Origin: an uncultured Ignatzschineria sp.
GTDB taxonomy: Bacteria > Pseudomonadota > Gammaproteobacteria > Cardiobacteriales > Wohlfahrtiimonadaceae
Length of the DNA stretch: 64,000 nt
Assembly (NCBI GenBank): GCA_945639195.1
Contig: CALZEE010000003.1
Coordinates: 1-64,000, forward strand
Direction: 5' to 3'
Shown: piece by piece, positions 1 through 64,000 of the stretch
Position numbering within the stretch: position 1 is the stretch's first letter
How the letters are laid out: each line of letters starts with the position of its first letter
Position numbers and translations under genes: made by a program
Notes under the pieces: generated by a model
What the model was told of the DNA's origin: nothing
The model's input: the letters and a program-made list of their open reading frames with translations, nothing else
Database searches by the model: none

Positions 1-142
1 GCTTTAGCTTGTGCCTATATTTGGCTGAAGTTATGAATGTTCAACAGCCCCTAATATAATTACTCATTAAACCCTTCTTTATTTTAATATTATCTAAGCT
101 ATCTTAATTAAAAAACTTAAGATACACACCTTACCACCCCAA

Positions 143-224
143 GCATTAAAGACTATAATGCAAAAAAAGTTACCTTTTTTATTTTTATAGGCTACTATAT
201 CTGCATTAAACAGATAAATGCAAA
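143..224. promoter_or_regulatory. Pair of dyad-symmetric repeats upstream of the restriction operon
   Basis: Two 22-bp elements at 143-164 and 203-224, exactly 60 bp apart, both start GCATTAAA and end AATGCAAA, with an inner GCATT/AATGC dyad. They sit just before the first gene of the operon (229). The shape suggests an operator for a repressor of restriction genes, but no regulator gene is visible and function is inference. The rest of 1-228 shows no gene. Confidence 0.35.
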
Positions 225-228
225 TAAA

Positions 229-816
229 ATGAAAAAAACATACCTACTAAAAGACATTGCAAGCATCAGCTTAGGCTACCCATTCAGGGGACGGATTGAT
301 GATGCTAAAGAAGGAATTCCTGTTATTCAATTGAAAGATACATCAATTGAATCAGGTATCAATTACCATCAATGCACCATTACTGAACCACCTAATAATG
401 CCGAAGAATACTACTTACAAAATCAGGATATTCTTTTTTCCCCAAGAGGCTCAAGTAATCATTCGGTTATCTTCGATCAAGAAGAAACTGAACGGCGATA
501 TCTTGCTTCGCCTAACTTCTTCGTGATTCATGTTCATGATACAGCAGCACTTCCGCAATTTGTCGCTTGGCAACTCAATCAAATTGTCTGCCAACAATAT
601 TTTGAGAGCAATGCAGAAGGTGGATCTGTTAAGAGTATTCGCCGGAAAACATTAGAAGAAGTTCGTATTACCCTTCCCTGCATCACGAAACAACAAACCA
701 TTATCAAGCTCGATAAAGCCCAACGCAGAGAGCAACAACTCTTTGCCAGCTTTATCGAACAAAATAAAACGATTATGAATGCTATCGCCCAAAAGCTAAT
801 CTCTAAGGATCTATAA
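229..816 (+). CDS. Half-size type I restriction specificity (HsdS-like) subunit
   Basis: This 195-residue protein resembles one half of a type I specificity subunit: a single target-recognition domain (about residues 1-150) followed by a helical conserved region (about 155-195). The N-terminal pattern LKDIASISLGYPFRG and the VRITLPCITKQQTIIKLDKAQ stretch are typical of HsdS proteins. Full HsdS proteins are about 400 residues with two such halves; one follows hsdM here. The stop is one base before the hsdM start, so the two are almost certainly co-transcribed. It may dimerise to form a second specificity, modulate the main HsdS, or be an evolutionary remnant. No strong ribosome site precedes the ATG. 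Family assignment is fairly sure, the role is not. Confidence 0.75.
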   Translation: MKKTYLLKDIASISLGYPFRGRIDDAKEGIPVIQLKDTSIESGINYHQCTITEPPNNAEEYYLQNQDILFSPRGSSNHSVIFDQEETERRYLASPNFFVIHVHDTAALPQFVAWQLNQIVCQQYFESNAEGGSVKSIRRKTLEEVRITLPCITKQQTIIKLDKAQRREQQLFASFIEQNKTIMNAIAQKLISKDL

Positions 817-817
817 C

Positions 818-2353
818 ATGACAAATACAGCAAAAGAAAACGCGCAACAAACAGAGATCAATAACGCCCTCTTTAGTGCCTGCGATACCTTCCGCGGCAC
901 CATTAGTGCCGACACATATAAAGATTACATCCTTACCATGCTCTTTTTAAAATATGTCTCTGATGTTTGGCAAGATCATTACGAAAAGTACCAAAAAGAA
1001 TATGGTAATGAGCCTGAACTCATTGAAGAGATGATGAAAACCGAGCGTTTCGTCCTGCCAAAATCTGCAAGCTTCTATACACTTTATGAGCATAGAAATG
1101 AGCCCGGCAATGGTGAACGTATCGACCAAGCGCTTCATGCGATTGAAGAAGCGAATGGCACAAAGCTCCGTGATGCGGGGAAAAGTGTCTTCCAAGATAT
1201 CTCTTTCAACAGCGACAAACTTGGTGAAGAGAAACAGAAAAATACGATTCTACGATTGATTCTAGAAGACTTTGAAAAGCCGGCATTAAATCTAAAACCA
1301 AGCCGTATTGGGAACCTTGATGTTATCGGGAACTCATTTGAGTTCTTAATCAAATACTTTGCCGCAAGTGGCGGTCAAAAAGCGGGAGAATTCTATACTC
1401 CACCAGAAGTCTCTGAATTGATGGCAAAACTCATGGCTCCAATGCCGGGCGAAAGCATCTGTGACCCAACTTGTGGTTCTGGCTCCCTTTTAATGAAGTG
1501 TGGCCGAGAAGTATTTGAAAATCACAATAGTAAAAGCTACGCACTCTTTGGACAAGAAGCTATTGGCTCTACCTGGTCTCTCGCTAAAATGAATATGTTC
1601 CTTCATGGCGAAGATAACCATAAAATTGAATGGGGCGATACGATTCGCAATCCAAAACTTTTAGACAAAGAAGGCAACCTGATGCACTTTGACGTTGTCG
1701 TTGCCAACCCGCCCTTCTCGCTCGATAAGTGGGGCCATGAAGATGCTAGTAACGACCCTTACAATCGATTCCATCGTGGTGTACCACCAAAATCTCGTGG
1801 GGATTATGCCTTTGTCTGCCATATGGTAGAAACCCTTAAAGAAAAAACCGGCAGAATGGCCGTTGTCGTTCCGCACGGCGTGCTTTTCCGTGCTTCGTCT
1901 GAGGGGAAAATTCGCCAGCAATTCATTGATGAAAATCTCTTAGATGCCGTTATCGGCCTACCTGAAAAGCTCTTCTACGGCACCGGCATTCCGGCGGCGT
2001 TACTCATCCTTAAAAAGAACAAAGCCACAAAAGATGTGCTCTTTATTGATGCTAGTCGTGAGTTTAAATCGGGCAAAAATCAAAATGCCTTGAGTGAAGA
2101 GAATATTGCCAAAATTCTTGAGACTTACAACACTCGTCAAGATGTCGATAAATATGCTTATGTCGCCAAGATTGATGAAATCAAAGAGAACGATTACAAC
2201 CTCAACATCCCACGCTATGTCGATACCTTTGAAGAAGAGGAAGAGATAGACATGGATGCCGTCCGCAAAGAACGCCTCGCCCTAAAAGCAGAACTCAGTG
2301 AACTAGAAGCTGAAATGGCGAAATACTTAGAGGAGCTTGGTTATGGTGCCTAA
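818..2353 (+). CDS. hsdM: Type I restriction-modification methyltransferase subunit HsdM
   Basis: HsdM is the modification subunit that, with HsdS, methylates adenine N6 in a bipartite target using S-adenosylmethionine, and joins HsdR for restriction. The 511-residue length is normal. An N-terminal helical HsdM domain (about 10-150) precedes the methyltransferase fold. Motif I appears as DPTCGSGSLL near residue 220 (SAM binding) and catalytic motif IV as NPPF near 297. A charged C-terminal coiled segment ends in repeated Glu/Leu, as usual for the HsdS-contacting tail. Its 3' end overlaps the hsdS start by 11 bases, indicating translational coupling. It appears intact. Confidence 0.95.
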   Translation: MTNTAKENAQQTEINNALFSACDTFRGTISADTYKDYILTMLFLKYVSDVWQDHYEKYQKEYGNEPELIEEMMKTERFVLPKSASFYTLYEHRNEPGNGERIDQALHAIEEANGTKLRDAGKSVFQDISFNSDKLGEEKQKNTILRLILEDFEKPALNLKPSRIGNLDVIGNSFEFLIKYFAASGGQKAGEFYTPPEVSELMAKLMAPMPGESICDPTCGSGSLLMKCGREVFENHNSKSYALFGQEAIGSTWSLAKMNMFLHGEDNHKIEWGDTIRNPKLLDKEGNLMHFDVVVANPPFSLDKWGHEDASNDPYNRFHRGVPPKSRGDYAFVCHMVETLKEKTGRMAVVVPHGVLFRASSEGKIRQQFIDENLLDAVIGLPEKLFYGTGIPAALLILKKNKATKDVLFIDASREFKSGKNQNALSEENIAKILETYNTRQDVDKYAYVAKIDEIKENDYNLNIPRYVDTFEEEEEIDMDAVRKERLALKAELSELEAEMAKYLEELGYGA

Positions 2354-3560
2354 TGGATGGGTAAAAACTACTTTTGATTCATTAATTGACATCTTGGTTG
2401 GTTTTTCATTTAAAAGCGACCAATACACCGAAAATAGTACTGATATTTTATTATTACGTGGAGATAACATAGAACCAGGTGCTTTACGATGGAAAAATGC
2501 TAAACGATGGCCTTCTGACAAGATTCAAGATTTACAAAAGTACCAACTCATAAAAGGAGATTTTGTAATTGCTATGGATCGTACATGGATTACAAGTGGG
2601 CTGAAAGTTGCAGAAGTTACAGAAAAAGATTTACCTTGTTTATTGGTACAACGTGTCGCACGAATCAGAACAAATAACAAGTTAGAGCAGCGTTTACTAA
2701 CTCACTATTTTTCTAGCTACCAATTTGAGCAATATGTCAAATCAGTACAACTAGCAACAGCCGTACCACACATCAGTAGTAATAATATTAAAAATTTCCC
2801 CATCTTGTTACCTCCAATTCAAGAACAGCAAAAAATTGCAGAAATTCTTTCAACATGGGACAAGGCAATTGAAACAACAGAGAAACTCATCAGTAATAGC
2901 CAAACGCAAAAAAGAGCATTGATGCAACAGCTTTTAACTGGTAAGAAGCGTCTATTAGATGAGAATGGGGAGCGGTTTAGTGGGCAGTGGGAAAAAGTAA
3001 AAATTTCTCGATTTTTATCAGAAAGTAAACAGCCATCTATTAACAACGATCCCTCAAAGAGATTAACTGTACGATTGCACCTAAATGGTATTGAAGCTAG
3101 AGAATTTAGAGGGACCGAGGCTGAAAACTCTACTACACACTTTATTCGTAAAGCGGGACAATTTATCTATGGCCGTCAAAACTTCCATAAAGGTGCTTTT
3201 GGAATTATTCCTAAAGAGCTAGATTTATATGAATCATCACAAGATATTCCCTGTTTTGATTTCACTGATAAATGCTCTCCTCTATGGTTTTTCTACATGT
3301 GTTCAAGAAAAAATTTCTATGAATTCATTGAGAATCTAATGACCGGAACAGGCTCTAAACGCCTTCATCCATCATCTTTTTTAGAGATAAGTTTTGCAAC
3401 ACCTTCCTTACAAGAACAAACAAAAATCGCGACTGTTTTATCTAGTGCAGATCGTGAGATTGAATTTTTAGAAAATAAACTTAAGTATTTAAAAGAAGAG
3501 AAAAAAGCATTGATGCAACAGCTATTGACGGGGAAACGTCGTGTAAAAGTAGATAACTAA
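2343..3560 (+). CDS. hsdS: Type I restriction specificity subunit HsdS (two TRDs)
   Basis: HsdS determines the DNA sequence recognised by the type I complex. About 405 residues show two target-recognition domains, each followed by a conserved helical region: QEQQKIAEILSTWDKAIE near residue 165 and QEQTKIATVLSSADREIE near 360. Both regions end in KALMQQLLTGK or RALMQQLLTGK, encoded by near-identical DNA at about 2917-2951 and 3507-3541. Such direct repeats are known sites for TRD exchange in HsdS genes. I chose the ATG at 2343 because GAGGAG lies seven bases upstream; an earlier TTG at 2337 is possible. The SIR2 gene follows after 27 bases. Confidence 0.93.
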   Translation: MVPNGWVKTTFDSLIDILVGFSFKSDQYTENSTDILLLRGDNIEPGALRWKNAKRWPSDKIQDLQKYQLIKGDFVIAMDRTWITSGLKVAEVTEKDLPCLLVQRVARIRTNNKLEQRLLTHYFSSYQFEQYVKSVQLATAVPHISSNNIKNFPILLPPIQEQQKIAEILSTWDKAIETTEKLISNSQTQKRALMQQLLTGKKRLLDENGERFSGQWEKVKISRFLSESKQPSINNDPSKRLTVRLHLNGIEAREFRGTEAENSTTHFIRKAGQFIYGRQNFHKGAFGIIPKELDLYESSQDIPCFDFTDKCSPLWFFYMCSRKNFYEFIENLMTGTGSKRLHPSSFLEISFATPSLQEQTKIATVLSSADREIEFLENKLKYLKEEKKALMQQLLTGKRRVKVDN

Positions 3561-3587
3561 ATATTAACTAGATCCAAAGGGGGATTT

Positions 3588-4823
3588 ATGACAATCAATA
3601 TAAATAATAATGAGAATATTCAAGTTCTCTCTTCTCAAGTCCATGAAGATAATTATCATCCTAAAAGAATAACAGACGACGGGAATGATAAAGATACCAA
3701 AATAAAAACACAGCAATTCATTAATCAAATTCTTGATGCTGAAAACCTGCTTGTTTTAGCTGGATCTGGCACTTCATTAACGTTTAATACAATCAAACCT
3801 GATGTTGCTCCTAGCATGGGGGATCTATGGGAAGCTTGTGAAAACCTCTCTCACTTCCACGACGTATTAAAGAGCGTTAACTATTCTGATGTTGCGGAAA
3901 AATGGGATGATGGATCAGAAAAAAAAGATATCGAACTTTTATTATCTTTATGTGATACATATCTCCCTTTGAATAACTTATTAGATGACGAACAAGATCA
4001 GGTCCGTAATTTCCTTAATGAGGCTAAAAAAACCATTCTACAAAAAACAAATTTTGTTGATCAAGTTCCTCTCGAATCATGGGATGCTCATAATAATTTC
4101 ATTCGCACTTTAGGTCGTCGTTCTCCTAAACAACAACGACTTAAATTATTCACAACCAATTATGATTTAGCATTTGAAAAAGCAGCTTCGAATGCAGGAA
4201 TGATTGTAATTGATGGCTTTGAATTTTCAAATCCTGCTAGTTTTAATCCAGCATGGTTTCAATATGATATTGTTAATAGAGCCCAGAATAACGCCTATCT
4301 TTCTAATGTATTTCAGCTTTATAAACTACATGGCTCTGTAGATTGGAATAAATCTAATTCTATCGTCCAGAAAATCAATATACAAAATGGTTCACTCCCC
4401 CAAGATCCTGTCTTTATTTATCCAAGTAGCTCAAAGTACCAAGTATCTTATGACTCCCCTTATTTAGATATGATTTCTGCGTTTTTGGAATCAGTTCAAA
4501 AGCCTAAAACTGCACTCATCTGTATTGGTTTTGGATTCAATGATAAACATTTAAATAATGCAATTACTATGGCGTTACGAACTAATCCAGAATTAATGTT
4601 ATTAATCGTCACAAAGGATCCCTTCAATCCAGAAGGTTCATTCTCTGCGGATATCCGTGAAAAGTTAACTCGTGCGATTGCTGCTGGCGATTCAAGAATT
4701 ATGATCATAGATAGTAAATTTGATCACTTTAGCTTGAAAATGTTACCCAATAGACATGCTCCGAGCCCAGAGGAAACACTGCTAGCGCGATTTTCTCAGA
4801 TTTTAGAAGGAGATATGTCATGA
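3588..4823 (+). CDS. SIR2-domain protein, probable NAD-consuming defence effector
   Basis: A 411-residue protein with a SIR2-like Rossmann domain. Visible motifs are GSGTS (residues 59-63, nucleotide loop), TTNYD (189-193), LHGS (247-250) and GFGFND (314-319). N191 and H248 occupy the positions of the catalytic Asn and His of SIR2 NADases. In known SIR2-HerA defence systems such proteins degrade NAD on phage infection. A strong GGGGG ribosome site precedes the ATG. The stop overlaps the HerA gene by four bases (ATGA), so the pair is translationally coupled. The first about 45 residues are polar and look disordered. NADase activity is inferred from the motifs and the neighbour. Confidence 0.85.
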   Translation: MTININNNENIQVLSSQVHEDNYHPKRITDDGNDKDTKIKTQQFINQILDAENLLVLAGSGTSLTFNTIKPDVAPSMGDLWEACENLSHFHDVLKSVNYSDVAEKWDDGSEKKDIELLLSLCDTYLPLNNLLDDEQDQVRNFLNEAKKTILQKTNFVDQVPLESWDAHNNFIRTLGRRSPKQQRLKLFTTNYDLAFEKAASNAGMIVIDGFEFSNPASFNPAWFQYDIVNRAQNNAYLSNVFQLYKLHGSVDWNKSNSIVQKINIQNGSLPQDPVFIYPSSSKYQVSYDSPYLDMISAFLESVQKPKTALICIGFGFNDKHLNNAITMALRTNPELMLLIVTKDPFNPEGSFSADIREKLTRAIAAGDSRIMIIDSKFDHFSLKMLPNRHAPSPEETLLARFSQILEGDMS

Positions 4824-6541
4824 CTCTTTGGTTTTCGCCACATGAACCGCACAGAAGAATTGGTAGCATTATCGATGTATCCGCTTCAGAGGCTAAAATA
4901 AACTTAACTAAAGCAGGAACAAGTGAACAAAACTGGATAATGGGAACTAGGCTTGCTATCGGTGAAGTAAATGAGTTCGTGTTTATTGATTGTGGTCAAA
5001 CCACTATTTTAGCAAGAGTGATTAGAGTCTGGTTAGAGAATGGAGAACGACTAACTGTCGATCAACTTGATGATATTACTCCATCGAACAACCCTATTGG
5101 CTTAATACAACTTTTAGTAAGTGTCGATGTTGAAAAAGGAATTAATCATAAAGGCATTCAACAACATCCTAAGCTAGGTGCGCAAGTATATGCAGCACAT
5201 CCCAAATTAGTTAGCCTACTCGCCGAAGGGATAATTGATGGAGCCACTTTAAATCTTCCAATTGCCGAAATGCCTCACGATTCTTCCGTGACAATTAGCG
5301 TTACACCTGAAAAATTATTTGCTCGACACTGTGCTATTTTAGGTTCAACCGGAGGCGGGAAAAGCTACACCATGGCTAACCTTATAGAAAATGTTCATCT
5401 AGCTGGTGGAAAAGTCTTATTGTTAGATGCTACAGGAGAATACTCAAACCTCCCTTGTGATAGTTATTATGTTGGAGAGCACAATAATACAACGCCACAA
5501 AATCAAGTTACCTACCCTCACTGGATGTTTACTGATTCCGATATTCGCGCTCTATTACGCCCATCAGCGCAAAGCCAAGCACCTAAGTTAACCGAAGCCA
5601 TTAGAAGCTTAAAAGTAGTAAATCAAAGATCCTTAATAGGCAATACAGTTATAACTTTTGATCAAGGTAATTTAATAAAAGCTAATACTGCAAAAATTAA
5701 TTTTGAAAATGCTGTTAAAAATATTGGCAACAAAATCCATTCTTCTGAATGGGAGTTCTCTTCACTAGCGGAACAAATTATCCAAGAGTGCTTGAAGCCA
5801 AATTATAAAACCTCTGCTAATTGGGGAGAGATTGCTGAGAATGATGTTGGCTTTTGTCTAAATCTAATATCAAGAATACAAGCTATGTCTAATAACCCCT
5901 ATCTTAAATGGATGATTGATTGCGATAACTCTTTAAAAACAATACCTAGCCTATTATCTGAATTCATTACAGCTAATGATAAAAATAAAATATTACGCTT
6001 AGATTTATCCGCTATTCCCTTTGAGGCAAATTCTAGAGAGTTATTAGTAAATGCAATTGGCAGGAAATTATTAGAACTCGCTCGGACTAAGGAAATCAAC
6101 CATGATCAGCCACTCTTGGTATTTATTGATGAAGCACATCAATTTCTTAATAAAAAAATTGGTGATGATCAGCAAGGTATATTCAAGTTAGATGCATTCG
6201 GGGATATTGCGAAAGAAGGCAGAAAATATGGACTCAATGTTGTGATAGCAACCCAGCGCCCTAGAGATATTCCGGAAGATGTTTTAAGTCAAATTGGAAC
6301 TTTAATTGTTCATCGTCTAACAAATGAAAAAGACCAAGATATTGTAAAAAAAGCCGTTGGATCTATTGATCATCGCTCTGCATCATTCCTGCCTGTTTTG
6401 GGACAGGGAGAAGCTTTGCTTCTTGGGGTAGACTTCCCTTTCCCTATGACGGTTAAAATTAAAAAACCAACTAATGAACCTTATTCTAATAGCGCTAATT
6501 TTTCAAAGTCCTGGGGTACTAAAAAAGAGGAGGATATATAA
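4820..6541 (+). CDS. HerA-like hexameric ATPase (DUF87 family), partner of SIR2
   Basis: A 573-residue FtsK/HerA-superfamily ATPase. An N-terminal beta-rich HAS-barrel-like region (about 1-110) precedes the motor core. Walker A is GSTGGGKS (175-182), Walker B is VFIDEAH near residue 433, and GLNVVIATQRPRDIPEDVLS is the typical HerA sensor stretch, followed by an arginine-finger-like NQIGTLIVHRL segment (here SQIGTLIVHRL). HerA forms hexameric rings that act on DNA. In SIR2-HerA defence the ring assembles with SIR2 subunits and controls their NADase activity. The start overlaps the SIR2 gene by four bases, and the stop is directly followed by the KAP gene start with AGAGGAGG just upstream, so all three form one translational unit. 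Confidence 0.88.
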   Translation: MTLWFSPHEPHRRIGSIIDVSASEAKINLTKAGTSEQNWIMGTRLAIGEVNEFVFIDCGQTTILARVIRVWLENGERLTVDQLDDITPSNNPIGLIQLLVSVDVEKGINHKGIQQHPKLGAQVYAAHPKLVSLLAEGIIDGATLNLPIAEMPHDSSVTISVTPEKLFARHCAILGSTGGGKSYTMANLIENVHLAGGKVLLLDATGEYSNLPCDSYYVGEHNNTTPQNQVTYPHWMFTDSDIRALLRPSAQSQAPKLTEAIRSLKVVNQRSLIGNTVITFDQGNLIKANTAKINFENAVKNIGNKIHSSEWEFSSLAEQIIQECLKPNYKTSANWGEIAENDVGFCLNLISRIQAMSNNPYLKWMIDCDNSLKTIPSLLSEFITANDKNKILRLDLSAIPFEANSRELLVNAIGRKLLELARTKEINHDQPLLVFIDEAHQFLNKKIGDDQQGIFKLDAFGDIAKEGRKYGLNVVIATQRPRDIPEDVLSQIGTLIVHRLTNEKDQDIVKKAVGSIDHRSASFLPVLGQGEALLLGVDFPFPMTVKIKKPTNEPYSNSANFSKSWGTKKEEDI

Positions 6542-7894
6542 ATGCCTAAAGATTTATCGCAATATCAGTTTGATGGAGAAAATTCTCGAGATGAATTTAA
6601 TCGAGCACCTATTGCCAAAAAAATCATAAAACTTCTTACTTCCAATATCGATCTCTCTCCAATGATTATTGATGGGGATTGGGGAACAGGGAAAAGTGAG
6701 TTTTGCCATAAGCTCATTAATAAATTTAGAGCTGAGCATACGAATGCTCAGATTCTCTATATCGATGCTTTTCAGGCGGATCATGCGGATAATCCAATGA
6801 TGACGATTCTAGCCGAAATAATGACGCTAGTTCCCGCCGATAAAAAAGAGGCATTTTTAGAAAAAGCTATTCCTGTTGCCAGATATGTTATTAAAACTGG
6901 GCTCAAAGCTTTAGTAAGCCATGTTTTAAGAATTAATGCAGAAGATATTCCTGTAGGAATTGAACAAAACATAAAAGATGCATCAAACAAGGCTATAGAC
7001 GCATCCGTTGAAGCTATTCTCAAAGATCATGAACAAGCAGAACAAAACTTAAAATCCTTACAAATACTTCTCGCGACATTAGCAAAAGAACAGCCCATGA
7101 TAATCTTCATTGATGAGCTAGATCGCTGTCGTCCTGATTTTTCTGTACAAATGCTTGAAGTGATTAAACACACGTTTAATGTTGAGAACGTCAAATTTAT
7201 CTTAGTTACAAATTCAAACCAACTCAAAGCAGCGATTAACCATGCTTATGGAGCATCGATTGATGCAACTCGATATTTAGATAAATTTATTAAGTTTACG
7301 ATTAAATTGCCGGAGAAAGTGATCTCTTCCTCATATAATGACCCTAAGCTTGCTTCTATTGAATACTTTGATCAATTAGTTCAAAACAGTCCAATCTTAC
7401 AAGATACTTTATTAGGAAGCTCTAATAGCATCGCCTTATCGCTAGCTCACGATCTCATTAAAACCAACAAGTTATCTTTAAGAGAAATCGAAACTTTCAC
7501 GAGATACTTAGCAGTAGCTAATAGCCTAGATATCAAAATGAACCAGAATATTGCCAATGGTCATGTCCTTCTTTATATCATTGCTGTATACATAGATTGC
7601 TTTAAACCAAAGCTAGCCCAAGATATTCAGCAAAATAAATTAGATGCTTTTGATATTCTAAAACTTGTAGATCTAGAAGTTGAGGAAAACAATATATATA
7701 GATCAAATGGACTAATCATATTATTAGCTAGCCATGCCCATAAAAATGCAGATGATATCAAACAGTTTATTACCTCTTTTAATCTAAAAACTTCTAATCA
7801 ACTAGAACAATGGTACTGGAAATTTCCTGGATTTAGGGGCTCATCTTATTTAGACCCAATAATTAAAACTATCGATACGCTTCATCTAAGGTAA
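6542..7894 (+). CDS. KAP-family P-loop NTPase, third gene of the SIR2-HerA cassette
   Basis: A 450-residue KAP-type P-loop NTPase. Walker A is GDWGTGKS (45-52) and Walker B with the family signature is IIFIDELDRCRPDF near residue 188. KAP NTPases (named from Kidins220/ARMS and PifA) include the phage-exclusion protein PifA and often associate with membranes. Here I see no convincing membrane segment between Walker A and B. The gene starts immediately after the HerA stop with a strong AGGAGG site, so it is made in step with SIR2 and HerA. Possible roles are phage sensing or control of the SIR2-HerA complex; both are inference. The best described SIR2-HerA systems have two genes, so this third member is notable. 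Confidence 0.83.
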   Translation: MPKDLSQYQFDGENSRDEFNRAPIAKKIIKLLTSNIDLSPMIIDGDWGTGKSEFCHKLINKFRAEHTNAQILYIDAFQADHADNPMMTILAEIMTLVPADKKEAFLEKAIPVARYVIKTGLKALVSHVLRINAEDIPVGIEQNIKDASNKAIDASVEAILKDHEQAEQNLKSLQILLATLAKEQPMIIFIDELDRCRPDFSVQMLEVIKHTFNVENVKFILVTNSNQLKAAINHAYGASIDATRYLDKFIKFTIKLPEKVISSSYNDPKLASIEYFDQLVQNSPILQDTLLGSSNSIALSLAHDLIKTNKLSLREIETFTRYLAVANSLDIKMNQNIANGHVLLYIIAVYIDCFKPKLAQDIQQNKLDAFDILKLVDLEVEENNIYRSNGLIILLASHAHKNADDIKQFITSFNLKTSNQLEQWYWKFPGFRGSSYLDPIIKTIDTLHLR

Positions 7895-7898
7895 TTCT

Positions 7899-8262
7899 AT
7901 GACTTCTAGCAATATCATTATTTATCCCGTTTCAGATGGCAACATCCGTGTTGAATGCCGCTTTGAAGGTGAAACTCTTTGGCTAACACAAGCTCAGATA
8001 GCGGAGCTTTACGGCAAGGATGTTCGCACGATTAATGAACATCTAATGAATATCTATGAAGATGATGAATTGACTAAAAATTCGAACTGTCCGGAAATTC
8101 CGGATAGTTCGAATGGAAGGTAATCGCGAGGTTTCTAGAGAAATCGACCATTATAAGTATGAGCAGTTTGCTGTCACCCGCAGACAATTCAAAAAACGTA
8201 TTGGGGAAAGTAGTGACTTTTATACCCTAGAAAACATATTAAAGGATCAAAACCGTGATTAA
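7899..8262 (+). pseudogene. Remnant of a RhuM-family gene (frameshift plus internal deletion)
   Basis: The first about 62 codons encode a clear RhuM N-terminus (RFEGETLWLTQAQIAELYGKDVRTINEHL). Around 8080-8090 the frame breaks: the original reads on to a stop at 8123, but a shifted frame continues with VRKFRIVRMEGNREVSREIDHY, the next conserved RhuM block. That is followed at once by a short tail ending at 8262, so most of the central and C-terminal part (the YNLDMIISVGYR region) is missing. The tail overlaps the hsdR GTG start by eight bases. A palindrome of TCCGGAA/TTCCGGA halves lies at the break. RhuM genes often lie in type I restriction loci. This copy is very probably non-functional. 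Confidence 0.75.
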
Positions 8263-11200
8263 ACAAGCGCCCAAATTTCAGGAAGAATATAGTGCGAAAA
8301 TCCCAGCCCTCACATTACTCAGTAATTTAGGGTGGGAGTTCATCACGCCTAGTGAAGCGTTACAGCTTCGGGATAAAAAGATGGATCAGGTTGTCCTGAA
8401 TACTGTTTTGAGAAAGGCGCTAAAAAAGCGAACCTTTACTTACGGGGGTAAATCCTATCCATTATCAGAGACATCCATTGATTTTCTCATTAATCAACTC
8501 AGCCAGCCGGCAATGAATGAAGGCTTAAAAACGGCAAATGAGAAAGTTTATAACCATCTGCTCTACGGGATATCTGTTACGGAGTTTGTAGAAGGAAAAC
8601 GAGCATCTATCACGATCGCGCTGATAGATTGGGATCATATTGAAAATAATATTTTTCAATTTACCGAAGAATTTACGGTATCTCGCACAGGAGCAGAATC
8701 TCGCCGGCCAGATATTGTCTGCTTTGTAAATGGGATTCCTTTAGCGGTAATTGAGGCAAAAAGACCCGATAGCCAAGGTAAGAAAGCCCCTACGATTGAT
8801 GAGGGGATCTCGCAAACAATACGCAATCAACTACCCAATGAGATTCCGCTTCTCTTTGCTTATAGCCAACTCCTGCTCTCTATTAATGGCTATGAAGGTC
8901 GCTACGGAACTTGTGGCACACCAAAAAAATTCTGGGCTAGTTGGCACGAGGAAGATATTACGCAGCAAAATATGCGTGAAATTAAAAATAGGCCGCTCCC
9001 GACAGCCACCATCGACCATCTTTTCAAAGAGAGAAAAGCGAAAGATCGCACATGGTACGACAACCTGATTCAAGGAGGCGCTTTAGAAATTACCGAACAA
9101 GATCAGCTCATCATTAGCTTACTCTCTCCGGAAAGACTCCTAGAATTTACGCGCTTCTTTATGATATTTGACCGCCGAAGTGGCAAAATTACGGCACGGT
9201 ATCAGCAGTTTTTTGGAATCAAACGTCTCTTAGAGCGTATTAGTAAAAAGCGCCCCAATGGTGGCCGTGAAGGCGGTGTTATTTGGCATACAACCGGATC
9301 GGGAAAATCCTTTACGATGGTCTTTCTCAGTAAGGCATTAATCCTACATGAGACATTAAAGCAATGCCGGATTGTGGTTGTTACAGACCGCGTGGATTTA
9401 GAAAGACAACTCAGCCGTACATTTGCGGCAGGGGGAGAGCTTGCTACTACCAAAGATCAATCTGCTGCAATTGCGACTTCAGGCAAAAGACTTGCAGAGC
9501 AGATCGGCTCCGGCAATGAACGGATTATCTTCTCGCTGATTCAAAAATTCAATACTGCCACGAAACTCCCAGAGTGCGTCAATACCAGTGAAGATATTAT
9601 TGTCCTTATTGATGAAGGACACCGAAGCCAAGGGGGGGAGAACAATATCAGAATGCAACAAGCCCTCCCCAATGCCTCTTTTATTGCCTTTACAGGGACA
9701 CCATTATTAAAAGAAGATAAAACCACGAATAAGTTTGGACCCATTGTTCATGCTTATACCATGCAACGTGCGGTAGAAGATAAAACAGTCACCCCACTCC
9801 TTTATGAAGAGCGTATCCCGGCATTAGATGTTAATGAAAGAGCAATAGATACCTGGTTTGAAAGGATTACAGAAGGATTAAGCGATGCCCAAAAGAGCGA
9901 CCTTAAACGAAAATACTCCAGAAAAGGGGCGGTTTATCAAGCAGAAGATCGGATCTATCTCATTGCGCTTGATATTGCGAATCACTTCGAGAAAAATATT
10001 GTAGATGGCTTAAAAGGTCAGCTCGCCTGCGATAGCAAACTCTCCGCAATTAAGTATAAAAAGTATCTTGATGATGTCGGCTTATTCGAATCCGCAGTTA
10101 TTATGAGCCCACCGGATACCCGTGAAGGAAATAGTTCTGTTGATGAGAGCGCGATTCCTGAGATTACACAATGGTGGAATGACCATGTGGGATCAGAAGA
10201 TGAGCGTAAATATACTGAAAGAATCGTTGCTCGCTTTGCAGATGAAAATGATCCACTCAAACTCATTATTGTCGTCGATAAACTTTTAACAGGATTTGAT
10301 GAGCCTAAAAATACAGTTCTCTATATCGATAAACCACTTAAAGAACATAATCTAATTCAGGCGATTGCAAGGGTTAATCGTTTACATGACAAAAAAGAGT
10401 TTGGATTATTAATTGATTATCGCGGGATTTTAAAAGAACTCGATACAACGATCTCAAAATATCAGGATCTCGCCTCACGGACGCAACAAGGCTATGATAT
10501 TGATGATTTGGAAGGCCTCTATAACCAGATGAGCAGCGAGTATAAAAAACTCCCTCTGCTCTATCAAAACCTCTGGGATATATTTGATCGAGTTAAGAAT
10601 ACCCATGATATTGAGCAGTTACGCCAAGTTTTAATTCCTAAGATTGAAGAGCATCGTGGAGAGATGGTCGACGTCAATCAAAAAACACGAGAAGACTTCT
10701 ATGATGCGCTCTCTGATTTTGCAACCTGCCTAAAAGTCGCATTACAATCTGTCACTTTCTTTGAAGACCCTACTATTTCTAATGAGGATCGTCAAAACTA
10801 CAAAGAGACTTTAAAACAGTTTTCTAGCTTAAGACAACTCGTCCAGCAAGATGCCGGCGAACGCATTGATTATGATGAATACGCTGAGCAGATTAAAAAA
10901 CTGTTGGATAAGCATGTGATCGGACTTGAAGTCCATGAGCCTAGTGGAACTTATGAAGTGAATAAAATGGGTTCATATCAGCCAGAAAGAGAGACTTGGA
11001 GCGAAGACAAGACCAAAAACGAAACAGATATCATTAAAACCCGTATTACCAGAATGATCGAGCAAGATCTTGCGGATGACCCTTATGCGCAAGCGGCCTT
11101 CTCTAAGCTACTCAGAGATGCGATAAAAGAAGCGAGTGAGCTTTTTGATCATCCGCTCAAAGAATATATGCTTTTCCATGAGTTTGAACAAAAAGTAGAA

Positions 11201-11536
11201 GAGCGCCGCCTAGAGGATATCCCCGATGCCTTTGGTACAAATAAACATGCTCAGGCATATTTTGGGGTATTTAAAACAGTCTTACCACAAGTATTTACCC
11301 ATCATGATCCCAAGCTACTTGAAAGTTGGACTAAGCTTGCCTTTACGATTGATGAAGCAATCGATAGTTCTGTTGCGGAACATTCCGTTAATCCTCAAAA
11401 CATTGAAACAGATATCCGCAAAAAACTATTACCGCTCTTATTTCAAGAATGCAAAGCGATTGGCTACGGTATGGATCAAACGAAAAACATGATTGAAATG
11501 ATTGTCCAAATTGTCCGAGTAGGCTTAAATAGGTAA
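8255..11536 (+). CDS. hsdR: Type I restriction endonuclease subunit HsdR
   Basis: HsdR is the motor and nuclease subunit of the type I complex: it pumps DNA with ATP and cuts at a distance from the site. The 1093 residues show a PD-(D/E)xK nuclease region (RRPDIV followed by AVIEAKRP, about 150-172) and then a superfamily 2 helicase core: Walker A TTGSGKS near 348, DEGHRS near 453, TGTPLL near 483, and the motif VI region QAIARVNRL. A helical C-terminal domain for HsdM contact follows. The start is GTG at 8255 with AAAGGA upstream. It is intact although separated from hsdS by about 4.7 kb of inserted genes. Confidence 0.94.
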   Translation: MIKQAPKFQEEYSAKIPALTLLSNLGWEFITPSEALQLRDKKMDQVVLNTVLRKALKKRTFTYGGKSYPLSETSIDFLINQLSQPAMNEGLKTANEKVYNHLLYGISVTEFVEGKRASITIALIDWDHIENNIFQFTEEFTVSRTGAESRRPDIVCFVNGIPLAVIEAKRPDSQGKKAPTIDEGISQTIRNQLPNEIPLLFAYSQLLLSINGYEGRYGTCGTPKKFWASWHEEDITQQNMREIKNRPLPTATIDHLFKERKAKDRTWYDNLIQGGALEITEQDQLIISLLSPERLLEFTRFFMIFDRRSGKITARYQQFFGIKRLLERISKKRPNGGREGGVIWHTTGSGKSFTMVFLSKALILHETLKQCRIVVVTDRVDLERQLSRTFAAGGELATTKDQSAAIATSGKRLAEQIGSGNERIIFSLIQKFNTATKLPECVNTSEDIIVLIDEGHRSQGGENNIRMQQALPNASFIAFTGTPLLKEDKTTNKFGPIVHAYTMQRAVEDKTVTPLLYEERIPALDVNERAIDTWFERITEGLSDAQKSDLKRKYSRKGAVYQAEDRIYLIALDIANHFEKNIVDGLKGQLACDSKLSAIKYKKYLDDVGLFESAVIMSPPDTREGNSSVDESAIPEITQWWNDHVGSEDERKYTERIVARFADENDPLKLIIVVDKLLTGFDEPKNTVLYIDKPLKEHNLIQAIARVNRLHDKKEFGLLIDYRGILKELDTTISKYQDLASRTQQGYDIDDLEGLYNQMSSEYKKLPLLYQNLWDIFDRVKNTHDIEQLRQVLIPKIEEHRGEMVDVNQKTREDFYDALSDFATCLKVALQSVTFFEDPTISNEDRQNYKETLKQFSSLRQLVQQDAGERIDYDEYAEQIKKLLDKHVIGLEVHEPSGTYEVNKMGSYQPERETWSEDKTKNETDIIKTRITRMIEQDLADDPYAQAAFSKLLRDAIKEASELFDHPLKEYMLFHEFEQKVEERRLEDIPDAFGTNKHAQAYFGVFKTVLPQVFTHHDPKLLESWTKLAFTIDEAIDSSVAEHSVNPQNIETDIRKKLLPLLFQECKAIGYGMDQTKNMIEMIVQIVRVGLNR

Positions 11537-11541
11537 TCATT

Positions 11542-12282
11542 ATGCTAGATACAGAGTATGGCTATCCTCTCTCTTTTTACTACGGTAATGAAGAGATCAC
11601 TTTCTATCGTCTCGAAACGAGATCCCCTTCTGCAAAAGTGCTCATTAAAGTATCCCCCGCCCAAAAAGTCACCGCATCAGCCCCACTTGATACAAGTGAT
11701 GATGCGGTGATTGAGGCTGTCAAAAAACGTGCCCGCTGGATCTATGCTCAGCTCGAAACGTTTAAAAAGCAACAGAAGCATGTCACGCCTCGTCAATACA
11801 TTAGTGGTGAAAGCCACTTCTATCTTGGTCGCAGACATATGCTCAAGATTTTTGAAAATCCTTCTCAGAAGCAATCTGTAAAGCTTTTACGAGGACAATT
11901 TGAAATCTCTGTTCGCAAAAAAAATACTGATACCATTAAAACTCTACTGGATGAATGGTATAGAGAACGTGCCAAAATAGTCTTCAAGGAACGTATGGAA
12001 GCAATGCGAGAACAGACGCTCTGGGTTCCTGAAAAGCCCCCTTTAAAACTATTACAAATGCAAACCCAATGGGGGAACTGTTCAATAAAAGGGGTTATAA
12101 CGCTAAACCCAAGCTTAGTAAAAGCCCCAAGGGAATGTATCGACTACGTCATCCTCCATGAGTTATGTCACATTGCCGAACATAACCATAGCGAACAATT
12201 TTATCGACTCATGAATCAAGTCATGCCCGGCTGGAAAAAAATCAAAGAACGTTTAGATCAAATGGCCAACTTTATACTTTAA
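11542..12282 (+). CDS. YgjP-type (SprT-like, DUF45) zinc metallopeptidase
   Basis: A 246-residue protein of the YgjP/DUF45 family. The zinc site is HELCHIAEHNHSEQF near residue 195: HExxH plus a downstream His. The sequence MQTQWGNCSIKGVITLNPSL before it is the family signature. These putative metallopeptidases are often encoded at the end of type I restriction operons right after hsdR, as here (5-base gap). Their role there is unknown. E. coli YgjP is poorly characterised. The gene closes the operon: a strong terminator lies about 20 bases downstream. Confidence 0.85.
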   Translation: MLDTEYGYPLSFYYGNEEITFYRLETRSPSAKVLIKVSPAQKVTASAPLDTSDDAVIEAVKKRARWIYAQLETFKKQQKHVTPRQYISGESHFYLGRRHMLKIFENPSQKQSVKLLRGQFEISVRKKNTDTIKTLLDEWYRERAKIVFKERMEAMREQTLWVPEKPPLKLLQMQTQWGNCSIKGVITLNPSLVKAPRECIDYVILHELCHIAEHNHSEQFYRLMNQVMPGWKKIKERLDQMANFIL

Positions 12283-12300
12283 TCTAAAGTTTAGATGGTT

Positions 12301-12336
12301 AAAAAGCACTCTTTTTTATGAGAGTGCTTTTTATGA
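12301..12336 (+). terminator. Rho-independent terminator of the restriction operon
   Basis: A stem of AAAAAGCACTCT pairs with AGAGTGCTTTTT around a short loop and ends in a T-run. It lies 20 bases after the metallopeptidase stop and marks the end of the long hsd/SIR2-HerA-KAP transcription unit. Confidence 0.85.
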
Positions 12337-12545
12337 AAAAACTTATTTCTTAGACTCTCATAAAACACTAAAAACGATAATCCCAATATTTTTTATAGCA
12401 GAGAGGGTAAGGCTCCTTTGACAACCAAAAAATCTTGCAAATTGTCTAGCCCATCAAACCCAATAGAACTTACTCACTCTTCACTATAACCGAATCTAAT
12501 TATCAATAAACCTATGGGACAAAGATGCATAAAAGTGTTACTAGT

Positions 12546-12697
12546 TTGTAGATAATTTTTCATGAAATTGTAGATAACAAACATCAAACTCTTCTGTTTA
12601 ATTTTTTTTCAAAAAAACAAAAAAACTATATTTAATGAGCTATTTCAGGAATAAAATGAATATTTTTGCAGTTAAAATTTTCTGAAATTGTAGATAA
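12546..12697 (+). promoter_or_regulatory. Three TTGTAGATAA repeats in front of the fic gene
   Basis: TTGTAGATAA occurs at 12546-12555, 12568-12577 and 12688-12697. The last two share the longer TGAAATTGTAGATAACA and are exactly 120 bp apart; the first two are 22 bp (two helical turns) apart. The 495-bp stretch 12283-12777 has no gene. The fic product has a winged-helix-like C-terminus, so autoregulation through these repeats is a reasonable inference. The A/T-rich tracts between 12600 and 12670 may contain the promoter. Confidence 0.45.
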
Positions 12698-12777
12698 CAC
12701 TTTCCTCTTTTTACATTATCATACATAAAGGAGTACAGTGATTAACAAGGGATCAACTCAGCACAAAGGACACTTTT

Positions 12778-13932
12778 ATGAATACAGCTACATTCACTCA
12801 CTATAATTTAGAACTCTTAAATCCATCTTTTGAATCCGAGCTAGTAGATATCGTTAACGAGCTTGAAAAACTGCGGTATGTAGGAGTGAGAACTAATGTT
12901 CACCCCAAGTTATTCTTACAATTAAAAAGTATATTCCACATGCTAGAAAGTTTAGGGTCCGCTAGGATTGAAGGAAACCATACAACGATTTCGGATTATG
13001 TTGAAAGCAAAATAGATAAAGACCAACCTACTGAGCAAATAAGTGAAATAGAAAATATTGAGAATGCTATGGCATTTATTGATGAGCACTTTCTTTCTGG
13101 AGAAATGATCTCCGAAATGATGATCCGTGAACTCCATGCCTTAACGGTCTCTAATCTCGATCATAACAAAGAAGGAGATCGAACGCCCGGCACCTACAGA
13201 AAGAAACAAGTCATCATTTCCAAGTCTACCCACCTTCCGCCAGAGCCCCATATGGTTCCAGATTACATGGTTGAGCTAATAAGCTTTATAAACCATGAAG
13301 ATCGACCTAAATACGATCTCATCAAAATGGCTCTAGCTCATCATAGGTTTGGCTGGATTCATCCTTTCAGTAATGGAAATGGAAGAACCATACGTCTTTT
13401 AACTTATGCCTTACTAATAAAGTATGGCTTCAACGTCCAAGCAGGTGGAAGAATCCTCAATCCTACCGCTATTTTCTGTAATGATCGCGATAAATACTAT
13501 GAAATGCTAACCAAAGCAGATACGGGAAAGCCTGAAGAACTAGAAAGTTGGTGTATCTATGTACTAGAAGGGATACTAGAAGGTCTCAAAAAAGTAGATC
13601 AGTTGGCTGACCTTGAGTTTCTCAGTGAGAAGATACTCTTCCCAGCGTTAGATGATGCGCTTGATAGGAAACAGATCACCAAATTTGAAAGAGATATCCT
13701 AAAAATGGCAATTCTCAAGGGGACAATAAAAGCACAAGATCTAACCCAAATAGATCCGACTCTTGATTCAAGATCTAGAACCTATCAAATATCCAAAATG
13801 CTAGAAGGAAAAATGCTTTCCAAGCTTGAAGAGAATGGCAGAATATATGTTCCTAGCTTCATGAATAACAATCTCTTAAGGAGTATTATTAAGAGCCTAA
13901 GAACTGAGGGATTTATTAAGAATCTTGACTAA
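12778..13932 (+). CDS. Fic-domain protein (probable AMPylase) with C-terminal DNA-binding-like region
   Basis: Fic proteins transfer AMP or a similar group from a nucleotide to target proteins. The 384 residues carry the complete core HPFSNGNGRTIR (about 194-205), matching HxFx(D/N)GNGRxxR, so it should be active. An N-terminal SARIEGN stretch (about 61-67) matches the inhibitory helix motif (S/T)xxxE(G/N), which blocks ATP binding until relieved. The C-terminal about 100 residues look like a winged-helix module, as in the Shewanella Fic protein of known structure. No antitoxin gene is adjacent. It is transcribed separately from the restriction operon. Similar stand-alone Fic proteins are common near defence genes. 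Confidence 0.88.
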   Translation: MNTATFTHYNLELLNPSFESELVDIVNELEKLRYVGVRTNVHPKLFLQLKSIFHMLESLGSARIEGNHTTISDYVESKIDKDQPTEQISEIENIENAMAFIDEHFLSGEMISEMMIRELHALTVSNLDHNKEGDRTPGTYRKKQVIISKSTHLPPEPHMVPDYMVELISFINHEDRPKYDLIKMALAHHRFGWIHPFSNGNGRTIRLLTYALLIKYGFNVQAGGRILNPTAIFCNDRDKYYEMLTKADTGKPEELESWCIYVLEGILEGLKKVDQLADLEFLSEKILFPALDDALDRKQITKFERDILKMAILKGTIKAQDLTQIDPTLDSRSRTYQISKMLEGKMLSKLEENGRIYVPSFMNNNLLRSIIKSLRTEGFIKNLD

Positions 13933-14017
13933 GTGATGTAATAACCACTCCTAATTTCCCGTATAGCCAAAACAAGGGAATAATTTACTTACCGCAACCC
14001 AATATTTGGTATCTCGT

Positions 14018-14043
14018 AGATCAAGCTAAATCTAGCTTGATCT
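14018..14043. repeat. Perfect inverted repeat (11-bp arms)
   Basis: AGATCAAGCTA and TAGCTTGATCT face each other around a 4-base AATC loop, 85 bp after the fic stop. There is no T-run, so it is an imperfect terminator candidate or a protein-binding site. Nothing else is visible in 13933-14165. Confidence 0.4.
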
Positions 14044-14165
14044 CTCTTCCTATATAAAGGGTCTTCATATATATAATACAAATGTTATACATCCTATCAG
14101 GCTATCCCTGATTTAGGCTTCCTACTTCATGTACTCAGGTACAGTTTCAACTTATTCCCGACAAC

Positions 14166-14199
14166 AAAAAACCCTGTAACTCTTAGAGTTGCAGGGTTC
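14166..14199 (-). terminator. Terminator downstream of tRNA-Ser
   Basis: Read on the minus strand, AACCCTGCAACTCT pairs with AGAGTTACAGGGTT and is followed by a T-run. It sits about 11 bases after the tRNA CCA end and fits a Rho-independent stop for the tRNA transcript. Confidence 0.8.
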
Positions 14200-14209
14200 T
14201 TGATAGATA

Positions 14210-14300
14210 TGGCGGAAAAGGAGGGATTCGAACCCTCGATACGCTATTAACGTATACACCCTTAGCAGGGGTGCGCCTTCAGCCGCTCGGCCACTTTTCC
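14210..14300 (-). tRNA. tRNA-Ser (anticodon GCU)
   Basis: The reverse complement begins GGAAAAGTGGCCGAGCGGCT and ends in CTTTTCCGCCA, giving a 91-nt class II tRNA with paired acceptor stem (GGAAAAG/CTTTTCC), encoded CCA, a T-loop GGTTCGAATCC and a long variable arm. The anticodon GCT is read from 14264-14266, so it decodes AGC/AGU serine codons. Its 3' end faces the defence island, the usual target of tRNA-specific integrases, but no integrase gene is in the window. Confidence 0.95.
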
Positions 14301-14559
14301 AATCTCTTCTCATTGCTGAGTAGACGTACTATTATAGTAATATTTTCTAGGATGTAAAGCCCCAAATGTATCAATTATTGCGCAATCTCGAAAACTGTTT
14401 GGTTTATGGGGGATTACGGGGTTGATAGCGGTTTATTTATCCTTTATTTACCGCTTATTGCTGGCTTTTATCCTATAAATGCCGGCATTTGTTCCATTTT
14501 AAACGGAAATTCCCGGCATTTTATAACCGGCAGAAGCATTTTCAGCCCTGCCCGCTTCA

Positions 14560-15225
14560 TTAATTTTCAAACGCTAATGCGCGTCTCTCCATTACTTTCG
14601 CAATGAGGATCAGAACTACGTTCACCATAAGGTAAATAACGCCCGCCATCGCGTAGTAAGTGATGGAGTCGTAGGTTTGCCCTGCCAACTCTCTTGCACG
14701 GCCCATAATGTCTAATAGCGTGATGCCTTGCACGAGTGAGGTACTTTTAAAGATTAAAACAATCTCGTTTGAGTAACTCGGGAGCGCGCGTCTTAATGCA
14801 AGCGGAATGAGGATCTTCATCGCTTCAAATCTGCTCATGCCTAATGCTAAACACGCTTCCCATTGGTTTTTTGAGATATTCTTAACCGCACCATGAAACA
14901 GCTGCGCAGTATAAGCGGCTGAGTTTAATGAGAGCGCTAAGATGGCGCAGAACCATGCTTGTGACAAGATAGACCAAAGGAAAGACTCTTTAATAAAGAG
15001 AAATTGCCCAGGACCGGTATAGAGCAAGAAGATCTGTACGAGTAACGGTGTTCCGGTGAAGAAGATAATAAAGCAGCGGGCGATTTTTGCCGGCCAACGA
15101 TTCTCCCACAGGGTTAAAATGCCGGTTAAGACAATCGCAAAGATAAACCCAAAAAAGAGTGCTGCCACGGTAAGCATTAAGCTCAGTGGAACACCTTCTA
15201 AAATAAAGATAAATTTTTCTAACAT
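14560..15225 (-). CDS. artM: Arginine ABC transporter permease ArtM-like
   Basis: A 221-residue inner-membrane permease of the polar amino-acid (HisM/ArtM) family. Several hydrophobic segments and the EAA loop (QWEACLALGMSRFEAMKILIPLALRRALPS region, about residue 110) that contacts the ATPase are visible. It is the last gene of an artP-artJ-artQ-artM cluster read on the minus strand, eight bases after artQ, the same order as E. coli artPIQM. Substrate assignment to arginine rests on gene order and general similarity; another basic amino acid is possible. Downstream (14300-14559) are only palindromic GCCGGC-containing bits. Confidence 0.82.
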   Translation of the reverse strand: MLEKFIFILEGVPLSLMLTVAALFFGFIFAIVLTGILTLWENRWPAKIARCFIIFFTGTPLLVQIFLLYTGPGQFLFIKESFLWSILSQAWFCAILALSLNSAAYTAQLFHGAVKNISKNQWEACLALGMSRFEAMKILIPLALRRALPSYSNEIVLIFKSTSLVQGITLLDIMGRARELAGQTYDSITYYAMAGVIYLMVNVVLILIAKVMERRALAFEN

Positions 15226-15233
15226 GTTGCCCC

Positions 15234-15983
15234 CTATTTCGCCGGCTCTTGGTCGTATTTGGTAATACGGTTATAGAGTAAATCTTGGAGCTTTTGGCTC
15301 ACAAGCGAGATGGCAAGATAGACTAATGCTGCCATGGCATACCACGTAAATCCATCTGCGGTTGCGCTGTAGATATAGTCTGTCTCTTTCATCAATTCAT
15401 GTACCCCGATTAACGATACTAATGCCGTATCTTTCAGTAATACTAACCACTGATTACTTAACCCCGGGAAGGCATGACGCCACATTTGCGGCATGATGAT
15501 ATAGAAAAAGGTAGCGGGCTTTGATAAGCCTAAAACATCGCCGGAGCTCCACTGCTCTTTAGGCACGGCTAAGAGCGCTCCACGAATCGTTTGTGATGCG
15601 TAAGAAGCGTAAATCAAGGAGAGCGCAAAAGCACCAAGCGCAAAGAAGAGGTATTCACCATAGGTATCTAGCAAACTAAAATACGCATCCATCACCGGTT
15701 CTGGCAGGACATCTTCAAACTCCATAAAGAGGTATGGCAAGCCAAGCCCAATTAAGAAGATGACAATTAACTCCGGCAATGAGCGCACAACAGAGACGAA
15801 AAACGTCACCGGCCAGCGAATAATACGCCATTTGCTAAGCTCTAAGACCGCTAATATATTGGCCCAGAGAAACCCTAATACTAAGGCAACGATTGCTAAT
15901 AGAATCGTTGTTTTCGCTGCAACGAGCATTGCCTGAAAGTAATTACTCGTAAAAATATCGACTAAATTGGTTATACCACTCAC
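15234..15983 (-). CDS. artQ: Arginine ABC transporter permease ArtQ-like
   Basis: The second permease of the transporter, about 249 residues with four to five membrane segments and an EAA loop (EQWSSGDVLGLSKPATFFYIIMPQMWR region). Compared with ArtQ it carries an insertion of acidic residues near the first third (FEDVLPEPVMDAYFSLLDTYGEY). I prefer the GTG at 15983, which has AGAGGA a few bases upstream, over an upstream TTG at 16007 that lacks a site. It forms a heterodimeric channel with ArtM and works with ArtP. Arginine specificity is inferred from operon order. Confidence 0.82.
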   Translation of the reverse strand: MSGITNLVDIFTSNYFQAMLVAAKTTILLAIVALVLGFLWANILAVLELSKWRIIRWPVTFFVSVVRSLPELIVIFLIGLGLPYLFMEFEDVLPEPVMDAYFSLLDTYGEYLFFALGAFALSLIYASYASQTIRGALLAVPKEQWSSGDVLGLSKPATFFYIIMPQMWRHAFPGLSNQWLVLLKDTALVSLIGVHELMKETDYIYSATADGFTWYAMAALVYLAISLVSQKLQDLLYNRITKYDQEPAK

Positions 15984-16056
15984 ACTGCTTCCTCTATTTA
16001 CAAACAAAAAGCGATGAGGTTGCCATCGCTTTTTGCTCTGTTACTGCTAGACACTA

Positions 16057-16797
16057 TTATTGATCAAACCACTTGTTGTAGATCTCATCATATTTACCGT
16101 TCTCTTTAACGGTTTTAAGTGCGCCATTAATCTCTTCTAAGAGCGCTTTGTTTCTAAGTCCTACACCAATACCTAAGCCTTGGCCGAAGTATTTAGCATC
16201 TGTCACTTTTTCACCAACAACGACATATTTATCATTGTCTTTCATGTAATCATTTACAACTTCGCCATCGCCGAATACAACATCAACACGGCCAAGCGCA
16301 AGGTCACTCATTGCTGCTGGGTATTGTGGGTAAACAGAAACGTTTGCGCCTTTGTAAGTATCACGGATATATTGCTGATGCGTTGATCCTGCAAGAATAC
16401 CGATTTTCGCGTCTTCAATTTTATCAATCGATCCGGCTTTATCTTTAGTCGCGATATAGATTGAGTAGTTTTGATAGTACGGGTCGCTGAAAGCAACTTG
16501 TTTAGCACGCTCTTCAGTGATATCCATTCCCGTAATTAACGCATCATAACGACGAAGACGAAGATTAGGAATTAAGGCATCAAACTCTTGTTCTGAGAAA
16601 ACGCACTCTTTTTCCATGACCGTACAAAGTTCATTCATTAAATCAATATCGAACCCTAAAAGCTCATTGTTCTCACCTTTATATTCAAAAGGTGGGTAAG
16701 CCGGGTTAGTACCGATTGTGAGCTTATCTTGCGCTAATGCCGCAGTTGAACTTAAAAGCCCTGCTGCAAGAAGCAATAATCCTAATCTTTTTTTCAT
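16057..16797 (-). CDS. artJ: Periplasmic arginine-binding protein (ArtJ/ArtI-like)
   Basis: A solute-binding protein of family 3. The ATG at 16797 is supported by GGAGT upstream and gives a classical signal peptide MKKRLGLLLLAAGLLSSTAALA. The mature part has the family hallmarks TIGTNPAYPPFEYKG and GFDIDLMNELC near the N-terminus, and the DALITGMDITEERAKQVAFSDPYY ligand-binding stretch. It captures a basic amino acid in the periplasm and delivers it to the ArtQM channel. The ligand is inferred from resemblance to ArtJ/ArtI and from the operon. Confidence 0.87.
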   Translation of the reverse strand: MKKRLGLLLLAAGLLSSTAALAQDKLTIGTNPAYPPFEYKGENNELLGFDIDLMNELCTVMEKECVFSEQEFDALIPNLRLRRYDALITGMDITEERAKQVAFSDPYYQNYSIYIATKDKAGSIDKIEDAKIGILAGSTHQQYIRDTYKGANVSVYPQYPAAMSDLALGRVDVVFGDGEVVNDYMKDNDKYVVVGEKVTDAKYFGQGLGIGVGLRNKALLEEINGALKTVKENGKYDEIYNKWFDQ

Positions 16798-16969
16798 AAC
16801 GCTACTCCATTTTGGTCTTATTATCATATTGATCTAGGGATATTAATATCAACGTCAATCTCTAGCTCGATATCTATACTTCTATCATTTATCTGTCTTG
16901 AGCTTATTGCTCTATTTGTTTTGATTGTATTAAGGGCAATCACCCCTTCACATGGCAGTATAGCGCGAT

Positions 16970-17695
16970 TTAATGCGAAAGATACTGCTTAAATTCATCT
17001 GTTTTGGGGTCAGTAAACATCGAGGAATCACCCTCTTCTACGACTTTACCATTTTCCATATACACGACATATGTTGCGATACGTTTCGCAAAATCAACAT
17101 CATGCGTCACTACAATCTGCGTAATGCCGGTGCGCGCGAGTTCTTCAATAATCGCGGCGACTTGGCTTGTAATCTCTGGGTCTAACGCTGCCGTTGGCTC
17201 GTCAAAAAGAAGCACTTCTGGCTCCATCATAAGCGCTCTGGCAATCGCAACACGTTGCTGCTGCCCGCCTGAAAGTTTGAGTGGGAAACGAGATTCCATT
17301 CCTTCAAGTTTGAGGGATTTTAACGCTTCACTGCCACGCTTATTAGCTTCTGCTTGATTCATCTTGCCAAGCTTAACTGGTGCATAAGTGAGGTTCTGTA
17401 ATACGCTACGATGCGGCCAGAGATGATATTGCTGGAAGATCATGCCCACTTTTTGGCGCAAGTCACGAATTGTTTTCTCTGAAATACTTTGAGAGAAATC
17501 AAAATTAAAGCCGGCAATATCAAGCGAACCCTCTTTCGGTCGCTCTAAAATATTTAAAATACGGAGTAAGGAGCTTTTACCTGCGCCACTTGGTCCTAAT
17601 AATACGACAATTTCTCCGGCATTTGCCGTAATCGATACATCAAATAGTACCTGCGTATCACCATAGAAGTAGTTTAAGTGTTTCAGCTCAATCAT
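16970..17695 (-). CDS. artP: Arginine ABC transporter ATP-binding protein ArtP
   Basis: A 241-residue ABC ATPase that powers amino-acid uptake. All motifs are present: Walker A GPSGAGKS (34-41), Q-loop in [13 protein letters not shown], signature LSGGQQQR, Walker [14 protein letters not shown] and the H-loop [19 protein letters not shown] is characteristic of ArtP. It is the first gene of the operon. The 172-bp gap to the binding-protein gene may hold an extra promoter. The length is normal. Confidence 0.88.
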
Positions 17696-18137
17696 CTTTG
17701 TCCTATCTCTCTCTACGTCGCCGAAGCGGCTAGGCGGATCTCCGCGCTATCCTGCTGCGTTATACGTGTTCAAAGTCACTTTTATCAATTCAAGTCAGTT
17801 CTTAGCAATGCCGGCATTCTCAACCGCTCACGATAAAAACCCGAAAATTCTTCTTACGATTTTATGCGAATTCATACCGATATTCGTTTATAAAACCATT
17901 TTTTAACCTGCCTATTCTACGGTATTTTTTCGTTTTTTGCTGAACCTTTTCCGGCAATAAAAAGCCCGCTTTCAATATTACCGACTTCTTTGACTAAAAT
18001 CAGCCTAATTAACAGGGATAAGCCCGAGTTTCTCAAGATACTGCTATCAACTTAAATAATCTTTGCTAATATGGAAGCTTCGCAAATTATTAGCCCTTTA
18101 ATGGCCCCTTTTACTTACGCTGATTCGATCTTAATTT
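17696..18137. other. Divergent intergenic region, artP / ATPase gene
   Basis: This 442-bp stretch carries no gene. It must contain the promoters of artP (minus) and of the ATPase gene (plus), but I could not assign convincing -35/-10 pairs. It includes palindromic AATGCCGGCATT near 17804 and a short imperfect dyad at 17862-17876 that only loosely resembles an ArgR box. Confidence 0.4.
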
Positions 18138-18977
18138 ATGAAAAATATTGTTGAAAAGTTTCTCAATGCGCCGCAAAAACGAATTGCCTTAATGGGCATG
18201 AGCGGTGTTGGTAAAACCCATCTTTCAAAGAAGCTCCCTCAAGCAGACTGGTTTCACTACTCTATTGATTACCGAATTGGCACTCGCCATTTAAGCGAAG
18301 AAGTACATGACTTTTTAACCGCGGAAGCAATTAAGCAACCCACCCTCGCTAAACTAATTAAAGAGGGCGCGATCTCTGTGCAGTCGCAGCTTTCTGTCGA
18401 TAATCTTGCGCCGCTTTCTGCCTATCTGGGCATGATGGGCGACGAAGCTCAGGGCGGCACATCGCTTGAGGTGTTTTTAGATCGCTTAGAGCGTCATCGC
18501 ATTGCCGAGATTAATGCCGTAAAAGATGTACCCTACTTTATCGATAAAGCGCAAAATCTCCTGGGCTACAATAACTTTATTGTTGATACCAGTGGCAGTT
18601 TTTGTGAGCTTCAAGATGAGGCAAGCTGGGAGCTCATTGGAAAATCGACCTTACTGGTCTATATCCGCGCTTCAGAAGAAGCCAAGAATTACGTCATTGA
18701 GCGGGCGCAAACGCATCCCAAACCGCTCTACTATCAAAAAGATTTCCTCTTGCCTCAAATTGAAATCTATATGCAAGAAAACAATCTTCAATCAGCCGCA
18801 CAAATTACCCCTTCTCACTTTACACGCTGGATCTTCCCTAAATTGATCGAGCACCGCGTGGGGCTCTATGAGATGATCGCAAATAAATATGGCGTCACGA
18901 TTGATGCCGAAGCGCTCTATCATGTAAAAGATCAGCAAGAATTTTTTGACTTAATTAAGGAGTCTGCGAATGTCTAA
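18138..18977 (+). CDS. P-loop ATPase / kinase-like protein of unknown role
   Basis: A 279-residue protein with an N-terminal Walker A GMSGVGKT (20-27) in the setting used by shikimate-kinase-like and small-molecule-kinase folds. A second cluster NNFIVDTSGSFCEL near residue 150 could be the Walker B/substrate region. I do not recognise a specific function. The stop overlaps the next gene by eight bases, so the two are translationally coupled; such ATPase plus Mth938-domain pairs suggest a shared but unknown task. No membrane segment or signal peptide is visible. Confidence 0.7.
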   Translation: MKNIVEKFLNAPQKRIALMGMSGVGKTHLSKKLPQADWFHYSIDYRIGTRHLSEEVHDFLTAEAIKQPTLAKLIKEGAISVQSQLSVDNLAPLSAYLGMMGDEAQGGTSLEVFLDRLERHRIAEINAVKDVPYFIDKAQNLLGYNNFIVDTSGSFCELQDEASWELIGKSTLLVYIRASEEAKNYVIERAQTHPKPLYYQKDFLLPQIEIYMQENNLQSAAQITPSHFTRWIFPKLIEHRVGLYEMIANKYGVTIDAEALYHVKDQQEFFDLIKESANV

Positions 18978-19389
18978 CAATGCTTCAAACGCGAATCCCG
19001 GTTCCACCATCAAACGTGAAACAACCGATAACCTCCATATTAAGAGCTATGCGCCGAACTTTTTCCGTCTCAATGATGATACTGAATGGGAAAATACCGC
19101 CATTGTGCTACAAAACAGAACAATCGAAACAGATGCTGCATTTGTCCCGCAAACTTTCGATGACCTCACTGAAGCACATTTCCAGAAATGGATTGAGCGC
19201 AAACCAACGGTTATTCTCATCGGTACCGGCAATAAGATGGAATTCCTCGCCCCTAAATGGCGCGCATTCTTCTATCAGCATGGCATCGGCATTGAGACAA
19301 TGGCAACAGAGTCATTAAGCCGTACTTTCGCGATTTTAGCTGCGGAAGATCGCAATGCACTCGGCGTGTTTTTCCCGATTCAGGAATAA
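18970..19389 (+). CDS. Mth938-domain (DUF498) protein
   Basis: A 139-residue protein of the Mth938/DUF498 family. The typical pattern is visible: SYAPNFFRLND near the start, then PTVILIGTGNKMEFLAPKWRAFF and a final segment where a short-lived motif (TMATESLSRTFAILAAEDR) closes the fold. Family members include NDUFAF3, a human complex I assembly factor, but the bacterial role is unclear. Notably the MidA methyltransferase, the bacterial relative of assembly factor NDUFAF7, lies elsewhere in this window. The gene ends before a strong terminator. Confidence 0.78.
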   Translation: MSNNASNANPGSTIKRETTDNLHIKSYAPNFFRLNDDTEWENTAIVLQNRTIETDAAFVPQTFDDLTEAHFQKWIERKPTVILIGTGNKMEFLAPKWRAFFYQHGIGIETMATESLSRTFAILAAEDRNALGVFFPIQE

Positions 19390-19409
19390 CCGCTCCTTTT
19401 CAGCCATCG

Positions 19410-19450
19410 CAAATCCCCCTTATCGACACTTGATTTGGGGGATTTTTTTT
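19410..19450 (+). terminator. Terminator after the Mth938-domain gene
   Basis: AAATCCCCC pairs with GGGGGATTT around a 16-18-base loop and is followed by eight T residues. It lies about 20 bases after the stop codon. Confidence 0.8.
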
Positions 19451-19487
19451 AGCCAAATATTGTGATTTTCAATTATGTCAGCCCAAT

Positions 19488-19740
19488 AAGAAAGGCACCC
19501 AGTCTTTCAACTGAGTGCCTGAATGCACGATCCATCGTGCGCTTTCATCCATGAAGAATCTCATCATTAGATTCTCATCTTCTTATTCAGTGGCGTCCTA
19601 CCTGCTCTCATCGTGAAAGCCTCCATTAGTATTCTTCCTTAACACATTCTCTGAATCTCTCTCCTTAGAACGAAGCATCATCCTTATCTCATCCGTGAAT
19701 TGAACTACTTCTATAGGATGAAAGAAGTTTACCAACACTC
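19488..19740 (-). ncRNA. CsrB/RsmZ-like regulatory sRNA, copy 1 (CsrA-sponge candidate)
   Basis: No ORF is convincing here. On the minus strand about nine GGA motifs appear within 250 nt, many as AAGGA, ATGGA or ACGGA in predicted loops (for example at 19727-19650 and near 19540). The RNA ends in a Rho-independent hairpin (GGCACTCAGT/ACTGGGTGCC, 19488-19523). CsrB, CsrC, RsmY and RsmZ RNAs have exactly this layout and bind the translational repressor CsrA/RsmA. A block with the minus-strand form GAGAGCAGGTAGGACGCCACTG is closely matched in the neighbouring RNA (copy 2). The 5' end is not determined; I place it below the shared promoter element at 19750-19771. Confidence 0.7.
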
Positions 19741-19749
19741 CTAAATGAT

Positions 19750-19771
19750 ATCCAATTTAAATTTTCAATGA
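19750..19771 (-). promoter_or_regulatory. Shared promoter element of sRNA copy 1
   Basis: On the minus strand this reads TCATTGAAAATTTAAATT followed by GGAT. The same 22-bp segment (one mismatch) occurs at the same place ahead of sRNA copy 2 (20148-20169), so it is likely a common promoter or activator site. Regulator identity is inference. Confidence 0.55.
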
Positions 19772-19893
19772 TTTAAATTAAAATACAATTAGATGAGAAC
19801 AAAAACAAATAAAAATAGACATAGAGCTGATAGTCGCTAAATGTAGCTGCCGAAATAGCTAGTAAATATGCCTTTACATAAATATAGGCAAGA

Positions 19894-20130
19894 AAAAGCC
19901 ACTAAGTAACCTTAGTGGCTTTTAATTTCGCCATCGTGGCAAATTTTCATCCTTGATGCATCATTCCATGACAACATGGCCTCATATCAGTGGCATCCTT
20001 GCCGCTCTCTATCCATAAAGAGTTGCGCTGATCCGTAGCGCGTTCTGAGCGTCAATCCATCGGCTGAGGCTGTATCCTGCTTCCCATCCCTGAGAAGTAT
20101 CATTCCTTGATACTATGTTGCCTATCGTAC
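19894..20130 (-). ncRNA. CsrB/RsmZ-like regulatory sRNA, copy 2 (CsrA-sponge candidate)
   Basis: On the minus strand about ten GGA motifs fall within 235 nt (AAGGA, GGGAT, AGGAT, ATGGA, ACGGA types), several between complementary flanks such as CATAGTATCAAGGAATGATAC, where GTATC and GATAC present AAGGA in a loop. It ends in a clean terminator, AAAGCCACTAAGG paired with CTTAGTGGCTTTTT (19893-19925). With copy 1 it forms a tandem pair 150 bp apart. This is the signature of CsrB/CsrC-type RNAs that sequester CsrA. The 5' end is set by the upstream promoter element and is approximate. Confidence 0.75.
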
Positions 20131-20186
20131 TTGTAAGTCATTTAAAAATCTAATTTAAATTTTCAATGACTTACAAACACTTACAA
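20131..20186 (-). promoter_or_regulatory. Promoter and GacA/UvrY-like inverted repeat of sRNA copy 2
   Basis: TTGTAAGTCATT (20131-20142) and AATGACTTACAA (20165-20176) form a perfect 12-bp inverted repeat, with a further CTTACAA at 20180-20186. The TGTAAG/CTTACA half-sites match those described for GacA/UvrY activator sites upstream of csrB/rsmZ genes. Between the arms lies the 22-bp element shared with copy 1 (20148-20169). Binding by a UvrY homologue is inference; no uvrY gene is in the window. Confidence 0.55.
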
Positions 20187-20200
20187 TGATGAGGCGATCA

Positions 20201-23200
20201 TTAGCTAATCTTGACGATTCTTGCAGGGATTCCTTGCCTTACAACTGCCCCTGAAGTCCAGTCTAACCAAGGTGCCGCGATCGGTCTTGATGGGTCAGCA
20301 ACAGCGAGGTCATTGAGGTTTAACCCACTGCCCACATGTTTACTGAATTCCATCGCAACGCCATCCACAATATGAGTTCTCGCCCCAACATCTTTACGAC
20401 CATAACCATGCTCGATCGCTAAAACGCCCTCTTTGACCCCATCAAGCACCATGATTTGTGCTTCTTCTGCCCCGTTTGGTGATTCAATGCGTACCATATC
20501 GCCATTGACGATATTAAATTTCTCCGCATCTTTTGTGTTAATTGCCACAAAGTTTGTCGGTTTAATCATTCGAAGTCGCAATGTTGAACCAGAAGTACTA
20601 CTCACAATATTTGATTTAAATGATGTGAGCGATAGTGGCCATTCCGCTTTCGGGAATCGCTCATCAACCGAGCTACCATCAGACATTCTTGGTGGGTAGT
20701 ACGTTGGCGTACCGCTGTAACGCTCACCATTTGCGAAGTGCTTATGCACCCCAACGGTCTCATTCCAGAGCTGTAATGTCGGTGCCCATTTACGGATCAT
20801 CTCATCTTCGCCCCAGCCGGTATTGTAATCTGCAAAGCGTCCACCGCGGGCAAAGACATAAGCCACGCGCATCTGCTCTTCAGGTTTCAAAACGGTTTCG
20901 ATCTGGTGCTTGATACGTTTAACGCCGGTTAATTCCATCTCTTCACGTGTTGATTCTGGCACAGGGCTACCATCAAACGCCATGTTTGCAGCGGCTCTTA
21001 GGTAGTAATCTTCGGCATTATGCACCGCATGATTTTTACCTTCAAAGTCTTTAATCGCATTCTCACCAAAGCCCGGCAAGCCCATCATTTTAGAGACTTC
21101 AATGAAGAAGGTTTCCATAGAGATCGGACGACCTTTCGCATCTTTATCAACTCGCGACTCTACAATCGGCCATCTTGCAGTAGAGGTTTTGAAAGGAACC
21201 CCTGCCCATGCGTTACCAAAGCCCCAGCTCTCAAAGTTATGCGTATCTGGCACAATGTAGTCTGCCATTGCCGTTGTTTCGTTGATGAAGGCATCAATCG
21301 CAACAAAGAGCGGTAATACTTTCGGATCTGCTAATTTATCCATGAGTAACTGTCTAAAGCCGGCAATCCCGTAAACAGGGTTTGTCATGTTACTGATCCA
21401 CGCTTTGAGCGGATACGGATCTGCGTTCAATGCTGAAATGAGCATTTCAGATGCTTGTCCACCGGCAAATGGATACCAAGGACGGCTCGCAGGATAAGGA
21501 TTCTCCCCACGTGCTTTCTTCTCTTTAAATTCTGTTGAAGATTCATAAGGACGTTTCGCACGGCCAATCATGATACCTTTTGGCTGAACCATCCCATCAA
21601 AGGTTTCAAAGTCGTAACGAGGACCCGGACCATAATCCGCGTATTTACCCCCGTTCACTTGCATTCCGCCTTTGTAGTTCATGTTTCCGATTAATACGTT
21701 TAGCGCTAAGATCGCCCATGTATTATAGAAACCGTTACCGCTCATCATCCCGCCATGGCTCACAACGGCAGCTTTATGCCCGTGATTGGTGAACTTCTTA
21801 GAAAGCCCTTCAATCGTTGCCACAGGAACTCCACAAGCGGCACTGTACTCTTCAAGTGTGTGTTTATCTGCAGAGCGTTTTAACATCGTGAAGCTTGAGG
21901 CAACGTCTACTTTTGTACCATCGGCAAGGGTAACTTCCCCTTCATGGTAAAGCGTTCCACGTGGCGCCACATTCACATCCGCAAGCGCACCCGTTGCTGC
22001 ATCAATTGTTAAGATTGGGCTCTCTGCACGTTCGCCCCCTTCAATATCTGCAAGGCGAAGGAATTGACCATAAAGCGGGCTATTCTCTTCAATAATCACT
22101 AAATGCGTCGCATTAGAGTGGCTGATCGCTTTCGCAGCTTTCATGCCCGCTTGCCCTGGAACTGTGAGGTAATTCTCATTGTAACGACGGTTATCGATAA
22201 TATAACGAATCATCGCCATCGCCATCGCTGAGTCCGTTCCCGGAAGAATCGGAATCCACGTGTTATTTTGCGTTGCCATGGTGTTTGTCATCGGCAAGCT
22301 TGGCGCAACCACTGCGTAACTAAACTCAGAGGCATCTTTGGTACGTGCATTCGCTAAGAGACGCGCCTGACGCTTAAAGGGGTTTCCAGATTGCGCAGGA
22401 GATGTCCCCATAAAGATCGCAAATTCTACGTTATCAAAGTCTGGTTTTGCGTGTGCGTTCTTGTTCATGTCATTCATGACCGCGCCAGAACCTAAACGAT
22501 ATGCCAATCCACAGTACGCACCATGCGCTGTGAAGTTACGGGTACCAAAGGCATTGTTCGTAAAGCGTTTTACGAGCGCTTCACGCCCTTCATTCCCGGC
22601 ATTTGACACTAATAACTGGTTCGCTTTTACGCCAAACTCAGGGTTTTTCGGATCAATCAAGGTATCAAGGTCACGGATATCTTTTAAGCCATCCACATGC
22701 CCTTCGCCAAAGAGATCACCACCGTTTACCACTTCTTCAATTAACTGCTCGAAGCTAATACGTTTCCACTTTCCTTCTCCACGTTTACCGACACGTTTTA
22801 AAGGAGAGAGTACGCGGTAAGGGCTCGCAACAGATTCCCCCATCTGCGCACCACGGGCACATGCGGTTGAGCGATCATTAATACCGCTGTCGCCCCCGAG
22901 TTTTACCCAAGCATCTGAGATCGGCATATCATAAGTATAATGCTCTTCGCTTGATAGCGGATGGTAAGGATTACCCGCAACACGTACGACTTCATTCTTC
23001 TCTTTATCAACGCGAACACGAATACCGCAAACCGTCCAGCAACCAAAGCATTGCGTATTAGACATCGTCTGTTTGTTATTGCCGACCCACTTGCCATCTT
23101 CAACGCGCCCTTCTACTTCTAACGCATTACCATAGATCGCATGCTCTGTCGGCTTTTCTGACGTTCCTTTCACAAGGCCAATCGCCATGTTTTTCGCAGT

Positions 23201-23380
23201 ATTACTATATCCTACCGCAAATGCCGCTAAGCCCCCGGCCGCTGCAACGCCTTTTACAATATTACGACGTTTACGAATCGCCGCTTCTTCTGGCGTATCT
23301 GCCATCTCTTCTGTGTTGAGATCTTTCATCTCATCGTTTTGATCGAGATCTTTATTCATTAATTTTTTTTCATCACTCAT
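20201..23380 (-). CDS. ttrA: Tetrathionate reductase catalytic subunit TtrA
   Basis: TtrA is a large molybdopterin-guanine-dinucleotide oxidoreductase (1059 residues) that reduces tetrathionate to thiosulfate at the periplasmic face. A twin-arginine signal (RKRRNIVKGVAAAGGLAAFAVG, about 37-58) directs Tat export. A Cys-rich [4Fe-4S] site begins QCFGCWTVCGIRV near residue 110, with STACARGAQM further on. HGAYCGLAYR near 285 probably supplies the molybdenum ligand Cys. It is the last gene of ttrB-ttrC-ttrA, 67 bp after ttrC with GAGGGAAAC before the ATG. The neighbouring TtrS/TtrR pair strongly supports this substrate over arsenate or thiosulfate, though related enzymes look similar. Confidence 0.86.
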   Translation of the reverse strand: MSDEKKLMNKDLDQNDEMKDLNTEEMADTPEEAAIRKRRNIVKGVAAAGGLAAFAVGYSNTAKNMAIGLVKGTSEKPTEHAIYGNALEVEGRVEDGKWVGNNKQTMSNTQCFGCWTVCGIRVRVDKEKNEVVRVAGNPYHPLSSEEHYTYDMPISDAWVKLGGDSGINDRSTACARGAQMGESVASPYRVLSPLKRVGKRGEGKWKRISFEQLIEEVVNGGDLFGEGHVDGLKDIRDLDTLIDPKNPEFGVKANQLLVSNAGNEGREALVKRFTNNAFGTRNFTAHGAYCGLAYRLGSGAVMNDMNKNAHAKPDFDNVEFAIFMGTSPAQSGNPFKRQARLLANARTKDASEFSYAVVAPSLPMTNTMATQNNTWIPILPGTDSAMAMAMIRYIIDNRRYNENYLTVPGQAGMKAAKAISHSNATHLVIIEENSPLYGQFLRLADIEGGERAESPILTIDAATGALADVNVAPRGTLYHEGEVTLADGTKVDVASSFTMLKRSADKHTLEEYSAACGVPVATIEGLSKKFTNHGHKAAVVSHGGMMSGNGFYNTWAILALNVLIGNMNYKGGMQVNGGKYADYGPGPRYDFETFDGMVQPKGIMIGRAKRPYESSTEFKEKKARGENPYPASRPWYPFAGGQASEMLISALNADPYPLKAWISNMTNPVYGIAGFRQLLMDKLADPKVLPLFVAIDAFINETTAMADYIVPDTHNFESWGFGNAWAGVPFKTSTARWPIVESRVDKDAKGRPISMETFFIEVSKMMGLPGFGENAIKDFEGKNHAVHNAEDYYLRAAANMAFDGSPVPESTREEMELTGVKRIKHQIETVLKPEEQMRVAYVFARGGRFADYNTGWGEDEMIRKWAPTLQLWNETVGVHKHFANGERYSGTPTYYPPRMSDGSSVDERFPKAEWPLSLTSFKSNIVSSTSGSTLRLRMIKPTNFVAINTKDAEKFNIVNGDMVRIESPNGAEEAQIMVLDGVKEGVLAIEHGYGRKDVGARTHIVDGVAMEFSKHVGSGLNLNDLAVADPSRPIAAPWLDWTSGAVVRQGIPARIVKIS

Positions 23381-23447
23381 GGTTGTTTCCCTCTATTCGT
23401 CATCTATTTTATTATTTATCTCATCTTTTGAATCAAGGTGGTAAGGA

Positions 23448-24539
23448 TTATGATCCGCTACCCACCTTTTTAAATTTCAACCAACGATCTTGTAATAAAC
23501 TCCATATCACGATGACTAAAGTGAGCCAAAGGCCAAATGTTGAAAGAATTCCTAGGAAGCCACTAAATCCCCAATCAAGATGGTAAGGATTAATGACAAC
23601 GTTATATTTCGGAAGTGTTTGTGATTGCATCAAAATCGCCCAGCGTATCGTCCATGCCAATGAGAGTGAACCGAGCGCTAATAAAAGATCAATCCATTTG
23701 CAGTTAATACGGCGAGTATTGAAGTTTACGAGTGTGTAGATCATCAATACAACCCAGTAGATAAAGATACTTAACCCAATGGTGAACCAAACAGATCCTT
23801 TATTCGGAAGATCTCTAAATGCAGCACCTGCTGGTGAATCACTCATTGCCCAGCCAATTAAACAGATCGCAACACCTAAAAGCCCTATTAACTGTACGCG
23901 GCTTAAGATTGCGGTATACGCGCCACGTTTTGCCCATTTGGTAGACCACGTACTCCATGTTTTAACACACATCGGCACGGCTTGGAATGCAGTGAAGAAA
24001 AGCACCCAAGGAAGCCAAGGTGTATGCCAAATCGGTTGTGACTTAAGGACATTTACCTCTTTACCGGTGTAGAGCAGAATCATAAATGACACAGCAAGTA
24101 AGGCAACTGAGGTAATCGGCAACCATTTCGTCGGGTTATAATTCCACCAGTGAAGAACGCGGAACCATTTAAAGGTGCCCTCTTTCGTCGTATTCTCACG
24201 CAGTAATAACCAGAACTGTACGATGATTAAACCCACAAAGAGCGGTACAAAAAGCGCTCCAATCCACATCCACGACCAATGCGCCGCTTGAATATAGAAA
24301 TTAAAGAAACGACCCGGCTGATGCAAGTCTGCAAGAAGTGCGATGGGCCCAACAATGCCGGCAGTAATGCCGATGCCGACGATTAAAAGCTCAAGCTCAC
24401 GAAGCTCGCCCTTTTTCCATAAACGAAGAATTACCGCAATAACCGATGCAGATGCCGCAATACCGATAAAGAAGAAGTATTGCACAGCCCAAGGAAGCCA
24501 CGCGATATCTTGAGGAAGCGTTAATAGTTCACGAATCAT
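23448..24539 (-). CDS. ttrC: Tetrathionate reductase membrane subunit TtrC (NrfD-like)
   Basis: A 363-residue integral membrane protein of the NrfD/PsrC family with about nine hydrophobic segments. It anchors the reductase and oxidises quinol, passing electrons through TtrB to TtrA. The repeated Trp-rich hydrophobic pattern (LPWAVQYFFFIGIAASASVIAV at the start) is typical. Its ATG overlaps the ttrB stop as ATGA, so both are translationally coupled. Order B-C-A matches Salmonella ttrBCA. Confidence 0.85.
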   Translation of the reverse strand: MIRELLTLPQDIAWLPWAVQYFFFIGIAASASVIAVILRLWKKGELRELELLIVGIGITAGIVGPIALLADLHQPGRFFNFYIQAAHWSWMWIGALFVPLFVGLIIVQFWLLLRENTTKEGTFKWFRVLHWWNYNPTKWLPITSVALLAVSFMILLYTGKEVNVLKSQPIWHTPWLPWVLFFTAFQAVPMCVKTWSTWSTKWAKRGAYTAILSRVQLIGLLGVAICLIGWAMSDSPAGAAFRDLPNKGSVWFTIGLSIFIYWVVLMIYTLVNFNTRRINCKWIDLLLALGSLSLAWTIRWAILMQSQTLPKYNVVINPYHLDWGFSGFLGILSTFGLWLTLVIVIWSLLQDRWLKFKKVGSGS

Positions 24540-25276
24540 AGGTTAATCTCCTGCCATAACATTGCTTGTCCTTGAACCTGCGACTGGAATGCATCATCAA
24601 GGCCGATATAGAACACCTGTGGCGTTGTTCCTTGCTCTGGTTTCAAGACTTTAATATCGTCTGCAAATTCCACAAGCATTTTACTAATTTTGCTATTAGG
24701 ATCTTTCATATCCCCAATAATACGTGCCCCACCGACACAAGATTCTACACATCCTGGCAAGAGCCCTGCATCTAAACGATGCGCACAGAACGTACATTTA
24801 TCTGCCGTCCCTGTCTCTTCATTAATGAAGCGAGCTTCATAAGGACACGCTTGCACACAGTAAGCACATCCCACACAAATTTTACTATCCACAACTACGA
24901 TGCCATCTTCACGTTGGAAAGTTGCTTGCGTAGGGCAAACAGGTACACATGGTGGGTTATCGCAATGATTACAAAGACGCGGTAATACCACGTTTGTCAC
25001 TTGGTCTTTTTCATAACTAAAGACCTGATACTGTCTGACAGTCGTTCTAAACTGGCCTGCGGGCATTTGGTTTTCAACCGTACAGCTCACGGTACATGCT
25101 TGACAACCAATGCAACGTCTAAGATCGATCAACATGCCGTAACGTTTTGTCGCGTCCCCTTCTCTACGAGGCGGCACATGTTGTGCTTCTGCGCGTGCCT
25201 GTTTGAGACTGATAACCGCAGCTCCGGCAGTTAATGTTCCTAACTGCTTGAGTAGATCTCGGCGAGTAATATCCAT
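24536..25276 (-). CDS. ttrB: Tetrathionate reductase iron-sulfur subunit TtrB
   Basis: An electron-transfer subunit of about 246 residues with four [4Fe-4S] Cys clusters: CIGCQACTVSC, CNHCDNPPCVPVCP, CVGCAYCVQACP and CTFCAH...CVESC. The ATG at 25276 has AGGAG seven to eleven bases upstream and yields a twin-arginine-like start MDITRRDLLKQLGTLTAG, so I prefer it to the longer frame reaching 25372. TtrB relays electrons from TtrC to the molybdenum subunit. It is the first gene of the operon, divergent from ttrS. Confidence 0.88.
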   Translation of the reverse strand: MDITRRDLLKQLGTLTAGAAVISLKQARAEAQHVPPRREGDATKRYGMLIDLRRCIGCQACTVSCTVENQMPAGQFRTTVRQYQVFSYEKDQVTNVVLPRLCNHCDNPPCVPVCPTQATFQREDGIVVVDSKICVGCAYCVQACPYEARFINEETGTADKCTFCAHRLDAGLLPGCVESCVGGARIIGDMKDPNSKISKMLVEFADDIKVLKPEQGTTPQVFYIGLDDAFQSQVQGQAMLWQEINL

Positions 25277-25410
25277 CGACTTCTCCTTTCTAACGATGCT
25301 GGCCGACTCTTTATAACAGCAAGCATCAAACATAATAATTTCTGATTCTCTTATGATCGGCTGTTTATGCAATCCCCTCTATTGTGGTAAACCACATACC
25401 CTGACGAATC

Positions 25411-25424
25411 TTGACCTAGGGCAA
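25411..25424. promoter_or_regulatory. FNR/CRP-like dyad upstream of ttrB
   Basis: TTGACCTAGGGCAA resembles the FNR consensus TTGATNNNNATCAA with three mismatches and lies 135 bp upstream of the ttrB start. Anaerobic FNR control of ttrBCA is known in Salmonella. In the same 270-bp divergent region, TTTAAATCGG is repeated at 25555-25564 and 25567-25576, nearer to ttrS, a possible TtrR or other activator site. Both assignments are tentative. Confidence 0.35.
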
Positions 25425-25645
25425 ATAAAGCACGTGTTAGAGATCTTAAAAAGAAAAATAGAACGATAGTCCCCTATATCGCCAACAACTTATTTCCAAC
25501 TTCTCAAGAAATAATCCCCAATATCCGCTAAACTTCTTCTATATTTTCTCGTGATTTAAATCGGGGTTTAAATCGGAATTTAAAAGCTTTAAAAACGCTT
25601 CAAAAACAGCTGAAATTGATCCTTGCAATGCAATAAAGAGAGTAA

Positions 25646-27655
25646 ATGCAGATGTCGCCATGTTTAGTAAATCTCATTCGCCAGCTTCAAAAGCCCTTTC
25701 CGGCAATGGCCGCAATTACGGCGCGGCAGCGCGGGACAAGCACACCGATATTATCTCTACTTCTGTGTCTTATCATGCTCGTCATGACTACCGGTATCAG
25801 CCTTGCCGAAGCGCGCGTATTAAACGGCGATCAGCCGCTTCAACTTCAACCACAGCATCCACCTCAACATCATGTAACCCCGCAACCATCATCCTCAGCG
25901 CTTGAGATCTGCCTCCCTTTTGATAAAAAAACCACAAGTAAGCGCATCACAGTCGGCGTCTTAGCGCCTTATGGCGATACCGTTGCAGAAAAAGAGTGGT
26001 GCCCTTGGATTCAATCCTTAAACCACACCTTGCCGGATTATCACTTCATCTTAAAACCCCTACAAATTAACAATATTGAAGCCGAGGTTAATAGCGGCGC
26101 GATTGATCTTCTGCTCTCTCATCAAGGGCTATTTCTAAATCTTCAAACCGAAACGCCTATTCGTTGGGTGGCGAGCTTAGAGGAAAACATTCATCTTGAA
26201 AATAGTAATGCGCGCATTGGGAGCGCAATCTGGGTGAATGATGAAAGCCCCATCAAAACACTGCATGATCTACAAGGGAAGATCGTCAATGCGGTGAGCG
26301 TTAAAGCGCTAGGCGGCTTCCTCCTTGCCTATCATGAAATGATGATTCAAGATCCGTCGCTTCGTCGGCATGTTCAGTTTCAGTATCATGGCTATCCTAT
26401 CGAGACGCTCTTTGACACCTTAGCCGCGCACGAAACCGATGCAATTATTGTGCCAGCTTGCTTATTTGAACGATTGGAGCGTCAAGATATTCTCCCTGCC
26501 GGCAATTTCCGCTTATTAAACCCCAAAATTATCGATGATTTCCACTGCCAAACAAGCACCAACTTACTGCCGAGCTGGTCACTTGCGGCCCTTCCCTCGC
26601 TCGATAGCACTGCCGCTAAAGCTATTCAATCAGCGCTCTTTAGCACAACCGATCCGAATCTCCCCTCATGGCAATTGCCCTATACGCTTGCGGAGATCAA
26701 TCAGCTTCTATTTGATGTCAAAATTTATGAAGGCCAAGAGACACTCTTTGAAACGCTCTTTCGCCTCGCCGTGACCAATAAGATCTGGTTACTTTTCTTT
26801 GCCATCTTCTTACTTATCTTACTGGTGAACCATCTTTGGCTCTCTTACGCTGCGACAAAGCGCCGAAAAGAGCTTGAAACCGCCTATCAAACGATGCATA
26901 ACTACGAAGTAATGCTCTCAAAAGCTGATCGTATGAATATTCTAGGTGAGATGGCAAGTGGCATTGGGCATGAGCTCAATCAACCGCTCTCCACCATTCG
27001 AAATTATGCAGAAGGCAGTATGATGATTCTCAAAAAGGAGCAAGATCAGCATCCGCTCTTAACGCCTTTGCAGAAAATTAGCGAGCAAGTGACGCAGTGC
27101 CACAATATTATTAAAAACCTGCGTTCTTGGGCAAAACCCAAAGAGAGCTCTGTGCGTGAGGAGATTAATCTCAGGCTCTTCTTAGAGCGGATCATTGAGA
27201 TCACGCGCCTCAGAATTCAAGGTAACGTCAATATCACGGTGAATATTCCCGAGGATTTCACCATCGTTATTACGCCCTCAATCTTAGAGCAAGTCGTGGC
27301 AAACTGCCTGATGAACTCGGCGCAAGCTGGCGCGACAGAGATAGAAGTCCGCACCAAAATCTACCCACAATATGTCAAACTCTTCCTTTTTGATAATGGA
27401 CCAGGATTTGATGAAGGTGAACTTAATGCGCCCTTTGTCCCATTTAGAACCTCTAAAATCGATGGGCTAGGACTCGGGCTCGTAATCTGCCAACGCTTAA
27501 CAGAGCGGATGGAAGGAAAGCTACGAATTGCCAATCGCAAAGACGGTCAAAAAGGCGCAGCAGTACGGCTTATTCTCTCTCGAGAATTAACGCCGTCTAT
27601 CGCCGACAATCCGCAATCTAGCGAAGATTCAACAGAAAAACCCCCGAATCAATAG
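25646..27655 (+). CDS. ttrS: Tetrathionate sensor histidine kinase TtrS
   Basis: A 669-residue membrane sensor kinase. An N-terminal hydrophobic signal/anchor (LLLCLIMLVMTTGISLAEA, about 35-55) is followed by a periplasmic PhnD/TtrS-type binding domain (RITVGVLAPYGDTVAEKEW onwards, to about 370), one membrane segment IWLLFFAIFLLILLVNHLWL near 385, and the kinase core. The H-box GIGHELNQPLSTIRNY carries the phosphorylated His near 445, and FDNGPGFDEGEL plus GLGLGLVICQRL are N/G boxes. TtrS senses tetrathionate and phosphorylates TtrR. Two starts (25646 and 25652) share one weak GAGAG site. It is divergent from ttrBCA. Confidence 0.88.
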   Translation: MQMSPCLVNLIRQLQKPFPAMAAITARQRGTSTPILSLLLCLIMLVMTTGISLAEARVLNGDQPLQLQPQHPPQHHVTPQPSSSALEICLPFDKKTTSKRITVGVLAPYGDTVAEKEWCPWIQSLNHTLPDYHFILKPLQINNIEAEVNSGAIDLLLSHQGLFLNLQTETPIRWVASLEENIHLENSNARIGSAIWVNDESPIKTLHDLQGKIVNAVSVKALGGFLLAYHEMMIQDPSLRRHVQFQYHGYPIETLFDTLAAHETDAIIVPACLFERLERQDILPAGNFRLLNPKIIDDFHCQTSTNLLPSWSLAALPSLDSTAAKAIQSALFSTTDPNLPSWQLPYTLAEINQLLFDVKIYEGQETLFETLFRLAVTNKIWLLFFAIFLLILLVNHLWLSYAATKRRKELETAYQTMHNYEVMLSKADRMNILGEMASGIGHELNQPLSTIRNYAEGSMMILKKEQDQHPLLTPLQKISEQVTQCHNIIKNLRSWAKPKESSVREEINLRLFLERIIEITRLRIQGNVNITVNIPEDFTIVITPSILEQVVANCLMNSAQAGATEIEVRTKIYPQYVKLFLFDNGPGFDEGELNAPFVPFRTSKIDGLGLGLVICQRLTERMEGKLRIANRKDGQKGAAVRLILSRELTPSIADNPQSSEDSTEKPPNQ

Positions 27656-27781
27656 TAGCCGTAGATCAGATATCTGCGTACAATATTATCAGCCTCTGCG
27701 GCACTGACATTAGCACTGACATTGGCGCTGTCCGCTTTAGCTGAGTGACCTGCTTTACTGTTTTATCTTAAGGATCTTTTT

Positions 27782-28390
27782 ATGAAAACTCTCACTGTTC
27801 ATATTGTCGATGATGAACCTAGCGTTCGTGAATCTTGCGAGTTCTTAGTCTCAACGCTCAATTACCCAACACAGCTCTGGGAAGATGGACAAGCGTTTAT
27901 CGAAGGCGTCGATCTCTCAATGCCGGCAATTGCCATTGTTGACTTAAGAATGCCGCGACTCTCCGGCGATATGGTCATCAGTCAATTGCATCAACGCCAA
28001 AGCCCTATTGGCGCGATTATTCTGACGGGTCATGGAGAAGTTGTAATGGCCGTCAAGATGCTGAAAGAAGGCGCCATTGATTTTTTAGAAAAGCCCATCG
28101 AACTCTGCACGCTGATCTCTGCACTGAAACGTGCCGAAAAGATCACATTAGAGCGAGGGGAGAAAAATGCCGTTGTTGCCCGTTTTAATGCCCTATCAGA
28201 GCGAGAACAACAGATCTCCCTGCTCGTTTATGAGGGATTCACCAATAAAGAGATTGCCCATCAAGAAGCGATTTCTGTGCGAACCGTTGAAGTGCAACGC
28301 TCAAGTGCCATGAAAAAGCTGAAAACTGAGACCTTAGCGGAGTTTATCGCGACGCTCAATGAGATTTACCAATATCACGCAGCGCAATAA
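27782..28390 (+). CDS. ttrR: Tetrathionate response regulator TtrR (FixJ/LuxR type)
   Basis: A 202-residue response regulator. The receiver domain has the acidic pair DDE (10-12), phospho-acceptor D54 in VDLRMP, and the conserved Lys in FLEKP near 103. A LuxR-type helix-turn-helix follows (LSEREQQISLLVYEGFTNKEIAHQEAISVRTVEVQ, about 140-175). It follows ttrS by 126 bp and should activate ttrBCA. A weak hairpin AGCCA...TGGCT with a T-run at 28411-28436 is the likely terminator. Confidence 0.88.
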   Translation: MKTLTVHIVDDEPSVRESCEFLVSTLNYPTQLWEDGQAFIEGVDLSMPAIAIVDLRMPRLSGDMVISQLHQRQSPIGAIILTGHGEVVMAVKMLKEGAIDFLEKPIELCTLISALKRAEKITLERGEKNAVVARFNALSEREQQISLLVYEGFTNKEIAHQEAISVRTVEVQRSSAMKKLKTETLAEFIATLNEIYQYHAAQ

Positions 28391-28542
28391 GAGATAAAAG
28401 CGTGATTCATAGCCATTGCTCATTGTGGCTTTTTTTATCACTCAACAGCCCTTAGAAAGCCCCATTTTCGGAATGCTTTCTCTATACTTTAAAGGTCATA
28501 TCTGCTACTGTTTAAAGCGTTTTAATACAAGGAGAGATTCAA

Positions 28543-30342
28543 TTGAAGGCGAATCAAGCGTTACAAAAATATTTTGGCTACACAGAGTTCCGTGAGGGCC
28601 AAGAAACGCTGATTAATGCCATTTTGGAAGGCAAAGATGCGCTTGGCATTATGCCAACAGGGGGCGGTAAATCTCTCTGCTACCAAATTCCAGCGCTCCT
28701 TCTCCCGAATATTACACTCGTCATCTCTCCCTTGATCTCCCTGATGAAAGATCAGGTTGATGCCCTTTCAGAGATTGGCATTGCCGCGACCTTCATCAAT
28801 AGTACACTCGATGAAGAGAGCATGCGTGAACGCCTTATCGGCATTCGCCAAAACAGATACAAAATCATCTATATCGCACCAGAAAGACTCAACAGCTACC
28901 TTATTCGTAGCCTTTTTAGTGCGGTGCCTATTAGCTTTATTGCCGTTGATGAAGCCCACTGTATCTCTAAATGGGGACACGATTTCCGTCCGGCATATGG
29001 CGAAATTGTCGATTTTGTCTATCAGCTCTCTTATCGCCCGCCTATGGGCGCGTATACCGCTACCGCAACATTAGATGTCATTGATGAGATCAAACAGTTG
29101 TTACATCTGCAAGATCCTGTTGAATCCATTATTAGCTTCGATCGTAAAAACCTGACCTTTGAAGTATTAAAAGTCTCTGATAAACGCCAATACATCGTCG
29201 ATTTTATCAAACGTTTTTACCCGAAAGATGCCGGCATTATCTACTGTACAACCCGCAAGAATGTAGAAACCCTTACAGAGTTCTTACAAAAAGCCGGCTT
29301 CGAAGCGCTCGCCTATCATGGGGGAATGGATGGCGATATGCGTGAGGAGAATCAAAATGCCTTTATCTACGATAAGGTACAGATTATCGTCGCCACCAAT
29401 GCCTTTGGGATGGGGATTGATAAATCGAATGTCCGATTTGTGATTCATTACAATATGCCTCAAAACATGGAAGCGTACTACCAAGAAGCAGGCCGAGCGG
29501 GGCGTGATGGCGATCCTGCGCACTGTTTATTAATGTATTCACCACGCGATATCTCAAACCAAAAATACCTTATTGAGAATAACGAATTTATTGTCGATCC
29601 TGATCGTAAAACAATTCTCTACCAGAATCTCCAATCCTTGATTGATTACTGCCATTCAGAGGAGTGTTTACGCGCAGAGATTCTCCGCTACTTCTCTGAA
29701 GTCCCGGCATTTGAAACCTGCGATAACTGTGGCAACTGCACCAATACTACGCCCAAGATCAATATCACGATAGAGGCGCAAAAGATCCTTTCATGCGTCT
29801 ATCGTATCCAGCAAAATTATGGCTTAACAACGGTGATTCAGGTGCTTCGCGGCTCCAAAAACCAACAGATTTTAGAGCGCGATCTCGATAAAGTTTCCAC
29901 CTACGGCATTATGAGTAACTATTCTGATCGTGCGATTCGAGAGATGATTATGACGCTCATCGCGCGGGGCTATCTCTATCAAACCCCTGATGCCCGTCCG
30001 ATTTTAAAGCTCAAAAATGAAGCCAAAGAGATCCTAAAAGGCGAGAAGCAACTCTTCCATCGTCAAGATCTTGTCGTTAATCGTGAGATCTCAAACCCAG
30101 AGACCCATTATCGCGCGCCCTTCTATGAACCTCTTCGAGAGCTTCGCCTTGAGCTCGCGCGTGAACGTGATGTCCCTGCATACGCAATCTTCACCGATGC
30201 TACGCTCCGCGAAATCGCCGAAGTAAAACCCAAAACCCCCGGCGCCTTCCTCAATATTAAAGGGGTCGGTATGAAAAAGCTCGATCAATACGGCACGTTA
30301 TTCATCGAAAAAATCAAAGAATTGGAAGCGTCACAAGCGTAG
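28543..30342 (+). CDS. recQ: ATP-dependent DNA helicase RecQ
   Basis: RecQ unwinds DNA 3' to 5' in recombination and fork repair. The 599 residues show TGGGKS (39-44), DEAHCISKWGHDFRP (RecQ aromatic loop region, about 137-151), TRKNVETL, QEAGRAGRDG, the zinc Cys cluster (CHSEECLRAEILRYF...CDNCGNC), a winged helix and a C-terminal HRDC domain. The start is a TTG at 28543 with AAGGAGAG seven bases upstream; no in-frame ATG is near. The gene ends before the triplicated intergenic repeat. Confidence 0.93.
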   Translation: MKANQALQKYFGYTEFREGQETLINAILEGKDALGIMPTGGGKSLCYQIPALLLPNITLVISPLISLMKDQVDALSEIGIAATFINSTLDEESMRERLIGIRQNRYKIIYIAPERLNSYLIRSLFSAVPISFIAVDEAHCISKWGHDFRPAYGEIVDFVYQLSYRPPMGAYTATATLDVIDEIKQLLHLQDPVESIISFDRKNLTFEVLKVSDKRQYIVDFIKRFYPKDAGIIYCTTRKNVETLTEFLQKAGFEALAYHGGMDGDMREENQNAFIYDKVQIIVATNAFGMGIDKSNVRFVIHYNMPQNMEAYYQEAGRAGRDGDPAHCLLMYSPRDISNQKYLIENNEFIVDPDRKTILYQNLQSLIDYCHSEECLRAEILRYFSEVPAFETCDNCGNCTNTTPKINITIEAQKILSCVYRIQQNYGLTTVIQVLRGSKNQQILERDLDKVSTYGIMSNYSDRAIREMIMTLIARGYLYQTPDARPILKLKNEAKEILKGEKQLFHRQDLVVNREISNPETHYRAPFYEPLRELRLELARERDVPAYAIFTDATLREIAEVKPKTPGAFLNIKGVGMKKLDQYGTLFIEKIKELEASQA

Positions 30343-30377
30343 TCAATGATTGCCGGCAATTGTCACTATAAAAAATG

Positions 30378-30970
30378 CCGGCATTTCCGGCTTTGGCTCA
30401 GTGCGATTGCGTTATCTCATTTCAAGCTGATATTCGGCCGGAGCAATGATCCCGAAGCTCAGAGAACGCTTGCCGGCAAGGATGGCGCTCTAAAGTATTC
30501 CCTTCATGCATTGCCTTCAAAACAATGAAAAAAAATCTCCGGCATTTAATCAGCCTTAAGAATCATCCTACAAAAATGCCGGCATTTTTATCTGCCGGCA
30601 CGGGATTACTTCTGAAACTCAGCCATTCTTCCGGCATTTCCGGCTTTGGCTAAGTGCGATTGCGTTATCTCATTTCAAGCTGATATTCGGCCGGAGCAAT
30701 GATCCCGAAGCTCAGAGAACGCTTGCCGGCAATGATGGCGCTCTCACCATATTGGCTCATTAGTACAGGTTAATTAGTACTAGCGCTCTGAAGTATTCCC
30801 TTCATAAACGTCTTTCATAAACAATGAAAAACAATCTCCGGCATTTAATCAGCATTTATAATAAACCTACAAAAATGCCGGCATTTTTATCTGCCGGCAC
30901 GGGATTACTTTTGATGCTCAGCCATTCTTCCGGCATTTCCGGCTTTGGCTAAGTGCGATTGCGTTATCTC
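30378..30970. repeat. Three-copy intergenic repeat rich in GCCGGC palindromes
   Basis: The 628-bp gap between the convergent recQ and midA genes is built of near-identical units starting CCGGCATTTCCGGCTTTGGCT at 30378, 30631 and 30930. Units 1 and 2 each run about 253 and 299 bp; unit 2 has a 46-bp insertion between copies of GCGCTCT. Unit 3 is cut off at 30970, right at the midA stop codon. Each of the first two units contains the 18-bp perfect palindrome AAAAATGCCGGCATTTTT (30572-30589, 30871-30888), which may act as a bidirectional terminator. No ORF is convincing. Confidence 0.85.
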
Positions 30971-32215
30971 TTACAATTGATGCGCGTAATCGTGAATTTC
31001 GAATCCTTGTAATGCGTGATCGAAGTTTTTACCCACGGCAATCACTTTGAATCGTTCGCCCATCTCTTCTGGGTGTACTAAGTGCTGTATACGCTTTGAG
31101 AGCTCAAACCACGCGAGTTCATCATCGCCCATTGCAGCCTTATCTTCTGCGGCCATCTCTTGAAGCTTGTTGCCAAAGAGGAAGAATGCTTGCGATGTAT
31201 AGCCTAAAAACTCTAAGCCCATATCTACCAACACATTCGCAACTTCTGTAAAGTTCACATTAGCCGTTAAGTCTTGTAAGCCCGGATAGAGATAAAAATC
31301 CTCGTGTGCGCGGTGCTTATAATGCGCAATTAAGGTTCCTGTCATACGTTCTGGGCGGTAATACTCTTTCTCGTCGTAGCCATAATCCACAAAGATCGCA
31401 ACGCCCTCTGTCATGCTCTCAAAGAGCGGTGGCAACCATGAAGTTAAATGCGGACAATATTCACTTTCGTAGCCTTCAGGGAAGACAAATCCTCGTGCTA
31501 AACGCGCATCATAAAAATCCTTCAGTGAAGCATCTGCCTCTCGCAATACCGGCGTAAATTGCACCGTTTTATCTGCGTCATTAACCGCTAATCCTACATC
31601 CACATAGTGCGGCTTTCCGTCAACGATTCTAAAGCGCTCAACACTTAAAGCATCTAAGACTTCGTTAGCGATAATAACGCCTTTCCACGCCGCTGTTGGC
31701 GCTTGATCAATCCACTCGACATTATCTACAAATGCCGGCAATGCTTCGCTAATTAACGCCTTTTGACGCGCAATAAGATTCGGAGAAACTTCTAAGATTT
31801 GGTATTTTTCCGGAAGCTTGCCGCACTTTTCGAGTTGCAACAAAATATCGCGCGCCATCGTGCCATTACCGGCACCGATCTCTAAAATTTGGTAATCGCC
31901 GGCAATCAGATCACTCACTTCAATAATCTGATTCGCAAGCGAGCGAGAGAAGAGATCCGAGATAAGCGGAGCGGTGATAAAGTCACCTTCCTTGCCAAAG
32001 ACAGCTTGTGGCCCTGTGTAATATCCTAAAGTAGGATGATAGAGCGCGGCATCAAAAAAGCGTGAGAATGGCATCGGGCCGTTCTCTTTAATCTCATTCA
32101 CAATTTCAAAGGCCAGCGTTGCAGAATGCTGGTATTCATCTTGTGAGGGCTCAGGTAAGCGCTCCTCATCATTTTGATGCTTATCGGCGGGGTTCATCGC
32201 ACTATTATATTCCAC
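30971..32215 (-). CDS. SAM-dependent methyltransferase, MidA/NDUFAF7 family
   Basis: A MidA/DUF185-family methyltransferase of about 415 residues. The SAM site is LEIGAGNGTMARDIL and the family stretches GPMPFSRFFDAALYHPTLGYY and VIIANEVLDALSVERF are clear. The eukaryotic relative NDUFAF7 methylates an arginine of a complex I subunit; bacterial targets are less clear. I set the start at GTG 32215, nine bases after AGAGGA; a TTG at 32281 or an ATG at 32197 are alternatives. The stop directly abuts the last unit of the intergenic repeat. Confidence 0.83.
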   Translation of the reverse strand: MEYNSAMNPADKHQNDEERLPEPSQDEYQHSATLAFEIVNEIKENGPMPFSRFFDAALYHPTLGYYTGPQAVFGKEGDFITAPLISDLFSRSLANQIIEVSDLIAGDYQILEIGAGNGTMARDILLQLEKCGKLPEKYQILEVSPNLIARQKALISEALPAFVDNVEWIDQAPTAAWKGVIIANEVLDALSVERFRIVDGKPHYVDVGLAVNDADKTVQFTPVLREADASLKDFYDARLARGFVFPEGYESEYCPHLTSWLPPLFESMTEGVAIFVDYGYDEKEYYRPERMTGTLIAHYKHRAHEDFYLYPGLQDLTANVNFTEVANVLVDMGLEFLGYTSQAFFLFGNKLQEMAAEDKAAMGDDELAWFELSKRIQHLVHPEEMGERFKVIAVGKNFDHALQGFEIHDYAHQL

Positions 32216-32385
32216 GATAATAATTCCTCTGTCACTCGGATAGTGATCATAAATACGTTTAAGATTCGAGTCAGTGCTCAAAAGAGCATTCGGCTATTGC
32301 CTATTATTCCCTATTTCGAGTAGATTTCACCAAGACAAATAAAAACAGCACATATTATGTGCCGTTCTCTCTTATTTCGATTCGC

Positions 32386-32652
32386 TTAAATCGCTGTAAC
32401 TGAGCCAATTCCACGACTATTTCTATTAAACTTCACATTTTGTCCAGGGAAAATCTGTGCTTCGCCTTTTACAACAACTGGCACATGCGTTTTATTAGGC
32501 ATCTCGATACCCACTTCGCTATTGCCCTCGTCATTCACCATGATAGAAACAACGCGCCCTTTTCCTGAATAACTGCCCATTCCATCATTCACGCCCGTTG
32601 CACAACCTGCAACAATAAATAGTGATGCAATTAATAAACTTAATTTTTTCAT
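32386..32652 (-). CDS. Small lipoprotein
   Basis: An 88-residue protein with a lipoprotein signal (MKKLSLLIASLFIVAGC), lipidated at Cys17. The mature part is short and polar and looks like a small beta-rich domain (GKGRVVSIMVNDEGNSEVGIE). A Ser-Tyr-Ser-Gly linker follows the Cys. I do not recognise the family; residue +2 (Ala) is not Asp, so outer-membrane sorting is expected. It is a single gene between midA and rhlB. Confidence 0.75.
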   Translation of the reverse strand: MKKLSLLIASLFIVAGCATGVNDGMGSYSGKGRVVSIMVNDEGNSEVGIEMPNKTHVPVVVKGEAQIFPGQNVKFNRNSRGIGSVTAI

Positions 32653-32824
32653 TTGATTCCTCTGTGTTTCATCGTTATTCAGTAAAAAGGTCAGGGATAA
32701 AAACAGGAATCTCCCTTATCTCAAAGAGAAAGAGAGATTCTTATCATTTATGCTTCACGCTTGCCGCCATTAAGGATGATTAACAATCCCCCTTAATCGA
32801 TGACAAAGCATGGGTAATAGCAGA

Positions 32825-34405
32825 CTACTCGGCAGAGCTACCTTCTTGAGGTGCTTTGTTACCTTGTTCTTTATTGCCTTGCTCTCTATTTCCTTGTGTT
32901 CTATTTTGATTCGGTCTTCTACCACGACGAACGTTTCTTCTTGCAGGTCGCTTCTCTTGATCTGCTGATTGCCCACCTTCTGTAGGCGTATTATCTCTTG
33001 GTGCAGATTCTTGTGGTGCTGCGTCAGGTTTTGCCACTTGTGGTGCTTGGGGATTTTGATTCTCGTTACCCGTAGCTTCGCCTTCATCATTTCTTCGGCG
33101 ACGTGGGAAACGACGATTTGTACGGTTGTTATTATTCCCGTTACGATCATTGCTTCCTTGATTACGTTGTCCCTGTGGCGAACGTCCTCTGCCCCCGCGG
33201 TTGTTATCACGGCGTGTTCTTTCTGGTGTGATTTCTGGCGTAATTAATAGCCCTTCTGTAATCGACTCAACCGGAATCTCTTCCTTGATATAATCTTGGA
33301 TATCCATGAGCGAATAAACATACTCTTCACATGCAAATGTGATCGCAGTTCCTTCCGCGCCTGCACGTGCAGTACGACCAATACGGTGAACGTAATCTTC
33401 AACATCTTGTGGTAAGTCGTAGTTAAATACGTGTGAAACATCTGGAATATGAAGTCCACGTGCAGCAACATCCGTTGCAACCATGATGGAAAGCTCTCCA
33501 TTTTTGAACTCTTCAAGAAGCTTCTCACGACGGTTTTGTGGGATATCTCCAGAGAGAACTGCGGCTTTATAACCATTTGCATTAAGCGTATTAAAGACTT
33601 CATCCGCGGCACGTTTTGTATTCACAAAGACAATCGAACGCTCTGCTTCTTCACGTTTTAATAATCCAAAGAGCAGTTTTAATTTCTCATCAGATGAGAC
33701 GTGGAAGAGCTTTTGCGTAATGCGCGCGCCGGTCACTTGCTCAGATTCCACTTTAATTGTTTGTGGATCTGTCATGTGCTCATAAGCAAGCTCTAAAATG
33801 CGTTGTGAGAACGTTGCAGAGAAGAGCATATTTTGACGCTTTTCAGCGCTTGGCATCTGTCTCAACAAGAATCGAATATCACTGATAAAGCCCAGATCAA
33901 ACATGCGGTCAGCTTCGTCTAAAACAAAGACTTCCACGTTACGAAGATTCAGTTTCTTCTGTTTGAAGTAATCAAGAATACGGCCTACCGTTCCAATCAC
34001 GACATCGGGATCTGCTTCTAACGCTTCATTTTGCGTACCATAAGCAGCGCCGCCATAAAGCAGTGCATATTTTAATCCGGTATAGCGTCCGAGCATCTTC
34101 GCATCGTCATGAATTTGCACGGCAAGTTCACGAGTAGGTGCCATGATGATCGCGTAAGGGCCTTTTTTCCCCTCTGCTACCGGTACTGTCATTAGGTGAT
34201 TAAGAGTCGCTAATAAGAAGGTCGCTGTTTTACCTGTTCCTGTCTGCGCTTGTCCCGTAACATCCTTGCCTTTTAGCAAGTCAGGGAGGGCTTTTTCCTG
34301 AATTTCTGTGCAAAATTCATAGCCATTGTCCGCTAAGCTCTCTTTCAGTGAATCATGTAAATCTAAATCTGTAAACTTCATAGAAGTTAAATGTGGTTTT
34401 CCCAT
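32825..34405 (-). CDS. rhlB: DEAD-box RNA helicase (RhlB-like) with Arg/Asn/Gln-rich tail
   Basis: An ATP-dependent RNA helicase, 526 residues. The core shows the Q motif, AQTGTGKT, PTRELAVQIHD, DEADRMFDLGF, SATF, the VATDVAARGLHIP and HRIGRTARAG motifs. Sequence at the start (MKFTDLDLHDSLKESLADNG) is RhlB-like. From about residue 385 the tail is low complexity (GGRGRSPQGQRNQGSNDRNG and many N/Q/R/P runs), probably RNA binding. In E. coli RhlB joins the RNase E degradosome. The start is ATG 34405 after AGG at eight bases. Distinguishing RhlB from RhlE is not certain. Confidence 0.85.
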   Translation of the reverse strand: MGKPHLTSMKFTDLDLHDSLKESLADNGYEFCTEIQEKALPDLLKGKDVTGQAQTGTGKTATFLLATLNHLMTVPVAEGKKGPYAIIMAPTRELAVQIHDDAKMLGRYTGLKYALLYGGAAYGTQNEALEADPDVVIGTVGRILDYFKQKKLNLRNVEVFVLDEADRMFDLGFISDIRFLLRQMPSAEKRQNMLFSATFSQRILELAYEHMTDPQTIKVESEQVTGARITQKLFHVSSDEKLKLLFGLLKREEAERSIVFVNTKRAADEVFNTLNANGYKAAVLSGDIPQNRREKLLEEFKNGELSIMVATDVAARGLHIPDVSHVFNYDLPQDVEDYVHRIGRTARAGAEGTAITFACEEYVYSLMDIQDYIKEEIPVESITEGLLITPEITPERTRRDNNRGGRGRSPQGQRNQGSNDRNGNNNNRTNRRFPRRRRNDEGEATGNENQNPQAPQVAKPDAAPQESAPRDNTPTEGGQSADQEKRPARRNVRRGRRPNQNRTQGNREQGNKEQGNKAPQEGSSAE

Positions 34406-34602
34406 AGATGACGACCTAAACCCTCAATTATTGTGCGCTTTAATTAAAAATTTTAATAACGGTGTTTGAAAAAATTATACAGTTCAAACCTTGTTATTTA
34501 CCCTGTTTTCAGTTGTAATAATCTAGCTATTATCATATTTTATATACAAAAATCCAAATCTAATTTTGGATATCTTGATCAATTCACGTAGGAGACCTAT
34601 TG

Positions 34603-34926
34603 ATGAGTAACTTAGTCAACGCAACAGATGCAACTTTTGAAGCAGATGTGCTTAAAGCAGATCTTCCTGTATTAGTCGATTTTTGGGCCGATTGGTGCGC
34701 TCCTTGCCGTATGATCACTCCCCTCGTAGAAGCTGCCTCTGAAGAGTATGCTGGAAAATTAAAAGTGGTTAAATTGGATGTACAAAACAACCAAGATACT
34801 GCGGTTAAATTCCAAATTCGTGGAATTCCTGCACTCATGATCTTCAAAAATGGAGAGATCGTTGCGCAACACGTTGGTGCATTGAATAAAGCACAACTTG
34901 CACAATTTATTGATGGCAATCTCTAA
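34603..34926 (+). CDS. trxA: Thioredoxin with an unusual WCAPC active site
   Basis: A 107-residue thioredoxin for cytoplasmic disulfide reduction. The ATG at 34603 has GGAG eight bases upstream. Residues DFWADWCAPCRM (26-37) hold the redox pair C32/C35; the cis-Pro loop is RGIPALMIFKNG. Most housekeeping thioredoxins have CGPC; Ala at the second position is a common minor variant that can change redox potential. The gene is flanked by its own terminator. Confidence 0.93.
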   Translation: MSNLVNATDATFEADVLKADLPVLVDFWADWCAPCRMITPLVEAASEEYAGKLKVVKLDVQNNQDTAVKFQIRGIPALMIFKNGEIVAQHVGALNKAQLAQFIDGNL

Positions 34927-35003
34927 GATTCGTCACAATTTTGCATAAATAGTCGCTATTTGATTCGCTTTTAGCGGTCATTTAAAGATCAAAATAGCGC
35001 CTC

Positions 35004-35041
35004 AAGAAGCCGAAGAGAATCTCTCTTCGGCTTCTTTTTTA
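35004..35041 (+). terminator. Terminator after thioredoxin
   Basis: AAGAAGCCGAAGAGA pairs with TCTCTTCGGCTTCTT around a 3-base loop, followed by a T-run. A very stable Rho-independent stop, about 80 bases after trxA. Confidence 0.92.
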
Positions 35042-35179
35042 GGCAAAACTTGTCTAGCTTTTCATAATTTCCATACGCTTTTCAGCCCTTGCTCTTACGC
35101 CCTTGCGCTGACACTTGCCCTCGCCATTATCCTGCCCCTTTTCTCATCATTCCCCTGATACCTCCCCTTCAATAGCGTG

Positions 35180-35226
35180 CATTACGTAATGTAAAATCGC
35201 CACTTTTATCGAAGTTCACGTATAAT
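35180..35226 (+). promoter_or_regulatory. Probable prfB promoter region
   Basis: TATAAT at 35221-35226 fits a -10 box about 140 bp upstream of the prfB ATG, without a clear -35. The perfect palindrome CATTACGTAATG lies at 35180-35191, just upstream, and could bind a regulator. The 34927-35366 gap holds nothing else but the terminator. Confidence 0.35.
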
Positions 35227-35366
35227 GTCCCTCTTTTAAAGGCGTGCTTTACCGATATATGTCGTGCGATGCCGGGTGATGCTCTGGGTATCCCTTTTTT
35301 GTCACACACGGCGTATCAACCAAAGCCCCTATCGATTTATCTACAGACAGCCAATGAGGGTGATCC

Positions 35367-36468
35367 ATGGAACTTATCAACACACTCAATCATACAATTG
35401 AAGACCTTTGTAAACGCGCATCTGACCTTCGGGGGTATCTTTGACTTTGATGTCAAACAAGAGCGATTAACAGAAGTCTTAATGGAGCTAGAAGATCCTA
35501 ATATCTGGTCTAGCAATCCTGAAAAAGCCCAAAAACTGGGACAAGAACGCGCGATGCTCGATGATTTTGTCAATGGCATGATTCGCCTTGAAGCGAGCCT
35601 AAATGATGCCCAAGATCTCGTGGAAATGGCAAAAATGGAAGGCGATCAAGAGACCCTTGAGATGATCGAGTCTGATCTTACCGGCTATACTAAAATTATT
35701 GAAGAGTTCGAATTCAAACGCATGTTTAGCGGCGAGATGGATGCTAATAATGCCTTCTTAGATATCCAAGCAGGTGCAGGCGGTACAGAGGCGCAAGACT
35801 GGGCGTCTATGGTGTTACGCATGTATCTTCGCTGGGGCGAGCATCATGGCTTTAAAACAGAGCTATTAGAGGCATCCTCTGGAGATGTTGCCGGCATTAA
35901 ATCTGCCACGATTCGCTTTGAGGGCGACCATGCTTATGGTTGGCTTCGCACAGAAACGGGCGTTCATCGCTTGGTTCGTAAATCGCCTTTTGACTCTAAC
36001 AATAAACGTCATACCTCTTTCTGCTCGGTCTTTATCTCTCCGGAGATTGACGAAAATATCGAGATTGAGATTGATCCATCAGATCTTCGGATTGATGTTT
36101 ACCGTGCATCTGGCGCGGGCGGTCAGCACGTTAACGTGACAGAATCTGCGGTACGTATTACCCACGTTCCGACAAATACGGTTGTGCAATGTCAAAATGA
36201 ACGTTCGCAGCACCGTAATAAAGATGTGGCAATGAATCAACTGCGCTCTAAGCTTTATGAATTAGAGATGCAGAAGAAACGAGATGCCGCAGATGCGCTA
36301 CAAGATTCTAAATCAGATGTGGGCTGGGGAAGTCAGATCCGCTCATACGTATTAGATCAAGCAAGAATCCGCGATGTAAGAACAGGCTATGAAGTCGGCA
36401 ACCCACAACCTGTGCTCGATGGTGATCTTGATGCCTTTATCGAAGCTAGCCTAAAAATGGGGCTTTAA
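35367..36468 (+). CDS. prfB: Peptide chain release factor 2 with programmed +1 frameshift
   Basis: RF2 reads UGA/UAA stop codons. Translation starts at ATG 35367 (GAGGG six bases upstream) and gives [19 protein letters not shown] before reaching CTT TGA at 35439-35444. The context GGGGGTATCTTTGAC matches the well-known autoregulatory frameshift: the ribosome shifts +1 at CTT and continues with DFDVKQERL from 35443. The main frame has the stop-recognition SPF tripeptide (KSPFDSN) and the catalytic GGQ ([10 protein letters not shown]). The continuous-looking frame from 35269 is not the real N-terminus. A lysS gene often follows prfB; here a terminator comes instead. Confidence 0.96.
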
Positions 36469-36519
36469 GCCTATTTGTACGGGCACTTTACAGACGCTTG
36501 AGCCATGAACATCGATCAA

Positions 36520-36557
36520 TAAAAAATAGAGTCCTAGAGTCATTTGGGGCTCTATTT
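36520..36557 (+). terminator. Terminator after prfB
   Basis: AAAAATAGAG pairs with CTCTATTTTT around a GTC/GGG-containing loop and ends in seven T residues. The remaining 36560-36996 carries no convincing gene; a loose dyad AAACATTA/TAATATGTTT lies at 36684-36712. Confidence 0.75.
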
Positions 36558-36996
36558 TTTTGCCCTCACTTTCATGATTGAGTATGCCTCCATTTCATTC
36601 TCCCTATCCCCCTTATCACTCTTATCAATCAAGTCCTTGCTCATCTCACTGATTAAATTAAGCCCCAAAATGCGATCGAGGTTGCCAAACATTATACCGA
36701 TATGTAATATGTTTGAATCCTACAATCAAGCGCAGCTTTTCTCGCATGGATGATTAGCATGGATGATTGCGAATTCTGATACAAACAACCTTCTTAGAAG
36801 CGCATTCATCAGAGAATCACTCAATAATCACCAAGGAATCATTGGAATCTATTTCAATAAACCCAGAAGGCTGTGCTAAATTCGAGAGTCACACTATTGC
36901 GATAGCGCATATAGCGCTGATAAAGCGATCCTTCGTTGAGCTTCGCACTTTTACGGTCTAATGACCTTTTACTAAACATTTCTGAGCTATCCCCTT

Positions 36997-38286
36997 ATGT
37001 CAAATCCTCAAAAAACTTCGAGCACCTCCGGCTGGTATTATGGCTGGACGATCGTCTTTGCTGCCGCCCTTCTCACAATGATTACCGTCGGGATGCGCAT
37101 GAGTATCGGTCCTTTCGTCATTCCGATGAGCGAAGGACTTGGCATGAGCCGAAGTATGCTCTCAGCAGTGATCGCGATTGGCATGTTGATCTATGGCTTT
37201 GGAATGCCAATTGCCGGGGTTTCGGTGAATCGCTACGGCACCCGCGCAACATTGATGATCGGAGCGGTGATGGTTGTCCTCTCTATTCTTGGAACGATCT
37301 ATACCACAAATCTTTGGATCTTCGCGCTCTGCTACGGCGGACTTCTCTCCTTTGGGCTCGCCTTCACCAGTCAGATCGCGTTTACGCGCCTTATTAGTAG
37401 CTGGTTTATTAAAAAACGCACCATGGCGCTCCTCTTTCTCTCTACCGGCTCCATGGCGGGGATTGCGATCTTAACGCCCGTTTTCAGTCAAGCGATTCAA
37501 TCCTTTAGCTGGGAAGAGACATTACTCGGCTACGCTGTGATCTTCTTTATCTTAACGACCTTCGTCGCTTTTGTGATTGTTCGTGGTACGCCCCCAGAAT
37601 TTGCAGATTTAACAGAAGATACCGAGATTCAAGCGCATCAAGCTCGTATGGCGATTCGTCTCGCGAAAATGCAAGGCGATAGTTACACCTTAAAACAGGT
37701 CTTCTCTACCCGTCCGTTCTGGCTTCTTTGTATCGGGATCTTTGCCTGTGGCTTTAGCATGAACCTCCTTGGCACACATGCCGTGCCAATGCTGGTTGAT
37801 CACGGCTTCCCGAAAGCCACGAGTGCATTTGGCATCAGCCTTATTGGCTTAGTGGCAATCTTTAGCACTGTCGCGCTTGGGCGTTTAAGTACCCGCGTGC
37901 AACATCGCTTGCTACTGGTGGCGATCTACTTTGTTCGGGGCATTGCCTTCTTCTTCCTCGTCATGGTGATGGAACCTTGGCAGCTCTATCTCGTCGCCAT
38001 TATTGGGGGATTAGTATGGGCCGGCAATATGGGGATCTCTTCAGGAATGCTCGCAGATATCTACGGTATTAAACTTGTGGGCGTACTTTATGGGCTTGCG
38101 TTTGTCGGACATCAAATCGGTGGAACGCTTAGCGTGTGGATTGGCGGTTGGGCGTATGAAACCTTTGGCACCCATTACATCGCCTTCTGGCTTGCCGGCA
38201 TCTTCCTCTTAATTGGGGCGTTAGCGTCATATCTCCTTCCTAAAAAAGCAGACTATGAAGCATCTATTGCCAAAATCATGAAATAA
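36997..38286 (+). CDS. MFS transporter (OxlT/YhjX-like)
   Basis: A 429-residue major facilitator with twelve predicted membrane helices. The N-terminal GWYYGWTIVFAAALLTMITVG and SRSMLSAVIAIGMLIYGFGMPIAG pattern and the A-loop motif (VNRYGTRATLMIG) resemble the oxalate/formate-antiporter and monocarboxylate branch. The substrate is unknown; a small carboxylate is a reasonable guess. It is a single gene with a short palindromic GCCGGCAT stretch downstream at about 38387. Confidence 0.8.
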   Translation: MSNPQKTSSTSGWYYGWTIVFAAALLTMITVGMRMSIGPFVIPMSEGLGMSRSMLSAVIAIGMLIYGFGMPIAGVSVNRYGTRATLMIGAVMVVLSILGTIYTTNLWIFALCYGGLLSFGLAFTSQIAFTRLISSWFIKKRTMALLFLSTGSMAGIAILTPVFSQAIQSFSWEETLLGYAVIFFILTTFVAFVIVRGTPPEFADLTEDTEIQAHQARMAIRLAKMQGDSYTLKQVFSTRPFWLLCIGIFACGFSMNLLGTHAVPMLVDHGFPKATSAFGISLIGLVAIFSTVALGRLSTRVQHRLLLVAIYFVRGIAFFFLVMVMEPWQLYLVAIIGGLVWAGNMGISSGMLADIYGIKLVGVLYGLAFVGHQIGGTLSVWIGGWAYETFGTHYIAFWLAGIFLLIGALASYLLPKKADYEASIAKIMK

Positions 38287-38429
38287 ACGCGCCTCAACAT
38301 TCTCGTTAATGCGGAGAATTTAGACGGGGGAAATCCCCTTTCTGTTCAATACAGGGTAAAATAGTGCCGGGATCAGATTGATGCCGGCATTTTTTATCTG
38401 TCACTTATAAGATTCGGGAGAAGCATAAA

Positions 38430-39788
38430 ATGAGTAAAGAGCGAAAACAGTTTGTTTGCCGTGATTGTGGCGCCATTGCCACCAAATGGGCAGGACAATG
38501 TTTAGATTGTAAGTCTTGGAACTCAATTGAAGAGATGGTCGTTGAAAAAACCCCAACACGTCTCTCAGGATACTCAGGCTCTGCCGGGACAGATGGCGTG
38601 CAGATTCTCGCCAATGTTGAAAAAGAGGAGATGGCGCGTTTCCCCTCTGGGCTCAATGAGCTCGATCGTGTTTTAGGCGGCGGATTAGTGCTGGGCTCTG
38701 TCGTGTTAATCGGGGGAGATCCTGGGATTGGTAAATCTACCATCTTGCTCCAAACCTTAATCCATTTAAGCCTAACCGGCAAAAATGTCCTCTACGTCAC
38801 CGGGGAAGAATCGCCTAGCCAAGTGGCGATGCGTGCAGAACGCCTACAACTCGATGGCGCAAATTTACAGTTATTATCAGAAACGAATGTCGAAAAAATC
38901 CTCCGTGTCGCAGAGCCCATGAAGCTCGATGTCATGGTCATTGACTCCATTCAAACGATTTTTACAGAACTTCTCAACTCAGCACCCGGCAATGTGGCGC
39001 AAGTCCGAGAGAGTACTGCGCTCCTTACCCGCTTTGCTAAACGCACGGGAACCGCTATTTTCCTTGCCGGTCACGTGACAAAAGAAGGCGCGATTGCAGG
39101 GCCTCGCGTCTTAGAGCATATGGTGGATTGCGTCCTCTACTTTGAGGGAGAAGTTGATTCACGCTTTAGAATTATGCGCTCTTACAAAAACCGCTTCGGA
39201 CCGCTCAATGAGATCGGTGTTTTTGCGATGACAGGACTCGGATTAAAACCTATTAGCAATCCATCTGCTATCTTCCTCTCGCGTCAGCCAGAGCGCAGTG
39301 CCGGCAGTGTTATTATGGTGACCCGAGAAGGTACGCGCCCACTGCTTATTGAGATCCAATCGTTAGTAGATGATTCCCTGGGCGGACAACCACGACGCGT
39401 AACCCTTGGGATTGAACAGAATAGACTCACAATGCTCCTCGCGGTTCTGCATCGTCATGCCGGCATTGCGATGATGGATCAAGATGTTTATGTCAATGCG
39501 GTTGGCGGCGTGAAGGTCACAGAAACTGCGTCGGACTTAGCCGTGATTGCAGCGGCTTATTCTAGCTTTAAAGATATGTTGCTCCCCGCTGATCTTGTTG
39601 TCTTTGGCGAAATCGGGCTTGCCGGTGAAGTTCGTCCGGTTCCTCACGGTGAAGAGCGCCTGAAAGAAGCTGCAAAGCATGGTTTTAAACGCGCGATTAT
39701 CCCTAATGCCAATATGCCTAAAAAGCCTATAGAAGGCATGGAAGTGATCGGCGTTTCTAAGATTGGCGAACTGATGGATCATCTCTAA
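38430..39788 (+). CDS. radA: DNA repair protein RadA (Sms)
   Basis: RadA helps branch migration and recombination. The 452 residues show the zinc finger C10-x2-C13...C24-x2-C27, Walker A GDPGIGKS (about 97-104), the RadA KNRFG motif near 255, and a C-terminal Lon-like domain (DVYVNAVGGVKVTETASDLAV onwards). The ATG follows a good upstream AGA/GGGAGA region and the length is normal. Confidence 0.95.
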   Translation: MSKERKQFVCRDCGAIATKWAGQCLDCKSWNSIEEMVVEKTPTRLSGYSGSAGTDGVQILANVEKEEMARFPSGLNELDRVLGGGLVLGSVVLIGGDPGIGKSTILLQTLIHLSLTGKNVLYVTGEESPSQVAMRAERLQLDGANLQLLSETNVEKILRVAEPMKLDVMVIDSIQTIFTELLNSAPGNVAQVRESTALLTRFAKRTGTAIFLAGHVTKEGAIAGPRVLEHMVDCVLYFEGEVDSRFRIMRSYKNRFGPLNEIGVFAMTGLGLKPISNPSAIFLSRQPERSAGSVIMVTREGTRPLLIEIQSLVDDSLGGQPRRVTLGIEQNRLTMLLAVLHRHAGIAMMDQDVYVNAVGGVKVTETASDLAVIAAAYSSFKDMLLPADLVVFGEIGLAGEVRPVPHGEERLKEAAKHGFKRAIIPNANMPKKPIEGMEVIGVSKIGELMDHL

Positions 39789-39940
39789 CGCGTCAAATAT
39801 AAGGGATTATTTTGAAGTACTGCACCCCTGAAGCTCAAGCGTTTACAGGAATCGAGATTTCTGACATCGCTAGCGATACTACGTTAAAATAAGCCATTAT
39901 AGAATCAATATCCTCCGTCTTTAATCAAAGAGAGATCTCA

Positions 39941-41164
39941 ATGTCCCATTTGGCGCAAAGCAATCAACAATTTAATCTCGCATGGCTCCGCGTAATTGCG
40001 CTCGCTATCGCTGCTTTTGTCTTTAATACGACAGAGTTTGTACCGATTGCCTTACTCACAGATATCGGAGCAAGCTTTGATCTTCCGGCAGCAAAAGTCG
40101 GGATTATGATCACAATCTACGCGTGGGTTGTTGCACTTGCGTCGCTTCCCTTAATGCTACTTGTGAGTAATTTTGAACGTAAAAAACTCCTCACGGTGGT
40201 TTTTGTCGTCTTTATTCTCAGCCATATCATGACCTTTTATGCATCGAGTTTTACAACGCTTATTGTCGGACGAATAGGGGTTGCGCTCTCGCACGCTGTC
40301 TTCTGGTCGATTACCGCTGCGCTTGCCATTCGTGTTGCGCCCATGGGCAAGAAATCTCAAGCGCTCGGCATTTTAGCAACCGGAACAGCACTTGCAACGG
40401 TCCTCGGGATTCCTCTTGGACGCATTGTCGGGCAGATGGTCGGTTGGCGTTACACATTCTTACTGATTGGTATTGCCGCGCTCATCACCTTAATCGTGCT
40501 CTACCTTATTTTACCCAAACTCCCCAGCCAAAATGCCGGCAGTGCAAAGAGCTTGCCCCTTATCTTTAAACGTCCGGCGCTCGTAGGCATCTTTATCATT
40601 ACCGCCATTATTGTCACCGCGCACTTTACGGCTTACAGCTACATCGAGCCCTTTAGTGAATTGGTTGCCAAAATATCCCCCAATAAAACAACCTTGCTTC
40701 TCCTGATCTTTGGTGGCGCCGGCATTATTGCGAGTATTATCTTTAGTAAATTTAATGGCAAACATCCACTCACTTTCCTACCGGTCTCTATGGCGCTCCT
40801 TGCGATCTCGCTACTGCTTGTGATTCCGAGTACCTATTTCGATAATGGTATTCTCTATCTTTCACTCCTTTGGGGAATTTCAATGACCGGCATTGGGCTG
40901 ACATTACAACTTAAAGTGCTCGAGCTCGCACCAGATGCAACCGATATTGCGATGTCGATCTTCTCCGGCATTTTCAATATAGGCATTGGCGGCGGCGCTT
41001 TAGTCGGGACGATTGTCATTACCAATGTTAATTTAGAGAGCGTTCCCCTCTTTGCTTTTGCAATTAGTCTGATTGCCCTACTCATTACCCTCTTTTGCTT
41101 TATCCGTTTCCGCAGCGTTTTCTTAAAAGCGGCGCAAAATGTCCAAGAGGTGGTGATTCACTAA
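39941..41164 (+). CDS. sotB: MFS sugar efflux transporter (SotB-like)
   Basis: A 407-residue major facilitator with twelve membrane segments. [21 protein letters not shown] and the [25 protein letters not shown] region closely resemble E. coli SotB/YdeA, an arabinose/IPTG exporter. The substrate is inferred. The start at 39941 follows AGAGAG. It is a single gene, in the same direction as radA after 152 bases. Confidence 0.78.
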
Positions 41165-41448
41165 TCGGCTATTCTTATTAAGATTAAGATCTCTGCTACT
41201 AGGCGGGCATTGTCTCCATATAGTCTTCAGATCGCCTTGATATCGCGCAGCCATAACCCCCTGCTGCTTGTTATGGACGCGGGATGCATTAATCCTGATA
41301 ATAAATTCGTCTTTTTAAACAAAAAAGGGTAACTTAGCCCCTATTAATAGGGTTATCTCCCTTAAAAACAGTCCATTTTAATACTGATGATGTTCTCTCT
41401 TAACAGAATCAGATTCGCTAAATAGATCAGATAAAGAAGATTTAAACT

Positions 41449-42048
41449 ATGAAAAAATCAATGAATTGGGCATTTATCCCGCTCACTATTTTTGTGATCA
41501 TTCTGGGCTTTATCGGCACAGGATACTACAACACAATCCAATCTCTCGATGAGCACCAAGAAGCGGCAGCGGCAGAAGTGATTAACCAATATAAACGCCG
41601 GGCAGATCTTATTACGAATCTCTCTAACACCGTCAAAGGTTATTCAGACCACGAACAATCGATCTTTACCGACATTGCCGCCTCTAGAGCCAAACTTAAT
41701 CAGATGCAGATTAATCCTAGCGACTTCCAAGATCCGGCAAAACTCGAAGCATTTACAGAAGCACAAGCTGCGCTAAAATCCCAGCTCTCGCGCTTACTCG
41801 TGATTGTTGAGCAATACCCTGATCTTAAAGCGAGTGCTCTCTACCAAAATTTAATGGTACAGCTCGAAGGGACTGAGAACCGTATCGCGGTTGCCCGTAA
41901 TCGTCATATTGAAGCGATTCGTGAATACAACACGCTACTACGTAGAGTGCCTTACGTCTTTATTGCAAAAATCTTTGGTTATTCACCACTCTCGCAATTT
42001 GAGGTTAATGACCCGAACATTGACCAAGCACCCGTCGTCTCGTTCTAA
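41449..42048 (+). CDS. LemA-family protein
   Basis: A 199-residue LemA protein: one N-terminal membrane segment (WAFIPLTIFVIILGFIGTGYYN) followed by a helical domain with the family repeats NQYKRRADLITNLSNTVKGYSDHE and LERLLVIVEQYPDLKAS-like (here RLLVIVEQYPDLKAS). Function in bacteria is unclear. LemA genes are typically next to TPM-domain genes, as here (about 100 bases downstream), so the two likely work together at the membrane. Confidence 0.85.
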   Translation: MKKSMNWAFIPLTIFVIILGFIGTGYYNTIQSLDEHQEAAAAEVINQYKRRADLITNLSNTVKGYSDHEQSIFTDIAASRAKLNQMQINPSDFQDPAKLEAFTEAQAALKSQLSRLLVIVEQYPDLKASALYQNLMVQLEGTENRIAVARNRHIEAIREYNTLLRRVPYVFIAKIFGYSPLSQFEVNDPNIDQAPVVSF

Positions 42049-42153
42049 AATATCGCGGGTTAATCATCTACGGACGTTAACCCGCTTAATCGGCTTAATC
42101 GGCTTTAGACCTCTTTTAGCATAACCCGCTATTGATCAGTAAGGATGTTTTTG

Positions 42154-43887
42154 ATGCTTATGATAAAAACGCACCTACAAATAGTTTCGGCTCGCCTCCT
42201 ATCAATGATCGGGATATGCCTGCTGTTGCTTTTTAATATCGGCTACAGCCAAACATCTATTCCGTCCCTTACTGATGGCGTTATGGATCATGCCGCGCTC
42301 CTTTCGACGGCAGAAAAGTCTGCCCTTAATCACAAAATCATGCAGCTTGAGCGCGATTCAGGTTCACAATTAGCCGTCCTCATTATTCCCACAATCAATC
42401 AAGAAGATATCGTCGATTACGGCGTTCGCGTGATGGAACATTGGAAGCTTGGTAGAGCGGGTATTGACGACGGTGTCCTGCTGATTATCGCACTCAATGA
42501 TCGCAAGATGCGGATAGAGGTCGGATATGGCTTAGAAGGTGCAATTCCTGACTTAAGCGCCTCCATGATCTTAGATAATTACTTAACGCCGGCATTTAGA
42601 GAAGGAAAATTCGCGCAAGGAATCTCTCAAGCGGTCGATGCGCTCATTGCAAAAATCAAAGATGAGCCACTGCCCTCACTCGCTGAAAAGCCGCTTCATC
42701 CAACGAATCTTAATAGCCCATTTTGGGTACAACTACTCTCGATCTATCTTATTGGCGGATCATTCTTACTCTGGGGTTTAATGTTTGTTCGCGGGATAAA
42801 AAAAGAGCCGCTCATTACGCTGGGTATTATGGTTGTTGTATTAGGGCTTGTAGGCTTCTTCGGCGGCTTTGAGTATACAAAACCCAATGGCTTACAATTT
42901 GGTGAGGATTTCCTAAGATCATCACTTCCGGCGTGGGTACAGCGATTAATGTTGCAATATTTGCCGGCGATTTTCTCCATTATGATGATCTTCACGATGT
43001 TTATCGTCGCGGTCTTTACCATGATGGGGGCGATTTTTGGTCTGCCGTATCTACTCTTTATGCGCAAACCTAAACGCGCCACTATTATTACCAGTGCAGA
43101 TTATCATAAAGCTAGCGCAGCTCAGCATCAGAATCACCAATCAACCGCCTCAAAAGTGTCATCTCGTGCGCCCAATAGCCAAAGCTGGGAAGCGCATTTA
43201 GCAGAGCGTAGAGCATATACCCAAGCACAATCAAGGGGTCAGAATACAAAGCCTTCGAATATTGATACGCAAGGTAAACCGATCCCAAAAACGTATCCTA
43301 GTACGCCTTCTCATACGCATCCTGAGCATCCCAACGCGCCCAAAATCGTCGATGCTTCGCAAGGCGGTGCGCTCGAAACATTAAAGCGTTATGAGAAGAT
43401 GTTTAAAGACCCATCTAATACCCAAGAACGCCTAAAAACAGCATTCATTGGGGCCGGCTTTATGGCGGTGATGAGTGGGATATTCTTCTATGCATTCTTC
43501 GGTAGCCCCTTTTATGGCTTTGTCATCGGGATTGGTGTCTTCATCTATCAGCTCATCTATCATGGTACTAAAATCAAAAATGCGATTTGGGGACTTTCCC
43601 TGCTAAGAGCGGCGCCCTCTTCAGCCATTGTGGGCTTCTTTGTGACCATGATGTTTAGCCTCACTATCGGTATTATTGCCGGCGGTATCTTCTTGCTCCT
43701 TCAAACGGTAGGGCTCGCGACCGGCATTCTAAAAGAACCCATTAAAATCTCCGGCGGTGTTAGCAGTGGCGGTGGTCGCCGAGGAGGAGGAGGAGGAAGA
43801 TCTGGTGGTGGCAGTAGCGGTGGCGGAGGCGGTCGCTCTGGCGGTGGTGGTAGAAGCGGTGGTGGTGGCGCTTCTGGAGGTTGGTAA
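42154..43887 (+). CDS. TPM-domain membrane protein with Gly-rich C-terminus (YgcG-like)
   Basis: A protein of about 577 residues: signal peptide (LLSMIGICLLLLFNIGYSQ), a TPM domain (MDHAALLSTAEKSALNHKIMQLERDSGSQLAVLI onwards, to about 180), several membrane segments interrupted by a Ser/Gln/Pro-rich linker (about 320-400), and a tail of Gly/Ser/Arg repeats ending in GASGGW. I prefer ATG 42154, eight bases after AAGGA, to ATG 42145 which overlaps that site. TPM proteins include photosystem II repair factors; in proteobacteria the role with LemA is unknown. The Gly-rich codons produce spurious frames on both strands. Confidence 0.83.
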   Translation: MLMIKTHLQIVSARLLSMIGICLLLLFNIGYSQTSIPSLTDGVMDHAALLSTAEKSALNHKIMQLERDSGSQLAVLIIPTINQEDIVDYGVRVMEHWKLGRAGIDDGVLLIIALNDRKMRIEVGYGLEGAIPDLSASMILDNYLTPAFREGKFAQGISQAVDALIAKIKDEPLPSLAEKPLHPTNLNSPFWVQLLSIYLIGGSFLLWGLMFVRGIKKEPLITLGIMVVVLGLVGFFGGFEYTKPNGLQFGEDFLRSSLPAWVQRLMLQYLPAIFSIMMIFTMFIVAVFTMMGAIFGLPYLLFMRKPKRATIITSADYHKASAAQHQNHQSTASKVSSRAPNSQSWEAHLAERRAYTQAQSRGQNTKPSNIDTQGKPIPKTYPSTPSHTHPEHPNAPKIVDASQGGALETLKRYEKMFKDPSNTQERLKTAFIGAGFMAVMSGIFFYAFFGSPFYGFVIGIGVFIYQLIYHGTKIKNAIWGLSLLRAAPSSAIVGFFVTMMFSLTIGIIAGGIFLLLQTVGLATGILKEPIKISGGVSSGGGRRGGGGGRSGGGSSGGGGGRSGGGGRSGGGGASGGW

Positions 43888-43960
43888 AGCATCAACAATA
43901 CTCATTGTTGCATCGTTCAGATCTAATCATCTCCGATTCCCCTCATTTATATATATCTCA

Positions 43961-43997
43961 AAAAGCCTTCATTCATCTCTGAACGAAGGCTTTTACC
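43961..43997 (+). terminator. Terminator after the TPM gene
   Basis: AAAAGCCTTC and GAAGGCTTTT pair around a 14-base loop. The 306-bp gap 43888-44193 holds this and the exbD terminator. Confidence 0.7.
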
Positions 43998-44114
43998 ATA
44001 ATATCCGCGGGGAAATCCGCTAAAATCCAACTGAAGACTTAATAATAGAGCCCAAGGAAGAATCCTACAGCTAATACATAAAGGCTAAAGAGCCAGATCC
44101 AGCAAATGAATACC

Positions 44115-44150
44115 GCAATAAAAAAGCCACTCCTAAAGAGTGGCTTTTCT
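44115..44150 (-). terminator. Terminator after exbD
   Basis: On the minus strand AAAAGCCACTC pairs with GAGTGGCTTTTTT around a TTTAG-type loop and ends in a T-run, about 40 bases after the exbD stop. Confidence 0.85.
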
Positions 44151-44193
44151 AATACGCGATGATTCCGTATTGTCTTATTAATGAGGCTAATGA

Positions 44194-44643
44194 TTACTGC
44201 GCAGGGGCAGCACCCTCTTCTGGTAAGCTAACAAACCCAATATTGGCAAGTCCCACCTTACTCAGAACGGTCACGATCTTCGCAACTTCTTGATAAGGAA
44301 CCGTTGAATCAATATGGAGTTGGATCATGGGAGGCTTGTCGCCAGCATCCATTTTAATCGTTGTCAGCTTGGTAAAGGCTGTTTCATGATCGACTTTCTC
44401 TTCATTAATAAAGATCTCAGAATCTGCATTAATCGCAATCATGACAGGTACTTCAACTTCTTGCTGTGTGACCTGCTCTTTAAGATCTACCGCCTCTGGG
44501 AGCTTCAATTTAACGGATTGTGTGACAAGTGGTGCCGTTAAGATGAAGATCACGAGCAATACAAGCATGATATCAATTAACGGGATCATATTGATCTCGG
44601 CTCTTGATTCATTCCCGCCTTGGCGTAAACGTCCAAATGACAT
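44194..44643 (-). CDS. exbD: Biopolymer transport protein ExbD
   Basis: A 149-residue ExbD that, with ExbB, harvests proton motive force to energise TonB. A cytosolic N-terminus (ESRAEINMIPLIDIMLVLLVIFIL) leads into one membrane segment containing the essential Asp of MIPLIDIML, followed by a periplasmic domain. AGGAGG lies before the ATG. It is the last gene of receptor-tonB-exbB-exbD, eight bases after exbB. Confidence 0.92.
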   Translation of the reverse strand: MSFGRLRQGGNESRAEINMIPLIDIMLVLLVIFILTAPLVTQSVKLKLPEAVDLKEQVTQQEVEVPVMIAINADSEIFINEEKVDHETAFTKLTTIKMDAGDKPPMIQLHIDSTVPYQEVAKIVTVLSKVGLANIGFVSLPEEGAAPAQ

Positions 44644-44651
44644 ATTTCCTC

Positions 44652-45371
44652 CTAAGCGTCGTTACGTGAGCTATCTGGTTTTTGCGGTGCTTTTGCTGGT
44701 GCGCGATCTAAAACTGCTAATAACTCAAATGCGAAAGAATCTAAATGTCCCATCTGTAAACGATTACGACGTACTAACCAGCTATGCGCCATTACTGCAG
44801 GAATCGCAACCGCTAAACCTAAGCCCGTCATGATCAATGCTTCCCCAACAGGGCCTGCAACTTTATCAATCGTTCCTGCACCTGTTGAACCAATTTCGAT
44901 TAACGCATGGTAGATTCCCCATACGGTTCCAAATAACCCTACAAATGGCGCGGTTGCCGCAATTGTTGCTAATAGTGTTACGCCATTTTCAATCGTTAGT
45001 TGGATCTTATCAAGTGTCACTCGTAAGACGCTTGTTAAATATTCCGAACGTGTTCCGTTCCCTTGGATATTTGTGATACCTGATTGATATTTCTCAAGTG
45101 CTTTAAATCCTGCTTGTGCAAGTGTCGCTTGCGTTGTTTCAGGATGATTTGTCGCAAGTTTCGCAGCTTCAGTAAGGGTTGTTGTATGCCAAAAACTATG
45201 CATAAACTTCTTACCCTTCACACGATCAACGATGCCTTGGAAGAATTTCAAGAAGATCACAAGCCATGAGAGCACGGACATGATAAGTAAGATAACGAAA
45301 AGTGTCTTTGTGACAAAATCACCTTGGCTAATAAAGCTCATAAATCCTAAATTTTCTACGACCGGTTCCAT
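44652..45371 (-). CDS. exbB: Biopolymer transport protein ExbB
   Basis: A 239-residue ExbB/TolQ-family proton channel with three membrane segments (LFVILLIMSVLSWLVIFLKFF near 25, and two around 130-200 including GLFGTVWGIYHALIEIG). The TVWGIYHA pattern is typical of ExbB. With ExbD it forms the motor for TonB. AAGGGAAC precedes the ATG. A 238-bp gap separates it from tonB, so exbBD may also have its own promoter. Confidence 0.92.
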   Translation of the reverse strand: MEPVVENLGFMSFISQGDFVTKTLFVILLIMSVLSWLVIFLKFFQGIVDRVKGKKFMHSFWHTTTLTEAAKLATNHPETTQATLAQAGFKALEKYQSGITNIQGNGTRSEYLTSVLRVTLDKIQLTIENGVTLLATIAATAPFVGLFGTVWGIYHALIEIGSTGAGTIDKVAGPVGEALIMTGLGLAVAIPAVMAHSWLVRRNRLQMGHLDSFAFELLAVLDRAPAKAPQKPDSSRNDA

Positions 45372-45609
45372 CTTGTTCCCTTCTTATTTGATACTTGATG
45401 ATCTGAGTTAAAAAATATGGTGGCATTATAGCGTTAATTCTCTACTAACGCTTACTGAATGTTACTGAATCTTATTGATAATGAGGCAATAAATCCCCTT
45501 TTAAATGCGAGATGAGCACGCTAAAAAATTATCGCCCATCTTTTTTTATGATTCCCAAAGGCCAGTAGGTAAGCCCATCATAGACCAACACCTAAAGACC
45601 TTCATCAAT

Positions 45610-46398
45610 CTACATTTTGAAAACATACTGTATTTTTACTTGAATTGGTGTCGCTACGCCATTGACTTTATAAGGCTTGAGACGAATACCTTGGGCAGCT
45701 TTTGCGGCAGCTTTATCAAGGATATCATGTCCCGAAGAGCGAGCAATTTTGACCGTTTGCGCCGCGCCACTTGCATTAATGCCCACGAGAAGATCAACCG
45801 TACCTTGCATTCTTCGTTGTCTTGCTGCTCTTGGATATCCTGGGACAGGCTTACTCAAGACACTGACTTCGCTTTCGCTATAAACCGCTTTTGCTGTTTG
45901 AACCGCGCGCGCTGTATCTGCCGGCTTTTGCTGTGGCTTTGGCGGGGTTGGTCGTCGCTCTTGCGGCTTTGGTGCTGCAACTTTTGGCGTTTGCTGTTGA
46001 ACTTTTTGCTCCGAAGGCGCTTGCGTGGTGATCACCGCTTCTTTAGGCGGCTCAGGTTTTGGTTCCTCAGGCTTGGGTTCTTCTGGCTTAGGCTCTTCTT
46101 TAGGGGGTTCTGGCGTTGGCTCATCAGGCTCAGGTGGAAGCTCCTCTTGAGGTGTTTCCACCTCAGGTTCTGGAATATCTTCACTCTCAACCGCAGAATC
46201 ATCCGCATTTCCCTCGACCTGATCCACAACCCCTTCTAGCTGAAACTGATGCATAGTGAGGGATGCTGCTTCTCCCTCCTGCATCATCATTTGCGATGAG
46301 CTTCCTACCGAGGTGAGTCCAACATAAGCACCTGCGTGAACTAAGCTCACACAAAGAACGGCGACTATGGCTGCTGTTTTATTACCTTTATTCATCAT
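45610..46398 (-). CDS. tonB: Energy transducer TonB
   Basis: TonB spans the periplasm and transmits energy to outer-membrane receptors. About 262 residues: an N-terminal anchor (TAAIVAVLCVSLVHAGAYVGL), a long Pro/Glu/Lys linker (EPEVETPQEELPPEPDEP and PKPEEPKPEEPKPEPP repeats), and the C-terminal TonB domain (KPVPGYPRAARQRRMQGTVDLLV...IQYVFKM). I prefer ATG 46398 or 46395; the extension to TTG 46455 lacks support. The gene follows the receptor after 60 bases. Confidence 0.9.
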   Translation of the reverse strand: MMNKGNKTAAIVAVLCVSLVHAGAYVGLTSVGSSSQMMMQEGEAASLTMHQFQLEGVVDQVEGNADDSAVESEDIPEPEVETPQEELPPEPDEPTPEPPKEEPKPEEPKPEEPKPEPPKEAVITTQAPSEQKVQQQTPKVAAPKPQERRPTPPKPQQKPADTARAVQTAKAVYSESEVSVLSKPVPGYPRAARQRRMQGTVDLLVGINASGAAQTVKIARSSGHDILDKAAAKAAQGIRLKPYKVNGVATPIQVKIQYVFKM

Positions 46399-46458
46399 CT
46401 TTCGTTTCAGTGTTGGGGTTAATGTTTGTGGACTAGTATATCGTTTTTTAAGCAAAGG

Positions 46459-48627
46459 TTAGAACTCGTAGTTCAATTTTAACCAAAGTTTGCGCCCTTC
46501 TTCGATTCTCGCGTAATTATTTTGGAAGGCATCACCCTTTTGAGTAATTCTTTTTTCGCTATAATCAATAAAGTTTTTATCAAAAAGATTATCAACGCCA
46601 AAGTTAATCGTCATCTCTCGTGTTGGCTTATAACTCGCCCCTACATTCACCAATGCATAGTTGCGGAAGTTGATTTTCGCATCGGTTGATTCATCAATAC
46701 CGCGATACTCTTTTGCACGGTACTCACTTTCAGCCCAGAGATTCCACTGTCCATTCACACGCCAATCCGCTTTCAAGTTCACCATATGTTGAGGTGTTTT
46801 GCTAAAGGGGATGGTACGTCCATCTTTATTTTTATAGCTACTGTGCGTATAGGTATAGTTAGCGCTTAAACCAAGATCTTCTAATACCTGATATTTCGCC
46901 CCAAGCTCTAAACCATAAAGCTTGGCATCATCTACGTTAAATTGCTTACTGCATTCTGGCATATTAGGAAAACCACAATTAGTGAGCTCAACACTTTCAA
47001 TCTTGTCTTTAAAGCTCGTGTAGAAACCTGTTGTATTGAATCTAAAGTTATCAAGATTATCGTATGAGAATCCGAGCTCTGCAGAAGTCGCTGTTTCTGG
47101 CGTTAAATCAGGGTTTCCTAAGAGCGGTAATGCCCCTTGACGCCCCAATCCAATAACACCATCGGTCATTTTCTGAAGATCTGGAGATTTAAAGGCGCGG
47201 CTAACGCCCCCTTTTACTTGCCAATGATCATCAACATTCCATACTAAGTAAGCACGCGGACTAAAGTGGCTTCCAAAATCCTCATTCTTATCATAACGAA
47301 GACCAAAGGTCGCGATTAAATCATCATTAATCATCCACTCATCTTCTGCAAAGAGCGCCCATTGCCACTGTTTAATATCCAGCGCTGCGCCCTCTAAGCT
47401 ATCTTTAAATTTTTGTTCTTGATATTGCAAGCCGGCACTTACAAAGTGATCTCCTAAACCAAACATCCATTTATGATCAAAGATGATGTTGCTATAAGAG
47501 ATGTTTCTTGCTGCGTTTGATCCTTCAGTTAATACTTTATCTTTATAAACAATCGGATTTAATCGTCCCATTGTCTTTGACTTGTCCCAGAGTAATCCTG
47601 ACTCGATTGTCGCAAAATCTAGATCTATTTTATGCGTTAAACCAACTCGTTCACGTGTAAAGCGTAAATGGTCAGAATAACCACCTCCCGCTTTTCCTGG
47701 CGCTATTGTACTATTTTGTGTACCAAGCTGATTATCCCCATTCTCATAGCGTTGCACGCCACGATCATAGCTCAAGACAAATTCTTGATTTTCTGGGGTA
47801 AAGCTTAAACGGGCACCGTAGTTGAAGTTCTTACGCTCGCCTAAACCACTAAAGTTTGCGACTTTTCCGGTGTAATCACCACTGGCAAGTTCTCCGGCAT
47901 TTGCGGCATATTTGCCTCTTGCATCCCTTTTAGTCTGAAAACTTCCCATTAAAGATAACCCCACGAGATCAGTCTTAAGCGGTCCGCCAAGATAGAGCGA
48001 CGTCGTATTACCGCCAGAGAATTTACTGCTTGTGGGTTCTTCGATCGAGAAAGAGACTTGTCCGCCCCATTCATCTGGGACCTTTTTCGTAATTACGTTA
48101 ATCACACCGCCCAGCGCATCAGAGCCATATAACGTAGACATTGGTCCACGGACCACTTCAATACGCTCAATGGCAGAGCTAGGAGGAATAAAGCTTGAAT
48201 CAACATCGCCAAAACCGTTCGGACGTGCGCCTGAGCTATTTTGACTTAAGCGTTGGCCATCCACTAACAGTAATGTGTAATCTGCGCTCATTCCACGAAT
48301 ACCAATATTTGCGCCGCCGGACTTACCGCCACGGCTCACATTTACCCCTTCAACATCTTTGAGCACATCCCCAATATCATTAAAAGGCTTTTGACTAATC
48401 GTCTCCTGCCCAATCACAGAGATTGATGCCGGCGCATCTTTCACTTCTTGCGCAAATCCCGAAGCCGTGACGACCATTGAGCCAATATTCACAGCATTCG
48501 CTGTTTCCGCATCTGTCGCTTGATCAAGCACGATTGAATCATCTGCTTGCGCGAATATGAAGAGTGAACTTGCTGCAGAAAAAAGCAGAGCCGCTTTGAG
48601 TTGTTGAGATAAAACGTTACGACGCAT
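46459..48627 (-). CDS. TonB-dependent outer-membrane siderophore/iron receptor (CirA/FepA-like)
   Basis: An outer-membrane receptor of about 722 residues. The ATG at 48627 (AAGGA ten bases upstream) gives a signal peptide MRRNVLSQQLKAALLFSAASSLFIFAQA. A TonB-box-like stretch SMVVTASG is followed by the plug (DAPASISVIGQETI, GVNVSRGG..., RIEVVRGPMSTLYGSDALGGVINVITK) and a 22-strand barrel ending in a terminal Phe. The layout is that of CirA/FepA/IrgA catecholate receptors, but the ligand is inferred. Two Fur-like sites upstream suggest iron control. It heads the receptor-tonB-exbBD cluster. Confidence 0.87.
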   Translation of the reverse strand: MRRNVLSQQLKAALLFSAASSLFIFAQADDSIVLDQATDAETANAVNIGSMVVTASGFAQEVKDAPASISVIGQETISQKPFNDIGDVLKDVEGVNVSRGGKSGGANIGIRGMSADYTLLLVDGQRLSQNSSGARPNGFGDVDSSFIPPSSAIERIEVVRGPMSTLYGSDALGGVINVITKKVPDEWGGQVSFSIEEPTSSKFSGGNTTSLYLGGPLKTDLVGLSLMGSFQTKRDARGKYAANAGELASGDYTGKVANFSGLGERKNFNYGARLSFTPENQEFVLSYDRGVQRYENGDNQLGTQNSTIAPGKAGGGYSDHLRFTRERVGLTHKIDLDFATIESGLLWDKSKTMGRLNPIVYKDKVLTEGSNAARNISYSNIIFDHKWMFGLGDHFVSAGLQYQEQKFKDSLEGAALDIKQWQWALFAEDEWMINDDLIATFGLRYDKNEDFGSHFSPRAYLVWNVDDHWQVKGGVSRAFKSPDLQKMTDGVIGLGRQGALPLLGNPDLTPETATSAELGFSYDNLDNFRFNTTGFYTSFKDKIESVELTNCGFPNMPECSKQFNVDDAKLYGLELGAKYQVLEDLGLSANYTYTHSSYKNKDGRTIPFSKTPQHMVNLKADWRVNGQWNLWAESEYRAKEYRGIDESTDAKINFRNYALVNVGASYKPTREMTINFGVDNLFDKNFIDYSEKRITQKGDAFQNNYARIEEGRKLWLKLNYEF

Positions 48628-48705
48628 GAAATAAAATTCCTTCAATAAATGACAAAAGGGAGATGCCCTTGATTACCATCAGCAAGTGCTAACTTGTACC
48701 TAATA

Positions 48706-48757
48706 GGAATTATTGTCATTAATGAGATTAAAGTCAATGCCAATGATAACTATTTTC
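48706..48757 (-). promoter_or_regulatory. Two Fur-box-like sites upstream of the receptor
   Basis: GCCAATGATAACTATTTTC (48739-48757) matches 14 of 19 positions of GATAATGATAATCATTATC, and the reverse complement of 48706-48724 matches about 13 of 19. Both lie 79-130 bp from the receptor start in the divergent gap. This fits iron-responsive repression, by inference. Confidence 0.5.
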
Positions 48758-48883
48758 AATTGCATCTGAAAATCGTTATTTTAAGTCTTTCTTTTTTATC
48801 TTTAAGTTGCTTTGGGCTATCATATAGTGTGAATTATTCTGCTAACTCTTGTCTATCAAGCGAAAATCTAGGCCTCGATATCA

Positions 48884-50308
48884 ATGCGTACAATTACAAC
48901 CTTCTCCTCGCTCTATCTCGCGACTCTTTTTATGTTGTTTGCAAATGGCTTGCTAACAACATTTCTCGCGTTAGAACTAGAAAGCCGTGGCGTCAGTGAT
49001 CTGCTGATCAGTGGATTGACGTCCGCCTATTACACAGGGCTTGTGATTGGGGCGAAGCTTGGGCATAAGCTCATTGCGCGCGTCGGTCATATCCGAAGCT
49101 ACGTTGCGGGCGCCGGCATTACTGCAGCAACCGTGATTATGATGGGCTTAATTGATTACATCCCTTTCTGGCTTGCCGCGCGCTTTATTATGGGCTTAAT
49201 GATGATGTGCCAATATATGGTGATCGAGAGCTGGCTCAATGACCAAGCCGAATCAAGCCAACGCGGAATTGTCTTTGGTATCTATATGGCCGTGAGCTCG
49301 CTTGGGATTCTCGTCGGGCAACTCGCTCTCACGGTAATTGAGCCGATTGATATTCGCGTTATTATGATTGTGTCCATGTTCTTCTCGCTCTGCCTTGTAC
49401 CGCTTGCCGTTACGCGCGCGATTCACCCCATCCCATTAAAAGCGGCACCTTTAAATATTGGCTACTTCCTTAAAGCATTACCACAAGTGCTCCTTATTAC
49501 TCTCTTTGCCGGCATGATGATTGGCTCGTTCTATGGTCTTGGACCAATTTTTGCGACAAGACTAGGGCTCGATACGCAAGAAGCGGGGCTCTATATGGCG
49601 ATTGCTATTGCGGCCTCTCTTGTCATTCAATGGCCGCTTGGGCTACTTTCTGACCGCGTCAATCGTCTGCACCTTATTACCTTTGTCGCGATCTTATTAA
49701 TCATATTCTCCGTTATTATGAATCTGCCTTGGATTACCAATCTCTATATTGGGATTACGAGCTTCTTTGCGATTGCCCTACAATTCACGCTCTATCCACT
49801 CGCTGTCGCAATTGCCAATGACAACATTGATGAAGATAAACGCGTATCACTGAGTGCGATTTTACTGATGCTATTTGGCGTAGGAGCAGCGATTGGCCCG
49901 CTCATCTCGGGGTATTTCATGGAATATTTCGGTGCAAGAGGGCTCTATCTCTTCACTATGCTCATTGCGGGTGCCACAGTTTGGCTCAATCTTCTGCGTC
50001 ATAGTAAACGCCTCAAAACCGATGTGGAAGATTCTCTCCCGCACGTTATTTTATCTGACGGTAACATCTCTCCGATTGCCGCAGCGTCTTTAGATCCACG
50101 AATTGATGAAGATACGATGATCGAAGCGATGATGAACGAAGAGGCAAGCGAAATTAAAGATGCCCTTCGCGATGAGATCGAAGCGGATGAAGTCGAGAAG
50201 AGTAAATCCAAAATCGAGCGTAATGCAATTCTCCCCTTCGGTGAATACAGCTACCGCGCCTTTGTGAATCAATATGGCGCCCCGAAAGAAGATGAGGATG
50301 CGGCGTAG
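48884..50308 (+). CDS. MFS transporter (YcaD-like) with acidic C-terminal tail
   Basis: A 474-residue major facilitator with twelve membrane segments. LALELESRGVSDLLISGLTSAYYTGLVIGAKLGHKLIARVGHIRSYVAGAG resembles E. coli YcaD. After the last helix (about 375) a hydrophilic acidic tail of nearly 100 residues (EDTMIEAMMNEEASEIKDAL...) is unusual for the family. The substrate is unknown. It diverges from the receptor operon across the Fur-like sites, so iron-linked expression is possible. Confidence 0.78.
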   Translation: MRTITTFSSLYLATLFMLFANGLLTTFLALELESRGVSDLLISGLTSAYYTGLVIGAKLGHKLIARVGHIRSYVAGAGITAATVIMMGLIDYIPFWLAARFIMGLMMMCQYMVIESWLNDQAESSQRGIVFGIYMAVSSLGILVGQLALTVIEPIDIRVIMIVSMFFSLCLVPLAVTRAIHPIPLKAAPLNIGYFLKALPQVLLITLFAGMMIGSFYGLGPIFATRLGLDTQEAGLYMAIAIAASLVIQWPLGLLSDRVNRLHLITFVAILLIIFSVIMNLPWITNLYIGITSFFAIALQFTLYPLAVAIANDNIDEDKRVSLSAILLMLFGVGAAIGPLISGYFMEYFGARGLYLFTMLIAGATVWLNLLRHSKRLKTDVEDSLPHVILSDGNISPIAAASLDPRIDEDTMIEAMMNEEASEIKDALRDEIEADEVEKSKSKIERNAILPFGEYSYRAFVNQYGAPKEDEDAA

Positions 50309-50382
50309 TTTCCGCTCGCTTCAATCAAGCTTTCACTCATTTAATCTGGATTCATTACAATAATAAATCCAGATTGAAAAAC

Positions 50383-50425
50383 AAAAAAAGAAGCCCCTAA
50401 AATCATGTTAGGGGCTTCTTTTTTA
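50383..50425. terminator. Bidirectional terminator
   Basis: AAAAGAAGCCCCTAA pairs with TTAGGGGCTTCTTTT around a short loop with A/T-runs on both sides. It lies between the convergent MFS and Sel1-repeat genes and can serve both. Confidence 0.9.
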
Positions 50426-50469
50426 ACGATGCATACAAATGCCTAAACAGGTCTATGATCAACAATTCA

Positions 50470-53400
50470 TTACTGTAGCAAATGTAACTTCTTCGCAATT
50501 TCACGTGCCTCTCGCTGCTGTTCTTCTGTGAGATATTCAGCAAATTTTTCCGCATGCCAATCACTCACTGATAGCGCATAGAGATAGGCTTTTTGCATAT
50601 TTCTCTCTTCCTTATAAATTTCAGAGAGCACCGATGAAGCGTAACGATTGCCCTTGTGACTCAAGACTTCAAGTTTAGGCATGACAAATGCTTGATGCGC
50701 CTCGCGGTGGCGATAAAGCGTATCGACATATTGCTCTGCGAGTCCTTCATCATCACTTGCGAGTACAACTTTATAACTCTTCTCTAGTTGCGCTAGTCCT
50801 AATGCCTCATTCGGAGCAAGCCCATGACCGCCCCAAAGATAAAAGGTTGCCAATTTGATGCCATACTCTCGTTTTCCGGCATTATCTAGGGCTTGGTAAA
50901 TACTCACGACTTTATTATAATCGGGCAATAACTGATCCATGCCCACTTCATAGTAATACCCCACCATCGGATAGAGATCGATTCTGACGGCTTCCGATAA
51001 GCTTGCTAAGAGGGCTTCTGCTTCTTTTTGCATGTTTTGACGAAGATAAAACTTCATCAATAGCGCTTGTCCGCGAGGCATTGTCTTGAGCGTATTTTTA
51101 AGATATCCAATCACCAACGCTTTCTCTTCATCACTGGGCGTTTCAGAGAAGGCATTAATCGCAATATCCGCGAGCTTATACGATGCGTAATCATGCCCTT
51201 GATCCGCAGCTTTCCCTAACCAGATTTTGGCCGGATAGTTTTGATACGCCTCGGCGTAGAAATCACCAAGATATGTCATTGCCTCAATGTGTCCCTTGTT
51301 CGCAGCCGTTTCAATCAGGGAGAATCCACGCGCTTTTTCCGATGGCTGACGATTAAATTCATATTCATCAAAATAATTTTGCCCTAAACGATAAATCGCG
51401 TCAATATCCCCCCTTGATGCCGGAACAACGACTTCCTGATAGAACTCAAGGTGCGTAGCTGCCTCATCGCTCTCTGTTTCAGATGTTAATCCTGCATCTA
51501 ATGCTTTCGAGAAATAAGCCGCTGCCTTCTCCCAATCGTGCACTATACGCGGCGCTTCCTGCTGCGCCAAGATTGCACGATCTCGGTCAACACGATCCTC
51601 GTACTCATTGTCCCCATAACGATAACGCATGCCAACTTCATAGAGTGCTTCGGCATCGCCGAGCGCTGCAAGTTCAAGCAGTAACGCCCATGATTCTTCC
51701 GGCGATTGTGCAATCCCCTCGTTCATGCGGTAATGTGCTAGCACCTTATTGAGAGCGCTGATTAATGCCGTACGATGTTTTTGGCTACCCTCTTTCTCAA
51801 ATGCCATTTCTGCTTTCAAAAGCGCTTTTTCTGCTTGATCAAAAGCTTCTATCTGCGTTAAGGGCGTATCACTATAATATTCACCACTCCTGCGGTACTC
51901 TGCCATCCACGCTTTTAATTGATCGCGTGTAATCGCCGGATCTTTTTGATAAATATATCGATGATATAACGTCTGATAGGCATCTACATCTCCTTCACGC
52001 GCCATTTTCAAGATCATCTGGGTTGCTGTTTTTTGATCTGCCGCCTCCCCACTTTTATCCAGTAATGGCAATAACAAGTCATTCACACGCTCATTACCCT
52101 TTGCTTGCCATTTCTGCATGAGATCAATCGCTTCACGGGTCATATCATTTACTTGATAGTAATAAAGAAGATCCGCAGCTGCCTCCCAATGATTCTCTGC
52201 GCGTGCTTGTAAGTCCGTAAACTCTTCTGCTAAGTGTTTTGCCCGCACAAAATATTGTTCACTAGAATCTGAGGGCTTTTCCATTGCCGAATACCACTTT
52301 ACCGCATCCACATAACGCCCTTTATGGAAGTAAAGGCTCGCCACATAATCACGATCTCGGTCTGTTTGCGTCAAATTCACCAGCGCCAATAACCAACGCT
52401 CTTCTTCCTGATCATTATTGGTGTGTTGATAGTAATCGATCAAGGCATGAATCGCACCCTCAGAACCTGATTCTCCATAAGCGATGAGATTCGTCAGCCC
52501 TTCTTTTGGCGAAAAGTCTGTATCGAGCTGATACTGCGCTTTACGCACGCAAAAGTTCATAATGCCAGCATCACAGCCGTCAAAAATCAGTTGTTTTGCA
52601 TCAAATTGATTAGTGTAACTAGAACGTAATGCTTGCTCTAAGAGCCAAGATTGTACCTTTAGCGAATCATCCTTAAAGGGCAGCATCAAACGAATCACCT
52701 CATCACGATGTCCATCATAGTTTGCCGCCAAAAGTAGATACCCAATCCCAACTTCTCGGAGTTTTGGGTCATTTTTGGCAATTAAAAGTTTTCCTAAGGG
52801 CAGATTCGCTTCAAAATATTCACTCTGCTGATAGTACGTAATGGCTTTCTCAATATCTTTGGAAACCCCTTTTCCATGCTCATAACTGTCGCCGAGCTCA
52901 TAAAGTGAAATTCCATCTTGCCCATATTTTTCAAGAATCGCTTCAAACAGTGCATTGGCTTCTGGGTAATTGGGCTGAACCTTACCGCGGCCCGCTTTTA
53001 ACAGTTGCCCTTTAAAAAGCATGGCATGCGTTGTATCTGTCCCCTCCACATCCAAGGCAATAATACGATCATAGAGCGCTAATGATCTCTCTGGCATATC
53101 AAACTGTGTATATTGATCGTTATAGAAATGTGCAAGCATCAGGAGCGCACTGCTATTGTCTGGGTCAAGATCCACCGCTTTTTGAAGGTAAGCCTGAATC
53201 TCTACTTGGTCTCGCTCTCGTAGCGCGCGTACCTGATTCATCAACATTAAGCCCATTCTTGCGTAAGCACGGGGATCATCTGGGTACGCTTTCATCACGG
53301 ACTGGTACCACTCTGTGGCCATTCGCTCATTACTCTTGCCATCGATATAGCCCTCATTGTACTCTTCGGCGAGTTTTAACATGGATTCTAAATCTCCAAG

Positions 53401-54462
53401 CTTCGCCGCCTTTTGTAGATAATATGTGGCATCATCGCCATAGAAATTACTTAGGATTAAGATCGCTTCAAAATTGCCGGCATCTGCAGCAGCCATAAGA
53501 TATTTTTTGCCTTCTGCTTCGTTCTCACTCTCTTTCGTCAATCGATAGAGCGAAATACCTGCATCAAGCGCCCCAAGTGCAAATGCTTGTCGCAGGTAGC
53601 TCACTGCGAGCGCTGCGTTTTCCTCGTCACTATCGCCAGCCTGATTTCCCTCCTTTTCTGCACTTGTCATAAGACCTTTCTGCGCTAATAACGCTAAGAA
53701 CTGGGCAATCGGAGCTTCCGTTTCTGCACGCTTTTTAAGGATATCTAACTGCGCACGTAAATTCTGGCGCGCCGTTTCGCCTAAATAAGCAATTGGTTGC
53801 GAATAACGGTGATCTGTCATTAGCAGATCATAACGATTGTCCTCGATATACGCCTCAAAAAAGGCCAAGCGCGCGGCGCTATCTCTATCCGTTAAGAGAA
53901 AATCTGTTTCTATCGCCTCTTGATAGAGCGCTTTCAGCGGGAAGGCTGCTTGGGTAATACCTCCTTCGTAAGCTGATTCTAATAAGATTACCGCGTGTGC
54001 TAAGTTTCGTTCCACATTGGTGGGTAAACGCTCCGCATAGAGATAAAAGAGCCCTTTGTAATACTCGGTTAAGGGCGTAACTTCTAGCGCATAGGCTTGC
54101 TCAATCGCATCAACCACTTCCTCTAGTGTGAGAGTGCCAATCACCTCTTGGTAATTTTCTCGCTCATTAAGGCGCAGTAAATAAGCCTCTGCAATTCCAC
54201 CGGCCTGAGCCATTTCTATATAGGTTGTAAAAGCCGATGCTGCTTCCGGCATATCCGCCCACTCAAAAGCGTAATAATAGGCTAAGTTATAAGCCGCTTT
54301 TGCGTTTCCTAGATCAGCGGCTTTTTTTAACCATGCACGTCCTTCTGTCGTATTGACCGTGCTCGTATTTACTGTGGGCATATCCGCATCAAGCAGTAAC
54401 ATTCCGTAGATAAAAGCGCTCGAAGCATCATCCATTTTGGCAGAAGCTTCAAATTCAGCCAT
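50470..54462 (-). CDS. Very long Sel1/TPR-repeat protein (N-terminally truncated by a nonsense codon)
   Basis: A 1330-residue open frame made mostly of Sel1-like and TPR-like helical repeats (patterns such as AWLKKAADLGNAKAAYNLAYYYA, LGDLESMLKLAEEYNEG, ALYEVGMRYRYGDNEYEDRV). Sel1 repeats form superhelical scaffolds for protein-protein contacts; bacterial secreted examples have varied roles. Upstream, in the same frame, lies an intact signal peptide start (ATG 54579), separated from this frame by one TAA (54481-54483). The real gene is therefore probably interrupted, unless an internal start such as ATG 54462 is used, which has no good ribosome site and would leave the protein in the cytoplasm. 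Function unknown. Confidence 0.75.
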   Translation of the reverse strand: MAEFEASAKMDDASSAFIYGMLLLDADMPTVNTSTVNTTEGRAWLKKAADLGNAKAAYNLAYYYAFEWADMPEAASAFTTYIEMAQAGGIAEAYLLRLNERENYQEVIGTLTLEEVVDAIEQAYALEVTPLTEYYKGLFYLYAERLPTNVERNLAHAVILLESAYEGGITQAAFPLKALYQEAIETDFLLTDRDSAARLAFFEAYIEDNRYDLLMTDHRYSQPIAYLGETARQNLRAQLDILKKRAETEAPIAQFLALLAQKGLMTSAEKEGNQAGDSDEENAALAVSYLRQAFALGALDAGISLYRLTKESENEAEGKKYLMAAADAGNFEAILILSNFYGDDATYYLQKAAKLGDLESMLKLAEEYNEGYIDGKSNERMATEWYQSVMKAYPDDPRAYARMGLMLMNQVRALRERDQVEIQAYLQKAVDLDPDNSSALLMLAHFYNDQYTQFDMPERSLALYDRIIALDVEGTDTTHAMLFKGQLLKAGRGKVQPNYPEANALFEAILEKYGQDGISLYELGDSYEHGKGVSKDIEKAITYYQQSEYFEANLPLGKLLIAKNDPKLREVGIGYLLLAANYDGHRDEVIRLMLPFKDDSLKVQSWLLEQALRSSYTNQFDAKQLIFDGCDAGIMNFCVRKAQYQLDTDFSPKEGLTNLIAYGESGSEGAIHALIDYYQHTNNDQEEERWLLALVNLTQTDRDRDYVASLYFHKGRYVDAVKWYSAMEKPSDSSEQYFVRAKHLAEEFTDLQARAENHWEAAADLLYYYQVNDMTREAIDLMQKWQAKGNERVNDLLLPLLDKSGEAADQKTATQMILKMAREGDVDAYQTLYHRYIYQKDPAITRDQLKAWMAEYRRSGEYYSDTPLTQIEAFDQAEKALLKAEMAFEKEGSQKHRTALISALNKVLAHYRMNEGIAQSPEESWALLLELAALGDAEALYEVGMRYRYGDNEYEDRVDRDRAILAQQEAPRIVHDWEKAAAYFSKALDAGLTSETESDEAATHLEFYQEVVVPASRGDIDAIYRLGQNYFDEYEFNRQPSEKARGFSLIETAANKGHIEAMTYLGDFYAEAYQNYPAKIWLGKAADQGHDYASYKLADIAINAFSETPSDEEKALVIGYLKNTLKTMPRGQALLMKFYLRQNMQKEAEALLASLSEAVRIDLYPMVGYYYEVGMDQLLPDYNKVVSIYQALDNAGKREYGIKLATFYLWGGHGLAPNEALGLAQLEKSYKVVLASDDEGLAEQYVDTLYRHREAHQAFVMPKLEVLSHKGNRYASSVLSEIYKEERNMQKAYLYALSVSDWHAEKFAEYLTEEQQREAREIAKKLHLLQ

Positions 54463-54579
54463 TGCGGCTTGAAGATCCCCTTACTCAAAGTTGCGCCATC
54501 CCCGATCAATGTCAGCAAACACCATCGGTGATAAAAATAAGCATGATAATAGAGAGATAGATTGAAGGGTTACGCGCAT
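54463..54579 (-). pseudogene. Severed signal-peptide start of the Sel1-repeat gene
   Basis: ATG 54579 (GAGG five bases upstream) encodes MRVTLQSISLLSCLFLSPMVFA, a signal peptide, then DIDRGWRNFE and a TAA stop at 54481-54483. The codons after the stop (GDLQAA) join in frame with the long repeat protein, giving the typical repeat start RGWRNFE-x-GDLQAAMAEFEASAKM. A single base change (for example AAA or CAA to TAA) would explain it. Confidence 0.75.
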
Positions 54580-54652
54580 ACAGCCTCACTGTTATAAAAC
54601 ACGAAAACACGCTCAATATGAGCGCGAACAATAATATTAAATACTCGAAATC

Positions 54653-55183
54653 TTAATGGATATATTTCAAAAGTTGACTCATCCCAAGGCCGCCCGGCGC
54701 TAGAACAATAAAGCTCCAAACAATGGCGGAAAATAGATTCACTAACTGAAATTTCACTTTAGGAATCGTACAAATGCCGGCAATCATCGGAATAGTCGCT
54801 CTAAAGGGCGCAAAAAAACGACTTCCTAAAACCGCCCACAATCCCCACTTTTTAAAAAACTTTTCAACGCGAGGTAAGAGCGTCACTCTCTTGGAGAAAG
54901 GCCACATGTTCCCCACATTACCTTGGTGCTTATGCCCAAAATTGTAAGAGAGCCACATGCCGAGATATGCGCCTAAAGCGCCTGCACTCCAGATCAACCA
55001 AAAGGGATAATGGACATCTCCAGAAAGCGCCCCTAAGGCAAGTAGAATAACCGTTCCGGGGAAAAGAAGGGAGATCAACGCCATTGACTCCACCAACGCC
55101 ATTAGCAATACCAATGGTAATAACCATGCTTCATATTCACGCGCAAAATGCGTAATCGTTTCCACTACTTCATGCAGTGTCAT
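54653..55183 (-). CDS. DedA/VTT-family membrane protein
   Basis: A 176-residue DedA-family protein with about four hydrophobic segments and the family site SRFFAPFRATIPMIAGI near 125 (F/YGRFxPxR-like). DedA proteins act in lipid scrambling and membrane homeostasis, affecting resistance to cationic peptides; the undecaprenyl-phosphate role is known for some members. AGGAG lies before the ATG. Single gene. Confidence 0.85.
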   Translation of the reverse strand: MTLHEVVETITHFAREYEAWLLPLVLLMALVESMALISLLFPGTVILLALGALSGDVHYPFWLIWSAGALGAYLGMWLSYNFGHKHQGNVGNMWPFSKRVTLLPRVEKFFKKWGLWAVLGSRFFAPFRATIPMIAGICTIPKVKFQLVNLFSAIVWSFIVLAPGGLGMSQLLKYIH

Positions 55184-55346
55184 ATTCTCTCCTTAGAATG
55201 TAACGCCCAATTGAAGCTTCAAGTGACTTATCTCTTCTGGACCCGAGTAGCTCATTCTTAACAATCATCAGCGAATAATCAAGCGTTAATCTCACCACCC
55301 CGCTCTCATCTTTTATATTTTGTGAATATTCTATTTCAACAACTAC

Positions 55347-55372
55347 AAAAAAACGACCCTAAAGGTCGTTTC
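55347..55372 (-). terminator. Terminator after the tyrA-like gene
   Basis: On the minus strand AAACGACC pairs with GGTCGTTT around TTTAG-type loop and ends in seven T residues, between tyrA (ends 55535) and the DedA gene. The 55184-55534 gap holds no gene. Confidence 0.85.
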
Positions 55373-55534
55373 TAACTCGTATCATCAATCATGCTTTAAG
55401 CATGTTTCAAGCGCTTGTAAGTGTCCTTTCAAGACATCTTTCAATAGCCATGGAGCGCCCCTTTAATCACCCTTAAAAAGCAGCGGCGTTGCTCTTGAGG
55501 CTATTCAAACAAGCATTCACATACGCTATCGATT

Positions 55535-56425
55535 CTAAGGCTCTTTATAGAAGTTGTCTCGTGCGTGTTTTGCTCTTGCAAAGACTCTACGCATTGTCTC
55601 GCGATCTTCCTCTTCAAGCGCATGTCTTAAAAGGTCGATATTTTTCTGATAAGCGACTAATACTTCTAAAATTGATTCTCTATTTTGCAAACAGATATCT
55701 GCCCAAAGATCCGGATTAGAAGCGGAGATTCGCGTAAAATCTCTAAATCCACCGGCTGCAAAACGGAAGATTTCAGCTCTATCATCTAAGTTTGCAAGGG
55801 TATCTACTGTCGCATATGCCAATAGATGCGGAATATGAGAGGTTGCTGCTAATACTTGGTCATGATGCTTCACGCCCATCTCTTCTGTTTCTGAACCGGC
55901 CGCTTTCCACATCTCATGAATCGTACGAACCGCATCATGGCTATTCTCTAAATGCGGGATCACCAATGTTTTACGATTATCAAAGAGCGATTCAAAGGAG
56001 TTTTCTACCCCATGTTTTTCTGTTCCGGCAATTGGATGCGCAGGGACAAAGCGCTCAGGAAGATAGCCGATTTCCGCGATAATGCTCGCAAGTACCGAGC
56101 CCTTTGTAGAGCCCACATCACTCATCACCGCGTCTTCTTTTAAGTAGGGGATAATCTCTTTAACGATCTTCCCCATCGCAGTAATCGGCGTTGCTAAGAT
56201 AATAACATCTGCATTTTCAACGGCTTTAATGGGATCTGTATAGATCTCGTCAGCAACCCCTAATTCATAAGCTTTTTGTAATGCTTCCTCGTTTAGATCA
56301 TAGGCAATGATCGTTCCGACAGACTTATTACGTTTCAATGCGCGGGCGAGTGAGCCCCCAATGAGGCCAATCCCCATAATCACAATGCGCTCTTTAAAAA
56401 ATGGTTGTGAGAGTTCTATCTTCAT
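55535..56425 (-). CDS. tyrA: Prephenate dehydrogenase
   Basis: A 296-residue NAD(P)-dependent dehydrogenase of tyrosine synthesis (prephenate to 4-hydroxyphenylpyruvate). The Rossmann loop MGIGLIGGSLA (17-27) and the conserved DVGSTKGSVL and AHPIAGTEKHGV patterns, including the catalytic-site His of the latter, are present. It lacks a fused chorismate mutase domain, unlike E. coli TyrA. Arogenate as substrate is not excluded. Single gene. Confidence 0.9.
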   Translation of the reverse strand: MKIELSQPFFKERIVIMGIGLIGGSLARALKRNKSVGTIIAYDLNEEALQKAYELGVADEIYTDPIKAVENADVIILATPITAMGKIVKEIIPYLKEDAVMSDVGSTKGSVLASIIAEIGYLPERFVPAHPIAGTEKHGVENSFESLFDNRKTLVIPHLENSHDAVRTIHEMWKAAGSETEEMGVKHHDQVLAATSHIPHLLAYATVDTLANLDDRAEIFRFAAGGFRDFTRISASNPDLWADICLQNRESILEVLVAYQKNIDLLRHALEEEDRETMRRVFARAKHARDNFYKEP

Positions 56426-56674
56426 GACTCATTTATTCCTACAATTAATTAAATCTCATTAAAGCTCATTAAAGCCTATATCTATTAAATGTGACAAAAC
56501 CGCGTTCAATACTCAAGGTGTGTCTTATCGCTTTATCTTTTGATCATGCTTTACTGCAACGAATTATTCCGTTTTTTATCCCTTATTCTAGGGCTAAAAC
56601 CGCAATATAGCGTAGATTGCCCTCATGAGTTTAGCCGATTTAGCGCAAGGGTTCGATTCTTTTTTCGTATTTGC

Positions 56675-56704
56675 AAAAAACCGCTCATTTCTAAGCGGTT
56701 TTTC
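56675..56704 (-). terminator. Terminator after transaldolase
   Basis: AAAAACCGCTTAG pairs (minus strand) with a facing AGCGGTTTTTT, a short-loop stem flanked by A/T-runs, about 47 bases after the transaldolase stop. It could act both ways. The rest of 56426-56750 shows no gene. Confidence 0.88.
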
Positions 56705-56750
56705 AGGTTTTATCGCTTAAGCGATAAGCTTTATTCGCCTGTGCGATACC

Positions 56751-57839
56751 TTAAGCGCGTGCATTCTCAATCGTTGATAACAATGAATCAAATGCCGCAA
56801 CAAATTGCTCAACACCTGCCGTTTCAAGCGCCTTACAAATCTCATCAAGATCAATCCCTAAGGTATTTAACTCATCAAGACGTGCTTTTGCTAAATCCAT
56901 ATCATCTTCGATCAACGCATAAGGCGTAATACTATCCACTAAAAAGGCTTGATAGGTTTTTGGCGGAATCGTATTGACGGTATCTGCCCCCATGAGTTTA
57001 TGGACATAGAGCGTTTCAGGATAAGCAGGATCTTTAACCCCCGTCGAAGCCCATAGCAGACGCTGTGGTTGCATTCCTGCTTTTAAGAGGGCTTTTGAAC
57101 GATCACGGTCCATCTCAAAACGATAGTGTCCATAAGCCATTTTGGCATTATCAATCGCAATATGCCCTTTTAGATGAGGCGCAATTTCCGCTACTTTTTC
57201 ATCTACGACGCTATCAATTCTTGAAACAAAGAAACTTGCAACCGATGCGACATGATCAATCGCAAGCCCTGCTTTCACACGTGTTTCTAATCCTTTCAAG
57301 AAAGCTTCTAATACCGCTTTATAGCGTTTCACTGAGAAAATTAATGTCACATTGACATTAATCCCTTCCGCAATTAGGGCTTCAATCGCAGTGATTCCTG
57401 CTTTTGTTGCCGGTACTTTGATCATCAGATTAGGACGATTCACCTCTTCCCACAATGCTTTTGCTTCAATAATCGTGCTATTAGCATCATGTGCTAAATC
57501 AGGAGATACTTCTAAACTGACATAACCATCGCGGGTTTGCGTTTTTTCATAAGTGCCCATGAAGAGATCACACGCATTACGAATATCTTCAATCGCAAGT
57601 GTAAAGAAGAGTTCACGCGCAGAAAGATCATGATTTGCTTCATCTTTGATAACAGGAAGATACTCTTCACCGCCGGCAATCGCTTTCTCAAAGATTGCAG
57701 GATTTGACGTAATGCCAAGCAGTCCATCACGATAGATCATCTGTGCAACTTTACCGTCATCTCCAAGCATATTGCGTTCAATATTATCAAACCAAATACT
57801 TTGGCCGATCTCTGCAGCTTTACGAATATTTTCCATCAT
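56751..57839 (-). CDS. tal: Transaldolase (long, mycobacterial/cyanobacterial-type)
   Basis: Transaldolase of the pentose-phosphate pathway, moving a dihydroxyacetone unit between sugar phosphates. The 362 residues match the longer subtype (about 360-380). The Schiff-base Lys is K141 in NRPNLMIKVPATKAG; DGLLGITSNPAIFEKAI is the conserved N-terminal patch. Two adjacent ATGs (57839, 57836) follow GAGGG. Single gene. Confidence 0.92.
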   Translation of the reverse strand: MMENIRKAAEIGQSIWFDNIERNMLGDDGKVAQMIYRDGLLGITSNPAIFEKAIAGGEEYLPVIKDEANHDLSARELFFTLAIEDIRNACDLFMGTYEKTQTRDGYVSLEVSPDLAHDANSTIIEAKALWEEVNRPNLMIKVPATKAGITAIEALIAEGINVNVTLIFSVKRYKAVLEAFLKGLETRVKAGLAIDHVASVASFFVSRIDSVVDEKVAEIAPHLKGHIAIDNAKMAYGHYRFEMDRDRSKALLKAGMQPQRLLWASTGVKDPAYPETLYVHKLMGADTVNTIPPKTYQAFLVDSITPYALIEDDMDLAKARLDELNTLGIDLDEICKALETAGVEQFVAAFDSLLSTIENARA

Positions 57840-58011
57840 TTATTCCCTCGCGTGTATTAGTTCGATCTTCCCCTTGCCGATGACTCCTTTCGACAAGCAG
57901 CTTAAGATCAGGTCATTTCATCGTGTTCATAGCATTCCGCCATTAACGCGCTTAAGTTGAGCAATTGAGCCATATCAGTCCTTTTAATGCAAAGACTGAT
58001 ACTGTGATGCT

Positions 58012-59187
58012 TTATGGCTGAATTCGACTAGGGCGATAAAACCCGTGGTGATTCAGACGCTTCATTGTGCCCTTTGGTAACCAGATATCATAGTTACTCG
58101 GAATTTCTGAGCGATTTGTCGTGATATTACGTAACCATGAAGGATTAAGATCAATTAACAATCCGGCCGGCAATCCTGTTTCAGCAACTAAATTTTCAAG
58201 CGTCATCGGTACAGTGAGTTGAATTCCTTCTATCTGACTTTGAGCCATCTGATACTTAAATCCTGGGAAGTATTTATCAGGATTTGCCGCAATTTTTCGG
58301 GCAGCTAAAAACTCTGCATAGAAGTTACGTGATGCAAATTTAAAGGCTCCTTCACTATAGTTATAAACGACTTTTCCGATATTATTACCATAGCGCTCTT
58401 GAGCACGTATAGAGTGACCAACGCCGGCATTATACGCCGTAATAGCAAGTGGCCAGTAAGAGACGAGCTTGTAGTTATATGCCATTAATTTCGCGGCCCC
58501 TTGTGCAGAGTGGCGCGGGTCAAAGCGAGCATCGATAACGTTCGCACGCATTGGCATAAAGCTACGCGCCGTAGAGGGCATAAATTGCCACATCCCTGAT
58601 GCACCAACTTTTGAGCGAGCGCCTTTATTAAAGGAAGATTCTACATGCGGTAAATAAGCAATATCTTCTGGTAATCCTGCGCTTCTAAAGACCTTTTTGA
58701 AGTAAGGAATATACGCCTGACTTCTCTCTAGGCCTCTTCTAAATTCTGATTTAAGACCGCGCTGCCCACGAAGACGCTCTGATGCGCCAATTAAGGCTTC
58801 AGAACCCCCTGATTTAACAAGCATTCGCTTCAATCGTTCTTGATTTTTGGTGAGGGGTTGACGATGAGTGATCGATGCTTCAATTACCCTTAAATCTTCC
58901 TCAATGAGTTCAGAAATCGTATCCCATGCCCGGCGATCCCCTTGTTGAATCGGCGCGAGTTCATACACGACATCCATGTAACGATTGTCATGGAATGCCA
59001 CCAATGTGGTATCCCAGCGAGAATAGACATGCACCCAAAAGTTCACCATCGTCTCTATCGACTTTGGCTCATCGAAATTGCTTCTCGCTGCTTGTTTCGG
59101 ACCACTTGCACAGCCTGCAATGATCAACAAAACCAATACCGTGATAAAGAAACGCGGCATTTTTTTAATGTTCGTCAATAAACCCAT
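58012..59187 (-). CDS. Lipoprotein lytic transglycosylase (MltD-like)
   Basis: An envelope enzyme cleaving peptidoglycan to 1,6-anhydro sugars. The ATG at 59187 (GAGG upstream) gives a lipobox LLIIAGC around residue 26. An SLT domain carries the catalytic Glu in YLPHVESSFN near 184, with ASGMWQFMPSTAR and ITAYNAGVGHSIRAQERYG. The C-terminal tail has no clear LysM repeats, unlike E. coli MltD, so it may be a shorter MltD relative. A longer frame to 59250 is possible but unneeded. Confidence 0.87.
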   Translation of the reverse strand: MGLLTNIKKMPRFFITVLVLLIIAGCASGPKQAARSNFDEPKSIETMVNFWVHVYSRWDTTLVAFHDNRYMDVVYELAPIQQGDRRAWDTISELIEEDLRVIEASITHRQPLTKNQERLKRMLVKSGGSEALIGASERLRGQRGLKSEFRRGLERSQAYIPYFKKVFRSAGLPEDIAYLPHVESSFNKGARSKVGASGMWQFMPSTARSFMPMRANVIDARFDPRHSAQGAAKLMAYNYKLVSYWPLAITAYNAGVGHSIRAQERYGNNIGKVVYNYSEGAFKFASRNFYAEFLAARKIAANPDKYFPGFKYQMAQSQIEGIQLTVPMTLENLVAETGLPAGLLIDLNPSWLRNITTNRSEIPSNYDIWLPKGTMKRLNHHGFYRPSRIQP

Positions 59188-59519
59188 GGGTAAAACAACC
59201 TCTTTCTGATACGAATGCAATCCATGCCTTGTAAGAGAAAAAAGCCCCAAGTTCCGTCAAAACTAGGACTTTAAACATTACCGACACATGATATATACAA
59301 TATTGTCACGCGTGCGCGATCATCTTTCTAGATCATACGACGTCTGACTAATAACAATACTTCATTACAAGACTTCATTGATGACCCTACAATAAAAATG
59401 CCGGAGAGTCATCTAGATCTCTGTGATATTTTTACAAAATACAACCAAATAAATCACTAAGAGCGGCAGCGTCAATGGGGGAGTTCCGCCAAAGCGCTGC
59501 GCTTAGTGTTATTCAGCAA

Positions 59520-59551
59520 CTGATCACTCAATTAATCGATTGAGTGATCAG
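59520..59551. repeat. Perfect inverted repeat (13-bp arms) after argH
   Basis: CTGATCACTCAAT faces ATTGAGTGATCAG around a 6-base loop, 19 bases after the argH stop. There is no T-run on the minus strand, so it is a weak terminator or a processing/binding site. The rest of 59251-59569 shows no gene. Confidence 0.5.
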
Positions 59552-59569
59552 CACAACAGATTTAAATCA

Positions 59570-60952
59570 TTAGATAATCTGTTTAGCGCGCTCAATCGCT
59601 GCTAATACTTGATTTGGCGCAGTACCACCATGGTGGTTTCTTGCGGCAATCGAGCCTTCAAGTGTTAAGTACTCAAAGACATCACTGCCGATAAGATCTG
59701 AGAACTGTTGAAGTTCAGCCAATTCCATATCTGCTAAGTCACGCTCTGTATCCACACCTAAACGTACGGCATTACCGACAACTTCATGCGCATTTCTAAA
59801 TGGCATTCCTTTACGTACTAAGTAGTCCGCTAAGTCTGTTGCGGTTGAGAATCCAAGCTTCGTACGCGCATACATATTCGCTTTTTTGCTTGAAATTGCA
59901 GGAATCATATCCGCAAAGGCACGCACACAACCTAACACTGTATCCACGATATCAAAGAGGGGCTCTTTGTCTTCTTGGTTGTCTTTGTTATAGGCAAGCG
60001 GCTGGCTCTTCATCAATGTTAAGAGTGAGAAGAGATGTCCGTAAACGCGTCCTGTTTTACCACGTACGAGTTCTGGTACATCAGGGTTTTTCTTCTGCGG
60101 CATGATCGATGAACCTGTGCAGAAACGATCTGGAAGGTTAATAAAATCAAATGCCGGCGTTGCCCAGAGAACAAGCTCTTCAGAGAATCGTGAAAGATGC
60201 ATCGCAAGAATAGAGGCATCTGCCGCAAACTCAATCGCAAAGTCACGATCTGATACTGAATCTAAAGAGTTTTCTGAAGGCGCATCAAATCCGAGTAACT
60301 TCGCAGATAAATGACGATCAATCGGATAAGTGGTTCCTGCAAGTGCAGCTGCGCCTAATGGCGAAATATTGAGTCGTTTACGGCAATCTTGGAAACGTGC
60401 TCTATCGCGTTTGATCATCTCAAACCATGCCATTAAATGGTGGCCAAAAGTAATAGGCTGTGCCACTTGAAGATGCGTAAATCCAGGCATAATCGTATCA
60501 TGTTCTGTCGTTGCAACTTCCAAAATCCCCATTTGAAGACGCTTTAATTCTGCATCGATCAAATCAATTTGGTTACGAAGCCAGAGACGGATATCGGTTG
60601 CGACTTGGTCATTACGTGAACGACCTGTATGAAGACGCTTTCCGGCAATACCAATCTTCTCGGTTAAACTTGATTCGATATTCATATGAACGTCTTCAAG
60701 CTCGATTGACCAAGGGAATTGCCCTGCTTCGATCTCTGCTTTAACCGCTGCTAAACCATCTTTAATCAGTTTAAAGTCTTCTTCAGTTAAAATACCTTGG
60801 GTAAAGAGCATTTCAGCATGCGCAAGTGAGCCCGCGATATCTTCTGCGTACATACGCTGATCGAAATCTACTGATCCTGTAAATGCTTGCACAAACGCAT
60901 CAGTACTCTCTGAGAAACGTCCGCCCCACTGTTTATTGACTTTATTCGACAT
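59570..60952 (-). CDS. argH: Argininosuccinate lyase
   Basis: ArgH splits argininosuccinate to arginine and fumarate, last step of arginine synthesis. The 460 residues show the fumarase/aspartase signature [12 protein letters not shown] near 281 and the N-terminal [14 protein letters not shown]. The start overlaps the 3' end of the upstream ntrY-like gene by 11 bases, with AAGGAAAAG before the ATG, so it is probably co-transcribed with it. Confidence 0.95.
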
Positions 60953-63134
60953 TGTCTTTTCCTTCTTCTATTTCTTGATAAATAGGTAACACTACTTCCA
61001 CTTGAGTCCCGACTCTCTCACGACCAGAATAGATCGCAATTTTGCCACTGTGCTCTTCTACGATTTTTTTAACGACGGATAATCCAAGCCCTGTTCCTTT
61101 CTCTTTAGTAGAAACATACGGCTCAAACATTCTATTGATCAGCGTTTCGTCAATTCCGCTGCCATTATCACTGACGGTTAAGACCAATGATTCTGCATCT
61201 TTTTCATGAAGCTCAACGCATACTTTACCATCTAAATTCTCTTTGTCTTCTTGGCATGCTTCTACTGCATTCTTAATAAGATTATGCAAAAGCTGGCGCA
61301 GACGGATCTCATCGCCATTTACAAAGAGTGTTTTACGGGGGCGTTGTAAGATCACTTCCACACCACGAATATAATCACTATAAAGGAAAGTAATCTCCTC
61401 GGACAATGCAGTAATATCGATCTTTTTCAGATTTAATTTTGGGGCTCTTGCATATTGGCTAAACGCATTTACCATCTGCTTCATGGCATTCACTTGCGTA
61501 ATAATCGTCTGTGTTGATTTTTCAAGCAGCGCTTGCTCATCTCCGGCAAGCTTTGATTTGAGCTTAAAGGAGAGGCGCTCTGCCGAGAGCTGAATCGGCG
61601 TTAAGGGGTTTTTAATCTCATGCGCCAAACGTCTTGCCACCTCGCCCCATGCAGCTTCTCGCTCTGAGTTAATCAGCGCAGTAATATCATCAAATACAAT
61701 GGCATAACCACTGGGCAAACTTCGATTCTCTAAAGGTTCAGAGATTCGCACAGAGAGAATTTGGGTAATCCCTTTCTCCACGCGCATCACTTCCAACCTG
61801 TCATCTTCATCTCCTTGCGCTTTTTTCTCCAAGTAATCATGGAGCGGTGCAAAGAAGAAGTGAAGAGTTTCATCAATTGTTTCTGAGTTATCTAAAATAA
61901 TTTTTTGCAGTAACGCTCGATCCGTCCCTAAAATAGAGAGCGCTGCTTCGTTAAAGGTTCGGATTTTCCCATGGTTATCCAGTACTAAAACACCAGATGA
62001 GAGATTCGCAAGAACCGCTTCTAAATAAGAGCGTTGTGCAAAGAGCAGTCGTTGAGACGCTTTTTCTGACTCATTTGATTGTCTGAGCTTCATGATCATT
62101 TCATTAAATGATTCTGTTAAGAAGCCAATCTCATCATTCGATTTCACCGCGATTTCTCGGTCAAAATTCCCCTCAGAAACGGCTTTAGAAGCAATCGATA
62201 ACCGGCGAATAGGGTTCACTAATCGGCGCGTGGCAAAGTAAGATCCTCCCAACGCTAATAATATCGCTAGCAAGGATACCAGCGTCAAGATCGCAATCAA
62301 CTGCCCTTTAAGGGATTCTTGTAAGGTTTTATACTGTTTATAGCTCTCTACTGAGCGCTGCGTTGATAGCCCTAACTCCGTATAGCGCGGCGGGATCTCA
62401 TAGATCGCTTGTACCACACGAGGTACATTAGAATCCACGCGAATAATGACGCGCACACGCAACTCATCATCCCCCACAGGCTCTAGCCAGACATAATCCA
62501 TATCATTAAAGACGCTCATCAGCACAATATCATTTGGCAATTCCGGCAAAGTAACCGTCGTATTGCTCGAACTCGTTGCTAAAATTCGTCCCCGATGATC
62601 AAAAACAGTTAAATCTAATGCATTCGCATCAAAGCGGAGATTCTCAAGTTCATAAGCTAAGTCTAACGAGCTCAAATCCCCCACGCGATTACCAATAGAT
62701 TGCGTAATTTCAAGGGCATCCAAACGTCTTGTTTCTAACGCGGATTGCGCTAATGTTAAGGCATCATCAAATCCTTGGTCGAGGGATTCATCAAACCAGC
62801 TATCAATCCCGCGTTGAATCATTAAGCCCGCAAACAGAAAGAGAATCACAATGGGCACCACAGAGAGCCCAGAGAAAAACATCATCATTCGGGCATTAAG
62901 ACGCGCGCCTAAACGCTTCTTGCGTACGCCCTGAAAGAGCTGCACCAAGAAGTAGATTACCAGCGACATCAGCGACAAATAACAGATTGCGCCGGCAATA
63001 ATAATCCATGTGTAATAACGAGAGTAGAGCTCCGCTGATTCAATCGAGCGGACCATAACCCCTAAAATAATCGTTAATAAGAGCGATAAAAGAAGAAAGA
63101 TCGCAAAAGCATGTTTACGAATATAGCTCATCAT
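60942..63134 (-). CDS. NtrY-like membrane sensor histidine kinase
   Basis: A sensor kinase of about 730 residues. N-terminal membrane segments ([21 protein letters not shown] and [16 protein letters not shown], plus two more to about 310) frame a periplasmic region; then HAMP, PAS, and the kinase core with H-box [32 protein letters not shown] and [13 protein letters not shown]. This H-box sequence is the NtrY signature. NtrY usually pairs with regulator NtrX encoded next; here argH follows instead, so the partner is elsewhere. The ATG 63134 overlaps the DUF4390 stop (ATGA). Stimulus unknown. Confidence 0.87.
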
Positions 63135-63766
63135 AATGTTAAATCCCACGTAAACCAGCTCGAATTAAGCCACCAATTAGAGGAGAGATAAGCAGGTATA
63201 CGCAGCGGCGTCGGTAGCGCTTCAATATCAAGCCATAACTTTGTACGCCCTTCATACTGCTCTAGCTTAATTCCCTCACTATCTTTTAAAGAAAAAGCAA
63301 TGCCTGTCGGTGTTGAAATCGAGAGGAGCGCCAAACTTAAAGTGGGATAACTATGTTGTTTCGTTGTCCCTAAATTACGAACGACAAATTGCTTTGATAA
63401 CCCATGATAAAAGAGTAAAAATCGGAGCTCTTTCTCATAATTATGCCGACTCCAAAACCCTTTCTCTCGCAGACGAATATCATAGACAAACGTTAAAGGA
63501 ATCCCATTTAAGAGCATCTGCTCTTGCTCTGAGCTCATCACGATTTTACTGTTAATCGCAAGTACCACATCTATAGCTTCCAAGGTACCACTTAGCAACG
63601 CCGCCGAGTCTCGGATCTTATTCTTTCCCGAACCCGATTGATAATACTCGCTCCGAACTTGCTCAATATCTAACGTTGATTGCTTCACCGCTGCAAAGCT
63701 TGGAGTAACCAACATCAACATTAATGCCGCTAGGATAAGTGCAAGATGGTCCGACAATACACGCAT
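63131..63766 (-). CDS. DUF4390-family secreted or periplasmic protein
   Basis: A protein of about 211 residues from ATG 63766, which gives a signal peptide (MRVLSDHLALILAALMLMLVTPSFA); the open frame reaches upstream to TTG 63928. The rest matches the usual DUF4390 pattern: a beta-rich domain with GIPLTFVYDIRLREKGFWSRH. These genes are commonly found just before ntrY-like kinases, and here the stop overlaps the kinase start. Role unknown. The start is not firmly supported by a ribosome site. Bases 63929-64000 show no further gene. Confidence 0.7.
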   Translation of the reverse strand: MRVLSDHLALILAALMLMLVTPSFAAVKQSTLDIEQVRSEYYQSGSGKNKIRDSAALLSGTLEAIDVVLAINSKIVMSSEQEQMLLNGIPLTFVYDIRLREKGFWSRHNYEKELRFLLFYHGLSKQFVVRNLGTTKQHSYPTLSLALLSISTPTGIAFSLKDSEGIKLEQYEGRTKLWLDIEALPTPLRIPAYLSSNWWLNSSWFTWDLTL

Positions 63767-64000
63767 GCTTGGCAATAATGCGCTACGCTTTATTGTCTTA
63801 TCGTGTTGAAAACCGCCTCTCTCAGCAATAAAAAAATGGCAAAAGCCTCCCAAAAAATGAACCTTCGCTTGTTGCGTTATCTCATTTTGCGAGTGACTCT
63901 GACCGATATTTTTCATTAAATGCTTCAATTCACGGTTTTCCTTAACGCATAATAAATATGCCCATCAATACCCGAAGATTAAGCGTCCACTTCTACTGCT

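Follow-up and report, generated by a model that had tools for sequence, protein, structure and literature searches.

In Escherichia coli, the CsrA-binding RNAs CsrB and CsrC carry 22 and 14 GGA motifs, respectively (PMC11882849), and in Pseudomonas brassicacearum and its relatives the comparable function is associated with the tandem, GacA-dependent rsmX-1/rsmX-2 (~110 nt) (PMC7911923). A further set, Pf1–Pf3 of Pseudoalteromonas fuliginea, was found by virtue of many GGA motifs, a promoter and a terminator; from among these, Pf3 has 9 GGA, and Pf2 and Pf3 are verified CsrA binders (PMC11882849). Both tandem Rsm sponges with a common upstream element (PMC7911923) and Csr small RNAs with around 9 GGA (PMC11882849) are, thus, already known. 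What is new in the locus described here is the presence of predicted members of this known kind in Ignatzschineria, and its interesting sides are the missing BarA–UvrY switch and the joint loss of the RNAs and csrA.

The Ignatzschineria pair resembles the enterobacterial CsrB/RsmB and CsrC RNAs in that its units are intergenic, place many GGA motifs in hairpin loops, end in an intrinsic terminator and lie in a genome with csrA; it differs from CsrB/CsrC in the shorter length of the units (~230 nt), their 8–10 GGA, their scores below the Rfam gathering threshold and the lack of a detectable BarA/UvrY. With rsmX-1/rsmX-2 (PMC7911923) it shares the adjacency of (here predicted) sponge genes of related sequence and a common upstream element, probably likewise an activating one, but its units are about twice as long, 61% alike and come without a detectable GacA. 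The signs by which the units were found are those of Pf1–Pf3; unlike Pf2 and Pf3, which occupy separate intergenic regions, they adjoin each other. Among the papers searched, none mentions both Ignatzschineria and CsrA, and a Csr circuit is here proposed for the genus.

Anatomy and motif content of the two units

The whole 64-kb stretch of DNA that was analysed (hereafter the window) has the order ttrA, unit 1, unit 2 along the minus strand, followed by a convergent gene of the DUF498 type:

20201–23380, minus strand: ttrA (best NCBIfam model TtrA, 1555 bits versus a cut-off of 1750)
19889–20117, minus strand: unit 1, predicted CsrB-like small RNA of ~229 nt, 5' end placed from the -10
19987–20009, minus strand: internal block of unit 1 (GGA hairpin region), common to unit 2 (direct repeat D3)
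19886–19923, minus strand: intrinsic terminator of unit 1, a perfect 13-bp stem (19894–19923) and a T-run
19488–19720, minus strand: unit 2, predicted CsrB-like small RNA of ~233 nt, 5' end placed from the -10
19587–19609, minus strand: internal block of unit 2, common to unit 1 (direct repeat)
19484–19520, minus strand: intrinsic terminator of unit 2, a 12-pair stem (19493–19520) and a T-run
18970–19389, plus strand: DUF498 gene, convergent with units 1 and 2

An earlier, sequence-only reading of this DNA had proposed two minus-strand elements here with good terminators and no convincing ORF, and on each of these points the analysis agrees with it: no apparent protein gene lies between ttrA and the DUF498 gene, and the longest frame, of 46 aa with a GTG start, opens before the predicted 5' end of unit 2. 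The closest relatives of this ttrA bear the name Ignatzschineria (Gammaproteobacteria, Cardiobacteriales). Both units are intergenic and non-coding, and each has the sequence signs of its own promoter and intrinsic terminator. The internal block is indeed shared; at 23 nt and 83% identity, its description as nearly identical somewhat overstates the likeness.

Unit 1 has 10 GGA and 8 ANGGA, whereas unit 2 has 8 GGA and 7 ANGGA, such that the "about ten GGA" attributed to each element is exact for the former and slightly generous for the latter. Across 12,756 overlapping 220-bp windows on both strands of the 64-kb window (mean 0.72 ANGGA, sd 0.90), these ANGGA counts are the two highest, the next best being 5. 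Dinucleotide shuffles reach them in 0 of 1000 cases for unit 1 and 1 of 1000 for unit 2; the plain GGA count of unit 2 taken alone is not unusual, being attained in 354 of 1000 shuffles. Neither unit was equalled in folding by any of 200 shuffles (MFE z-scores of -4.1 and -3.3), and hairpin loops hold 5 (unit 1) and 4 (unit 2) GGA versus ~0.9 in shuffles.

Homologs in the ttrA slot and their promoters

One or two such RNAs occupy this slot in each of six Ignatzschineria genomes: in addition to the pair of the source genome (G000), G004, a second species, has a tandem pair of GGA-rich RNAs ~347 bp apart, and a single GGA-rich RNA occurs in each of G001 (L018), G002, G007 (L016) and G008. Pairwise identity among the RNAs ranges from 51 to 95%—around 51–63% for most copies and 75% for the G004 pair—with the GGA motifs kept. 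The eight RNAs were used to build a sequence-only model, which they match by construction; searched against whole genomes, it recovers two copies and no third in the source genome (next match E 0.15) and finds a partial match in G009 (E 5.9e-4).

Certain other candidates were set aside. Weak model matches near csrA in G011 and G013 of the sister genus fall among the rpsP/rimM genes; G011 also has a GGA-rich stretch of 60 nt (L128), which lacks a good terminator and has no match in the near relative G013; and CsrB matches in G003 (L059) and G014 (L060) resemble coding sequence by eye.

The promoter elements of the source pair are as follows:

20147–20176, minus strand: promoter block of unit 1, TTGTAAGTCATTGAAAATTTAAATTAGATT, also upstream of the two G004 RNAs and, in a form with 2 differences, of the G008 RNA
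20124–20129, minus strand: -10-like hexamer TACGAT of unit 1, 17 bases after TAGATT
19749–19778, minus strand: promoter block of unit 2, which keeps TCATTGAAAATTTAAATTGGAT without TTGTAAG
19726–19731, minus strand: -10-like hexamer TAAACT of unit 2, offset from the block as in unit 1

The -35 position is occupied by TAGATT, the last hexamer of the block (20152–20147), in unit 1 and by TGGATA (19754–19749) in unit 2. Five promoters have a block of ~20–30 bp at a constant distance from the -10, with -10-like hexamers TACGAT, TAAACT, TTAAAT, TATGAT and TATGAT, each 17 bases past the hexamer at the -35 position. The form TTGTAAGTYATTGAAAATWTAAATTRG lies upstream of unit 1, both G004 RNAs and the G008 RNA, and just its ATTGAAAATTTAAATTGGAT part is retained by unit 2. 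The promoter stretch common to units 1 and 2 spans 40 nt (80% identity), and its core matches at 21 of 22 positions, so that the "nearly identical" of the sequence-only reading is somewhat too strong here as well. In G000 and G004, the block core is found at these promoters only, even with up to 2 mismatches allowed, and the sequences upstream of the G001, G002 and G007 RNAs differ from it. The block-bearing promoters have poor -35 hexamers, as would be expected if they depend on an activator, and the block next to the -35 is the predicted binding site for such an activator, probably one other than UvrY/GacA.

As the RNA always comes directly after ttrA in the genomes seen, and no terminator was detected in the interval from the stop of ttrA (20201) to unit 1, it might be supposed that unit 1 serves chiefly as a 3' untranslated region for the ttr operon, whose transcription would end at the terminator of the unit; with such read-through, tetrathionate respiration itself would release the CsrA sponge. 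This is improbable in view of the terminator-like hairpin and T-run seen by eye between ttrA and the RNA in G004, G007 and G008, the promoter block before unit 2 and the second G004 RNA, neither of which is preceded by a ttrA end, and the retention of ttrA without the RNAs in the csrA-less clade described below.

Joint distribution with csrA and the case for titration

A genome without csrA had been named in the sequence-only reading as a finding that would speak against it; the source genome encodes a canonical CsrA (58 aa, TTG start) downstream of trmD. The gene is present in six of the nine Ignatzschineria genomes (G000, G001, G002, G004, G007 and G008), and the same six carry the RNAs. Both are missing in the other three, G003, G005 and G006, where trmD is followed on the same contig by a presumed glnA, named by its likeness to that of the source genome, with no csrA between them. 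Since these three form one clade in the TrmD tree (99/99 support), the pattern points to a single joint loss of two unlinked loci, which is suggestive rather than a statistical proof. It offers a clean evolutionary case, with csrA and the predicted sponges missing together in one clade. The csrA-positive sister-genus genomes G011 and G013 have no recognisable RNA, an absence that may reflect divergence; in the remaining genomes of the family csrA was not found, and the RNA model gives weak matches only.

The ttrA slot of G003 and G005 is occupied by other repeats. More generally in the csrA-less clade, repeats around TTGCCGGAGATCACC fill the region that follows ttrA or lies near the DUF498 gene (L014 5950–7120, L015 9300–9800 and L051 5000–5500).

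Among the Rfam families, CsrB (RF00018) matches both units best, scoring 24.9 and 23.8 bits where the gathering score is 71 (E-values of 8.5e-5 and 1.8e-4 in a 901-base search, and of 0.006 and 0.013 when the whole window is searched). The comparison that the sequence-only reading had proposed returns CsrB at scores far below its threshold, and the units are therefore not formal members of RF00018; they look built to work like CsrB RNAs. Three of the relative RNAs give weak CsrB or RsmZ matches, all similarly under the gathering scores.

A CsrB-like pair predicted to titrate CsrA, as originally proposed, is the best explanation: the units are very probably two tandem, separately promoted and terminated RNAs of the CsrB/RsmZ class that would sequester CsrA. 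The ANGGA motifs in the hairpin loops of each RNA would bind CsrA dimers; by the established action of CsrB/RsmZ, CsrA held on the RNAs would leave less of it on mRNA leaders and free its targets, such that a rise in the RNAs would lower CsrA activity. Counted against this explanation are the sub-gathering scores, the plain GGA count of unit 2, the lack of BarA/UvrY, the joint loss counting as a single event on the tree, and the csrA-positive G011 and G013, which show no recognisable RNA.

The weak Rfam scores might speak for non-coding RNAs with a main role other than CsrA titration, e.g., GGA-rich base-pairing regulators. The enrichment of ANGGA and its placement in loops, the drift of most copies to ~51–63% identity while GGA is kept, and the joint presence and absence with csrA argue against such a role, which appears marginally less probable still than a ttr untranslated region. 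Finally, that the units are functionless, purine-rich intergenic DNA arising by chance, for which the plain GGA count of unit 2 might be cited, is highly implausible against their conservation in the same slot of five other genomes, the promoter register, the terminators, the folding and the joint loss with csrA.

The upstream switch

The search for uvrY/gacA that had been suggested as a check on the sponge interpretation came out negative: the UvrY/GacA and BarA models stay under their cut-offs throughout the family's genomes, each of them passing in one control genome, and the best UvrY score in the source genome, whose assembly is 98.98% complete, is 40 bits versus 280. The implied upstream switch is, therefore, probably not the usual one. 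The upstream palindrome of UvrY, TGTAAGN6CTTACA (PMC4682653), is likewise found before neither unit, and its 29 matches in the window (3 or fewer mismatches) compare with 26 by chance; TGTAAG half-sites are present before unit 1. Neither by orthologs nor by palindrome do the units, thus, fall among the Csr small RNAs regulated by BarA–UvrY (GacS–GacA).

TtrS- and TtrR-like two-component genes lie beside ttr (25646–28390, plus strand), both under the NCBIfam cut-offs; TtrR as the activator is unsupported because the window has no further copy of the block around the ttr genes. Another candidate regulator is a NarL-type protein of the source genome (C10; L043 1468–2085, plus strand), whose receiver domain by eye seems to be without the usual phosphorylated aspartate. 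One possibility, put forward tentatively, is that the sponges were retained but rewired, with BarA–UvrY gone and another regulator (perhaps TtrS–TtrR or an orphan NarL-type protein) driving both copies via the new block. If so, Csr control would be tied to another signal, and the genus is in any event a setting for asking how Csr small RNAs are driven where BarA–UvrY is absent.

Elsewhere in the window, positions 50339–50424 (plus strand) give a sub-threshold match to the Rfam threonine operon leader (37.1 bits versus 55), possibly an attenuator.
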